From Siphonodentalium dalli (lineage: Eukaryota > Mollusca > Scaphopoda > Gadilida > Siphonodentaliidae), in NCBI GenBank assembly GCA_032622095.1, contig CP136067.1:198052052-198116051 (forward strand): 64,000 nt of DNA, in the 5' to 3' direction. Positions 1 through 64,000 of the stretch are shown one piece after another. The notes under the pieces were generated by a model. The model was not told the origin of the DNA. It worked only from the letters and a program-made list of their open reading frames with translations, and did not search any database. Positions within the stretch are counted from its first letter, which is position 1, and every line of letters starts with the position of its first letter. Position numbers and translations under genes: made by a program.

Positions 1-54
1 CAATAGTGAAGAATAACCAACAAAAAACTATCACTGTAACAGCGAAAAAGAAAA

Positions 55-425
55 CACAAACCATCACTGGACAGAGACTGATGAGCGCTGAAAAAATTTA
101 AATATTAACCACCAATAAACCGTCACTGGAACAGTGAAACCGGCGCTACCAGAGACTGATGAGCGCTAAAAAAAAAAATATTAACCACCAACAAACCATC
201 ACTGGAACAGTGAAACAAGCGCTACCAGAGACTGGTGAGCGCAACCAAAAAAACCATCACCAAAAAACCAACAGTAAAAAAGAACCAAAAAAAACCTATC
301 ACTGTAACAGTGAAAAAGAAAACAAAAATCATCACTGAAACAGTGAAACCGGCGCTACCAGAGACTGATGAGCGCTTAAAAAAAAACAAATATTAACCAA
401 AAAACCATCACTAGCACAGTGAAAC
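55..425. repeat. Interspersed palindromic repeats (about five degenerate units)
   Basis: A unit of roughly 50-75 bp recurs near 61, 118, 196, 330 and 405. Each unit has an imperfect hairpin ATCACTGGAACAGTGA and, usually, a second hairpin in which GCGCT and AGCGC flank the text accagagactgatg. A-rich spacers and TATTAACCAMCAA separate the units. They lie 3' of the minus-strand tyrosine recombinase remnant, so they may be its terminal or subterminal repeats. This link rests on adjacency only. Confidence 0.6.
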
Positions 426-831
426 CAGTGCAACCATTGCGCACCACCAGCAGAGGCGGATGTCGGTCGGACAGGAAACGGAAACCGGGCCATGAAGGAC
501 ATGTAAACTGTGTAGCGCATACGCGGACAACGCTCGGGCGCAGCTTGGAACAGAAAATTAGGGGGGGTTCGGAAAACAGGAAAAAAAGGACAGGGAGAGA
601 CCAGGCAGCGAGATCCCCCACGCGTGCTGCGACACGACTTACAGGCCGGATAACCCCGCCAAACCCCTCCCAGTTGCGGAAATCGGACTGTGCGTGCCCG
701 TCGAGTCGGCAAACGGAACTGCAGATAACGACGCCCGGCATTGATGGAAGGGTGCCAGCTCGGCCGCTGTGACTGTGCTATACGAGGGTGGCAAGACGCA
801 CGAACGGAAACGGGCAATCGCGGAACTCTTG

Positions 832-2078
832 TTATGACAACGGCGGATGCCGGATGTACTTACGAAACGCGTCGGAGTTCCAGCGCCCGAGCATCCGGAT
901 TTGTTCATCGGAGTAACCCCGCGATGCTGCCAAGCTCGCCCCTCCTATCCGAAAGGAGTGAGACTTGAAATCCCGGTCATCCAATCGCAGAATTGACAAC
1001 ACTCTCCGGAGAACGGCATTGAAATGCGCCCGTGCCCCGACCGTCCGGTGAGCAGAAGAAGGGGCCCGCCGTCGAAACGCGATGTTTAGGGAAGACGGAA
1101 ATGAGTATGCGGACAAAAGGTGGGATCCTCTAACTTGCCAATAGCGACCACTTGGAGCAATCTATTAACTCTGTGCATGAAATGCCGGAAGCAGATGTCG
1201 ATGGAGGCGGGCGTGACCGTGACATCGGAAACGAGCAGGACAGTTAGATGAGGGGCAGAGAGTGAAGTGCACATTTCGCCGATACGGGCCAGCGCGTAGA
1301 ACGCGAATACGAATAGTGCGCGGAAAAGGACAATTCTGTGTGTGATGCCACGCAACAGGGCAATACAGCGACCATAGAGTGTAACATGGGAACAGTAATT
1401 GGTCGGCGCGGGACGCCGCTCGGGTGCAAGCGTTGAAAGCCCGCGAGCATTTAGTGAATCCGGAAATGTGTAGTGGGAGTCGCCAAGCCCTGAATATTGT
1501 GCTGATATGCGATGACCGACAAAACACTACGCACCGTGGCGGTGCTATACCCGATCTGGAAAAGATGTGCGAGAAAGAGCCCCAGCGTGCTCACGTTAAC
1601 GGGCGGATATGGACGGACGTTAAAGCGGGAAGCAAACTGAACAAAAAACCCCATTGCCGGGCGTATACTGCCGAGATGAACAAGTAAGGGCAGCATCGAG
1701 TAACCGAGTCATAGTTCCCACAAGGTGTTGATGGTCAGCGACGAAGGCAACGGAGTCTGTTCCGGGTCGGCCCATGGGGCCAGCCGGTGGAATATCGAGA
1801 TCAGAAGCCACGGTAGCGTAAGTCTGTGGCTGTCCTAATGCCGACGATGGACCGCGGCACCCTGAACGGGAGACGGTGCCACCAAGTCCCAGCCATGCGT
1901 CCTGCAACTTTGGAGCCAGACGCGCCTTGTCCTCTGCAGAAAGCACTAACGGGATTGAGAGGAGAGGCCCGCTATACTGACCCGGAAAATACACTGCTCG
2001 TCTTCCCCGCGAATATCGGCCGAAGCAGCGACCGATGCAACCTCCTCGGACATGACCACAGCACGCACCCGACCACAC
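832..2078 (-). pseudogene. Tyrosine recombinase remnant (DIRS/Ngaro/Crypton type), frameshifted
   Basis: This is a degenerate integrase-like recombinase that would cut and rejoin transposon DNA through a catalytic tyrosine. Reading right to left, the core-binding domain starts near 1760 (LLDAALTCSSRQYT), shifts frame near 1680, and continues through VNVSTLGLFLAHLFQIGYST. An in-frame TAA sits at 1451-1453, followed by FQRLHPSGVPRRPI. A second shift near 1330 leads to the box I arginine in FAFYALARIGEM. A third shift near 1090 leads to the catalytic block HSFRIGGASLAASRGYSD, LGRWNSDAF and RKYIR. The His-x-x-Arg, Trp and nucleophilic Tyr are all visible. Three frame changes and a stop make it non-functional. 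The local DNA is clearly GC-richer than the rest of the window. No reverse transcriptase or RNase H lies beside it, so a Crypton or an orphaned DIRS recombinase are equally possible. Confidence 0.8.
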
Positions 2079-2365
2079 GACGATCGCGCACCAACCGATG
2101 ACGCTGGAGTCGACCGCACCGACCTATGACGCACACTGCCAGGCACACGCGTGACCCGCGGCCGTACGGGACGAACAATTGAAGGCGCGGCCGTAGAATA
2201 TGGACCACTCCTGGCGGGCATCCCCTTCGAACGGGCAGGGACGCCGGCTGGTAATGCATGCCTGGTCCCCCGCGATGGCCCAACCACTTCCACCCGGACG
2301 TCGGGTACTAATCGGTGTCTGGTCATTGCTGTCGCTTTTGGCATCTGAAAAAAAGGAGAAAACAA
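2079..2365 (-). other. Possible N-terminal part of the recombinase element, unrecognised
   Basis: An open minus-strand frame (2365 down to 1946) encodes an Arg/Ser/Pro/Val-rich, low-complexity peptide that overlaps the next frame of the recombinase remnant near 1950-2078. It shares the high GC content of the recombinase. It may be the linker or gag-like leader of the same element. No motif identifies it, and the overlapping plus-strand frames look like composition artefacts. Confidence 0.3.
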
Positions 2366-3789
2366 GTACTAAGGTCATAAAAAGAGGCGTAACCGACGCC
2401 CGGCCAGCACGCCGTATCGGATGACGACCGTTATAGCCCGGAGACCACCGTATGATGCACCACAACCCATCGGTACATCATAGCGAGCGCCCACACCAAC
2501 TAGGGTAGCAACCAACCATCTACTTAACACAATCACTGCATTAACCACCAACAGTAATGCTACTAAACAGTAAAACCAGGTTAGGCCTCTAAGCTGCAAT
2601 GGAAATAACCATGGGTAAAAAAATGATAGCAGAAACCTTCCCTTCAATGATATCGCATATGATGGCCAACACACATGTGGGGAAAAACTGCATGGCATTG
2701 TAAACCGGTTTTATAACAGACTACCGGGACAGTTCATACAATGTAACTAAGATATATGGTTAGACAGGAAGAAAATAATCAAAGGGGCAGAACGGCATGA
2801 AGAATATCGGATCAAACTATAGTCGTGCGTTGAGAACTCAGACCAAGTTTATGGAACCTAACAGCTGAAAAATGGTTGAATTGTCGAAGCATGCATGATT
2901 TCAATGGCAATGGGCCATAATCCTTTAAAATATATCGGATTTCGATCTGTATTTAGTGCGGAGAAATGCATACACAACATTTGGCACCGATCAGCGTGAA
3001 AAGAGGTCAGTTATAGCACCATGCGTAAAGTGTCTACAGACAGACGGACGGACGGACAGACGGACAAACAAGTGGTAAAACCGGACCACGACCCTATGGA
3101 TACCATGCGATCACCGCGACACCACTCCCCATGAGGAATATTACCTAACCGAGTTTGGTTTAAAGGATTACTATCCTCATGAAACAACAAAACTCCATCG
3201 GAAAGCCACCCCTATTGTGATCACAATGATCCAAGTCCCATACAAATCGCGTAATAAATAAGCCGAGAAATAAATAAATAATACCACCATCGGTTGTCGG
3301 CTATCTCCGTCGCAAAACCTCGCATGACGTCAAGCGAGGTAAACTAATTAAAAACAGGGAATCGGAGTCGGAGTTAATTATCAGCGCGATAGTGTAAGGT
3401 AATTACTGCGGGGCATATCAATAGCATTGTGTACACATGGTGAATTGTCATCGCGCGGTGAGTTATCTTCACTTGTGATTTATCTTAAGTGCTGTTTGGA
3501 AAGTTAATGTTTTGACAAAAACTATAGAAGGCCAATTGAGCGGGGTAGATAACACTTTCGTGTCAAAAATAAAACTTATGAAAACACGAGCCGGCATGTG
3601 AACTTTAAGCGGGTGCGTGTTCGCGATGTTGTATGTCTGTCACTGTATATTTTGTATATAAATACTTTTCGTTATTCTGTCCATCTTATGTATGTAAATT
3701 CGTTTTCTCCAAATCCATTCATGTTATTTAATTGGATCAAAGAATAAAGCAATTCAGTTTCCCGTATTTACAATCATTCATTCGTGACA
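2366..3789. other. No gene seen
   Basis: GC content falls from about 2500 onward. A short GACG/GACA-rich tract lies at about 3045-3072. Nothing else is recognisable, and the few open frames are short and unlike proteins. Confidence 0.6.
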
Positions 3790-3954
3790 ATGCCATATAA
3801 ATGCAGTGTTTTCGGCTGTGGCCGGTCTAGTGACTCTCGGTTAGGTATAATGCTGTATTCATTTCCAAACGATGATCGTTTACGTGACATTTGGCGGGAT
3901 TCCTGTGGGAAATCCGTTGCGCAAAATCAGAAACCGATTACATACACCAAATAA
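3790..3954 (+). pseudogene. Truncated THAP-type zinc finger (54 codons)
   Basis: An ATG in the context gacaATGcc opens MPYKCSVFGCGRSSDSR, then LYSFPNDDRLRDIWRDSCG, and ends at TAA. This matches the start of a THAP domain, the C2CH DNA-binding finger of THAP proteins and P-element transposases: an N-terminal Met-Pro, Cys-x4-Cys, the Phe-Pro of the AVPTIF-like region, and a conserved Trp. The second half of the finger, Cys-x2-His, is missing because the frame stops about 15 residues too early. The fragment could be a dead gene copy, a transposase remnant, or a first exon whose donor I cannot place. No partner exon was found downstream. Confidence 0.65.
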
Positions 3955-5178
3955 AGTGCGTTTAATTTGACGAGTCAGTCATGGTTACGAATACATACAG
4001 TTGCAGTTAAAGTGGGGAGTATGTTGATGAATAAAAGTCGAGTCCCCATTACCTTCACCATGGCTCAATAAAGAGCGTTCCATGTTAATAGTTTTCCTAA
4101 TATGGTACGAATAAAAAGAGTTTAATAACGCGGGAATTGCTATGACTTGGAAGGAGATATAAAGCATGCATATCGGAAATTCGTGTACATGATTGTATTG
4201 ACCTGCATTTGTGTAATCAGTAACCAATCACGATGACAATTGTTCTAAGTCGAGTCTCTTTACCTTGACGCAATAAAGGGCGTTCCCTATTACGATATAT
4301 TTCGAATAAAGAGTGCTTGTATATGTGATTACATATTAAACTGGATTATTATCCCTCCTTCAAAAAGTGTTATATATGATTGGGTGTTTAAACGAACCAC
4401 GGCGAACGTTTATATATTTTATAATCATATTGTTATGCGTAATTGACACCTAGGTCGAGTTATGACCTGGATATTCAATAGACCGCATCGCTAGAGTGCT
4501 AATTTTATAGGCCAATAACCATGCATAGACGCAGTGAATTTCCATCAGTGACAGTCGGCAAGATTGTTGGGGTGTGGGAAGCAATATTCCGAAATATATA
4601 GAAACACCATATTACCCTAATATATACATGATTCATAACCAAGAAAAAATGAATTTATCATATCATATTGGTAATGAATGAATTGATTATAATTGATTAA
4701 ATCCGACAGCAATAAACCGATTTTTTTTTTGTTCTACCGCGTTACAATAAATTAAAACGAAACGCTCTTTATTCACACACGACTAAGGGCATCTGGAAAT
4801 TGGAATGTGTACGAGATGATAATTGCCTAATAACTGTGCAAGTCTTCGCATATATATGCAATCTTTATATGAATATATAATATATAATATAACTTGGACT
4901 ATTCCGGTAACGAAAAAAAATATATAAATACGAGCACGTGTTTATATAGATAAATGCGCGCCAAACTGAATAATATACAGGCATGGCTTTATAGTAACAG
5001 CACATCGCGATGCATATAATAATAACGATAAAGACAGTTAATTACGAGAACGGCGATGTTTTCGGCGAAGTTTTGCATTCGCAGTGTGATAACACGACAA
5101 TCTTGAAAGGCCGCGATCGACTACCTGCAAACTTTTAAAATACCGCCGAAGCGTATCTATGCGTTGTCAATGAGTTAT
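3955..5178. other. AT-rich DNA with one short repeated motif, no gene
   Basis: The motif 'caataaagRgcgttcc...tatggtacgaataaa(a)agag' occurs twice, at about 4065-4122 and 4270-4312. Related 'aaagagcgtt' text recurs in repeats near 43500 and 62500. Otherwise only AT-rich sequence is seen. Confidence 0.5.
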
Positions 5179-5246
5179 CACGTGATCGATCACGTGCTAT
5201 GCTTCTGTGTACATGTGACAATCACGTGATCGGGCCGATCACGTGA
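5179..5246. promoter_or_regulatory. Two nested E-box palindromes (four CACGTG cores)
   Basis: CACGTGATCGATCACGTG (5179-5196) is a perfect 18-bp palindrome. The stretch 5222-5246 is a 25-bp palindrome with 12-bp arms around a single G, again ending in CACGTG on both sides. CACGTG is the canonical E-box/CLEAR-type core bound by bHLH-ZIP factors. Four cores in 68 bp could form a binding cluster or a cruciform. No adjacent gene start is identifiable. Confidence 0.4.
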
Positions 5247-5393
5247 CTACGTCTACAACAAAATCTTCGGCTAACTTCGTAATTTTTTATTTAGTCGTTA
5301 TAAAAAGAACGATTGGCGGCCGAATATTAGATTATATGCGCCCAATGGACATGTTATATATATATTATCGGTATATTGAAAGAAAATATTATT

Positions 5394-5394
<1 letters not shown>

Positions 5395-5428
<34 letters not shown>
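5395..5428 (+). repeat. T34 homopolymer
   Basis: An uninterrupted run of 34 T precedes caggaccg. It may be the A-tail of a minus-strand retroposed copy, but no body or target-site duplication is evident. Confidence 0.9.
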
Positions 5429-7512
5429 CAGGACCGTATTCCTGTAAACATATTTATTACCAATAAGTATATAACAATACATATTGGGATTGGAGGACAA
5501 GTGCGATCCACTTATACATAACCCCCTCTCCCAATTTCCGTTTTAACACCGATACATAATAATGTGGGTTGTCAACACGATAGGTATAACATAATGTACA
5601 AGTGTATACATACAGTGGATTATTGTATATTATTTTAAGTATAGTGTATAGTCTCAGCACCCCACCAATTCTAAATAATTTCATTAATGATTTCAAGTAG
5701 CTGTTTTAAATGTGATACATGTACCTCATGGTGCATTGTTAACATTTGTACAATTTGCATTCAAATGATTCGAGCGCCTTAACAGAACTTTGTCGTATTT
5801 TCCTCTGGAGTTGTATCTCGGAAGTAATTTTGCACAGCTTGAAAGATATGTTCAGTTTATAATTGTTCGAAGTTCGGGTCCCCAAATATAAGTGCCATAA
5901 CTGACTGTATATTAAAGCGCAGAAGATTATTACGGCGTGTAATTCTTTCTTCAAAGTGTGGTTGGCATTAAAAAAAATAGTGGAAAACATTCGCTACAGA
6001 ATGTCCACACCTACCTGTAGCAGAAATTTTAAGTTTATCAGCTTGGAGATGAACACATTCACACCACTGTTTACAATGAAGGATGTTTAATAGCAGTTTA
6101 CCATATGAAAAACATGTTGGTAGTTGTAATGGCTTAGTTACTAGTGCTGTCTTGAACCTATCGAGTGGAATGTTTCATCCTTTTTTGGTTGTTTGTTTGT
6201 TTTTTTTTTCAGCCAATTTGTTCCACCAAGCATAACCTGAATTATCACAGATAAAAGGCAAATTACTATATTAATCATTTAAGTAATTAAAACCAATTCC
6301 ATGTTGCCGAAAGGATGAGACTTTAATATCGATTACATTTTTATTTTCAGCGACATATTTTCATTTTCATTTTCCGATAGTCAAAGTTGACCGAAGGAGC
6401 AATTATAAGAAATAATTAAAACCATTGATGTAAATATTGATAACAGCCCATTTGCAACAATAAATATCAAGAATTAATCAATAATTAATCAATAACGATC
6501 ATTTTATGTAACAATAAACTCTTCAAACGGTGTCAACCAATGCGTTTTGTTTGGTGTTACGTCATTCGTCGTATTTGACCCGGAACTCGGTTGAAGGTTA
6601 GGCTATTCAGCCAATTGCGTCGAATTACGAAATCGCGTTTGAATGTCTTTTCCCGCATGATAAAAAGAGGTCTTCGCACGAACCAAAAACGATCACACTT
6701 CCCAATTATAAGTAAAAATACCCAAATGAAGAAGTCTATGTAGGTCCCGAAGGAGTCTATAGACTCTTTGATGTAGAGTTCTGATGGAGAAAATGTAGGT
6801 CGATCTATTTTTGTCATAACTCTGACGTATTTTGACCTGGGAGAAAAAATCGAAACCGAGGCTCACTACGAGCATGCCAGTTTTAAATATAGAAACAGGG
6901 AATCCCGACAAATGGCGAAATCGGCGACAAACAAATAATCGAAAACACATAAAATAAACATAGCAAAAACGCGGCACAGTAAAAATGTCAGAACGCCACG
7001 AGGTTTTACGTCGTTTTTGGTGACGTCATGGAGTGAAACGGAGTAGAGTGACACCAAGGTACGAATCTGTCTGATCGCCATACTGTTGCGCGAGCGCACG
7101 TAACCATGAACTTGCCGAATGTCGTCGGAAAAGGCTGAGACTTGTTGTCCGGTTCCCAATCCATGCACTTGAAAGAAGCGAATGAATCGGTTATAATTAA
7201 ATGTTTGCGCCTATTATCAGGTATTCAGTCGATAGGCCGATCACGCCGCGAGGGGTCCAGGAAGATGTAACCTATCTTTGGCGGCACGTGGGGGTCGCGT
7301 AACTTCGTGACGTCATTGTTCCAAAATGTTGGCGCCGAGAAGCCGAAGTCATAGACGCGCAGACAAGACTTCGGTTGGAAATCTCCATGGCAGGCGAATC
7401 TTGACCACTTCCGCGGAAAGACAAGAAACGCGAGTATTTTAAATATATTCCTGGACCATAGTATGTGGCAATGAATTGCTTTTGATTCAAAATGTCGCAT
7501 GTCGACATCTCG
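5429..7512. other. No gene seen
   Basis: This is AT-rich sequence with scattered short frames. No family, splice-framed exon or repeat was recognised. Confidence 0.5.
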
Positions 7513-8130
7513 TATAGCGCAATTACAGCCCCCAAACGCATAACTTTCCGAAAATGGGTTGCCCCGTCAACCGGACGCAAATTGGGGGCATTGACCAAAT
7601 TATTTTGGAAGATTTATAGACCACGACTGATGACCCGTATATTATGAGTTGTCACCTGGATAATTCCGTCATGCCAAATAGTCGGGACACGGCATGAAAT
7701 TAACGCGTACATGGCTATAAAGTTATATAAAAGTAAGCATTGTAACATTAGAAAGGGTGGTTCGGTGGCCATTTTGAATGGCGCCCACAGTCTGAAGGAA
7801 GATTTGAGAGCAAGGTTAGTTGCAGATGTTGGAAAATAGCCCTGGATCATTTAGCTTTAGAAAAAACATTTATATTTTATTCAAACATAACAGCATATAG
7901 CGAAATTACAGCCCCCAACATCATAAATTTCCGCAAAGAAGTTGCTATGGCAACCGGTCGCAATGTGGTGGGATCTACCCAAAATTCCTAGGATATTGAT
8001 AGACTGTGGGTGATACCCATATAGTATGAATTGTCACGATGAGAATCCTGCCATGGCAAATGGTCTGCCCCAACCTTGAAGGAAGGCATAAGTTACTATA
8101 AATTCATTGAAAAGTAAGCATGTATGCAAC
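7513..8130. repeat. Diverged direct duplication (about 240 bp, spacing about 380 bp)
   Basis: 7513-7752 and 7893-8130 align along their length. Shared text runs from 'atagcgMaattacagcccc' through 'gaattgtcac', 'atgccaaat' and 'aaagtaagcat'. Divergence is substantial, so this is an old duplication or two copies of one interspersed repeat. Confidence 0.65.
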
Positions 8131-9087
8131 CAATCTCGTCTGAGTAAAGTTATCGCAAAAGAATCACGACCCAAACGAGTTCAGTCCTCGTGAGGCTAAT
8201 TAGCACTCATAGCACAAACCCCACTCACTGGACCACAATGATCAAATCTAAAATAATAATTATTTTGAACATGACCATAGTGTCGTAGAAATCCGCTCAA
8301 TCTACATGATAACCTATGTGCCCGCATACATAACTATTATGTAACAGAGTTTGTAATAGTAACAACGGTAATATCCTATATGATGACCAGAATAAACCAA
8401 CGGAATTGAATTAAGGGGATGGAAAAGTATGTTTCATGAAAAATGTCTAACAAACGGGCTGACAAAAATGCCCTTGTCCACCTAAAATCAGACATAAATA
8501 GACATAACATGAGAAAAATTAGAGCATACATCGGGGTAAAGGGGGGGGGGGCACTAATAGATGTGAACTAAAAAGCTTTATGTACCAGAAAAGTGACTTG
8601 GAAACAGAATATATCAGCAATATTTGGGCAGTCAAATGTAAAAAAAAACTATACCTCAACAGTAACATTAGGCAGCCCATTATGAAAAGTGACATACAAT
8701 GAAGAGCCAAGGAACAATTCTTATGATTAGTGTTTACGGTAACGTGTGAAAAACGTCCGCTAAAACCTGTCGGTCAGGTTTTCTTGGGGATCTAGTCGCC
8801 ATATTTCTATTGTAGACACATGTACCTGATGTTGTCATTTATGAATTCGTGGCAGGTACATGAAAATCTGCCACGAAAGCAAATCGATCCTTCTATCGGG
8901 CAAATGTATGATGTGAAATAGATGCTGACCGTTTGTTCAAGTCGTTGGAATTAATTTCATTGCCTGACTAGCCACGATTTATATAAGTGTTGTACCGTTT
9001 ACAGATGAAAATGTTGATACTCTAACAGTTTAGAATTACTACTCCAGTCGAAAGCGAGATTTCAAGATGTCGTATTATGACCCAAAG
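8131..9087. other. No gene seen
   Basis: AT-rich DNA with a short G run near 8541-8550. Nothing is recognised. Confidence 0.5.
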
Positions 9088-9308
9088 TACATAACTAGAA
9101 AAATTACATGTTTTATATATTACAAAACAAATTTATAAATGGGGAAAGTACCGTATTCCGACGAAATATGTCATATTTCACGACGGACTCACGGTGGGGG
9201 TTCGCATCCGGTCAATTCTAGTTTGGTGCACAGTAAGAAAACATCGCGAAGAAAAGTACGGTTTATAAAATGTAAATATAAAGTAATCGAGAAATTGTCG
9301 GTTATCAG
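9088..9308 (+). repeat. Unit A, first copy of a near-identical 221-bp duplication
   Basis: The sequence from 'tacataactag' to 'gttatcag' reappears at 10028-10248 with one visible mismatch (tacaaaac versus taaaaaac). It holds a short frame starting MGKVPYSDEICH that matches no family I know and runs into different sequence after each copy, so it is not treated as a gene. Confidence 0.9.
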
Positions 9309-10027
9309 ATACAAACATAGAGCTTATACTGACGAGAACTTTGTTGATTATTGAATATTATGTGTGAAAAACATGAAGTTCATCCATTCTAGGCCGGTGA
9401 GTAATTAGTGATCATCGGGAAGTAGGGTGTAATCCGCCGTGGCCACATTGACCAAACTTGCCATCCGCTTAAGAGCCAGCCCGCTGCAATGCGCACCTGG
9501 CAACCCACCACAAAGTAGTCATAAAAAGCAAATCGCCACATATTCGCGTGCAACGGATAAAGGGTGGCTGCCCCGATGAATTGGTGCTAAAACAGTGATG
9601 GAGCTCCTAACAAGGTGGGCTCTCGCCTCCGGGAAACCTAGCGGAATGCCAAGTCAAATGTCTCAATCCAAATATACCTGTGAAAAATAAGAATGGAATG
9701 ACGAAAACCTTAATCTTCAAACATAGCCCTAGAAACTAGTCAGAGGGTTATAGTGGTCCATTTCAAGATAACTGTCCTCGAGCCTTTCGACATTAAATTG
9801 ATATAGTCAGCTTTGGCAGTCAATGAATTCTCATTCCTGGTGGGCAGGGTCAATGGAAAGTGCATATTACCTGGATAAGTCTTCATAGCATTTTTGCAAA
9901 CGTCATGCATAAGCCTAACACAGCTCTGGTTAACAACGCATCTCACATGAACACAGACAATCATTTCAAGACAGCATCCCCAGACTGGAATAGAATGCAC
10001 ACATAGCAAACACATAGATGGTGCTGA
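9309..10027. other. Unique spacer, unrecognised, containing unit B
   Basis: GC-moderate sequence at about 9420-9640 resembles the 5' region of a retroelement in texture only. Unit B, 36 bp from 'gttatagtgg' to 'ctcgag', lies at 9747-9782. The minus-strand frame at 9740-10015 (91 aa, Cys/His-rich) is not recognised. Confidence 0.4.
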
Positions 10028-10285
10028 TACATAACTAGAAAAATTACATGTTTTATATATTAAAAAACAAATTTATAAATGGGGAAAGTACCGTATTCCG
10101 ACGAAATATGTCATATTTCACGACGGACTCACGGTGGGGGTTCGCATCCGGTCAATTCTAGTTTGGTGCACAGTAAGAAAACATCGCGAAGAAAAGTACG
10201 GTTTATAAAATGTAAATATAAAGTAATCGAGAAATTGTCGGTTATCAGTGTTATAGTGGTCCATTTCAAGATAACTGTCCTCGAG
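10028..10285 (+). repeat. Composite duplication: unit A plus unit B fused
   Basis: Positions 10028-10248 copy 9088-9308, and 10250-10285 copy 9747-9782. The two pieces meet at a shared GTTAT (gttatcag/t/gttatag). The source pieces lie 438 bp apart upstream, so this segment is a mosaic of two local templates. Confidence 0.85.
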
Positions 10286-10570
10286 GTAGACCCAAAAGTA
10301 TCTCGAAACAGGAGCTAGAAATTATTGACCTTGTGGGTTGTGCGAAATTCGTTTGAATGGGCAGTCGGGTATCGACAACGTCACCACGAAGACAATCAAT
10401 CAATCAAGGTACCCGACTTTCTCGTGGTTGGCGCTCAGATGTTCACTTGACCTCGAAATTTCTAAACCGCTGACCCCGGTCGCAGGTCGATACAATATTA
10501 AGGTCGACCGTCTATAAAAATCTTTTCCTTCGTAAAATTTATTTTATCTTCTCAAAAGTCACTGGTGGGT

Positions 10571-11013
10571 AAGCCTGCAAATAGCGTGTCTGTCATTTGC
10601 AGAATGATGTCCACAGAAGGTGAATTTAGTGACGCTATCCCGCATAGCGGGCTAGCATCACTAAATCCACCCTCTGTGAACCTCATTCTGCCTAGGCCTC
10701 AACTGCTATGTCAGACCTAGGATCAGATTGAAGTTCCCCAGTTGATGTTGGTGATGTTCACCCATTGGGCACCTCAATTATGAATTTTATCTTCTGAAAA
10801 TTAGGGAATATAGAAACGTCCTAGATGGGAGATGTAACTAAAAACAATGTTAATTTAATACTATAGATACTTCCCAGAAGATGAGGCCTAAGCAGAATGA
10901 GGTCCACAGAGGGTGAATTTATTAATGCTAGCCCGCTACGCGGAATAGCGTCACTAAATTCACCCTCTGGGGACCTCATTCTGCAAATGACAGACACACT
11001 ATTTACAGGCTTG
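10571..11013. mobile_element. Non-autonomous TIR element with two internal hairpins (MULE-like?)
   Basis: Terminal inverted repeats read (C)AAGCCTGYAAATAGYGTG and continue into TGTCTGTCATTTGCAG. Inside are two long imperfect hairpins, 10609-10691 and 10892-10984, with ~45-bp stems from GCAGAATGA to CCCGC. The second is roughly the reverse complement of the first. Flanks CTGGTGGGT and CTGATGGGT form a 9-bp near-perfect target duplication, the size typical of Mutator-like elements. There is no coding capacity. Superfamily assignment is inferred from target-site length only. Confidence 0.7.
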
Positions 11014-11544
11014 CTGATGGGTATACTTTATCGTCAACACCTCAAAGTGATCCCATTGTTGTCGACAGCCATATTCGTAAACCATGAATATTTGATCAAT
11101 ACAATGTTGGTTTGAACTTGTTTTACTCTGGTTAGGGGTATATCAAAAACTAAAGCTCTTTCTCGATTTGGCCGCTACACGGTCCTGCACCATTAGCCCT
11201 ACCAATTAATATACTGTTCAACACAATAACCAAATCTAAGAATAATTCTATCATTCAGGTCGAGTAGTCGCCTCGCCCTTCATAGACAATCTTAAAACAC
11301 GCCCGCCATTATGCCTGCATATACTTGTGTTGTAAACCGCTTATACTATATTCAAAGACACCCTATGTATTTTATCAATAGGAACTCAAACCACCGACAG
11401 GATTAAAGTATTGATGCACTGCGTGTGTTGAATCTGTTCATAGACCAACCATGGATACATGAATAGGTCCCGAACAAACATGGAAACAAGCCATGTCATG
11501 CTTGGGACTTCTATACATCGACGACACAATGGGTATAATATGTC

Positions 11545-11942
11545 GGTAGCCGAGAGGTAGCGTACTGGTCTCTCGTGCTGTCGGACCGGGAATCGCAACC
11601 TGGTCAGGGTATTCTGACAAAACTCAGAACTCGGTCAGATACCAAGTTTGTCAGGCTGAAAAGTCTCATTAGAGATAACTGAATCAAGATCCGAATGCAA
11701 AATGCCGACTTCCCCCAATTACAACACTTGTCCAGGTATGTTGTCGTGGGTGCAGTACGCTGTCCGATCGGGCGCGGACATTAATGGCTGACCCGTGTGC
11801 ACGCCTCGGTGTGTGCACGTTAAAGAACGCTGCTGGAGTCACCACAGGGTTATAAAGTTACTCAGCCGTGGTAGCACCTGGACCTCCACATACTCCTAAT
11901 CACATTGAGGGCGATGGAGTATCAAGTAGATAGATAGATAGA
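11545..11942 (+). mobile_element. tRNA-derived SINE
   Basis: A tRNA-like head carries an A box at about 11546 (TAGCCGAGAGG) and a weaker B box about 44 bp downstream (GAATCGCAACC), which together form an internal RNA polymerase III promoter. A ~300-bp body follows, including 'cacgttaaagaacgctgctgg', and the 3' end is a (GATA)n-type short repeat at about 11925-11942. A small direct repeat ATGTCG on both sides may be the target duplication. The clover-leaf is degenerate, so this is not a functional tRNA gene. Confidence 0.7.
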
Positions 11943-11977
11943 TGTCGAGTGTAATGCGCCAATAATCCGATCTCAGT

Positions 11978-12451
11978 CAGGGTTCGCGCTGCCACTTGCC
12001 AAATTTTCCAATTATGGCAAAAATAATTCACATTTGGCAAAATATATTTTCATTTGGAAAAAGTTTTGGCAAGCCACTTTTTAATTCCTCAAAAAATTTG
12101 AAAATATTGGTCAATCAATACCATTCATTTCAGGAAACTCCCACAATATAGTTATATTAGTGGTGTTTTATAAGGTCTAGGAAAAGTTAGCAGTTAATCT
12201 GATAGGATCAGTATTGATGAGTGAGGGGTTACCCGTTTTAGTGTGGTTGCGGCGATATTTACATAGCTAATTTTCTTGTAATGTGCCCTTCTGATGAAGC
12301 AAACCTTCTACAATTTTATTGTTCGGCGATTGGTTTATTGTTGTATGATAAACCACAAAATAAGACACAATGTTGCAGAAAATTATACTATCAGGGATAG
12401 CATTTGGCAAATTATTTGGCAAAAGTTAATTTTGGTCCAGGGCGGACCCTG
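11978..12451. mobile_element. Non-autonomous hAT-type element 1
   Basis: Ends CAGGGTTCGCGCTG and CCAGGGCGGACCCTG are inverted. A perfect 8-bp target duplication ATCTCAGT lies at 11970-11977 and 12452-12459. CAG...CTG ends and 8-bp duplications are the hallmark of hAT transposons. Subterminal regions contain repeated TTGGCAAA, probably transposase-binding sites. No transposase is present. Length is 474 bp. Confidence 0.9.
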
Positions 12452-12637
12452 ATCTCAGTACATGGCAGTATATGCAAGTTGTATGAGGAATCATCTTCCT
12501 AAAATTATAAATATACGCTCCGTGTACATGTGACTGGTACCGCGACACTATAGTACAGCGGTTCCGATAATGTCCTGAGTAATGACCTGATATAGCACTC
12601 TTTACAGTCCAGGAGGCACCAGGCTCGATTATTCATT

Positions 12638-12901
12638 ATGCACAAAATCCGTCATCAACATGCTGCAGTCAAAATAGATGAATATGCTAAAAGAACAAGA
12701 TAATCCAGGCACACTAATGCGGCTGTCTACCTAATTCCACAATCCAACTACGATTACCACAAATTTTCTTTCTTTCCCCGGACCATAAGAGAATGGAATG
12801 CTCTACCAACTGAAATAGTCACCATCATTCCAGTCGATGAGTTCAGGACCAGGATGATGAACCAACTAAATCCATGCTGGACGTCCCAGAAAACCCAATA
12901 G
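12638..12901 (+). pseudogene. LINE reverse-transcriptase C-terminus, dead
   Basis: The frame reads MHKIRHQHAAVKIDEYAKRT, then R, TAA at 12701-12703, then SRHTNAAVYLIP and the tail KFSFFPRTIREWNALPTEIV, ending at TAG. The 'FSFFPRTIREWNALP' block is a common C-terminal signature of invertebrate non-LTR retrotransposon polyproteins. Reverse transcriptase and endonuclease domains are absent, so only the 3' part of a 5'-truncated, stop-bearing copy remains. Clade cannot be decided from this piece. Confidence 0.8.
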
Positions 12902-13077
12902 AACCAGTAAAGAATCCAATCAACTAATCATGACTTCCAAATTCAAATCAAATTCAAATCACATCAATTAAATCAATTATATTATTAAAAACCCTAATCA
13001 TGAAGATAAATTATCGCCAGTCGTTACCAAAATAAATTAGTCATAATCATCAGCCTGTTGATGGTGGACTGTAATCG

Positions 13078-13106
13078 GAAGAAGAAGAAGAAGAAGAAGA
13101 AGAAGA
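13078..13106 (+). repeat. (GAA)n microsatellite
   Basis: About ten GAA units are uninterrupted. Confidence 0.95.
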
Positions 13107-13229
13107 GGGAACTAATACCACATTTCCTGGTACCGAAGGTAGTTTGCTCTTTATGTCGATCTTTGATCCGCTTTAGCTTGATGTATATATATGTTTATAT
13201 TTGCGAACGTCTGTCTGTCTGTGCTTCTA

Positions 13230-14790
13230 TAGGAATTCACGGGGGACCATCTAAATGGCACCAACGGGATCTAACAAGGGTAACTTTTTTACGAGGAAGA
13301 GAATGGTGCGGGTTAGAATTCCCATTTGCACCAAACTTATACATAATCATCTCCAGGATATGGGCAATCTGATGGTGTGGTCTAAATATGTCTAAAGGTG
13401 GGCCGTTCGAGTCAGCGGTTCACGGAAGGGGAGAGGTAACAATATTACCGATTACCACCAATCGTATACAAACTCATCTCCATGATGTCGGGAGTCTAAT
13501 GGTGTGGCTTAAAGCTGTCCAAATAGGCGTCATTAGAGTCAGGAATGAACTGAAGGGGAGAGGGACACCAACATTGATACAAATATTTTAGCACAGAATT
13601 CCACCAAATAGATACACATCCTTCTCCACGATACGAGCGAGGAATCTAATTAGTGCCGTTTGGATGAGAGATTTGCTTGGGAGGTGGCACTAAATTTGAT
13701 AAGAATTTATTATGTCATAACCTCAAAACGTATACATAATAATCTCCATGATGTCAGAAGTCTAATTGTGGGGTTTAAAGATGTAAAAGGGGCCGTTCGA
13801 GTCACGGGTGCATGGGGTGAAGCGACATTGATAAATTATATTTTAGCTTCGATTCCCAACAAAATGATACATATTCTCAGGGATTCGTGGAATGTAATCC
13901 TGTGGTTTAAATACGCCTCATTGGCGCCGTTTGGGTTAGAGATGGGGGCACGCAATTTGATACGAATGTGTTTAGTCGCCGAATACCACCAATGTTATAT
14001 ATAGTCATCTTCACAATGAGTCGGATTGTGTGGTTTAAAAATGTCAAAAGTTGCACAGCTTGAGTCATGGATAGGGAAAGATGGGTCACGTTAACTGATA
14101 CAAATATGTTTAGCGCCAATTTCCACCAAATTCGAACAAGTTATTCACCAATGATACGATGAATCACATAGTGTGGGTTAACGACGCCATTTGGACCATC
14201 TTGGCACCAAAGGGGTATAACAGTGGTAATATGGTAATTGTTATATGGAAGATATTGGCGCAAGTTAAAATTTTCTAAAGTGACGATGTTATAGTGTCAG
14301 GGACAGAAAAGGAGAGGGGCAGCAACAATAGTAAAATATTTATGTCGCAGATTTCCACCAATCTAATACATAGTCATTTCAATGATATGACGCATGGTGC
14401 ACAGAGGGGGACAGAGGCTCCAAAAGTGATACAAAGCCTCGATTTCCATTAAATTGATACATATTCTTATCTACGAAACGAGGAATCTTATCGTGTGACC
14501 CGAAGACGCCAATGGGTGCACGTGAGAGATTTTGGGGCGGGTATTACATTTGATAAAAATTTGTTTAGTCGCCGATTACCAGCAAACGTATACATACTCA
14601 ACTCCATGGTATCAGGAGTCTTATAGACGTGGTTTAAATATGTCAAAAGTGGTGCCATGCATGTCATGCATGGGATGGGAGGGGCAACAAAGCTGGTACA
14701 AATACGTTTAGCACTAATTTCCACCAAACATATACAGGTTTTCTCCATTAATACGAGGAATCAAATCGTGTAAGTTAAAGACGCATTAGA
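13230..14790 (+). repeat. Helitron core array, ~140-bp units
   Basis: About ten diverged units repeat 'cgccgatttccaccaaa...catac..at..tctccatgat.cgaggaatctaat.gtgtggttta' followed by 'gagtca.gg...gg.agaggggcac.a'. The same units form the middle of the Helitrons at 53.3 and 58.3 kb. Short frames inside are products of the repeat, not genes. Confidence 0.8.
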
Positions 14791-14810
14791 CTGGTCATTG
14801 TGCCAATAAA

Positions 14811-15104
14811 ACCATCCACCCGAATAGTAGTAACCTGACACATGTCTGTGATACCATCCACCCGAATAGTAGTAGCCTGACACATGTCTGTGATACCATC
14901 CACCCGAATAGTAGTAACCTGACACATGTCTGTGATACCATCCACCCGAATAGTAGTAACCTGACACATGTCTGTGATACCATCCACCCGAATAGTAGTA
15001 ACCTGACACATGTCTGTGATACCATCCACCCGAATAGTAGTAACCTGACACATGTCTGTGATACCATCCACCCGAATAGTAGTAACCTGACACATGTCTG
15101 TGAT
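14811..15104 (+). repeat. 42-bp tandem array, exactly seven units
   Basis: The unit begins accatccacccgaatagtag and ends cacatgtctgtgat. Seven consecutive units are nearly identical, with one A/G change in unit 2. Because 42 is divisible by three, all three minus frames are open, which is a length artefact. Each unit contains the palindrome AGACATGTGT-like core. Confidence 0.95.
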
Positions 15105-15205
15105 ACAGCACATGCATCCCTAAATGAGAACAATTTGCAACGAATACTTACAAAGCACAACACAAATAACTGTTTGTTACCCGTAAATTACAAATATGTA
15201 TTTAA

Positions 15206-15608
15206 CCCTTTACCCAACAGCTTCATTCAGAACGGCCCTGTGCCAATGCATTCTCTTATATATGCGAGTCGACCATAGGTCGCCTCGCATATATAAGAGA
15301 ATGCATTGGCTTAACACAATAAAAATTAAAAAATGGTTAAAGAATGTAAGAAAAAATGTTAAAAAGTGTTAAAATAAGATTTGTTTTAGGCCAATGTATT
15401 CTCTTATATATATGCGAGGCGACCTATGGTCGACTCGCATATATAAGAGAATGCATCGGCACAGGGCTAACTGTAACTATCACAATGTGGTCAAGGAGCC
15501 GGTTCCAATGATATCCATATTTGTATGGTTCTATTGAGACAGACCGAAGATATTTTAGGCTGTTGAAGCTTTATTTGGCCGGTTTTGGCCGGTTTGTTGG
15601 GTAAAGTG
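15206..15608 (-). mobile_element. piggyBac-type MITE with two hairpins, copy 1
   Basis: The element starts CCCTTTACCCAACA directly after TTAA (15202-15205) and ends TGTTGGGTAAAGTG before TTAA (15609-15612). TTAA target duplication with CCCTTT ends is diagnostic of the piggyBac superfamily. Two 69-71-nt hairpins (15242-15310 and 15390-15460) lie inside. The subterminal segment 'ccaatgatatccatatttg' is in reverse orientation relative to the copies at 42.3 and 61.9 kb. The right end has one mismatch in the terminal GGG. Confidence 0.85.
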
Positions 15609-15734
15609 TTAAAACAAAATATATATATATATATGCATGGACCTGAATTATTGTGTTCTACAACTATTATTAAACCAATCAAAGACAGGCGTTTTTGTTT
15701 TATCAAATTAAAATACCAAGTTTGAACGTGACGT

Positions 15735-18700
15735 ACACCCAGACTATTATATTTATTATATGAGAGAACTAAAGGTAAGTCATGTGGTGTGGGGTGAATG
15801 GGTACCATATTAACTCCCAGACTATTATATGTATTATATGAGAGAACTAAAGGTAAGTCATGTGGTGTGGGGTGAATGGGTACCATATTAACTCCCAGAC
15901 TATTATATTTATTATATGAGAGAACTAAAGGTAAGTCATGTGGTGTGGGGTGAATGGGTACCATATTAACTCCCAGACTATTATATGTATTATATGAGAG
16001 AACTAAAGGTAAGTCATGTGGTGTGGGGTGAATGGGTACCATATTAACTCCCAGACTATTATATGTATTATATGAGAGAACTAAAGGTAAGTCATGTGGT
16101 GTGGGGTGAATGGGTACCATATTAACTCCCAGACTATTATATTTATTATATGAGAGAACTAAAGGTAAGTCATGTGGTGTGGGGTGAATGGGTACCATAT
16201 TAACTCCCAGACTATTATATGTATTATATGAGAGAACTAAAGGTAAGTCATGTGGTGTGGGGTGAATGGGTACCATATTAACTCCCAGACTATTATATGT
16301 ATTATATGAGAGAACTAAAGGTAAGTCATGTGGTGTGGGGTGAATGGGTACCATATTAACTCCCAGACTATTATATTTATTATATGAGAGAACTAAAGGT
16401 AAGTCATGTGGTGTGGGGTGAATGGGTACCATATTAACTCCCAGACTATTATATTTATTATATGAGAGAACTAAAGGTAAGTCATGTGGTGTGGGGTGAA
16501 TGGGTACCATATTAACTCCCAGACTATTATATTTATTATATGAGAGAACTAAAGGTAAGTCATGTGGTGTGGGGTGAATGGGTACCATATTAACTCCCAG
16601 ACTATTATATTTATTATATGAGAGAACTAAAGGTAAGTCATGTGGTGTGGGGTGAATGGGTACCATATTAACTCCCAGACTATTATATTTATTATATGAG
16701 AGAACTAAAGGTAAGTCATGTGGTGTGGGGTGAATGGGTACCATATTAACTCCCAGACTATTATATTTATTATATGAGAGAACTAAAGGTAAGTCATGTG
16801 GTGTGGGGTGAATGGGTACCATATTAACTCCCAGACTATTATATGTATTATATGAGAGAACTAAAGGTAAGTCATGTGGTGTGGGGTGAATGGGTACCAT
16901 ATTAACTCCCAGACTATTATATTTATTATATGAGAGAACTAAAGGTAAGTCATGTGGTGTGGGGTGAATGGGTACCATATTAACTCCCAGACTATTATAT
17001 GTATTATATGAGAGAACTAAAGGTAAGTCATGTGGTGTGGGGTGAATGGGTACCATATTAACTCCCAGACTATTATATTTATTATATGAGAGAACTAAAG
17101 GTAAGTCATGTGGTGTGGGGTGAATGGGTACCATATTAACTCCCAGACTATTATATTTATTATATGAGAGAACTAAAGGTAAGTCATGTGGTGTGGGGTG
17201 AATGGGTACCATATTAACTCCCAGACTATTATATTTATTATATGAGAGAACTAAAGGTAAGTCATGTGGTGTGGGGTGAATGGGTACCATATTAACTCCC
17301 AGACTATTATATGTATTATATGAGAGAACTAAAGGTAAGTCATGTGGTGTGGGGTGAATGGGTACCATATTAACTCCCAGACTATTATATGTATTATATG
17401 AGAGAACTAAAGGTAAGTCATGTGGTGTGGGGTGAATGGGTACCATATTAACTCCCAGACTATTATATGTATTATATGAGAGAACTAAAGGTAAGTCATG
17501 TGGTGTGGGGTGAATGGGTACCATATTAACTCCCAGACTATTATATGTATTATATGAGAGAACTAAAGGTAAGTCATGTGGTGTGGGGTGAATGGGTACC
17601 ATATTAACTCCCAGACTATTATATGTATTATATGAGAGAACTAAAGGTAAGTCATGTGGTGTGGGGTGAATGGGTACCATATTAACTCCCAGACTATTAT
17701 ATTTATTATATGAGAGAACTAAAGGTAAGTCATGTGGTGTGGTGAGCATGGGTACCATATTAACTCCCAGACTATTATATTTATTATATGAGAGAACTAA
17801 AGGTAAGTCATGTGGTGTGGTGAGCATGGGTACCATATTAACTCCCAGACTATTATATGTATTATATGAGAGAACTAAAGGTAAGTCATGTGGTGTGGGG
17901 TGAATGGGTACCATATTAACTCCCAGACTATTATATGTATTATATGAGAGAACTAAAGGTAAGTCATGTGGTGTGGGGTGAATGGGTACCATATTAACTC
18001 CCAGACTATTATATGTATTATATGAGAGAACTAAAGGTAAGTCATGTGGTGTGGGGTGAATGGGTACCATATTAACTCCCAGACTATTATATTTATTATA
18101 TGAGAGAACTAAAGGTAAGTCATGTGGTGTGGGGTGAATGGGTACCATATTAACTCCCAGACTATTATATTTATTATATGAGAGAACTAAAGGTAAGTCA
18201 CGTGGTGTGGGGTGAATGGGTACCATATTAACTCCCAGACTATTATAATTATTATATGAGAGAACTAAAGGTAAGTCATGTGGTGTGGGGTGAATGGGTA
18301 CCATATTAACTCCCAGACTATTATATGTATTATATGAGAGAACTAAAGGTAAGTCATGTGGTGTGGGGTGAATGGGTACCATATTAACTCCCAGACTATT
18401 ATATGTATTATATGAGAGAACTAAAGGTAAGTCATGTGGTGTGGGGTGAATGGGTACCATATTAACTCCCAGACTATTATATTTATTATATGAGAGAACT
18501 AAAGGTAAGTCATGTGGTGTGGGGTGAATGGGTACCATATTAACTCCCAGACTATTATATTTATTATATGAGAGAACTAAAGGTAAGTCATGTGGTGTGG
18601 TGAGCATGGGTACCATATTAACTCCCAGAATATTATATGTATTATATGAGAGAACTAAAGGTAAGTCATGTGGTGTGGGGTGAATGGGTACCATATTAAC

Positions 18701-21700
18701 TCCCAGACTATTATATGTATTATATGAGAGAACTAAAGGTAAGTCATGTGGTGTGGGGTGAATGGGTACCATATTAACTCCCAGACTATTATATTTATTA
18801 TATGAGAGAACTAAAGGTAAGTCATGTGGTGTGGGGTGAATGGGTACCATATTAACTCCCAGACTATTATATTTATTATATGAGAGAACTAAAGGTAAGT
18901 CATGTGGTGTGGGGTGAATGGGTACCATATTAACTCCCAGACTATTATATTTATTATATGAGAGAACTAAAGGTAAGTCATGTGGTGTGGTGAGCATGGG
19001 TACCATATTAACTCCCAGACTATTATATTTATTATATGAGAGAACTAAAGGTAAGTCATGTGGTGTGGGGTGAATGGGTACCATATTAACTCCCAGACTA
19101 TTATATTTATTATATGAGAGAACTAAAGGTAAGTCATGTGGTGTGGGGTGAATGGGTACCATATTAACTCCCAGACTATTATATTTATTATATGAGAGAA
19201 CTAAAGGTAAGTCATGTGGTGTGGGGTGAATGGGTACCATATTAACTCCCAGACTATTATATTTATTATATGAGAGAACTAAAGGTAAGTTATGTGGTGT
19301 GGGGTGAATGGGTACTATATTAACTCCCAGACTATTATATGTATTATATGAGAGAACTAAAGGTAAGTCATGTGGTGTGGTGAGCATGGGTACCATATTA
19401 ACTCCCAGACTATTATATGTATTATATGAGAGAACTAAAGGTAAGTCATGTGGTGTGGTGAGCATGGGTACCATATCAACTCCCAGACTATTATATTTAT
19501 TATATGAGAGAACTAAAGGTAAGTTATGTGGTGTGGGGTGAATGGGTACCATATTAACTCCCAGACTATTATATTTATTATATGAGAGAACTAAAGGTAA
19601 GTTATGTGGTGTGGGGTGAATGGGTACCATATTAACTCCCAGACTATTATATTTTATTATATGAGAGAACTAAAGGTAAGTCATGTGGTGTGGGGTGAAT
19701 GGGTACCATATTAACTCCCAGACTATTATATGTATTATATGAGAGAACTAAAGGTAAGTCATGTGGTGTGGGGTGAATGGGTACCATATTAACTCCCAGA
19801 CTATTATATTTATTATATGAGAGAACTAAAGGTAAGTCATGTGGTGTGGGGTGAATGGGTACCATATTAACTCCCAGACTATTATATTTATTATATGAGA
19901 GAACTAAAGGTAAGTCATGTGGTGTGGGGTGAATGGGTACCATATTAACTCCCAGACTATTATATTTATTATATGAGAGAACTAAAGGTAAGTTATGTGG
20001 TGTGGTGAGCATGGGTACCATATTAACTCCCAGACTATTATATTTTATTATATGAGAGAACTAAATGTAAGTCATGTGGTGTGGGGTGTATGGGTACCAT
20101 ATTAACTCCCAGACTATTATATTTATTATATGAGAGAACTAAAGGTAAGTCATGTGGTGTGGGGTGAATGGGTACCATATTAACTCCCAGACTATTATAT
20201 TTATTATATGAGAGAACTAAAGGTAAGTCATGTGGTGTGGGGTGAATGGGTACCATATTAACTCCCAGACTATTATATTTTATTATATGAGAGAACTAAA
20301 GGTAAGTCATGTGGTGTGGGGTGTATGGGTACCATATTAACTCCCAGACTATTATATTTATTATATGAGAGAACTAAAGGTAAGTCATGTGGTGTGGGGT
20401 GAATGGGTACCATATTAACTCCCAGACTATTATATTTATTATATGAGAGAACTAAAGGTAAGTCATGTGGTGTGGGGTGTATGGGTACCATATTAACTCC
20501 CAGACTATTATATTTATTATATGAGAGAACTAAAGGTAAGTCATGTGGTGGGGTGAATGGGTACCATATTAACTCCCAGACTATTATATTTATTATATGA
20601 GAGAACTAAAGGTAAGTCATGTGGTGTGGGGTGAATGGGTACCATATTAACTCCCAGACTATTATATTTATTATATGAGAGAACTAAAGGTAAGTCATGT
20701 GGTGTGGGGTGAATGGGTACCCTATCAACTCCCAGACTATTATATTTATTATATGAGAGAACTAAAGGTAAGTCATGTGGTGTGGTGAGCATGGGTACCA
20801 TATCAACTCCCAGACTATTATATTTTATTATATGAGAGAACTAAAGGTAAGTCATGTGGTGTGGGGTGAATGGGTACCATATTAACTCCCAGACTATTAT
20901 ATTTATTATATGAGAGAACTAAAGGTAAGTCATGTGGTGTGGGGTGAATGGGTACCCTATCAACTCCCAGACTATTATATTTATTATATGAGAGAACTAA
21001 AGGTAAGTCATGTGGTGTGGGGTGAATGGGTACCCTATCAACTCCCAGACTATTATATTTATTATATGAGAGAACTAAAGGTAAGTTATGTGGTGTGGGG
21101 TGAATGGGTACCATATTAACTCCCAGACTATTATATTTATTATATGAGAGAACTAAAGGTAAGTCATGTGGTGTGGGGTGAATGGGTACCATATTAACTC
21201 CCAGACTATTATATTTATTATATGAGAGAACTAAAGGTAAGTCATGTGGTGTGGGGTGAATGGGTACCATATTAACTCCCAGACTATTATATGTATTATA
21301 TGAGAGAACTAAAGGTAAGTCATGTGGTGTGGGGTGAATGGGTTCCATATTAACTCCCAGACTATTATATTTATTATATGAGAGAACTAAAGGTAAGTCA
21401 TGTGGTGTGGGGTGAATGGGTACCCTATCAACTCCCAGACTATTATATTTATTATATGAGAGAACTAAAGGTAAGTTATGTGGTGTGGGGTGAATGGGTA
21501 CCATATTAACTCCCAGACTATTATATTTATTATATGAGAGAACTAAAGGTAAGTCATGTGGTGTGGGGTGAATGGGTACCATATTAACTCCCAGACTATT
21601 ATATTTATTATATGAGAGAACTAAAGGTAAGTCATGTGGTGTGGGGTGAATGGGTACCATATTAACTCCCAGACTAGTATATGTATTATATGAGAGAACT

Positions 21701-22269
21701 AAAGGTAAGTCATGTGGCGTGGGGTGAATGGGTACCCTATCAACTCCCAGACTATTATATTTATTATATGAGAGAACTAAAGGTAAGTTATGTGGTGTGG
21801 GGTGAATGGGTACCATATTAACTCCCAGACTATTATATTTATTATATGAGAGAACTAAAGGTAAGTCATGTGGTGTGGGGTGAATGGGTACCCTATCAAC
21901 TCCCAGACTATTATATTTTATTATATGAGAGAACTAAAGGTAAGTCATGTGGTGTGGGGTGAATGGGTACCATATTAACTCCCAGACTATTATATTTATT
22001 ATATGAGAGAACTAAAGGTAAGTTATGTGGTGTGGGGTGAATGGGTACCATATTAACTCCCAGACTATCATATTTATTATATGAGAGAACTAAAGGTAAG
22101 TCATGTGGTGTGGGGTGAATGGGTACCATATTAACTCCCAGACTATTATATTTATTATATGAGAGAACTAAAGGTAAGTTATGTGGTGTGGTGAGCATGG
22201 GTACCATATCAACTCCCAGACTATTATATTTTATTATATGAGAGAACTAAAGTAAGTCAACTCCCAGAC
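15735..22269 (+). repeat. 78-bp satellite, main block (about 83 units)
   Basis: The unit contains 'tattaactcccagactatta', 'tatgagagaactaaaggtaa', 'gtcatgtggtgtggggtgaa' and 'tgggtacca'. Variants include TATTTATT versus TATGTATT, GGGGTGAAT versus GGTGAGCAT, GTCATGTGG versus GTTATGTGG, ACCATATTAAC versus ACCCTATCAAC, and a 79-bp form with one extra T. Because 78 is 26 codons, the minus strand stays open for 1379 codons (19630 to 15491) until 79-bp units appear. Variant changes alter amino acids freely, so I see no sign of coding constraint. Confidence 0.97.
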
Positions 22270-22462
22270 GTAGTGCCGTTTGTGTGGTTTGGAGAGTGGA
22301 GGGGCACTAAGACTGATAATAATGTTTTAGTCGCCAATATCCACAAAAGAAAAATATATATAGTCATCTCCATATTTCGTTTGAATGTGTTTTTGGCGTT
22401 GTAATTTCATAACCTCGACAATAGGTGACCGAATTAAGTCACATGAACAATTATATCTTCAC
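22270..22462 (+). repeat. Helitron-flank interlude 1 inside the satellite
   Basis: 193 bp from 'gtagtgccgtttgtgtgg' to 'atatcttcacaact' that is not satellite. It is Helitron core and tail sequence, recurring at 23584-23776 (offset 1314) and 26067-26259 (offset 3797). Confidence 0.9.
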
Positions 22463-23583
22463 AACTAAAGGTAAGTTATGTGGTGTGGTGAGCATGGGTA
22501 CCATATTAACTCCCAGACTATTATATTTTATTATATGAGAGAACTAAAGGTAAGTCATGTGGTGTGGGGTGTATGGGTACCATATTAACTCCCAGACTAT
22601 TATATTTATTATATGAGAGAACTAAAGGTAAGTCATGTGGTGTGGGGTGAATGGGTACCATATTAACTCCCAGACTATTATATTTATTATATGAGAGAAC
22701 TAAAGGTAAGTCATGTGGTGTGGGGTGAATGGGTACCATATTAACTCCCAGACTATTATATTTTATTATATGAGAGAACTAAAGGTAAGTCATGTGGTGT
22801 GGGGTGTATGGGTACCATATTAACTCCCAGACTATTATATTTATTATATGAGAGAACTAAAGGTAAGTCATGTGGTGTGGGGTGAATGGGTACCATATTA
22901 ACTCCCAGACTATTATATTTATTATATGAGAGAACTAAAGGTAAGTCATGTGGTGTGGGGTGAATGGGTACCATATTAACTCCCAGACTAGTATATGTAT
23001 TATATGAGAGAACTAAAGGTAAGTCATGTGGCGTGGGGTGAATGGGTACCCTATCAACTCCCAGACTATTATATTTATTATATGAGAGAACTAAAGGTAA
23101 GTTATGTGGTGTGGGGTGAATGGGTACCATATTAACTCCCAGACTATTATATTTATTATATGAGAGAACTAAAGGTAAGTCATGTGGTGTGGGGTGAATG
23201 GGTACCCTATCAACTCCCAGACTATTATATTTTATTATATGAGAGAACTAAAGGTAAGTCATGTGGTGTGGGGTGAATGGGTACCATATTAACTCCCAGA
23301 CTATTATATTTATTATATGAGAGAACTAAAGGTAAGTTATGTGGTGTGGGGTGAATGGGTACCATATTAACTCCCAGACTATCATATTTATTATATGAGA
23401 GAACTAAAGGTAAGTCATGTGGTGTGGGGTGAATGGGTACCATATTAACTCCCAGACTATTATATTTATTATATGAGAGAACTAAAGGTAAGTTATGTGG
23501 TGTGGTGAGCATGGGTACCATATCAACTCCCATACTATTATATTTTATTATATGAGAGAACTAAAGTAAGTCAACTCCCAGAC
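22463..23583 (+). repeat. 78-bp satellite, second block (about 14 units)
   Basis: The block resumes in mid-unit (AACT then aaaggtaagttatg) after interlude 1 and ends at 'actcccagac' before interlude 2. Its variant order matches that before interlude 1, showing a 1314-bp tandem duplication. Confidence 0.95.
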
Positions 23584-23776
23584 GTAGTGCCGTTTGTGTG
23601 GTTTGGAGAGTGGAGGGGCACTAAGACTGATAATAATGTTTTAGTCGCCAATATCCACAAAAGAAAAATATATATAGTCATCTCCATATTTCGTTTGAAT
23701 GTGTTTTTGGCGTTGTAATTTCATAACCTCGACAATAGGTGACCGAATTAAGTCACATGAACAATTATATCTTCAC
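23584..23776 (+). repeat. Helitron-flank interlude 2 inside the satellite
   Basis: Same sequence and same two junctions as interlude 1. Confidence 0.9.
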
Positions 23777-26066
23777 AACTAAAGGTAAGTTATGTGGTGT
23801 GGTGAGCATGGGTACCATATTAACTCCCAGACTATTATATTTTATTATATGAGAGAACTAAAGGTAAGTCATGTGGTGTGGGGTGTATGGGTACCATATT
23901 AACTCCCAGACTATTATATTTATTATATGAGAGAACTAAAGGTAAGTCATGTGGTGTGGGGTGAATGGGTACCATATTAACTCCCAGACTATTATATTTA
24001 TTATATGAGAGAACTAAAGGTAAGTCATGTGGTGTGGGGTGAATGGGTACCATATTAACTCCCAGACTATTATATTTTATTATATGAGAGAACTAAAGGT
24101 AAGTCATGTGGTGTGGGGTGTATGGGTACCATATTAACTCCCAGACTATTATATTTATTATATGAGAGAACTAAAGGTAAGTCATGTGGTGTGGGGTGAA
24201 TGGGTACCATATTAACTCCCAGACTATTATATTTATTATATGAGAGAACTAAAGGTAAGTCATGTGGTGTGGGGTGTATGGGTACCATATTAACTCCCAG
24301 ACTATTATATTTATTATATGATAGAACTAAAGGTAAGTCATGTGGTGGGGTGAATGGGTACCATATTAACTCCCAGACTATTATATTTATTATATGAGAG
24401 AACTAAAGGTAAGTCATGTGGTGTGGGGTGAATGGGTACCATATTAACTCCCAGACTATTATATTTATTATATGAGAGAACTAAAGGTAAGTCATGTGGT
24501 GTGGGGTGAATGGGTACCCTATCAACTCCCAGACTATTATATTTATTATATGAGAGAACTAAAGGTAAGTCATGTGGTGTGGTGAGCATGGGTACCATAT
24601 CAACTCCCAGACTATTATATTTTATTATATGAGAGAACTAAAGGTAAGTCATGTGGTGTGGGGTGAATGGGTACCATATTAACTCCCAGACTATTATATT
24701 TATTATATGAGAGAACTAAAGGTAAGTCATGTGGTGTGGGGTGAATGGGTACCCTATCAACTCCCAGACTATTATATTTATTATATGAGAGAACTAAAGG
24801 TAAGTCATGTGGTGTGGGGTGAATGGGTACCCTATCAACTCCCAGACTATTATATTTATTATATGAGAGAACTAAAGGTAAGTTATGTGGTGTGGGGTGA
24901 ATGGGTACCATATTAACTCCCAGACTATTATATTTATTATATGAGAGAACTAAAGGTAAGTCATGTGGTGTGGGGTGAATGGGTACCATATTAACTCCCA
25001 GACTATTATATTTATTATATGAGAGAACTAAAGGTAAGTCATGTGGTGTGGGGTGAATGGGTACCATATTAACTCCCAGACTATTATATGTATTATATGA
25101 GAGAACTAAAGGTAAGTCATGTGGTGTGGGGTGAATGGGTACCATATTAACTCCCAGACTATTATATTTATTATATGAGAGAACTAAAGGTAAGTCATGT
25201 GGTGTGGGGTGAATGGGTACCCTATCAACTCCCAGACTATTATATTTATTATATGAGAGAACTAAAGGTAAGTTATGTGGTGTGGGGTGAATGGGTACCA
25301 TATTAACTCCCAGACTATTATATTTATTATATGAGAGAACTAAAGGTAAGTCATGTGGTGTGGGGTGAATGGGTACCATATTAACTCCCAGACTATTATA
25401 TTTATTATATGAGAGAACTAAAGGTAAGTCATGTGGTGTGGGGTGAATGGGTACCATATTAACTCCCAGACTAGTATATGTATTATATGAGAGAACTAAA
25501 GGTAAGTCATGTGGCGTGGGGTGAATGGGTACCCTATCAACTCCCAGACTATTATATTTATTATATGAGAGAACTAAAGGTAAGTTATGTGGTGTGGGGT
25601 GAATGGGTACCATATTAACTCCCAGACTATTATATTTATTATATGAGAGAACTAAAGGTAAGTCATGTGGTGTGGGGTGAATGGGTACCCTATCAACTCC
25701 CAGACTATTATATTTTATTATATGAGAGAACTAAAGGTAAGTCATGTGGTATGGGGTGAATGGGTACCATATTAACTCCCAGACTATTATATTTATTATA
25801 TGAGAGAACTAAAGGTAAGTTATGTGGTGTGGGGTGAATGGGTACCATATTAACTCCCAGACTATTATATTTATTATATGAGAGAACTAAAGGTAAGTCA
25901 TGTGGTGTGGGGTGAATGGGTACCATATTAACTCCCAGACTATTATATTTATTATATGAGAGAACTAAAGGTAAGTTATGTGGTGTGGTGAGCATGGGTA
26001 CCATATCAACTCCCAGACTATTATATTTTATTATATGAGAGAACTAAAGTAAGTCAACTCCCAGAC
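23777..26066 (+). repeat. 78-bp satellite, third block (about 29 units)
   Basis: Unit order and variants match 19980-22269 at a constant offset of 3797 bp with only a few changes (for example ggttccat versus ggtaccat, gagagaac versus gatagaac). Confidence 0.95.
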
Positions 26067-26259
26067 GTAGTGCCGTTTGTGTGGTTTGGAGAGTGGAGGG
26101 GCACTAAGACTGATAATAATGTTTTAGTCGCCAATATCCACAAAAGAAAAATATATATAGTCATCTCCATATTTCGTTTGAATGTGTTTTTGGCGTTGTA
26201 ATTTCATAACCTCGACAATAGGTGACCGAATTAAGTCACATGAACAATTATATCTTCAC
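26067..26259 (+). repeat. Helitron-flank interlude 3, continuous with the Helitron tail
   Basis: Same 193 bp as interludes 1 and 2, but here 'cttcacaact' runs on into 'atcacatttatatggggg', as in the complete Helitrons. This is therefore the original right junction of the array. Confidence 0.9.
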
Positions 26260-26654
26260 AACTATCACATTTATATGGGGGCGGAAATCGGGGCATTCAT
26301 ATAGCGTGTTGACAAAATCCGATACACGGAAGAAAGAACTAAACATACATTTATTATTCTATTAAATAAAGAGAAAACATATATTCTTGCAAAATGAGGG
26401 ACATTGAACAGTTCAGAGGATGGTATGGTTCATGTATTGTAACGCAATTTAGTCTGCCCCATTAAAGATATTTTCCACAATTTGTCAAGAGAGCTGAAAA
26501 TGTATAGAAGGCCTGTTCAAAAATCCAATTTAGTTTCTTCTGAGATCAAAGAAGTAGTACATGACTTTTCAGGATCGCCCAATAATGGCATCTAGCAATG
26601 GTACATCAGCCCGATACAGAGGATTTCATTCACTTTTTTAAATAGAGCGACGTC

Positions 26655-27475
26655 TTAACATAAACAACCTAGAATCTCGCTCTGCATGTGCCAGGCACAT
26701 GTAGCTGGTTTATATAGCACTTATACTATTATTAGCCATGTCTTAACATAAACAACATAGAATCTCGTTGTGTCAGGCATATCTAGTTGGTGTATATAGC
26801 ACTTATACTATTATTAGCCATGTCTTAACATAAACAACATATCATTTCGTTGTGTCAGACATATGTAGTTGGTGTATATAGCACTTATACTATTATTAGC
26901 CATGTCTTAACAAAAACAACATAGAATCTCGTTGTGTCAGGCATATGTAGTTGGTGTATATAGCACTTATACTATTATTAGCCATGTCTTAACATAAACA
27001 ACATAGAATCTCGTTGTATCAGGCACATGTAGCTGGTGTATATAGTACTTATACTATTATTAGCCATGTCTTAACATAAACAACATAGAATCTCGTTGTA
27101 TCAGGCACATGTAGCTGGTGTATATATCACTTATACTATTATTAGCCATGTCTTAACATAAACAACATAGAATCTCGTTGTATCAGGCACATGTAGCTGG
27201 TGTATATATCACTTATACTATTGTTAGCCATGTCTTAACACAAACAACATAGACTCTCGTTGCGCCAGGCACATGTAGCTGGTGTATATAGCACTTATAC
27301 TATTGTTAGCCATGTCTTAACATAAACAACATAGAATCTCGTTGCGCCAGGCACATGTAGCTGGTGTATATAGCACTTATACTATTATTAGCCATGTCTT
27401 AACACAAACAACATAGAATATCGTTGTGTCAGACACATATAGTTGGTGTATATAGCAACACTTATACTATTATGA
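26655..27475 (+). repeat. 82-bp tandem array (about ten units) in the Helitron tail
   Basis: Units read 'gccatgtcttaacataaaca', 'acatagaatctcgttg', 'catgtagctggtgtatat' and 'cacttatactattatta'. Complete Helitrons at 53 and 58 kb carry one such unit at the same place ('cataaacaactcaaaatctc'), so this is a local expansion. Confidence 0.9.
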
Positions 27476-27564
27476 GCCAGCGTGGTATCATCAACATAAG
27501 AGCACCTGGGCATTACTATACAAAAATGTATATTAACGGTGTCCTCAAAATCTTAGTCTAACCC

Positions 27565-27578
27565 GGGGGGGGGGGGGG
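27565..27578 (+). repeat. G14 run
   Basis: Fourteen G follow 'agtctaaccc' at the exact point where Helitron similarity ends. GTGGGTGGGTGG-like text follows near 27608. Confidence 0.95.
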
Positions 27579-28426
27579 TGGGGTCATTAACTTTTTCCAT
27601 ACATTAGACCGGGTGGGTGGGTAGTTCAGCCGCGAAAAAGGTCACTTTTTTCCAAGTGGTCACAATTTGTTCCTCTTACAACATTTCTGCAACATAACTG
27701 CCTAAAAGTGTTCAGCATCATTGCTAATGTGTGCATGACACACGGCAGTGTTGAGGGGGTAGTTAGTGTGTATTTAGGCATGGTGCTTCTCAGACATCCA
27801 GATTACGAACCAACTCTCAGGAATTTGCCTTTTACATCCGATCACATTGCTATGTACCAATGCTACTGGTTCCAGACGAACATGGACATTTATGTAGCAC
27901 AGGAATAAACTTTAATGTAAATAAAATGAAAAAGCTATTAATTTATGGCATTAATATTTACTCATTTTACCTGATCAGACCAGATGACCCAATCAAAATT
28001 GAATCGGAACTCGGGCATGGGACTGTAGACTGCAACAATGCATATCACTGAGATAACAATCTTGAGATGGTGGGACCCAGATAATAGTTTGGGCGAGCAT
28101 ACATAGAACTTGAATGTGTAGATATAAAAATTAGTTTTGTAATTTATGGTGGATTCCAGCTCGGAGAGTTAATTGCCAGGTGGTGTTGCCTAATATTTTT
28201 TTCAAAAATCATAATTGACATAAATTCACGTGATACTATGGGATACATCTAAAGTTACACTTGCGGTGCTGAAAGGAAGGTTCACTAATACTTTTATACT
28301 TGTTTACATGTATAATGAGCTACCTCAGACAATATTTGGGGATGAAACCATAAATAATTTACTGATCGAAGTGTACATATCAAAGAACTTTGTTTCTACA
28401 CAGGAGTATAACAACTATAATAGTCC
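27579..28426. other. No recognised gene
   Basis: Short plus frames at 27708-27908 and 28230-28430 have protein-like texture but no motif, splice frame or known family. Confidence 0.4.
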
Positions 28427-28745
28427 ATGAGCCAGGCTCCCCAAAAATGGAAACTGGTACCAATTTGGTGGGCATATTCTACCTAACGTTTTCTGAAATC
28501 TCATAGTCTGAAGTTTATGTCAGTGTTGGGGCACACTGGGGCAGTGTAGCTTAGTGTGGAAAATGTTTGTTTCCATGGCAACGGAGTGTGTTTTTTCCGG
28601 TATAAAACATATGCCTATAATGGTCTCTACCAATAAAGTTTAATGCAGTAACTCTATCTTGGCATTAATATGGGGTGCTATCATTGGTGGGCTTTAATTT
28701 GACACTGGAGATTTCACCAATATATGTCAAGGTCAAATACAAAGG
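28427..28745 (+). repeat. Left arm of a ~320-bp inverted repeat pair
   Basis: Runs from 'ccatgagccagg' through 'ggtgggc', 'gcagtgtagcttagtgtg' and 'ttaatgcagtaactctatc' to 'caaggtca'. The reverse complement lies at about 33885-34198, with visible but moderate divergence. Confidence 0.8.
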
Positions 28746-28879
28746 TCAAGGTCATTGACTAAAATAATAGCTTTTTTCATATCGGGTCATACATTTTCTA
28801 CCCAATAAGTTTAAATATCAGGTTTGATTACGTTATCTTTACTCGGAAATAATCTAGAGCATATAGGCTACACGGAGAA

Positions 28880-29945
28880 CTGTGTTATGGTTGCAACTGA
28901 CAAGTTGGTCATGAGATAACGACCTCTAAACTTTGTGGCCATTTTCAAAATAGGTCGAAATCAGTTATTTCCCAAGATATCGTGCTTTTGTGTATATTAT
29001 AGAGTTATTTACTTATCTGGGGTCCGTTAGTGGTTGAATTGTGAATTTATTGACTAAAGCCCGAAACTTATACACATATATACTTAGTTATAGGGAAAAC
29101 GTTTTGGAGGGCGTGCCCAGGTGGGGGTGGTGTTAAATGTCATTATAAACTCAAGTCTCCGTGACAACGACACCATATATTTGAAGAAAAATACAAAATA
29201 TGCCGCTTTTGAGAATCAACGAACCTTGTTTTTTTTGTATGGCACATTTTAGTCACATTTTAATCGGCATTTTAAGTACTACCTTGTTGTGGTAATTGTG
29301 ACAGTACATAAACGACGATGCATTACCATGAAGACCAAAATAACTGCAATTTTGTAACTTTAGTAACTAAATCATGAAACTTCACATATGTGTTCCGTAG
29401 TTATAATGGACACCTTTGGGGGATGCCCAGTGAGATGTTTGACAAACTGTCGAGATAAAATCTGGTTTCCATGGCAACGGCATCAAATATTATTATTGAA
29501 AATCCAACTGCTGGAAGCCTGAGCCTAATTGTGTATGACGAAATAATGTGAACTCATATTGCCATTAAGGATCCATCAGTGAACTGGGCTATATGCCCTA
29601 TAGGGTCAAGGTCAATTGCTACAGTCAATGTCATTGGAAAAGGGTAATATTTGGTCAAGTTTTTATAATTGGGCTCATATTCGACTACCTCTAGTGGGTT
29701 AGTCATGAAAGCAATCCCCACAATCATGCATAACTTTGTGGTAATACATTATTCATGATACATTACCCTTGAGATACAATCACAACAAAATAAACACGAT
29801 TTTTGACATCAACTAAAGCACGATACTGCACTTATATGTTTCTTGGTTATAGTGAAAACTTTTTAGACGGGGCCGTTCCTAGCTGAGGGGTAATATATCC
29901 ATATACAATATAGTTCCCATGTCAATGACACTAGCGAGTTTGCGA
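28880..29945 (+). repeat. Three diverged ~400-bp direct units
   Basis: Segments near 28950-29190, 29330-29520 and 29790-29940 share 'actaaa.c.cgaaactt', 'gttatagtg.aaac.ttttgga', 'cccagtg' and 'ccatggcaacg.ca'. Strong divergence indicates age. Confidence 0.5.
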
Positions 29946-32900
29946 TATCCGTCCGACGGGTACCGGTGAATCGGTGAAATTCGTCAAGCTCACTTGCGTA
30001 CTTTCAATGCAGCGCATACAGCGGTAGGGATTTGGAACGGGTAGATGTATCCCATTGACCGGTAATCTTTCACTAAAGTTTTCTCACTCAAAAGTACATT
30101 AATTCTATGAAATAGAAGTCAGCTATGCATTAATCTATTCATTGCATGATTTCATGGTCAAATCTCATTGATAAATCTGTCATTTACGCCATGATTTATG
30201 CTCAAAGTGTCGAGGCGGCTTCTTGCACTTAGATAACTACGGAACGCTAATTTGTTCACTAACAACTATCTTCACTCCAGTAAAGACATGTCATGATTAA
30301 AATTACTCGAACCTTTAATTCAATGGTCCCCATGTCATCAGATTCCAACACAATGCTATCCACAGTCAACTATAGTATACATTTGCCCAAAACATGTTAT
30401 TTATCAACATTTATTTAAATGAAAAAAACACTTGATTTTAGAGTTATACATCTTCATCCGCAATTTGGTCCTAGACCGTCTTCTCGTCGACTGTTTACTG
30501 GGCCTCTAAAATTTATCGGTGGTGAAAAATAATAGATTTCAAAAATCTGCCTGAACTGTAGTCTGTTCTAAATGGATCAGTAGTCTTGTTACCACAAATC
30601 CTGTTGTGGGAGGGTGCCGACTAATATAAGAGCATGTGTAGATCTGAACATGGAAATTGCACAATCATAACATATAGTGCTCTAATGCCAGGCAAATCAC
30701 GCCCTGATTTGTCTTTCTTAAATTAATTATCAGTTTTGACGGGCCACTGCATGGGGAGAGACCAGGATACACCGGGTCGACCATGGTTCGGTCCGATGTG
30801 AGAACGTTTTTAAATCTGAATATGAAAATTGATAATCCTAGCATCTATAGACTGTCCCCAAGCTTTTCATTTGTTGGATATTTCAAACCTAAGGTTGGAA
30901 AATTTCCAACTGTTAACCAATACAGTCCGAATTTGTTTACCAACAGGAGGAAAATATGCAAATGTTGGTCTGAAACAATAACAATTCCCAACTAATAATT
31001 TTTTGGGAAAATCAAACTCAATAATTTCAACCTTGTTTTGGTGTGAAATTTCCAACTGACGTGCTAGGTATATGAATATTCCAACTGTTGAACAATTTTA
31101 CAACAGTTGAAGTGAAACACCCCACCCCTCTCGTCACGTCTCTGTATCGACCCTTTGTGCATGAGCATAAACATATCGTGAATGTATTACACTTTTGAAT
31201 ACAACCGTTTAGTTATTTTATCGTATGTGGGTGGTAGCTGATTTCTCATTTTAATATAGATTAGATATTTACCACTTGAACGGACATGGCTCATTTGAAC
31301 ATCAAGACTGTTCTATATTATAGTGGTGGAGATATATAGATCGACAATGAGACGAAATACCGATATACACACCTTATACTCTACACAACCTTACCCACGC
31401 CAGAGCCACTTTCAACTGTTTTGGTTTTTGTTTCGTATAGAAGTGAAGCAAACGCTCTTTATTTATATTTATATTAACATAACATTTTAGGCCTGTGATT
31501 GAAGGATACAATATAATGACACAGCTGGTTTTTATCTAGTATCTGTATATTTTCGAATATGTGTCTGTCTGCATGTCCACTATTTTTTAGAAAAGAATGA
31601 GGCCATCTATAGCTATATGACTAATAGAGATAATATTTACCAGAAATGTAACGGTGTGGTTTATAGAACTAGCAAAGGTGTCTCTATCTTGATGGCGCGG
31701 ATGGGGTTCGGGGCTCTTTACAAAAAATAATAAAAGAAGTATTTGACGTCGGTTGCCGCAAAACATGTAAATACACATCGTGACACATTTGCACTATATA
31801 TGTATCGATAATTGGTCTCATTCGTGGTCCACTTATCAATACCTGCTATTGTGCCCATGCATGTCGTTGCATTGAATTCAACAAAATACACGTGAACGGG
31901 ACGTGTACGGGTAAATCGATTAACATCGTCGTGGTTACTTGGGTACTTTCAATGCAGCTCATAAAGCAATAGCGATTTAGAACGGGTAGATGTGTCCCAT
32001 TGACAGGTAACCTTTCACTACGATTTATCACTCAAAGGTTCATGAATTACAGGTAATTCAAGTCAGCTATGCGTTAACCTATCTATTGCAAGATTTCATG
32101 GGCACACATCCTGCATTGATAAAGTTGTCATTTTAAACCAGGTTCTATGTTCAAATTCTCGAGGCGGCTTCTAGCACTTTTTTCACCAACAACGTTGTTC
32201 ACTACATTAATGAGAGGTTGTGGTTGACAGAGTGAGTAGATGGTGTTATAACGCAGTCTCGACCCATTGCAGCAACGTTTCTATAGATTGTATCCGCGTT
32301 ACGAGGGGCGTCCACCTTCTAACTACACCGCATTTTCACCCCTCCCCATCCTCTTGGACTTTGATTTTCCCAACTGGTCCCCCACATCCGCCTGAATGGT
32401 AGCAAATTCTAAATGAATCTTTTTGTCACTAGCCGGGGGTGGGTATAATCCATTAGACCGACAAGTACAAGACAATGTGTAGATCTGAGCCTGAACAATC
32501 CCCGATTTGTTTTTTTCTTAAATTAATTATCGGTTTCTGACTGGCCAATGGGGAGGGACTGGGACACACCGGATCGAACATGGTTCGTCCCGGTGTGAGA
32601 AATATTTGAAATCTGAACATGAAATTTTCTAAATCCTAGCATCCAGACTGGCATCAAACTTTCCATTTGTTGACATTTTGATACCTGACACCCCCAAAAG
32701 TTGGAAAATTTTCAACAGTTTTTGATAGCCATTTCAGTCCAAATGTTTTACCAAAAACAGGAAAATATCAAATGTTGGTCTAAAAACTATAAATTCTCCA
32801 CTAATAAATTGATGGAATATTAAACTACGAGAACAATTTCAACCTATTGTTGGTGTGAAATTTCCAACAAATGTTGTGTCAAGTATATCAAATTTCCAAC

Positions 32901-33310
32901 TGTTGAACATTTGACCAAAGTTTGGGGGGGGGCTGAAACACCCCCGTTATCACGTCCCTGTCTCAACCCTTTGTACTAGGGCATCAATATATAGTGGATT
33001 TATCGATGTATTGCACATTTTAATACGACCGTTTAGTTATATTATCGTATGTAGATGGGGACTGATTTCTCATTTTAATATATATTTACCATCTGAATGG
33101 ACATGGCACATTTGAACCTCAATACTGGTGTATATTGTAGTGGGGATAATATAGGTCGCTGAAGACACGAAATACCTATACATACTCTACAAAATCTAAG
33201 CATAATCAGAGCGAGTTTCAGCTGTTTTCTGTGTTTCGCACAGATGTGAAGTAAACGCTCTTTATTCAATCCGTATAACAAACAGACAACATTTTAACAC
33301 ATTTTATCGT
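29946..33310 (+). repeat. Old direct duplication of ~1.4-1.5 kb
   Basis: 29950-31500 and about 31890-33310 align in order: 'ctttcaatgcagc', 'gaacgggtagatgt.tcccattga', 'tcgaggcggcttct', 'ttaaattaattatc', 'catggttcg', 'cgtttagttat' and 'aaacgctctttatt'. Spacing drifts from about 1940 to 1800 bp through indels. No coding potential is seen. Confidence 0.75.
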
Positions 33311-33429
33311 TACCAAGTTTAACTTTTCAAACCTACCTCCGGGTTTAGATCCCGAAAAATCCCTATTCTTGAGATAAATGATCCCCTTGCCCCGACCCTT
33401 CGATCTGTTAAAAAATTCCAAACCATTGT

Positions 33430-33870
33430 TTACTTAATATGACTAAATATTCCCCAACAAAAATAGGGGACAAATTCGGTCTTACACACATAACCATAGA
33501 TTCAGACCACACACATAACCATAGATTCACTCCATGTATGCATATACACCCCATCAATGGCCATAAAGTCCTTCCTTTTATACCAATACCCCGCACACTC
33601 GGCAATGCATACACACCTGGCTTGAAAATACACCTCACCCATGACAATCACATAGCAAATGTATTACCATACAGTCACTCCTTGTATACATATTCACACC
33701 ACCTTTTGCCAAAGGTCTCCCCTGTATACATATTCGCCACACACATGGCCATATAGCCTCTCAATATATACATCAGACCCATAGCCATAGATTCACTCCA
33801 AATATATATATATATAGTTGCCACACACATGGCCATATAGCCACTCAAGATATACATATAAACCACACAT
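33430..33870 (+). repeat. Degenerate minisatellite (cacacatggccatatagcc)
   Basis: Imperfect units of about 45-60 bp repeat 'cacacataaccatagattca' or 'cacacatggccatatagcc' and 'atatacat'. Overlapping frames on both strands are by-products. Confidence 0.7.
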
Positions 33871-33884
33871 ATAAACCACAACTT

Positions 33885-34198
33885 GACCTTTGTGTGTGAC
33901 CTTGACCTCTATAGGTGAAATCCCCGCGTCAAAATAAAGACCACCAAGGGTTTCACCCCATATTAGTGTAAGGATAGAGTTACTGCATTCAACTTTCTAG
34001 TAGTAGACCATTATAAGTATATTTTGAAAACTGGCCAAAAACACCCTTCGTTGGCATGGAAACACCAATTTTGCACACTAAGCTACACTGCCACAGTGCG
34101 CCCCAGCACTCAGATGAATTTCAGATTATAAGCTTTGAGAAAAATGTTGATAGAATTTGCCCACCAAAATGGTACCATTCTCGGTCATGGCTCATGGA
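33885..34198 (-). repeat. Right arm of the inverted repeat pair
   Basis: Inverted copy of 28427-28745, ending 'catggctcatggact'. It stops just before the LINE C-terminal remnant at 34214. Confidence 0.8.
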
Positions 34199-34213
34199 CT
34201 ATAAACCCTATGA

Positions 34214-34357
34214 ACTAATCGCGCGAAGACTACAAAATTCAAAAACTCATTCTTTCCTAAAATACTCAAGGACTGGAATACTCTAGAAGAAGACAGCATG
34301 CGATCCATCCAAATGACAATTGACGGAGAACCAGCCGAAACCAACAAAACGTCCTAA
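34214..34357 (+). pseudogene. LINE C-terminal remnant
   Basis: The frame after TGA (34211-34213) reads TNRAKTTKFKNSFFPKILKD, then WNTLEEDSM..., to TAA at 34355. The 'KFKNSFFPKILKDWNTL' block matches the terminal signature of non-LTR polyproteins, a different copy from that at 12638. A short (atacag)n-like 3' tail follows at about 34395-34415. Everything upstream of this block is missing. Confidence 0.7.
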
Positions 34358-34756
34358 ATAATACCATTCGAACGGATCATGCGCGAATACCAATACAGAT
34401 ACAGAGATACAGATTATCAGCACATGTAGTATGTGTGTTATTTATTTTTTTCAGGTGTTCTTTTTAGATCCTATTTCGTGTTATTACAGAAGTTGGAATA
34501 ACTTAGAAGAACCAGAAACGGAAATAGAGTAACTGTAATACTGACTATCAAGCTTAAATGGTGTGAGACTACATATTTGGAGATAAAAGGGGTTGGGTGG
34601 GGTTGCATGAAATTGGAAAAATATTTGTTCTGGGGTGGTGGGTACCTAAGAGCCGGAAAAAGTTTTTTTCAGCCTACTGTCATGTCACTTTGTTCTGACC
34701 CCCTTGTCTAAGGGTGGATACACTCATGCATGTAATGTCTGTATGTAAAATACAAA

Positions 34757-36280
34757 TTGCACACTTGCGGATTCAGAGGAAACTTATTTCGATTGATGCG
34801 CGAACTTCTGATCAATGTAACCTGTTCCATTCGTCAAAACAACGTTTTTTCTAGGTGGTTTGATGTGCGACAGGGAGCCAGGCAGGGGGGAATCCTCTCG
34901 CCTTTGTACTATATGATATACGTTGACGAGTTGATACATACCCTTGCAAACTCGCCGTTTGGCTTAAACATGCTGGGTGTAAATTGTACGTCTCCGACAC
35001 ATGCAGACGATATGGTTCTGTTGTCTCTCAGTAAATCTGGTTTATCAGCACTATGTGATATTTGCTACGATTACAGTAACAAATGGCGGTATCGATATAA
35101 CCCAAATAAATGCGCTGTAGTGGTATTTAATGAAACTAAATCCGAATTTTCGCATCAGGATCGACTTTGGAACCTTGGTACCTCAGATGTCAAAGAAACC
35201 ACTAACATAGCTCATTTGGGCATTTATTTTGATAAGTATGACTTTAATGGCATATTCACTGAGCATATATGCGAGAAGACTCGTAGCACGTTTATGATGC
35301 TCAACAACGCCGGCCTTTACCCGGGTGGTATGACCCCAACAAGTTGCTCGTTGATATATTCGTCGGTGGTCATACCTAAAGGGCTGTACGGGCCTGAACT
35401 TCTCTGGAATTTGAACCAAAAACACGTTGATCGCCTGGAACGAACACACAGATTCTGTTTAAAGTATTACCAGGGCCTTCACCGTCGTACAAAAACGGTT
35501 ATTGCGCAAGGATTAGTCGGAACCTCGTCTATGGTGTCACTTATCGAAAAACGTAAAATGTCATTCTTCGGTTCTTTGTGCAACTTAAAATCTTCTAAAA
35601 CTGTGAAACAAGTATTTCTCACGCGCTTATATAAATACATCGTTGATACTACATGCTCATCATCAAGTTACATGTCTGACATCATTGACACTCTTAACAA
35701 ATATGACCTGACCGAAGCTCTTGAGAACTACATCGAAAATTCAATATTCCCTAAGAAATCAACATGGAAATGTGCCATAATCGAATCATGGTCAAAAGTT
35801 AATAGAGAATATTGGGACATGAGCGTAAATGAGGATACTCGACTTGCTAGGTTCTCTGCCGTCCATCCAACGTTATGTATGTCCCGGCTATCGGAAAATT
35901 GTCGCATATATCCAGCCCATAAAAAATCATATCTACTTATTGCACGCCTTATTTGTATCCTGGAAACAAATGAGGAAACCTGCGTATTATGTGACAACAA
36001 ACATACAGATCTTGTAAAACATGCCTTAATTGAATGTTCTTCCATTTGCGACGATCGAAATACCTTTGAATTCGAGCTACTGAACTTGTTTGATGTAGAT
36101 ATTTATATGCAGTATGACAAACTGGATGTAGAATCCAAAACGCGCGTTCTACTAACAGGTCTACATGAAAATATATATTGTTCGCCCGAAGAAGAAAATA
36201 AACTAATAGACTTTTTTGTGAACAAAGCTGCATTCCTCTGGAGAGTATATGTTGATCGACTGACGCCTAGTCCTGACTAG
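34757..36280 (+). CDS. Non-LTR retrotransposon reverse transcriptase, 5'-truncated (frame open)
   Basis: The frame of 507 codons opens at a TTG, not an ATG, because the copy is cut at its 5' side inside the reverse-transcriptase domain. Visible parts are the thumb-proximal fingers and palm (GFRGNLFRLMRE, residues 5-16), the RQGGILSPL block (42-50), and the catalytic motif C as HADDM (82-86, with ADD aspartates present and His replacing the usual Tyr/Phe). WRYRYNPNKCAVVVF follows, and a C-terminal Cys-x2-Cys-x9-His-x4-Cys (409-427) is likely a nucleic-acid-binding knuckle. The apurinic endonuclease, palm motif A and any ORF1 are absent. The protein would copy its own RNA at a nicked target. 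No internal stop is seen, suggesting fairly recent insertion. The family looks like the Jockey/CR1-related group common in molluscs and cnidarians; exact clade is uncertain. Confidence 0.9.
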   Translation: MHTCGFRGNLFRLMRELLINVTCSIRQNNVFSRWFDVRQGARQGGILSPLYYMIYVDELIHTLANSPFGLNMLGVNCTSPTHADDMVLLSLSKSGLSALCDICYDYSNKWRYRYNPNKCAVVVFNETKSEFSHQDRLWNLGTSDVKETTNIAHLGIYFDKYDFNGIFTEHICEKTRSTFMMLNNAGLYPGGMTPTSCSLIYSSVVIPKGLYGPELLWNLNQKHVDRLERTHRFCLKYYQGLHRRTKTVIAQGLVGTSSMVSLIEKRKMSFFGSLCNLKSSKTVKQVFLTRLYKYIVDTTCSSSSYMSDIIDTLNKYDLTEALENYIENSIFPKKSTWKCAIIESWSKVNREYWDMSVNEDTRLARFSAVHPTLCMSRLSENCRIYPAHKKSYLLIARLICILETNEETCVLCDNKHTDLVKHALIECSSICDDRNTFEFELLNLFDVDIYMQYDKLDVESKTRVLLTGLHENIYCSPEEENKLIDFFVNKAAFLWRVYVDRLTPSPD

Positions 36281-36846
36281 GTCTCCCAAACCTTCATATA
36301 AAATATATCATAACATGCAGTTATATGCGTGTTCGTAATATCTGTGTATTGTTTTACCAGTAGGTACATTTGTCTGTATGTACGTCTGCCGTTTGTTTGT
36401 TTGTCTCGTATGCCTGCTTGTCTGACTGTCGTATGTATGTCTGTAAGTACGATATCGCTATATACATGAGCGGTGCTGGGGGGAATGGTCGGCTCCGAGT
36501 CGGTAAGACTGCACAAAGGCATTGGCGTTTGTGGGTCTTCCAGAGAGAGAGATCCCTGATTTGGGTCCAACTCCGGCTTGGTCGTCTCGGAGTATACTAT
36601 TCCTCTGTCTGTAAGTACGATATGGCTGTATAATGGAATGTCTACTTTATATAGTGCATGAGTGTGTATATGTGCATGTGTAGTTAGTTCATCATACATA
36701 TTGAGACATGTGTTGTTGATATGTTTGTAATCTTAAATTTCTTATACACTGTATTATGTACCAAATTGTGTTTGTTCTCATAATATTAACATTTATATAT
36801 GAATCTCCATACATGGAGGATAATAAAGATATATATATATATATAT
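34757..36846 (+). mobile_element. 5'-truncated LINE with 3' UTR
   Basis: The 3' UTR after TAG (36278-36280) is about 560 bp, with 'tgtctgtaagtacgatat' occurring twice (about 36439 and 36609). It ends in 'ggaggataataaagat' followed by (TA)n, a polyadenylation-like signal and tail. No clear target duplication was found. Confidence 0.75.
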
Positions 36847-38084
36847 TATCAAACAAACTGCTATCAAGAAATTTCAGGCCAGTCATAAACATGTCTTAAT
36901 CTTTCATGGATGCCGAAATGAGTAATTCTTGTCTGATATATGTTGCTGTTTTTCACGAGTTATAATTCATTTCGAAAAGTGGATTAGAGCCTGTCGATTT
37001 TATACTTGATTTTATACGTCATTTCTTAGAAACAGGGTCATCCAAAACAAAATAAAATATGCAGAATTATTTTATAGGATGATACCGGCTTGTTGAGATT
37101 TCTCTGATAATTTGAGAGCGAGCTCATGTGATAACAGTAATTCAATTGTGGTTGCAAATATTCATTATAGCGCCAAAAAATAATGCAGGTACAGCGTTGA
37201 AATTAAAAAGAGTGACCCCCCCCCCATATATATATATATATGTTTCTCAAGCCAAAGGTTGAACAAGCTCCTAACTGTCACAGGCTTGAATTATAACATT
37301 TTCGACCATAATCCATGATTGGGGGAGGGGCTGGTTCTCGAAAGCTTCCAATAACTAAGGGAGTTAATTGAATGTATCAGCCGGGATTATCTGGGCAAGA
37401 ATTACAATATAATGTTTTACTTAAATATTCCATTGTTGTAAATTTTTCGTATACATGTATAACTGTATAATACAAGCTAGGAAAGGTGACGTAGTTGGGA
37501 ACTCGTAGCTAGGCAACCCTTTCACCGAATGAAGACAAACAGTAACACCATGCATTCAAATTTAAAGCTGTATAATATGTTCATAATGATATGAATAGCA
37601 TAAATTGCTGCATATTAGATTAATCACTCGCAGAAAACAGACACGACAGACATGACTACGACATTTATAAAGCAGGGTGTCAGGACTCAGGGTGCTGCAT
37701 GCACACCCCCGTCGAGGAAATATACAATGGTGAATTCGGTAGCTTCTGGGATAATATAGCTCCCCGTGCATGTTGGGGGTCATAGCCCCCTGCGTTGGGG
37801 AAGAGGCCATCACTGGTATTAACATCAACAGAAGACTGACAATGATTTAAACAGAACGTCGACCATTTGAGTTATCGCGCGAATAATTATTTTAAGCGGC
37901 CTGACGACTTCGTCCCAGTCAACGGCTCTTCAGCGGTTCAGAGTTTAACTCACTGTGGTCAAACACAGTCGCAATGATTGGATTGTCAGTGGACACATAT
38001 TACACGGTGTGTATGATCCACGTAAACCGCCAAATACACGATATTTACAGAGATTACATGCATGTGTGTATCCACCATTGATTT
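36847..38084. other. No gene seen
   Basis: AT-rich DNA with a C8-9/(TA)n tract at about 37217-37241. No family recognised. Confidence 0.5.
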
Positions 38085-38475
38085 ATACAGCTCTATGTAA
38101 AACCCAATTGTCGTATTTTATTTATGTGAACTAATGTGTGTATGATGTTCATGTTTTGATCCCAAATAAAAACAGAACAAAAAAACAAACAAACAAACGC
38201 CTAAACAAATTCTAAAATATTCCTCTCTAATGACACCAACACCAGATGACAAAGCGCTCATGAATATAAGAATTGTTGCGATCCCGAAACACATTCCTTC
38301 CCTCACATGTCCATGGATGAACAAGAAAATGTCTCAAAATTAAAGTGGCATACGAAATTAACCATTAAAATTAAAGGAAGTCAGGAAATATGGCAATGAT
38401 TTCTTACCGCCCACCCGACTCTAATTTTCTTAGAAAGTTTCTCGTTGTCAGGTGACCATGATTCATTCAAAATGG
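38085..38475 (+). repeat. Helitron-tail variant joined to gene-like sequence, copy 1
   Basis: 'tatgtaaaacccaattgtcg' to 'gatgttcatg' matches Helitron tails (60560-60625). It then continues as 'ttttgatcccaaataaaaac' and non-Helitron DNA through 38475. The whole stretch recurs at 46806-47195. Confidence 0.7.
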
Positions 38476-38665
38476 CGTCGCCATAGTAACGATTTCTCCC
38501 AAAGTCCATGTGGAAATTAAAACTTATTTCTACCATAACACCTTTTGGATTTACCCTAATATCGTATAATTGATCTATGATGTTGGGGTGATAATTTACC
38601 AACATAACGAAAATTAAAGGGTTTGTGACATCGTCATAACAAAATTCAAATCGGATTTTCTCCAC
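38381..38665 (-). pseudogene. Possible exon fragment (unrecognised protein)
   Basis: A 94-codon minus-strand frame contains MVEISFNFHMDFG and AILNESWSPDNEKLSKKIRV, followed by GGGCG/GTAAGA, a good splice donor at about 38405. In the paralogous piece at about 47110-47200 the NESW-PDNE block is still readable but the donor is changed to GGGAATAA. I do not recognise the family. It may be part of a multi-exon gene on the minus strand, or a gene fragment carried by a Helitron variant. No acceptor-framed partner exon was found. Confidence 0.3.
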
Positions 38666-38903
38666 AAAAAATAAACGCTGTTACAAATTGTTTCGGTCAT
38701 GGCTACCGATTTATGCAATATATGTGCTTGGAAGCAGCCAAGGTCCTCTATTTCAATATGTGGTTATTTCTTTCTCAGGCCATAATTTACGGAGATCAAC
38801 CCTTAAGTTCTGCATTCATGGGCATCATGAATATGCCAGGCTACCACATCGTTTCGTCTATGTGGCATTAAAGATTTTGTTTGTTATGTATTTTGGAAAT
38901 TAA

Positions 38904-41900
38904 TCATTATAATCACCCACACACAACATGTAATATCACGACAAACTGGGACAACGTATAACAATGTAAATGATTTGTCCCCGGTATGTACAATACTGAC
39001 AGCTTTCTGTTTCTATCTAGCAGGAACATTCACACAATCGTAATGATACAAATGAAGTTTCTGCTGTTTAATATAAATAATGGTTGCAATCACAAAGGGG
39101 ACATTTTGGTGAAATTTCATACCACATTCTTCAAAATAAACTGTGTAATAGTCTAAAATACCAAATCCAAAGATTACAAATTTACCCGCTCAAAGAATAA
39201 ATAGTATTAATTATTAGATATAAGCCACAATCTGCATCCCAATCGAAATGCCAAGAACTGACGTCAGATAAATGTAAAAAATAGTTAATTTCTCCATATT
39301 CGTTCGCCATTGTGGCTGCCGTCTTGGGCAGAGCGTACCAAATTCCTCCCAAACATAGCATATTGTTATTACACCATACACATGTAAGAGTCACTATAAA
39401 TTCACAAGATAGTATTTAAAAAATTCAGATCATACTCAATTGGTGCCTATTCTGAAAAGAAATAACACGGGGCATTATGGACGCCATCATGTCTGGTATC
39501 TACTTAGCCACCATTTGTTGTAACAATATAGAGATCCAGGGGGGCTGGGAACACCGTAGAGTACAGGGGTAAACCTGTCTTCGGTAACATGGACAAAGGT
39601 GCGTAATAAACCTAGGTACACATTCCGAAGCGCCACACGGACAATTTTGAATGTCAAAATAAATATAGAATAAGTATAGAACGGCAGCGTACCAGTCAAA
39701 CCGTTCAGCTAGTTTAAATCATAGGGATAGTAATATCACGAGGGCCACACACCAAGCAATATCCACAAAAATGATACTATACACGAATTATTGTAAAACG
39801 TACACATAGACTTCCCTGATTGTACTATCGGGAAACATTCTTAATTGTAAACAAAAGTGTATGCTTATGCATTGGCTGTACTGCCAGATGATAAATTTAG
39901 TGCTGTAACACAGCTATGTTCATATCGTACATAATTGCACGAATTGTAATGCACTTACAATTAATAAGGGGTAACAACATTATGAATTGAGGACTGTTAC
40001 ATATAAAGGGCTGGACCCCGAAGTTCATTAGCAGTGTATGAAGGGATTAAACTGAAAAAATGACCCAAATATAATATGAATTGTATAGAGATAAGTGTAT
40101 ATAAAATGCATATGCATGCAAATGGAACGCTTTTTATAAGTGTTTTTTAGTATAGTTTGCAAACATTATACTGCTACAGTAAAGTTTACACAATAATATT
40201 TGTTATGTTTGATTGTCAGCATAGCTTGATAACATTAGGAGGCGTAAATTATATACTTTAAATGTTAAATGTTTACTAAGACCAAGCGCGAAAATAGGTA
40301 TTTAAAATGTTGGAAATCAGAAATAAATAGCCAGCAATTGAAGTCTTCAGGCGAGCGTCTCTGGTATATTAACGAACTTCACATACAGTACGTTTCATTA
40401 TTTCCATCATGTCTGGTATCTACTAAGCCACCATTTGTTCAAGATAACGTCTCTCGAATTACAAAAAACGTCGAAAATTAAGAATTTGTTTATCATTTTC
40501 AGCGTCGTATCTTCGGAGAACGTTTGTTAGTCATGAATGCAAACATAAACACTGTCTTGCCAGCAATTGATACCATATGTCGTTGATTAGTCGACGCCCT
40601 TACGTAACAATAGATCAATTTGACAGTGTCTTTGGCCTGTATATAACTAGGTGGATGTGGTGGTGGTGGTTAAGTAACAGTAAGTGAGTAAGTGGCAATG
40701 TAAGCTATATGAAAATTCATTGAAGCTGACACAAGGGCTGGATCTGGCATAAACGTTTCCATTGATGGACCACATGGACTAGATGTTGTCAATGAATTCG
40801 TTTATCGTAATTTGTGTCGAATTATTCTATAACGGCCGATAAAACACAACATCATGAAAGCGACACAGGCTATGTATGTACTGCGTTGTAAAGTCCGAAA
40901 AGTGTCCCTATATGCATGTGCATGTACCGTTATGACACTGAAACCTTTTTAATGACTCATTAAGCCAACGCTTTACGGTTGGGAAATGTGTGGAATCGAA
41001 AATCTAATGGACACGTGCATTTCAATAACGTATAGTATGTGGTGTAGTACTCCAAATTACATGGTATACGGCCGTTCCGCATATACCCGGAGTTGTCATT
41101 GTTGGATGAGATAAATGTTCATTTCTTCTTCAACGGATATGTTATTTGGAGCGACGGATACGATATATCGATACAATAGAAGAACTATTGATTGACAGGT
41201 TCATATACTCTGAAAAGCTCTTGCCAAAGTCACAGCCATTTTTCAGCTCTTTATTTCTACCATATCAGGAATAGGCTACCACGGAACGCTCTTTTCTGTT
41301 CTATGTCGTGCAAATGGTTGTTTTGTGTTTGGGACCCAAACACCGTATTAACAGTTTTATTTTTCATTACTTCAATGCGTCTTTTTTGGGTTACATAATG
41401 CTTGTAGAAAGGTAGATCAGGTATTTATCGACCTATTTCAATACTGAAAAACACGTCAAAAGCGAATAATATTATGTGTATTTTGGACCGCAAACCACCT
41501 TGTGGCTTTTAAATACCACATGTTCATGTTTGGCGTTGAATCGTGTGACACGACCAACGCAGTGCGCAATACAAGAAACTAATAATGTAGTGGGGTCGCC
41601 GATAAATTAAAATAATTGCACTAAGTTACTTCTTATCTCGCTAACATTATAAATGAATACCTTTTCTACTTGGTAGAATAAAGAAGTAATTGCTTTACTT
41701 TGAAATATGGTATGTTTTGAAATCTGATAGCAAAGATCAAATGCTCCTCTATACCAACTGCCATATAATTACCGAGAACCGGTTTGGGGCCGATATGCAT
41801 TCAGGGAAGTACACAATTAATGTTGTGGTTAAATGCTACCGTTGACATGCCCTCAATAGTATAGTATAGCGATTAATAAAGCACACCTTGGCATTCTAAA

Positions 41901-42287
41901 TAACATTTGGTTAATTTTATTTAGTCAACCGTTTTTAGTTAGATGTTGACCATTATCCTGTCGAAGTTTAGTCAATTTCCCGCCGTAGACCCGGGTGTCA
42001 ATTCATATAACGTGTTATTATAACTAAACAAATTTATAAGCAATTTTAATTTTTGAAACAGTGCAAATCTTTTGGGATTGTGTGGGATTCGAACCCCGGC
42101 CCGTTTTTTCTTTCTACAAATAGGCGCATTGTGTGTTGTATAGTCCCAGACTGTTTCGTAGACGTAAATATAACATGCTACTGTGCCATATCTCCTATGG
42201 TTATAAACAAATTTAGTTATTTTTTTAAACCAATCAAATGGTAACGAACACCAGCACGTGGTAGTTTTCAACAATGAGATTAGTGTT
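38904..42287. other. Mostly unique AT-rich DNA, no gene
   Basis: The only structure seen is a 36-bp direct repeat, 'ccatcatgtctggtatctac' plus 'tWagccaccatttgtt', at 39484-39519 and 40404-40439, separated by 884 bp. Confidence 0.5.
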
Positions 42288-42291
42288 TTAA

Positions 42292-42743
42292 CCCTTTACC
42301 CAACAAAACGCCCAGAAAAATAGCCCAAATGAAGCTGCAACAGCCTAAATTATCTTGGGTCTGTCTCAATAGAACCATGCAAATATGGATATCATTGGAA
42401 CCGGCTCATTGACAACATTGTGATAGTTACAGTTATGCCATGTGCCAATGCATTCTCTTATATATGCGAGTCGAACATATGTCGCCTCGCATATATAAGA
42501 GAATGCATTGGCCTAAACACAATTAACTTTTTACCATTTTTTTCTTACATTCTTTAACAATTTTTTAATTTTGTTTTACATTTTTTAACAATTTTTATAA
42601 TATTTTTCTACATTCTTTGACACTTTTATTATTTTTAATATGTGTTAAGCCAATGCATTCTCTTATATATGCGAGGCGACCTATGGTCGACTCGCATATA
42701 TAAGAGAATGCATTGGCACAGGGCCGTTTTGTTGGGTAAAGGG
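42292..42743 (+). mobile_element. piggyBac-type MITE with two hairpins, copy 2
   Basis: TTAA (42288-42291) precedes CCCTTTACCCAACA and TGTTGGGTAAAGGG precedes TTAA (42744-42747), so ends and target duplication are intact. Hairpins lie at 42444-42512 and 42649-42717, in inverted orientation to each other. The spacer between them is AT-rich. No transposase is present. This is the cleanest copy in the window. Confidence 0.93.
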
Positions 42744-43329
42744 TTAACCGATCTGGGATATGTTAAAATATTCATTATATTGTTCGCGTACTCTCGTTTA
42801 TAATTCTCAAATAAGCGTTCCTTAATGTTTCGCGTTCCTTAATGTTTCGCGTTCCTTACTGTTTCGCGTTCCTTAATATTTCGCATGTCTCAAGAGGTCA
42901 CAGATCGAGGAGTCCTATACGCGACAGTAATACGATTCTTCCAACTTTATATTTTCAAACTTCCAAGGTTTTCCAGTTTGCTGTTTTTCGATTTGACCAC
43001 AGGAGCTTGTAAGTTGATCAATAACTGCCTTAATTAGGCTAATTAACAATTTTTGGCGCAGCCTTATAAGATCACACAAGGAATGAAACGTGCGAAAATA
43101 GATGACATGTTTACAACCGTCCGATTCCAACAAAAATAAGTGTATCAGACAAAACCGTTGCATATTTCAGTACATGAGATGTTACAGTGAATGAAGGAAG
43201 ATGTAATTGCTGTCTGTTATCGTCTTCTTCGACGTATTTCAGCACTTATCTGTCAAACCATAAAACCATAAAACTGCATTTTTCGCCGGCAAGTCACGAT
43301 CGGATGAAGCAGTAATGTACTCTAATTTC

Positions 43330-43735
43330 TTGTACATTGACGGAACAGGAATCGGAGACGGATCATAAATATCATAAAAATGTTTTTCCTTTGTTATGTT
43401 AACAAAAGCAAAAAAAGTTACAGAACCTGGCTTTTGTTTAGATCCGGATAGGGTAAACATAATGAGCATTATTTGTTAATGTTTTCCTGATATGGAAATA
43501 CTAAAGAGCGTTTATATCATTTTTGTGTGATTAACCAATAGAATTGCGCTGCGTTATGAACACAGAGGAAAAAGTTCTGTAACAAGAGCAGGCTCTTGTT
43601 TACGTCTCGACGACAATATACTATTTACGCGCTGATTATGTTTGGCATATGAGCGGAACTGTATAATTGTTTGTGTTCCTTCTGTTGATTGCGAGTTGAA
43701 CAAATATGAGTATTTCTGCAACGAACGCCGCCCGT
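43330..43735 (+). repeat. Unclassified interspersed repeat K, copy 1
   Basis: Text such as 'gttatgttaacaaaagc', 'cctgatatggaaatactaaa', 'gagcgtttat' and terminal 'cgcccgtgcctttaa' aligns with 62244-62728. A shorter piece lies near 50030-50100 ('ccatccgtgcctttaa'). Family unknown. Confidence 0.6.
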
Positions 43736-43762
43736 GCCTTTAACAAATACTGGTCACAGTGT

Positions 43763-44762
43763 GCAATAAAATATAGTTTTGTCTGAGATACAGAAAGACA
43801 CAGTCAGTATCACATGACTTTTCATGATTCTCCAATACTGATATCCGGCAATGGTACATCTGCCCGATACAGAGAATTTCTTACATTCCTTTTTAGAGCA
43901 GTCTCATGGCCTAACATAAACAGAATAACCTCTCGCTCTGTGTCGGGCACATGTAGCTGATACATAACAGTAATTCTGTTAAACTGCGTCTAATTGGCCA
44001 TCATAGCAATATGAACAGAGGAGCACATGGACATATATTTAACACATCTGTATCTTCATGAAGATATGATAACTAGGTGTCCTCAGAATCTTAGCCTAAC
44101 CCACTAGATTCAGTTTTACATACAGAGAATTTCTTTCATTTAGTTGGAACAGACTCATCGCCTAACATAAACAACTCAAAATATCGCTCTTTGTCGGGCA
44201 CATGTAGCTGATTACTGCATAGCAACATGTTTTTTAAACTGAGAATAAATAGCCAGCATAGATGTATAGCATGACGAAGAGAGGAGGGCTGGACATTTCT
44301 TTAAACGTATGTATCTTCATGGTGCTATGATAACCAGGTATCCTCAAAACTTAGTCTAACCCACTATTTTGATTAACACATCTCTATGTAGGACCCAATT
44401 GTCGTCTTTTATTTTTGCGAACTGATGTGTTTATAATCAAACTCTTAAAAAACTGTCAATTCCAACCACGTCGACTGTACGATTTAAACAAATGATAAAT
44501 TAGTATGCGCTTTTGTAAATAAACAAACACTTCTTTATTGGTTGGTCGAATTTGTCGCGATAAACAACATGACAACCACTCCAACAAAGTAAGCCACTAC
44601 TCATAATCCATTTTGTAATAGTAATGTTTTGTGATGCTATATGTACAATGTATGAGAATATGTGTAACACTTTGAAGAAGGGTATCCTTTGTTCACACAC
44701 AATGTCAACATCAGAGGGTTTCACATCTATTTAACTTGGGCAACACCGGGTAACCCTGCTAG
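43763..44762 (+). mobile_element. 5'-truncated Helitron-like element with intact CTAG terminus
   Basis: Tail landmarks of the 53.3/58.3 kb elements are present: 'cacatgacttttca', 'gggcacatgtagctgat' (twice, about 43950 and 44200), 'cccaattgtcgtctttta' and 'cactttgaagaag'. The terminal GGGCAACACCGGGTAACCC is followed by TGCTAG. A GC-GGG-TAA-CCC-GC style hairpin precedes the CTAG end. Confidence 0.8.
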
Positions 44763-45785
44763 TCTATACTATATATTTTGAGACTTCGTATATATGTGTG
44801 TGTGTGTGTGTGTGTGTACTTCATAGAATCCAAAACGCGTGTACATATTGAGCTCAAACTTCCTATGTAAGTGTCAAATCCTACCGACACGACCGTGGTC
44901 GCGGTTTAGAGAAGCTCAGAGCACCCGTTCTCCAATCTCAAATCACCGCAAAGGCACGGCGTGGGTTAATCAAGTGATTATTTAATGAGCGTTTGTTTTT
45001 GACGCATCTCTATAAAGAGCGTCTGTTTGCCATTCAACGTTATTTGCATCTGCAGAGAGATATACGGAACATACATTAAATTTAAAAAACATTTGTTTCT
45101 GACCAACCCTGCGAGCACGGATGGCGCGCTTTGTTTTTACAGTATATAGTTATATACCGAAATCATCCCAGATAATCACGAATATAGCATCAGATTTCTC
45201 CCCAGATATACCATTATAAAGCTACTTGAATCTGCCAATCTACGGGAAATTCCAGGGAATGCCGATTGAGCTCAAACTTGCTACCCACGGGAAGTGTCAT
45301 ATATATGAGTGTGTCCTTTGTAGACTCGAACCGATTGAGCTCAAACTTGCTAAATAAGAAAATAGCCCCAAGCCGTAAATATCAACAACAACGATATTAC
45401 TAAATACACGTTTTCGGCAATGTGAGAGTTTTCGGGGAGCCGTGATGCCAACAACAACGACCCGAAGCCCTGAATGCCAACAACAGATTCAATGCAATGT
45501 TATCTATTAAGCACAGAGATTTCACGACATTACGACGGGTACGGCAGACTCAAAATATTATGCAGACAGATTTCCCGACGGGAAGCGTTTGTTTTAAATT
45601 CAATGCAATGTTATCGTAGAGAGATATCACGAAACAACGAATGCGTTGTCTGTCGTTCCTAGGAAGGGGGGATTTCTACGGGTAAATTTTTCCGCCAGAA
45701 ACAAAAAAAATTAATTAAAACAATTTACAATTTAATTAAAACAATTTAAAATTTGAATGCCGCCAGTGGCGGGCTAACCTGCTAG
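44763..45785 (+). mobile_element. Second Helitron family, non-autonomous
   Basis: It begins TCTATACTATATATTTTGAG directly at the CTAG end of the previous element. It has a (GT)n at 44799-44818 and repeated 'attgagctcaaacttSct' (about 44848, 45267 and 45338). It ends GCCGCCAGTGGCGGGC then taacctgCTAG, followed by host T. CCGCC-agt-GGCGG is the 3' hairpin. TC...hairpin...CTAG/T is the Helitron end structure. Short frames inside are not recognised. Confidence 0.75.
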
Positions 45786-45786
45786 T

Positions 45787-46500
45787 ACTATATATATGGA
45801 GTGCCGGAGGTGACTCCATTTTTGTTTATAAACTCGTTCCCACGAGACACTAAATTTTTGTAACGAGATACCAAGTCGTAGGAACGAGATACTAAGTCGT
45901 GGTAACGAGACTCCAAGTCATGGGTACGAGATAACAAGTCATGGGAACGAGATACCAAGTCGTGGGAACAAGATACTAAGTTGTGGGTGTGAACTCGATA
46001 CCAAGTTGTTGCAACTCGATACGAAGTCGTCGAAACGAGATGCCAGCTCGTGGTAAACAGACACCAAGTCGTCGGAACGAAACACCAAGTCGTTGGAACG
46101 AGATACCAAGTCGTGAAAACGAGACAAAAAGTCGTGCTAACGAGAATCTCCATGTAACTTTCTGTTCACATCATCCTTGTGTTATTTTTGTTTTTGTTTT
46201 GTTTTGTTTTGCGAAACCTCCCTATTATGTTGCCAATGTTTCCAGAAATCCACACGTCATATGTTGTTGTGTTGGTGAAGATCCATCGGTCAATTATTCT
46301 TCAAATACAATCAACAAGACACTACATGTATTCCCCTCCAGCAATGGTTGGTGTGGATTCCACACAGGTCACGTGATGCGTTTGCGGTTAACAAGTTGAC
46401 ATTCCCAGACATAAATCAATTTACACACCTATTACTAAGCTATATTTAACAGACACAGCCAAAATCAATATTGTGCTTTCAATTGTGTTGATCGAGACAC
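45787..46500 (+). repeat. Element with 21-bp minisatellite, copy 1
   Basis: A head 'ggagtgccggaggtgac' and 'tataaactcgttcccacgag' is followed by about 14 degenerate 21-bp units (gaacgagataccaagtcgtg, 45840-46143). A tail follows with 'aactttctgttcacatc', 'tttgcgaaacctccc' and 'aatattgtgctttcaattgtg'. The same head, array and tail occur at 50125-51045. The minus-strand heptapeptide SRSHDLV pattern is a reading of the 21-bp unit. Confidence 0.8.
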
Positions 46501-46592
46501 GTATGATACTTCAAAACAAATCGTTACAAACTCCACTGTGAATAGATTTCAGCTAATGATGTGTTAACTATATTAGTCTCCAGTAACTATGG

Positions 46593-47210
46593 CAAACTGA
46601 TACAAGTCTTAACACACACAACTTAGAATCTCGCGCTGCATGCGTCGGGCATATGTAGCTGATCAATATAGCAACACGTATACAACGTTTAGCCAGTGTA
46701 GCATCATCAACATAGGAGCACTTGGGCATTTATATAAAACAGATGTATATTCATGGAGATATGATAGCCAGGTATCCTCAAAATCTTAGTCTAACCCACT
46801 ATATTTATATACAGCTCTATGTAAAACCCAATTGTCGTCTTTTATTTTTGTAAACTAATGTGTGTATGATGTTTATGTTTTTATCCCAAATAAAAAACGA
46901 AAACAAAAACAAAACAAACGTCAAATGCAACAACGTACAATTAAAATGTTTAATGACACCAAAACTAGATGTCAAAGCGCTCATAATATCAGAATTATTG
47001 TGATCCGGAATGCGTTCCTTCTTACACATGTCCATGGATGAACAAGAACATGTCTCACAATTAAAGTGACATACACAATTAACAATTATAACAAAAGAAG
47101 TAAGGAGATATGGCAATGATTTATTCCCTCCCGTCCGACACTAATTTTCTTATAAAGCTTTCGTTGTCAGATGGCCATGATTCATTCAAAATGACCACAC
47201 CTATTCAACA
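46593..47210 (+). repeat. Helitron-tail variant joined to gene-like sequence, copy 2
   Basis: The Helitron tail part (46600-46830) most resembles the tail of the swollen element at 27.4 kb ('gtagcatcatcaacatagga'). It is followed by the same non-Helitron segment as at 38150-38475, including the decayed exon-like block. Confidence 0.65.
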
Positions 47211-47339
47211 CCAAATACTGAGTGGCGAGGATTAGCGGTATGTTTTAAACAACTTGGTCATGTGTCTTGGTGTCAGTTTTAACCAAATTGTACTTAGTGG
47301 GGTCTCCGCGGTGTTGAGTGTTTTGCTTATCGCAAGCGG

Positions 47340-48188
47340 TAAAGATGGCGAACTAGTACAAAGTTACGTCAACAATGAATCAGCCAATGTATCCGATTGG
47401 TGCTGCTGCAATACACTTTCAATTAATATTAATACAAGCAATTAATGCTTTTACACCCACAAAACAATGACAAAAAATGGAATACTTTTAAATTAAAGCT
47501 AAATAACATTGAATTGAACAGAATAGGAAATCTTGGGCGTGAATCCTCGACAAAATTCTTACGTATCCACATTGATGAGAACTTGACATTCAAAAAGCAC
47601 ATATCCGTAATCTGCTCCAAAATATCACATTCAATCTACTGCATCAATAAGGTGAAAAACTTTTTCCCAAGTAAAGCATTGAAAACATTGTACTATGCAC
47701 TGATTCAACGCCACTTAGTTTACAGTATCCAAATAGGGGGTCATGTTCCGGAAGTCAAGAAAATATTCCTATTACAAAAACGAGCATTGCGTATAATATG
47801 CAATAAGAAGTACAGGAGTCACACAAATCCACTCTTTAAAAGAGAAAATATCTTTAAAATATATGACTTACACACTCTCAATTCCTCAATTTTCATGCAT
47901 GACTGGTTTTATAACCGTCTGCCTGCGTCTTTTGGAGTGATGTACAACAAACGAGCAAAATCAACCCCAAGACACCCGAATCCCGTACTGTTGGAAATTC
48001 CTAGAACTGACTGGTCAGGAAACCTACCCCACCACGCCTTCCCCACAACATGGAACAATATGGAAAAAGTATATACTTCTTGCCAAAGCAGGCACACATT
48101 GAAGAAGTGCTTACAGATAGCCATGCTGAGAAATTACCCAGAAAATGTACGCTGTAACAACAAAGGATGTCCCGATTGTGCTCTATAA
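47340..48188 (+). pseudogene. LINE reverse transcriptase C-terminal half, frameshifted
   Basis: The first part, ELVQSYVNNESANVSDWCCC then NTLSININT, ends near 47443 and continues in another frame from 47445 as LLHPQNNDKKWNTF. The remaining 247 codons are open: TKFLRIHIDENLTFKKHI, YCINKVKNFFPSKALKTLYY, LLQKRALRIICNKKY, and a final Cys-x4-Cys-x2-Cys-like CNNKGCPDC. The 'FLGIHIDENLTWKKHI' and 'LQKRALRIIC' blocks lie just after the catalytic palm in CR1-type reverse transcriptases. The palm with the YADD box and the endonuclease are lost by 5' truncation. It cannot be active. Confidence 0.85.
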
Positions 48189-48853
48189 TACTACGAACAT
48201 TAATTGTCATACGCGATACATAATCCTAACTCTACTCGAATAATGTTCCCCACAACGTACCTGCAAGTGGACACACATCGCATTCTCGTTCCTAGCATAC
48301 CCATGCACTACCATACATCATAGATGCTACCGTATATTATTATGATTACTCTAACGTGGCTATGACCCTATACCGCTAGACATACATATAACATTACATA
48401 TATGTAATATTGTTAATCTGAATTATCCCAGAACCTCACTCAACAAAGAGACTTCCCGGCGATCTTTATAGATCCTCATTGTGTTTACCGAACTAAAGAT
48501 GGTGGTATCTCTCGCCTGAATCCGTTGTAGCAACAAAAAACTAACTGTTTTGTTCCTAATAAACCCATGGAACTGGAACTGGGACGGAAACTGTCATATG
48601 TTTAGAAAATCTGAACAGTTCAAAACATTCATATGGAGAGATCATACATTTTCGATCTTATAACTCGTCTGGATTGGCTCACAACCACACCAATACTTGT
48701 TTTTGTTATGCCCTAAGTACTGGATTCTACACAGTTTTATATACGATTATAGTCTGTACGTGTGCGTGGACATGGATACAAGCATCTATTCTATTATTTA
48801 TACTGATACCTGTTTTAGGGGGTAGAGGAAGACAGCCCGATAAGGCTAGGCTA

Positions 48854-49810
48854 CAGTGTTCGCGCTGGACCGAAACAAACTTTAGCCAAAAGTTTAGCCA
48901 AATGAAAATTTAATTAGCCAAATGAAAAAAACTTTAGCCAAATGTTTTTTAGCCAAATTAAAAAAAAATATGGCCAAATTAAATCATCGTTTTCTGGTCA
49001 GTTCACAATTAATGACTAAAACGTCAAATCTAACAGGCACAGGTAAAATACACAATAATTTAACTAATTTTGATGAACTAGAAATATTTGTTTATCTATC
49101 ATTTATTAAAAATTTATCAATCTTTATGTGAAAGAGTGAGGGGGGGTAACCCGGGATTGTCCTTCTTATAATGTCATTTTTTTTTTTTTTTATATCAATA
49201 TCTTTTTTTAAATCATTAAATGTTAATTATCCTTGCGAAAATATTTAAGTGACATCTGGAAACTAATAACTTAATATTGTTACGCCATTATCAAATTGCA
49301 ATCTGTCATAAAAGCATGCATATTATTTTGAATGTATCGGTATTGACGGCAAATAGCCACAAAATATCTGTCGTGATTCACATTTGGCTGATTAAGCTAT
49401 TGTCTTACACTTGGTGCTCATAAACCTTGGCCGTCATAAATACAATGTCATCATAAACATGCATTGTGCAGGAGTCCCGTGAGTGACCAGACAGACAATG
49501 GGGGATTAGCGGATTAAATGTAAAATAATGATTTTTTGCTGTTTCGTGCAGAGTGACGGGTTTCCCTTTGTACTGTCCGCGATCGGGTTTCCCTTTGTAC
49601 AGTCGGCGATATATTCCCACTTACGATGTTTTCGGACTAGATCGTTCACATCACAAAATTGAAAACCCACTTGCCAAAAATTCATGCTTTCAGTCTCCAT
49701 TTGGGGTCAAAAAAGGTTTAGCCAAAAGTTTAGCCAAATGAAATTTTTATTAGCCAAATTCAAAAAAGATTAGCCATTGGCTAATTTGGCTACCGACAGC
49801 GCGAACACTG
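48854..49810. mobile_element. Non-autonomous hAT-type element 2
   Basis: Ends CAGTGTTCGCGCTG and CAGCGCGAACACTG are perfectly inverted, with an 8-bp target duplication CTAGGCTA at 48846-48853 and 49811-49818. Subterminal regions carry many TTAGCCAAA copies. The interior has a T run near 49178. There is no transposase. It sits in the 3' UTR of the CR1-like LINE. Confidence 0.95.
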
Positions 49811-50124
49811 CTAGGCTACCCCCGACAATATACTGCTTTACCTTATTATGTATTTCTGCCATTGTATAATTCATGTATATTGTAAATAAATTATCCTATC
49901 CTATAATCCTATCCAACAACATGATTTGGCTTTGGTTTACATAACACAAGGTACGAACTTGACAACAACATAACATTTACGCGATATTTATGATCGGTAT
50001 AAGAATAAAAGTATGTCTATATTTTAATATTCGCTCTGTTTATGCCGGATGTGACTATTTTAACAGCAACACCCACCGCGAAGACCATCCGTGCCTTTAA
50101 TTAGCGGGCCAAACAACGTCATAC

Positions 50125-51045
50125 TATATGGAGTCCCGGAGGTGACATCCGATTTTTTTTATTTATAAGCTCGTTTCCACGAAATACCAAGTCGTGGGAA
50201 TAAAATACCAAGTCATGAGAACGATATTCCAAGTCGTGGGGCCGATATACCAATTCGTTCGAACGAGACACCAAGTCGTGGAAAGAGACATCAAGTCGTG
50301 GAAACGATATACCAAGTCGTGGTAAAGAGACATCAAGTGGTGGGAACGAGACACCAAGTCGTGGGAACGATGTACCAAGTCGTGGGACCGATATTCCAAT
50401 TCGTTCGAACGAGACACCAAGTCGTGGGAACGATATACCAAGTCGTGGTAAAGAGACATCAAGTCGTGGAAACGAGACACCAAGTCGTGGGAACGATATA
50501 CCAAGTCTTGGTAAAGAGACACCAAGTCGTGGGAACGTTATACCAAGTCGTGGTAAAGAGACATCAAGTCGTGGAAACGATATACCAAGTCGTGGTAAAG
50601 AGACATCAAGTCGTGGGAACGATATACCAAGTCATGGTAAAGAGACATCAAGTCGTGTAAACGATATACCAAGTCGTGCGAACGAGATACCAAGTCGTGG
50701 GAACGAGAATATTCATATAACTTTCTGTTCACATCGTACGTGTGTTTTTTGTTTGTTTGTTTTTTTGCGAAACCTCCCAATTATGTTGTCAACATTTCCA
50801 TACCACGTCATATTGTCGTTGTCTTAGCGAAGATCCACCGGTCGATTAGTCTTAAAATAACATCAGTAAGACCCTACATATATTTCCCTGCGGCAATTGT
50901 TAGTGTATATTTCACGTAGTTCACGTAATCGATTTGAGTTTTAAAAGCTGACATTCCCAGAAAGAAATCAATTTACACACTTATTTCAAAACGAACTTTA
51001 ACAGACATGTCCAAATCAATATTGTGCTTTCAATTGTGTTGAATG
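50125..51045 (+). repeat. Element with 21-bp minisatellite, copy 2
   Basis: Same head and tail as 45787-46500. The array (50175-50709) is longer, about 25 units, with subtypes 'gaacgatataccaagtcgtg' and 'gtaaagagacatcaagtcgtg' alternating, a higher-order pattern not seen in copy 1. Long frames on both strands are repeat artefacts. Confidence 0.8.
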
Positions 51046-51156
51046 GCACGAAACCAGACAGCGAAACCACACAACAGTCTGGGTCTTATTTCATTGATTC
51101 AACACAATCAACAAGACAGTACATGTATCGGTGAATCAAACTAGAAACTCTATTCG

Positions 51157-51831
51157 GTGCAGAAAAGTCAAGCCAAAAGGTGTGGGCTAGACATAGAAGT
51201 AACACCACAAGAAAGTGAAAAACAGTCAACTGCGAATGTGAAGGGATACACAAGGAAAGCAAAAGACAAGCTACTGAAAATAAGAGAACAAACATGGGAC
51301 AATAAACCAATGCACGGAAAACACAAACTCAGAGTTAACAACACTGACATTGACAAAACCATGAAATACTCCTGGCTGAATAGCATCGTTGAAAGGCAAA
51401 ACTAAAGGCTTGATATTAGCCGCCCAAGATCAAAGTCTGCCGACAAGGTTGTACAAACACAGAATAGGTGGGAACGTTTGTGGGTCATACGACGAAACAG
51501 TTGATCACATTCTAGCTGGTCCTAGCTCCTACAGAATACCAATAAGATACAATAAAGTGGCAAAGTATGTTCACTGGGAAATATGTAGGGCATGAAACCA
51601 GCATTACATCCCAACACTGGTATGATCATGATCCAAAATAATAGATTGAGCATGCTATGGGAATTGTCCATACTCACAGACGTGACTATCAGGACCAACA
51701 AGCCAGATATTGTTATAAAAGACATGAGCAACAAAGTGTGTTACATAAAAGACATTGCAGAACCAACAGATACACATCTGGCAAAAAGGGAGCTCGAGAG
51801 ATCAGAAACACATTCAAAAACACATAGGTAA
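51157..51831 (+). pseudogene. LINE fragment with restriction-like endonuclease signature
   Basis: Three blocks in frames 1, 2 and 1 form one decayed protein. The first carries KAKDKLLKIREQTWDNKPMH and KYSWLNS. The second carries ILAAQDQSLPTRLYKHRIGG and a broken zinc knuckle VCGSYDETVDHILAG, where first and last cysteines of the usual Cys-x2-Cys...His-x4-Cys are missing. The third carries LWELSILTDVTIRTNKPDIV with PD-x14-D (KPD...IKD, residues 38-54 of that block). This order matches the C-terminus of early-branching LINEs that use a restriction-like endonuclease (R2/R4/NeSL-like groups) to nick their target. The reverse transcriptase is absent. Two frameshifts make it dead. Confidence 0.7.
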
Positions 51832-52593
51832 AATATAACCACATGAAGCACATAAGATAGCCCTACGTCGGAGTGCTCATATACGCCGGAAAGCCCTTTC
51901 AATCACAGGTGTGGTTTAAAGGAAATATATCTTAGGACCAAGGTCTGGTCCCGCTAAATATATTAAATGGGTAATAGAGAAAGAAAACCTACGTACTAAT
52001 TTAATACTAATCCATTTAATTACACGCTTTATATACACGGGTACATGTTCCAATGCGTGAGATAATTATTACCCTGATGAGCAACAATCTACTGCTACTC
52101 GGGACAGTAGACAATATGCATGGCTTAGCATTGAAAGGGTTGACAGGCACGCACAATGCATAGCTGACGTGATACACCGTCGTCACAACAAAGTGTAATA
52201 ACAATACTAGCCAAATCAATGCGGCGTTTATTTTGTATGCCTTCTGCATTTGCTTTCAATTTTATGCAGATATTAGAGCGATTCAGTTTTCAATATAATG
52301 CACCTTTACATTACATGGCGGGAAATTTTAACATCTTACGATCAGACCATTTCACGTCGATAAATTCGGTCAAGCCACTGCTGTGTGAAACTCACATTAG
52401 ACAAACCGCAGGCTGCAAGCTCATCTAGATGTATTGACAATGAAGACAAGTCCGACACGCTACCCATTGGACCACTGGGTTCCACATATACCTACATATC
52501 ATCTGCCGCACGAACGAGAAACTCAGTGGATATACCACTAGCTTCACTGCCTATTTTGTGAGCGCTTGTTATTATCTGTAACTTATGAATAAA
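51832..52593. other. No gene seen
   Basis: May include the 3' UTR of the LINE fragment; 'aggaccaaggtctggtccc' at about 51935-51953 is a short inverted repeat. Nothing else is recognised. Confidence 0.4.
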
Positions 52594-52595
52594 TA

Positions 52596-52984
52596 GAGAC
52601 CTTTCGCAAAATCACGAATACGATTACGGATATGAAAATATCCTGCCAATATACGGCCAAAATTCGGTCTTTACGCACGGTGGTTCTTATGTGAGACGCC
52701 ATCCAACGCAGTTTAATTATGTGAAGATGTGTGAAGAATGTGCCACAGGTCCTGCTTGGGGACGCTCTAGCATTATCCGCGTGGTGTATTACACACGGAT
52801 AAGAACATATGGGACTTGAAATAAACACATTACTTTTCCCATCAAATGTATGTGTAACTGAATATAGTGGGGCATATGCCGTCTCACCAATTACCCACCG
52901 TATGTAAATTGTGTTGGTGTCAACCTTACTATAAGACAATACATCCTATCCGTAATCGTAATTGTGATTTTTGCGAAATGTCTC
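52596..52984. mobile_element. Mariner-like MITE
   Basis: About 38-bp inverted ends, GAGACMTTTCGCAAAA then TCACRAWTACGATTACGGAT, are flanked by TA on both sides (52594-52595 and 52985-52986), the Tc1/mariner target duplication. A central hairpin TTATCCG...CGGATAA lies at about 52773-52803. The minus-strand 118-codon frame across it is probably accidental. Confidence 0.75.
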
Positions 52985-53338
52985 TATTATGTGATTGGCC
53001 GATTTCTCCATATTCGTGTATATTGATTAGAGTCTGCAACAAGACAGATGCGTAACATATATACTGATAAAATCTTAGTCTTTTGTTCTTGCTCAATACT
53101 AATGTTTTCCCACTTACTGTTTCATATCGACTACCTATTACACGTTGATGCACGTGATTAGCCCGTTTGGCATGCTATTGATTGCTTAACATCTGGCTAA
53201 ATATCCATGCATTTTATGTTCCGAGTGGCCTAGAGTCCTAGACTGGCATATACCTGGGCATTCAGTATTTTGCACCAAGAACAATGCATACTGAATGTAC
53301 ACAGAAATGTGTTTATGTTAAAACTACATTATCTATAA

Positions 53339-53358
53339 TCTATATCTATATTTGCGAA

Positions 53359-53389
<31 letters not shown>

Positions 53390-56088
53390 GTTCTATAGAA
53401 ATTCACAGGGGACCATCTAGATGATGCCAAAGGGGTCTACTAGGGGTAGCTTTTTACGAGAAAGATAATGGTCGGAGTTAGAATTTTCTAAAGTGACGCC
53501 GTTATTGTCAGGGGCAGTAAAGGGGGAGGGGCAGAAAAAAAAATGTCGCCGATTGCCACCAAACTTATATATAATTATTCCCATAATATGAGGAATCTAA
53601 TGGCGTGGTTTAAATATGGTAAAAGTCGCGCCGTTCGCGTCAGGGGTGCCCGGAAGGGGGGTAGGCAGATTTTTTTACTGTAGCCGATTGCCACGAAACT
53701 TACATATAATCATCCCCTTGATATGAAGAATCCAACGTTGTGGTTTAAATATGTCAAAAGTTGCGTCATTTGAGTCAGGGATGAACGGAAGGGGAGAGGG
53801 GCACCAAAATTGATAAAACTAATTTGAGCGCCGATTTCTACCAAATTGATATATATTCTTCTTCATGATACAATGAATCTAATTATGCGATTTAACAACG
53901 CCAAATTGTTGTTTTTGGATGAGATATTGGGAGGGGTGGGCACTAAATTTGATAATAAGTCGCCGATTGCCACCACACTTATACAAAATCCTCCCCATGG
54001 TATGAGGAGTCTAATTGTATGGCTTTTATCTGTAAAATGTGGCCTCATTCGAGTCAGGGTTGCATTGAAAGTGACAGGGGCACCAAAATTGATGCAAAAA
54101 TATTTTTAGCGCCAATTTCCACCAAATTGATACACGTTCTTATCCTTCTTATCCATGATACGATGAATCTAATCGTGATTTAAAGACGCCATAGTGGTGC
54201 TGTTTGGGTGAGAGATGGAGAGGGGATGGATTGGCACCAAATTTTATAAAAAAAATTGTTTAGTTGCCGATTATCACTAAACTTATAAACAATCATCTCC
54301 ATGATATCAGGAGTGTAATCGTGTGGTTTAAGGATGTCACAAGTTGGGCCATTCGAGTCAGTGGTATATAGAGATGAGAGGAACACAACAAATTATATTT
54401 ATAAGTTTAGTGCCGATTTCCACCAGATTGACACATCTTCTTCTCCGTGATACGAGGAATCTTATCGTGTGACTTAGATACACCAAATTGGTGCCCTATG
54501 GGTGAGAGATATGGGGACCTTAAATTTGATACGAATTTGTATACTCGCCAATTTTCACCAATTTCATATATATGCATCTCTAATCGCTAATGAGTCTTAG
54601 TGTGTGTAGCTTGAGTCCGAAATAGGGACGACGGGAGGGTCACCAAAACTGATACAAAATATTTTTAGTACCAATTACCATCAAATTCAGACACGTTCTT
54701 CTCAAATGATACAAGAAATAAAATCGTGCTGTCTGTCTGTCTTTTTGTCTGTCTGTGTGCGTTCTATATATAACTTCACGCGGACGGTACAATCGAGATG
54801 GCACCAAGGCGTTCTAAGAGGGGTAACTTTTTACAAGGAAGATAATGGTGCGGGTTGAAATTTTTCTGAAATGAAGCTGTTGGTGGGAGGGGAAATTTTA
54901 AAAATATGGTGAAATAGTTTTGTCGCTGATTTCCACCAAACGAATACATAATCACGTTCGCAATATGGCGTTAAATCACATTTGGTGTCGTTTGCGTCAC
55001 GGATGGCGAGCGGATATGCACTATCATTGGTAAGATTGCTATTCGCCGATATCCACATATAAGTTATATGCAGTCACTAGGCCATCTCCATATCATTTTA
55101 AGTAGTTGGTCGTTCACATTTCACAATTCCGACATATGGTGACCCACATAAGTCACTTGAACAATTATATCTTCTTAACAGTCATATTTATATGGGAATG
55201 GCAATCAAGGCATTCACACAATGAGCTAGCAAAAGAGATAACTAGAAGAAGCATTAAACGTATATTTATCATTCTATTGAAGAGATACATATATTCGTGC
55301 AAACTGAGAGACCTCAAACCGTCAGAGGATTGCATATATATAATAACAAAATTGAGTCTGTTCCATTCAATACAGTTTCCACAAAAAGTTACAATTTGTC
55401 AAGAGATATGGAGGACTGTTCAAAAATAGTGGTAACAGTGTTCATGCAGTCAAATATAGTTTCTTCTGATATACAAGAAAATGCAGTTAGTAACACAAGA
55501 CTTTTCAGGATCCTACCAATACTGACATCTGACAAGGGTTTTAGAACAGACTCATCGACTGACATAAACAACTCAAAATCTCGCTCTGTGCCTGGCACAT
55601 GTAGCTGATATATGTGCGCAGCAACATTTCGTTTAAACTAAGAATATGTAGTCAATATATAGCACCTGGAAATTTCATTGAAACATCTGTATCTTCATGG
55701 AGATATGATAGCCAAGTGTCCTCGAGATCTTAGTCCAACCCACTAGATTGATTGATACATCTCAATATGTAAAACCAAATTATCATCTTTTATCGAATTA
55801 ATGGGTTTATGATGTTCATGTATCATATTATAACGTCTAATGTATACGCAGTTGTAAATAAATAAATACTTCATTATTGGTGGAACGGATTAATCGCGAT
55901 AAACACAATGACAATTGACAAGGTGAGCCACTACTTATATTCCATGACTGTAATAACCATATTTTGTTATTCTATTTGAATATACAATTTATGAGAAAAC
56001 GTATAACACTTTAAGCAAGAGCATTCTCTATTCCCAACAAATATCCACAGCATACATTAACCTGGGCAACGCCGGGTAACCCTGCTAG
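53339..56088 (+). mobile_element. Complete non-autonomous Helitron-like (pearl-like) element, copy B
   Basis: Starts A/TCTATATCTATATTTGCG and ends with hairpin GCcGGGtaaCCCtGC into CTAG/T (56085-56088, T 56089). After the start comes (TCTG)n at 53359-53390, then about ten ~140-bp core units, then a ~1-kb unique tail. A second head with (TCTG)n and 'aacttcacgcgg' sits inside at about 54728-54790. No Rep/helicase protein is encoded, so transposition would rely on a partner elsewhere. The head-microsatellite-core-tail layout resembles the pearl elements described in bivalves. Confidence 0.8.
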
Positions 56089-57426
56089 TATAATATAATA
56101 TGTGTTAAGGACAAAATAGTTGAACAATGTGGATGATGAAAAATTGCATTTGGGTCATCTTGATCACTCACCCACCCCCACACGTTCTCGGAAAACTGGT
56201 TGACCCCCACGCAATAATATATTGGCTGACTTTTCTAAGCAAAACGATGCATTTCAGAAGGGAAATCGACAACATCCGATGGCAATGGAATTGACCTGCC
56301 AATGAAAGCCGGAGATCTGTTGAAGATACATGTGTATATTTGCACCATTGTTCATGTGGGTAAATATATATGGCACATTGACGGTTTTGATGAAACATCG
56401 TGTGTTTTCCATATATATTGTAACTTACATAATTCATATCTAACCGCTATAAACAGCCCGTACATTTTTCGTGATTTGTCAAAGCGCACGGGTTATTCGT
56501 CTGATTATGAGATTAGGTAGCGGTAACACGCCTCCTATATCCTTGCAATTGAACAATTGTGGCCCACATGTAACGCAATCGACCAAATCCACGTCGTCCC
56601 AGCGGTGGAGTAAAACTTGGTTTTACTACTAAAACCAAGTTCAAACTGGTAGTTTAAACTAGGTCTAAACTGTTGATGCCGATTAGGACCCGTGTGTTTT
56701 CCATATATATTGTAACACACATGTCCAATGGAAAACATTGGGTAGGGAAAGTTTACACGCGATTAAACAATTTTATCCTATCCTATCTGAAAGTTGCAAG
56801 ATATAAAGCACACATACAGTCCAATATAGTGACGTCACTACTAAACATCGTGCCATGCATGTGATTGGGATGAAACGCTTCTAATAATGATATATCAACA
56901 ATAAGAAATGTATTTATTCACGGTTTCCTCTTTAAAAATCAAGCTGTCGCCCCACACATATTGCCTAATCCATTTATAGTCAGTGAGATGTTGGTTGATG
57001 TTGCACCCCATGCAGGACTCAACTTCACCCCAAATATTTCCTTTCAGGTTCTCTGCTAGCTCTTCTTATATCTGCGTATAATACAACTTGTTTTAGGTAG
57101 ATAATCTGCTTAGAATTGCCTCGTTTTCAGTCGATGATGTGCTGAAAATGGGAACATTTTAGTAACAATATCGACACATAATGAAGCGACTTTAAGCAGA
57201 TTATGTGCGGACAATGACACATATCAGCTAACTCGCGAACTTCCAGGTGTACGCTCTTTAAAGTGTGTTTCCACTGTGGACCGCGCCATAAAACGAAATA
57301 ACGGGCAGGAGTCCATTATCTGCTTATTTCAGAATAAAATAATCACATTATGTACCTATTTGTCACTATAGGTCGATTATGTGCGTATTTATGCGAGGAT
57401 ATGTTGAGTCTCCAGACACATATGAC
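56089..57426. other. No gene; small palindrome and short repeat
   Basis: 56614-56641 is a perfect 12-bp-arm hairpin (AACTTGGTTTTA, loop CTAC). 'tgtgttttccatatatattg' occurs at about 56400 and 56694 in direct orientation. Otherwise nothing is recognised. Confidence 0.5.
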
Positions 57427-58019
57427 CAGTGTTCACGCTGGCGGTAGCTATTTTAGCCATTGGCGAAAATAAATTGTAGATGGCGAAAAAAAAAGACAAA
57501 ATGGCGAAAAAAATGGCTAAACTAAGTTTCTCCCAAATGTGTCCATCTTGACAATGTGGCGATTATAAACACACAATCAGTTATCGGTCTAATTACATCA
57601 CGCGCATCTGTCATCCATACAACAAACGCGTCGGCACCCCATGTATGTTACACGACCCAATGTGCTTGGAGCAATTAGTAATAGGTGTACATTGGTGTTG
57701 ATTTCATGCAGTGTCAATCTCAGGCGCTTTGTGTTGTAATAAACGCAACTTTTGAGTGGGGATCAGGGAAAGATGCTTAATCACCTCAAGTGGCGGAGGT
57801 TTTTATTGCGAGTCAAATTTCCAAAATGAATTTCTTTCATTTGCAGTTTGATCCGTATTAATTAATTCCAACTTTTTACAAAACCGATCGATCTTTCCAA
57901 CTATTTATCTCAAAATATGTTCCGTAAACAAGTGGCTAAAGTAAATTTAAAGTGGCTAAAGAAAATTGGCATATGGCTAAATGATGGCTAAATGATTTTC
58001 TGGGCCAGCGGGAACACTG
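57427..58019. mobile_element. Non-autonomous hAT-type element 3
   Basis: Ends CAGTGTTCACGCTGG and CCAGCGGGAACACTG are inverted. Flanks CATATGAC (57419-57426) and CATATGGC (58020-58027) form an 8-bp duplication with one difference. Subterminal repeats are ATGGCGAAA on the left and TGGCTAAA on the right. No transposase is present. Confidence 0.9.
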
Positions 58020-58323
58020 CATATGGCGTCTATCGATCATTGCGGCCATTTGCTTTAGATTGAGAGAGAGAGATTTATTGATAAAGTGCAGCTCCAACAA
58101 AATAATAAATAATAATGAAGATAATGAGGTTCATACAGATTAAAAAAGTAAAACAAGAAAATATATGCTAACAACCATGTGGGATAACTATCCACCAGAT
58201 GAGCTGAGTGCTCCTTGTCTGGACAGGGCATAGTCATGAATTGGGTGTCTTACTGCCCACTCAAATTAGTCATTAAAGTAACACTCTGCTCTGCCTGGAA
58301 GATGCGTGGAGGTTGGTATATTA

Positions 58324-60903
58324 TCTATATCTATATTTGCGAATGTCTGTCTGTCTGTCTGTCTGTCTGTGTTCTATAGAAATTCACAGGGGACCATCTA
58401 GATGATGCCAAAGGGGTCTACTAGGAGTAACTTTTTACGAGAAAGATAATGGTCGGGGTTAAAATTTTCTAAAGTGACGCCGTTGTTGTCAGGGACAGAA
58501 AAGGGGGAGGGGCAGAAAACAGATTTGTCGGCGATTGCCACGAAACTTATATATAATCATCCCCATAATATGAGGAATCTAATGGTGTGTCTTAAATATG
58601 GCTAAAGTCGCGCCGTTTGCGTCAGGGGTACCCGGAAGGGGGAGGGGTAGAATGTTTTTCTGTCGCCGATTGCCACGAAACTTACAAATAATCATCCCCA
58701 TGATATGAAGAATCCAACGGTGTGGTTTAAATATGTCAAAAGTGGCGTCGTTCGAGTCAGATTTGCACGAAAGGGGAGAGGGGCACCAAAATTGATAAAA
58801 CTAATTTTAGCGCCGATTTCCACCAAATTGATATATATTCTTCTTCATGATACAAGGAATCAATTGTGCGATTTAACAACGCCAAATTGTTGTCGTTTGG
58901 ATGAGAGATTGGGAGGGGGTGGGCACTAAATTTGATAATAATTGGTTTAGTCGCCGATTGCCACCACACTTATACAAAAGCATCCCCATGGTATGAGGAG
59001 TCTAATGGTGTGGCTTATATCTGTCAAGAGTGGCCTCATTCGAGTCAGGGGATGTATTGAAAGGGACAGGGGCACCAAAATTGATGCAGAATTGTTTTGG
59101 CGCCAATTTCCACCAAATTGTACGTTCTTATCCATGATACGAGGAATCTGATCGTGTGATTTAAAGACCCCATAGTGGTGCTGTTTAGGTGAGAGATGGG
59201 GAGGGAGGGATTGGCACCAAATTTGATAATAAAAAAACATTGTTTAGTCGCCGATTATCACCAAACTTATAAACAATCATCTCCATGATATCAGGAGTGT
59301 AATTGTGTGGTTTAAGGATGTGATACGAGGAATCTTATCGTGTGGTTTAGACACAACAAATTGGTGCCCTATGGGTGAGAGATATGGGAATCTTCAATTT
59401 GATACGAATTTGTATACTCGCCAATTTTCAACAATTTCATATATATGCATCTCTAATCTCTAATGAGTCTTAGTGTGTGCAGCTTGAGTCCGAAATAGGG
59501 ACGGGAGGGTCACCAAAAACTGATACAAAATATTTTTAGTACCAATTACCATCAAATTCAGACACGTTCTTCTCAAATGATACAAGAAATCGAATTATGC
59601 TGTCTGTCTGTCTTTCTGTCTGTCTCTGTGTTCTATATATAACTTCACGCGGTACAATCGAAGAGGCAAAAGCTGATACAAATATATTTGGCACTAATTG
59701 CCAACAAATTCATACATGTTTTTATCTAATGATATACCATGAATTAAATCACATTTGGTGTCGTTTGCGTCACAGATGGCGAGCGGATATGCACTATCAT
59801 AGATAAGATTGCTGTTCGCCGATATCCACATATAAGTTATATATAGTCACACAGGCCATCTCCATATCATTTTAAGGAGATTTGGGCGTTCACATTTCAC
59901 AATCCCGACAAATGGTAACCCACTTATAAGTCACTTGAACAATTATATCTTCTTAATCGTCATATTTATATGGGGATGGCAATCAGGACATTCACACACT
60001 GAGCTAGCAAAAAGAGATACATAGAAGAAGCATTAAACGTATATTTATCATTCTATTGAAGAGATACATATATTCGTGCAAACTGAGAGACCTCGAACCG
60101 TCAGAGGATTGCATATATATTATAACAAAATTGAGTCTGTTCCATTCAATAGTTTCCACAAAAAAGTTACAATTTGTCAGGATATATGGAAGGCCTGTTC
60201 AAAAATAGTGATCACAGTGTGCAGTCATGTATAGTTTCTTCTGATATACAATAAAATGCAGTTAGTAGCACATGACTTTTCAGGATCCTCCCAATACTGA
60301 CATCTGACAAGGGGTTTAGAACAGACTCATCGATGACATAAACAACTCAAAATCTCGCTCTGTGTCTGGCAAATGTAGCTGATATGCACGCGCAGCAACA
60401 TTTCGTTGAAACTGACAATATTTAGCCAATATATATAGCACCATGAACAGAGGAGCACCTGGAAATTTCTTTGAAACATCTGTATCGTCATGGAGATATG
60501 ATAGCCAGGTATCCTCGAGATCTTAATCCAACCCACTAGATTGATTGATACATCTCAATATGTAAAACCCAATTGTCATCTTTTATTTATGCGAACTAAT
60601 GTCTTTATGATGTCCATGTATCATATTATAACGTATGACGTATACGCAGTTGTAAATAAATAAATACTTCATTATTGGTGGAACGGATTAATCGCGATAA
60701 ACAGAATGACAATTGACAAGGTGGGCCACTACTTATATTCCATGACTGTAATAATCATGTTTTGTGATGCTATTTGAATATACAATTTATGAGAAAACGT
60801 ATAACACTTTGAACAAGAGTGTTCTCTATTCCCAACAAATATCCACAGCATACAGATGGTTTCACATCGCATTAACCTGTGCAACGCCGGGTAACCCTGC
60901 TAG
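58324..60903 (+). mobile_element. Complete non-autonomous Helitron-like (pearl-like) element, copy C
   Basis: Same A/TCTATATCTATATTTGCG start and hairpin-CTAG/T end as copy B (CTAG 60900-60903). Relative to B it lacks about one core unit near 59320, where 'aaggatgtgatacgagg' joins two units, and much of the core after its internal second head near 59645. The 3' tail is nearly colinear with B. Confidence 0.8.
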
Positions 60904-61381
60904 TATAGAATAACTGTGGTCAATTATAGGATATTCAATGTTATGTGTAGGATCATATGGAAATTAATTCGGAATCAAGGGAGCGTACGGATGAGTGACC
61001 ACGCGAATTTAACCTATATATTTATATGTAATGATCGATTGGTCATATCACGCAATGCTCTTTATTAATTAGTGTTATTTACAGTAATTAGAAGATCCAG
61101 GGTCATAATATTAGGTGTATAACTCGCGAGTTCTCATTGAACGTCATTAAATTAAATGATCTTGTTTTCGCTCGATTCGTTATGTAAGTACACAACCTTT
61201 CGAAATTGAGTCAAAAATCAAATATGGCGGCCGAATGTGACTATTTGCTAAAATGTCGACATTTCACCATACCTATCAGTTGTCTTTGTGGGAAAACTTG
61301 GCATAATGTTACACATTCAACAGAAGAATCATATATACGCACACAATTTGACCATAACATATGCATTCTTGATTGGATATT

Positions 61382-61843
61382 TGTGACCCGCCATATCAAA
61401 TCCAGTCGTAAGTCGGGATTTTGTTTACCCTGTGACAATGCATTCTCTTATATATGCGAGTCGACCATAGGTCGCCTCGCATATATATAAGAGAATGCAC
61501 TGGCCTAACAATTTTTTATCTTTTTTTTTAACTAAATGTTTCTTACAATTTTTAGGACATAAAATAAAAAAACATCCATTACCCTGCAGGGAGCCCACAC
61601 ATATATAGAAGCATATAGAAGAGTGTCGTCTGCTCATGTTTGTCTGGGGCTCTGTATGGGTGAAATTATAAAATTGTTAAAGAATACAAGAAAACATTAT
61701 TAAAATTGTAAAAAATTGTTAGGCCAATGCATTCTCTTATATATGCGAGGCGACCTATGGTCGACTCGCATATATAAGAGAATGCATTGGCACAGGGTAA
61801 AAAAAATCCTGACTTACGACTGGATTTGATATGGCGGGTCACA
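61382..61843. mobile_element. Double-hairpin MITE of a different TIR family
   Basis: Ends TGTGACCCGCCATATCAAAT then CCAGTCGTAAGTC are inverted over about 50 bp, with no TTAA. Inside are hairpins 61434-61504 and 61723-61791, almost identical to those of the piggyBac-type MITEs. No convincing target duplication was found, so the superfamily is open. Confidence 0.75.
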
Positions 61844-61951
61844 TTTTGTCTGATTTAACTGTTTTTCCAAATGGCGGTATAATCTTATCAAAGATAGCTG
61901 ACTCGACGCTTATCGCGTCATTTATGTTGCGAATTAGTGAATATTAGTTAA

Positions 61952-62828
61952 CCCTTTACCCACAAACCGGCCAAATAAAGCTTCAACAGCCTAAAATATC
62001 TTTGGTCTGTCTCCATAACACCATACAAATATGGATATCATTGGAACCGGTTCATTGACCACATTGTGATGGTTACGGTTATGCCCTGTGTCAATGCATT
62101 GTCTTATATACGCGAGTCAACCATAGGTCGCCTCGCATATATAAGAGAATGCATTGGCCTAAAAGAAATCTTTTTGAACACTTTTTACCATTTTTTCTTA
62201 CATTCTTTAACAATTTTTATAATATTTTTCTACATTCTTTGACCTTGGCGGTGGGTATCCTGTGAAAATATCGCCACCCGTCAAAAACCACCACAAACAG
62301 AAAGAACATCAAAATGTAGATAGACTTTGTCCGTATACAAATAATAAATATCGCATAAACAGTATGTTATGGTCATATGTTTGACCATTGTTATGTAAAC
62401 AAAGGCCTAAAAAGTTACTTTTCTGGTGTTTGTTTATATTATGATGGTAAACATTAAGAGCGTTATTTGTTGGTGAATACCTGATATGGAACTAATAAAG
62501 AGCGTTTATGCCATTTGTGTGTGATTAGCCAGTAGCATTGTGCTGTCTTCTGTAACACAATCAGGCTCTTGCTTAGGTAAAATATAGTAGGTATTTATGA
62601 TAACATGCTGTTTACGCGATGGTCATGGTATATATGAACGGAACTGTATGCGTTTTAATGTTTTTCTGTTTACGGTGTTTGGAACAAATATGAATATTTT
62701 CGACAATTAAGGCCGCACGTGCCTTTAATATGTGTTAAACCAATGCATTCTCTTATATATGCGAGGCGACCTATGTTCGACTCGAATATATAAAAGAATG
62801 CATTGGCACAGGGCCGTTGGGTAAAGGG
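61952..62828 (+). mobile_element. piggyBac-type MITE with two hairpins, copy 3, with nested insert
   Basis: TTAA (61948-61951) precedes CCCTTTACCC and GTTGGGTAAAGGG precedes TTAA (62829-62832). Hairpins lie at 62089-62158 and 62739-62807. Compared with copy 2, about 485 bp of repeat K (62244-62728) replaces a short AT-rich spacer segment between the hairpins. Confidence 0.88.
62244..62728 (+). repeat. Repeat K, copy 2, nested in a piggyBac-type MITE
   Basis: Aligns with 43330-43735 from 'gttatgtaaacaaaggc' to 'cgcacgtgcctttaa'. The left part, 'cttggcggtgggtatcctg', extends beyond what I can align. Confidence 0.6.
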
Positions 62829-63105
62829 TTAAGTAATTAATTCATACAGTAAAGCCATAACAACTCTACCGATGCTTATATATATATGTAGATGATACAA
62901 TAAGGTGAGGATTTTACTCTGAGATTTGAGATGAGGAACATTCATCCAAATTCAAGACAGCGGCAAAAATGCAGATTATAAATTGACAAATCGCAGAATT
63001 CCCTCATGTTCGCATTGATCAGGGGGCGTTATTGTCACTGTTGTCACTTTCGTAAGTATAGAATGTTTCTAAAAGTGGAACGATCAACACATGAACGTTG
63101 TGACA

Positions 63106-63375
63106 TTAATTTAGGTATTCTATTGTGTCACGGTGGGATCATGGCGTACATTAATTTAGGTATTCTATTGTGTCACGGTGGGATCATGGCGTACATTAAT
63201 TTAGGTATTCTATTGTGTCACGATGGGATCATGGCGTACATTAATTTAGGTATTCTATTGTGTCACGATGGGATCATGGCGTACATTAATTTAGGTATTC
63301 TATTGTGTCACGATGGGATCATGGCGTACATTAATTTAGGTATTCTATTGTGTCACGGTGGGATCATGGAGTACA
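63106..63375 (+). repeat. 45-bp tandem array, six units
   Basis: The unit runs from 'ttaatttaggtattctattg' through 'tgtcacRgtgggatcatggc' to 'gtaca'. Six nearly identical units start at 63106 and every 45 bp after. Flanks show an older, diverged larger repeat: 'gtaagtatagaatgtttct' at 63051 resembles 'ggaagtatatcttttct' at 63401. The overlapping 128-codon frame is an artefact of the 15-codon unit. Confidence 0.92.
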
Positions 63376-63429
63376 TAATTGGGTCACAATAGTTACTGTC
63401 GGAAGTATATCTTTTCTAAAAGTGGGACG

Positions 63430-64000
63430 AGTAATAACTGAATGCTGTAACCTGAATTCATATTTTCTATTATCGCAATTTTGATGTTGAAAGTAACAGT
63501 AAATACCTAACTAAAGCACCGATACTGATCTTAAAAGCTACTCGGCCGAATAGTCATAATCTCATTTGCAAAATGCAGAACGGTTTCTTAATAATCATAT
63601 GCATAATTATCCGGATCAGCTTCCACATCTTTCTCCGATGCATTTAGCCCATTCACACCAACAAAGTATTCGTGATGCCTTTCCTGGAAACTATATTTGA
63701 AACAATCAATTTCCTACATGATTATGTCCAGTCAATGATTTTTCCCCAAACGTGGCGGGTTCGTTCCTTTTTGGCAAGCTTCAACGCTAGCATATCGCAC
63801 AATTCATATTGGATGTCATGTGATATTTTGCGAGATAAACGGGAATGGCACACTTTCTATGAGCATACTAGCTTTCAGAAGATCCCCTATGTGTACATCT
63901 GTCTCGGCGTTGGTGATATGATGGTATAACCACATACAATCTTCACAGTTAATTAGCTCGTTACTTCTCAATCGACTTTTCTTGAATTCACAAAAAAATC
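63430..64000. other. No recognised gene
   Basis: A plus frame of 85 codons at 63672-63929 has protein-like texture (TWRVRSFLASFNASIS), but no known motif and no visible exon signals. Confidence 0.35.

Follow-up and report, generated by a model that had tools for sequence, protein, structure and literature searches.

The closest described parallel to the elements reported here is provided by the CMITEs of the coral Acropora, in which six end types surround one conserved internal region, with TTAA targets throughout, and of which one family arose by nested insertion of an element (PMC2872659). How MITEs acquire new ends is a question that this paper leaves open. Ginger elements have TGTNR ends, with inverted repeats of ~40 to 270 bp in Ginger1 and targets of CCGG/CCGT (Ginger1) or RTATAY (Ginger2) (PMC2836005). 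Mutator/Foldback Tm1 elements combine composite inverted repeats with 9-bp duplications, and one group of them carries histone-hairpin motifs (PMC3169594). The REP palindromes of bacteria (RAYT transposases) are 20 to 40 bp long, with an unpaired motif, GTAG or CGTC, on one of their ends (PMC3733652). The long terminal repeats of KolobokP have inverted ends of their own but are direct repeats, and KolobokP was set aside as a parallel for this reason (PMC9587614). Satellite junctions are the subject of a further report, in which pearl MITEs are mentioned (PMC5139131). For all of these papers, our statements apply to the extracts that were available.

When GCCAATGCATTCTC was searched with up to 2 mismatches in the 64-kb window, by which we mean the whole stretch of DNA analyzed, 17 matches were found versus 0.42 expected, and none of 100 shuffles reached 17. 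Sixteen of these matches are the arms of eight near-identical hairpins of 69 to 71 nt, which form four inverted pairs as the original prediction had described; the match at 9819 belongs to no hairpin. Six of the eight hairpins are 69 nt long, and the other two (15390 to 15460 and 61434 to 61504) reach 71 nt through an additional AT. The stem consists of 27 pairs, a T·C mismatch, and 5 further pairs closed by a 3-nt loop, so the long stem that had been predicted is present, albeit with a total of 32 pairs instead of the 31 given. In three of the eight hairpins, the inner stem of 5 pairs is interrupted.

The T·C mismatch lies six pairs from the ATA loop in all eight hairpins, and the T is always on the outward arm (checked pair by pair in six of the eight). 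Mismatch and loop do flip in step with hairpin orientation (8 of 8), as had been noticed, but they are not needed as evidence for a module: any sequence located within a terminal inverted repeat changes orientation together with the arm that contains it, and the orientation lock needs no separate module. Given that overwriting would erase the mismatch, its retention indicates that neither half of any hairpin has been overwritten by the other half. The idea that the outer hairpin arm mutates faster than the inner one was rejected (10 versus 4 substitutions in a by-eye count, P = 0.18).

Three of the hairpin pairs lie, as predicted, in elements with TTAA and CCCTTT ends. E1 (15202 to 15612, minus strand) is reversed relative to the other two; its hairpins are at 15242 to 15310 (plus strand, short-flank side) and at 15390 to 15460 (minus strand, long-flank side, with the additional AT). 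E2 (42288 to 42747, plus strand) has TTAA on both sides, a 26-nt terminal inverted repeat at 96%, and hairpins at 42444 to 42512 (left, plus strand) and 42649 to 42717 (right, minus strand). E3 (61948 to 62832, plus strand) has its hairpins at 62090 to 62158 (left, plus strand) and 62739 to 62807 (right, minus strand), and its core contains a nested repeat. TTAA flanks both CCCTTTACCCA ends in all three elements, as is characteristic of piggyBac-type MITEs, and the ends read CCCTTT in five of six cases and CACTTT in the sixth, in keeping with the CC[C/T]T terminal motif given in the extract of PMC2872659. The elements are asymmetric: 135 to 149 bp separate the left TTAA (included) from the core, and the right end is short. 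Their left flanks are pairwise 90 to 93% alike (gaps left out), and within the window the flanks of E1 to E3 match only one another.

The repeat nested in the E3 core (approximately 62244 to 62729, no strand assigned) has two parts and is related to 43380 to 43743 (72%) and to 49925 to 50083 (71%). Read from the sequence, its right junction lies at a TTAA, a TTAA is present at the same place in E2, and its left end looks deleted. The right junction and the copy at 49925 to 50083 suggest TTAA-AGGCACG ends, which in turn suggest a purine-start TTAA element of the Kolobok type, judged by the description in the extract of PMC9587614. The spacer between the hairpins is a 32-bp tandem repeat at 42523 to 42636 in E2 (3.6 copies) and at 62177 to 62240 in E3 (2.0 copies), and the length of this spacer may change by slippage. 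A separate 45-bp tandem repeat (63103 to 63380, 6.2 copies, 98%) lies close to E3 and E4.

The fourth hairpin pair was correctly predicted to lie near E3 in an element with other ends and without TTAA. This element, E4 (61382 to 61843, no strand assigned), is a 462-bp foldback element in which 46-bp TGTGACCCGCC ends enclose the hairpin core, and a gap of 104 bp separates it from E3. Its left and right outer ends (61382 to 61427, plus strand, and 61798 to 61843, minus strand; TGTGACCCGCCATATC...) agree with each other at 44 of 46 positions. The left hairpin (61434 to 61504, plus strand) has the additional AT, and the right hairpin (61723 to 61791, minus strand) is identical at 69 of 69 positions to a hairpin in E1 and to another in E2. 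The inverted arms (61382 to 61492 and 61733 to 61843) are 95% complementary over 111 nt, and a single DNA strand of the entire element is predicted to fold back on itself at −173.1 kcal/mol (z = −28.4).

No TTAA is present at the borders of E4, where the flanks read ATATT and TTTTG. Thus, while E1 to E3 resemble piggyBac-type TTAA MITEs (TTAA on both sides and CCCTTT at five of six ends), E4 differs from them in having neither a TTAA nor a CCC end. The best candidates for a target duplication at E4 are 4 bp long (ATTT or TTTG) and not above chance (empirical P = 0.128); since the same test gave P values of 0.128, 0.031, and 0.054 for E1, E2, and E3, respectively, its power is low where one 4-bp site is concerned. 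The ends of E4 fit the Ginger pattern, in that TGTGA conforms to TGTNR and the inverted repeat, whether taken as the 46-bp outer end or as the 111-nt arm, falls within the ~40 to 270 bp of Ginger1 (PMC2836005, extract). In contrast, its flanks are not CCGG/CCGT or RTATAY, as in Ginger1 and Ginger2 (PMC2836005, extract), and it contains no transposase; because the targets do not fit, we did not file E4 as a Ginger element.

Two other origins for E4 were rejected. The first, which the original prediction had itself named as part of the outcome that would count against it, was that E4 is a piggyBac-type copy interrupted by a later insertion; within the window this is ruled out by outer ends that agree with one another at 44 of 46 positions but with none of the left flanks of E1 to E3. 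The second was derivation from the present neighbor E3, each of whose hairpins has four substitutions that are absent from both E4 hairpins.

The sequence common to E1 to E4 is larger than the hairpins alone and runs from CCCTGTG through a hairpin, part of an AT-rich spacer, and the second hairpin to CACAGGG. With hairpins included, the right arm of E4 aligns with the left arms of E1 to E3 over 140 to 145 bp (~85%) and with their right arms over 81 to 106 bp (89 to 94%), and the left arm of E4 aligns with their left arms over 130 to 136 bp (80 to 83%) and with their right arms over 83 to 91 bp (89 to 94%). Outside the hairpins, the right inner spacer of E4 is of the left-arm type of E1 to E3 (z = 6 to 8, with 0 of 300 shuffles reaching the score in all three comparisons), whereas its scores against the right-arm spacers of E1, E2, and E3 were reached by 129, 85, and 80 of 300 shuffles, respectively (the E3 piece being 14 nt). 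The left inner spacer of E4 resembles left spacers weakly (39, 0, and 18 of 300 shuffles reached the score for E1, E2, and E3) and is unlike right spacers (113, 50, and 274 of 300). Since one hairpin each in E1, E2, and E4 is identical over 69 of 69 positions, the link between these elements is real and not old.

On both sides, clear homology ends at, or within 5 bases of, CCCTGTG and CACAGGG. The outer 46 bp of E4 showed no similarity above shuffles to the left flanks of E1 to E3 in 12 comparisons (P = 0.39 to 0.99), and the prediction of one core in elements with unrelated ends is borne out by these values together with core alignments of 80 to 94%. An internal region that is more alike between families (80 to 94%) than the ends, which are at the level of shuffles, is also the pattern of end turnover seen in CMITEs. 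Like E1 to E4, CMITEs combine different terminal repeats with one internal region, and CCCTTT left ends occur in five of their six families (PMC2872659, extract). Unlike E1 to E4, they are 96 to 108 bp long, and the extract mentions no paired hairpins (PMC2872659). Since all CMITE end types are at TTAA and E4 has none, this precedent, as far as the extract describes it, does not extend to elements that switch from one target to another (PMC2872659). Within the window, nothing matched the 60-bp CMITE internal consensus to a meaningful degree (the best match was 12 nt long, E = 0.15).

We consider it probable that E1 to E4 are chimeric, nonautonomous foldback MITEs whose core acquired new ends. 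They would be short elements, built on one core and moved by the transposase of another element. E1 to E3 would be mobilized at TTAA by a piggyBac-type transposase acting through the CCCTTTACCCA ends, and the ends of E4 would presumably be recognized by a different transposase. A core-carrying element would have lost its ends and gained others, either by nested insertion and deletion or by an ectopic template switch in one arm. Since long inverted arms can pair, copying from arm to arm could then put the same end on both sides, and the inverted arrangement of the two hairpins would be preserved. Relative to the arm in which it lies, each of the eight hairpins has the same orientation, which is expected within inherited inverted repeats and counts for replacement of the ends.

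Several observations weigh against this reading. The left spacer of E4 is only weakly of the left-arm type, and the window showed neither a host element lacking the core nor one that is half converted. The additional AT is common to the left (but not the right) hairpin of E4 and to the long-flank, left-arm hairpin of E1, which conflicts with spacers that tie the right arm of E4 to left arms; as a mark of lineage, we set the AT aside as weak, since it lies in an AT run. E4 and E5 (described below) are each present as one copy in the window; E4, the sole copy with its ends there, is thus only presumably mobile, and its candidate target duplication is not above chance. The possibility that outer ends mirror the sequence on the inner side of their own hairpin was rejected (six tests, P = 0.06 to 0.99).

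Homology that stops so near CCCTGTG and CACAGGG could also mean that the core itself is mobile and parasitizes transposons, having entered a piggyBac-type MITE on one occasion and a palindromic TGTGACCCGCC element on another. If the core is removed, the flanks of E1 to E3 are plausible as a short TTAA MITE, and the TA on each side of the core in E4 is readable as a 2-bp duplication. However, no target-site duplication was seen by eye at the core borders of E1 to E3, and the TTTA and TAAA at the borders in E4 are an inverted match that is explained by the terminal repeat. The core is at the same place in E1 to E3, which argues for one event rather than three, and E4 would require insertion at the exact center of a palindrome. 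Three of six alignments between E4 and left arms run 5 bases past CCCTGTG, and the homology with left arms continues from the hairpin into the spacer. With no clear border duplication by eye and the bare TA of E4 as the sole candidate, we found no support for the suggestion in the original prediction that the cassette is a parasite of transposons, and we regard a mobile core as unlikely.

Searches of prokaryotic and viral contigs returned no relatives. Exact patterns for the hairpin (two patterns), the E4 end, the E1-to-E3 flank, and the E5 stem each gave 0 matches in viral contigs, and the exact hairpin pattern gave 0 matches in prokaryotic genome contigs. Short end and hairpin strings retrieved, among the literature matches listed, only papers with unrelated titles, and strings of E5 retrieved none.

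A hairpin scan of the window (arm score of at least 13, loop of at most 12) found ten hairpins, namely, the eight of E1 to E4 and two of a further element, E5, whereas Markov-random sequences (3 runs) gave arm scores of at most 12. E5 (10571 to 11012, no strand assigned) has the same architecture in unrelated sequence: its inverted arms of 137 nt (10571 to 10707 and 10876 to 11012, 90%) each contain one 93-nt hairpin, and its ends differ from those of E1 to E4. The hairpin tips read T-CCCGC-ATA-GCGGG-C on the left (10599 to 10691, plus strand) and, in its own orientation, T-TCCGC-GTA-GCGGG-C on the right (10892 to 10984, minus strand). In both hairpins, the sixth pair from the 3-nt loop (ATA or GTA) is thus a T·C mismatch with the T on the outer arm, and they share a second mismatch, C·A at pair 11. 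The 45-pair stems of E5 are not similar to those of the E1-to-E4 hairpins (P = 0.97 direct and 0.39 reversed). Four comparisons of E5 ends (P = 0.027 for one end against the E2 left flank and 0.42 to 0.83 for the others) and four of its interior (P = 0.05 reversed against E4 and 0.26 to 0.51 for the others) revealed nothing convincing.

A candidate 10-bp duplication, CTGGTGGGTA/CTGATGGGTA, flanks this single copy and agrees at 9 of 10 bases after a one-base shift of both borders (empirical P = 0.0175). E5 resembles Tm1 in its long inverted repeats and may do so in its candidate 9- to 10-bp duplication, but E5 is one copy, and the histone-hairpin of Tm1 is, by its name, a different hairpin (PMC3169594, extract). 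A degenerate E5 stem pattern had 11 matches in genome contigs and 11 in viral contigs; since the best nearby inverted partner of all 22 agreed at only 10 to 12 of 19 bases, these matches were taken as chance.

The tip shared by the two hairpin families raises the possibility that the hairpin pair is a module recognized by its structure, with the folded tip being read by a recombinase or helper and various transposon ends being added around it. For the REP/REPIN hairpins of bacteria, recognition as folded hairpin DNA has been proposed. All ten hairpins that reach the arm score of 13, across two families with unrelated stems, agree in their mismatch, type of loop, and orientation, and TCNNNCATAGNNNGC occurs exactly 8 times in the window, always within these hairpins (seven in E1 to E4 and one in E5), versus 0.24 expected. 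When the window was scanned for 3-nt loops that have a mismatch of any kind at pair six and a stem beyond the mismatch, 9 sites were returned; each of them lies in one of these hairpins and is T·C, while ten random sequences gave 0 to 2 sites each. In a simple model with two fixed mismatches and given the 3-nt loop, the coincidence in position, type, and loop has a probability of ~1.25e-4, although the likeness was noticed after the fact and the true surprise is smaller than this value suggests.

Against such a module, there are only two families, one of which is a single element, and the inner stem is broken in three of the eight E1-to-E4 hairpins. With one mismatch allowed, TCNNNCATAGNNNGC is barely above chance (16 versus 8.4 expected). 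A looser scan added three short hairpins that lack the tip (5222 to 5246, 56363 to 56419, and 56614 to 56641), and a diverged 104-bp palindrome at 57101 to 57204 (50-nt arms, 72%, 4-nt loop), found among the 25 of 45 inverted repeats that were listed and possibly an old palindromic MITE, also lacks it. No protein candidate was found. The resemblance to REP sequences is that these palindromes, too, are often oppositely oriented and keep a fixed feature while family sequences differ; in contrast, they are prokaryotic and 20 to 40 bp long, whereas the hairpins described here are 69 to 93 nt and lie within transposon arms (PMC3733652, extract). On balance, recognition of the hairpin pair by structure appears quite improbable. 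We would be slightly more skeptical of its broadest form, which casts fixed-tip hairpin pairs as the transferable core of several unrelated transposon families of the source genome, with a recognized tip and exchangeable stems and ends, and hence as a eukaryotic counterpart of REPINs in TTAA, TGTGA, and 9- to 10-bp-target elements.

The original prediction also raised the possibility that the hairpins give rise to miRNA- or siRNA-like transcripts; such transcripts might be kept by selection. The stems are indeed stable, with the three intact hairpins folding at −54.3 kcal/mol as RNA, and permissive Rfam searches returned miRNA families far below threshold. The highest-scoring of these families was mir-3927, which reached 38.6 bits (E = 5.2e-05 when 1.6 kb was searched) against a gathering score of 90. 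However, no Rfam family reached its gathering score in the whole window. In an alignment of the eight hairpins (6 distinct sequences), 20 of the 32 pairs are invariant, 4 have variation confined to one of the two bases, and the only departures at the other 8 are broken pairs; none changed on both sides, so the compensatory changes expected of an miRNA precursor are absent from this alignment. Hairpins differed less than flanks between E1 and E2 (4 of 138 versus 13 of 145 positions, P = 0.04) but not between E1 and E3 (P = 1.0) or between E2 and E3 (P = 0.52), and greater conservation of the hairpins in general was rejected, as it held for only one of three element pairs. Moreover, the whole element is an inverted repeat, and any read-through transcript would be double stranded anyway. 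These few sequences, which afford little power, give no indication that a hairpin RNA has been selected for; this part of the prediction remained unsupported, and we consider it very unlikely.

Elsewhere in the window, whose sequence appears eukaryotic and probably metazoan, a Pfam scan of two open frames identified a reverse transcriptase domain at 34736 to 36277 and gave no match for the other frame. A 78-bp unit is repeated in tandem over 10.3 kb (15738 to 26056, 132.6 copies, 93% matches); this array has a strong GC skew over part of its length, and a 1,392-aa open frame on the minus strand (15491 to 19669) is mostly this repeat read through. A 364-bp stretch at 52608 to 52971, among the 25 of 45 inverted repeats listed, has 28-nt inverted ends (89%) and no internal hairpin in our scans.

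Replacement of the ends around one core, the reading that we favor for E1 to E4, bears on how MITEs are grouped. Classification of MITEs relies on ends and targets, and a core that persisted across target types would mean that families defined by ends hide one lineage. Since E4 lacks TTAA, the present case goes beyond CMITEs, across types of both end and target, and E1 to E4 would be a concrete case for testing how MITEs gain new ends. Taken together with E5, these elements suggest that cores of this kind can outlive a change of transposon ends. If the tip in an element with an unrelated stem were to recur genome-wide, it would suggest that what is recognized is the fold of the DNA and not its sequence.
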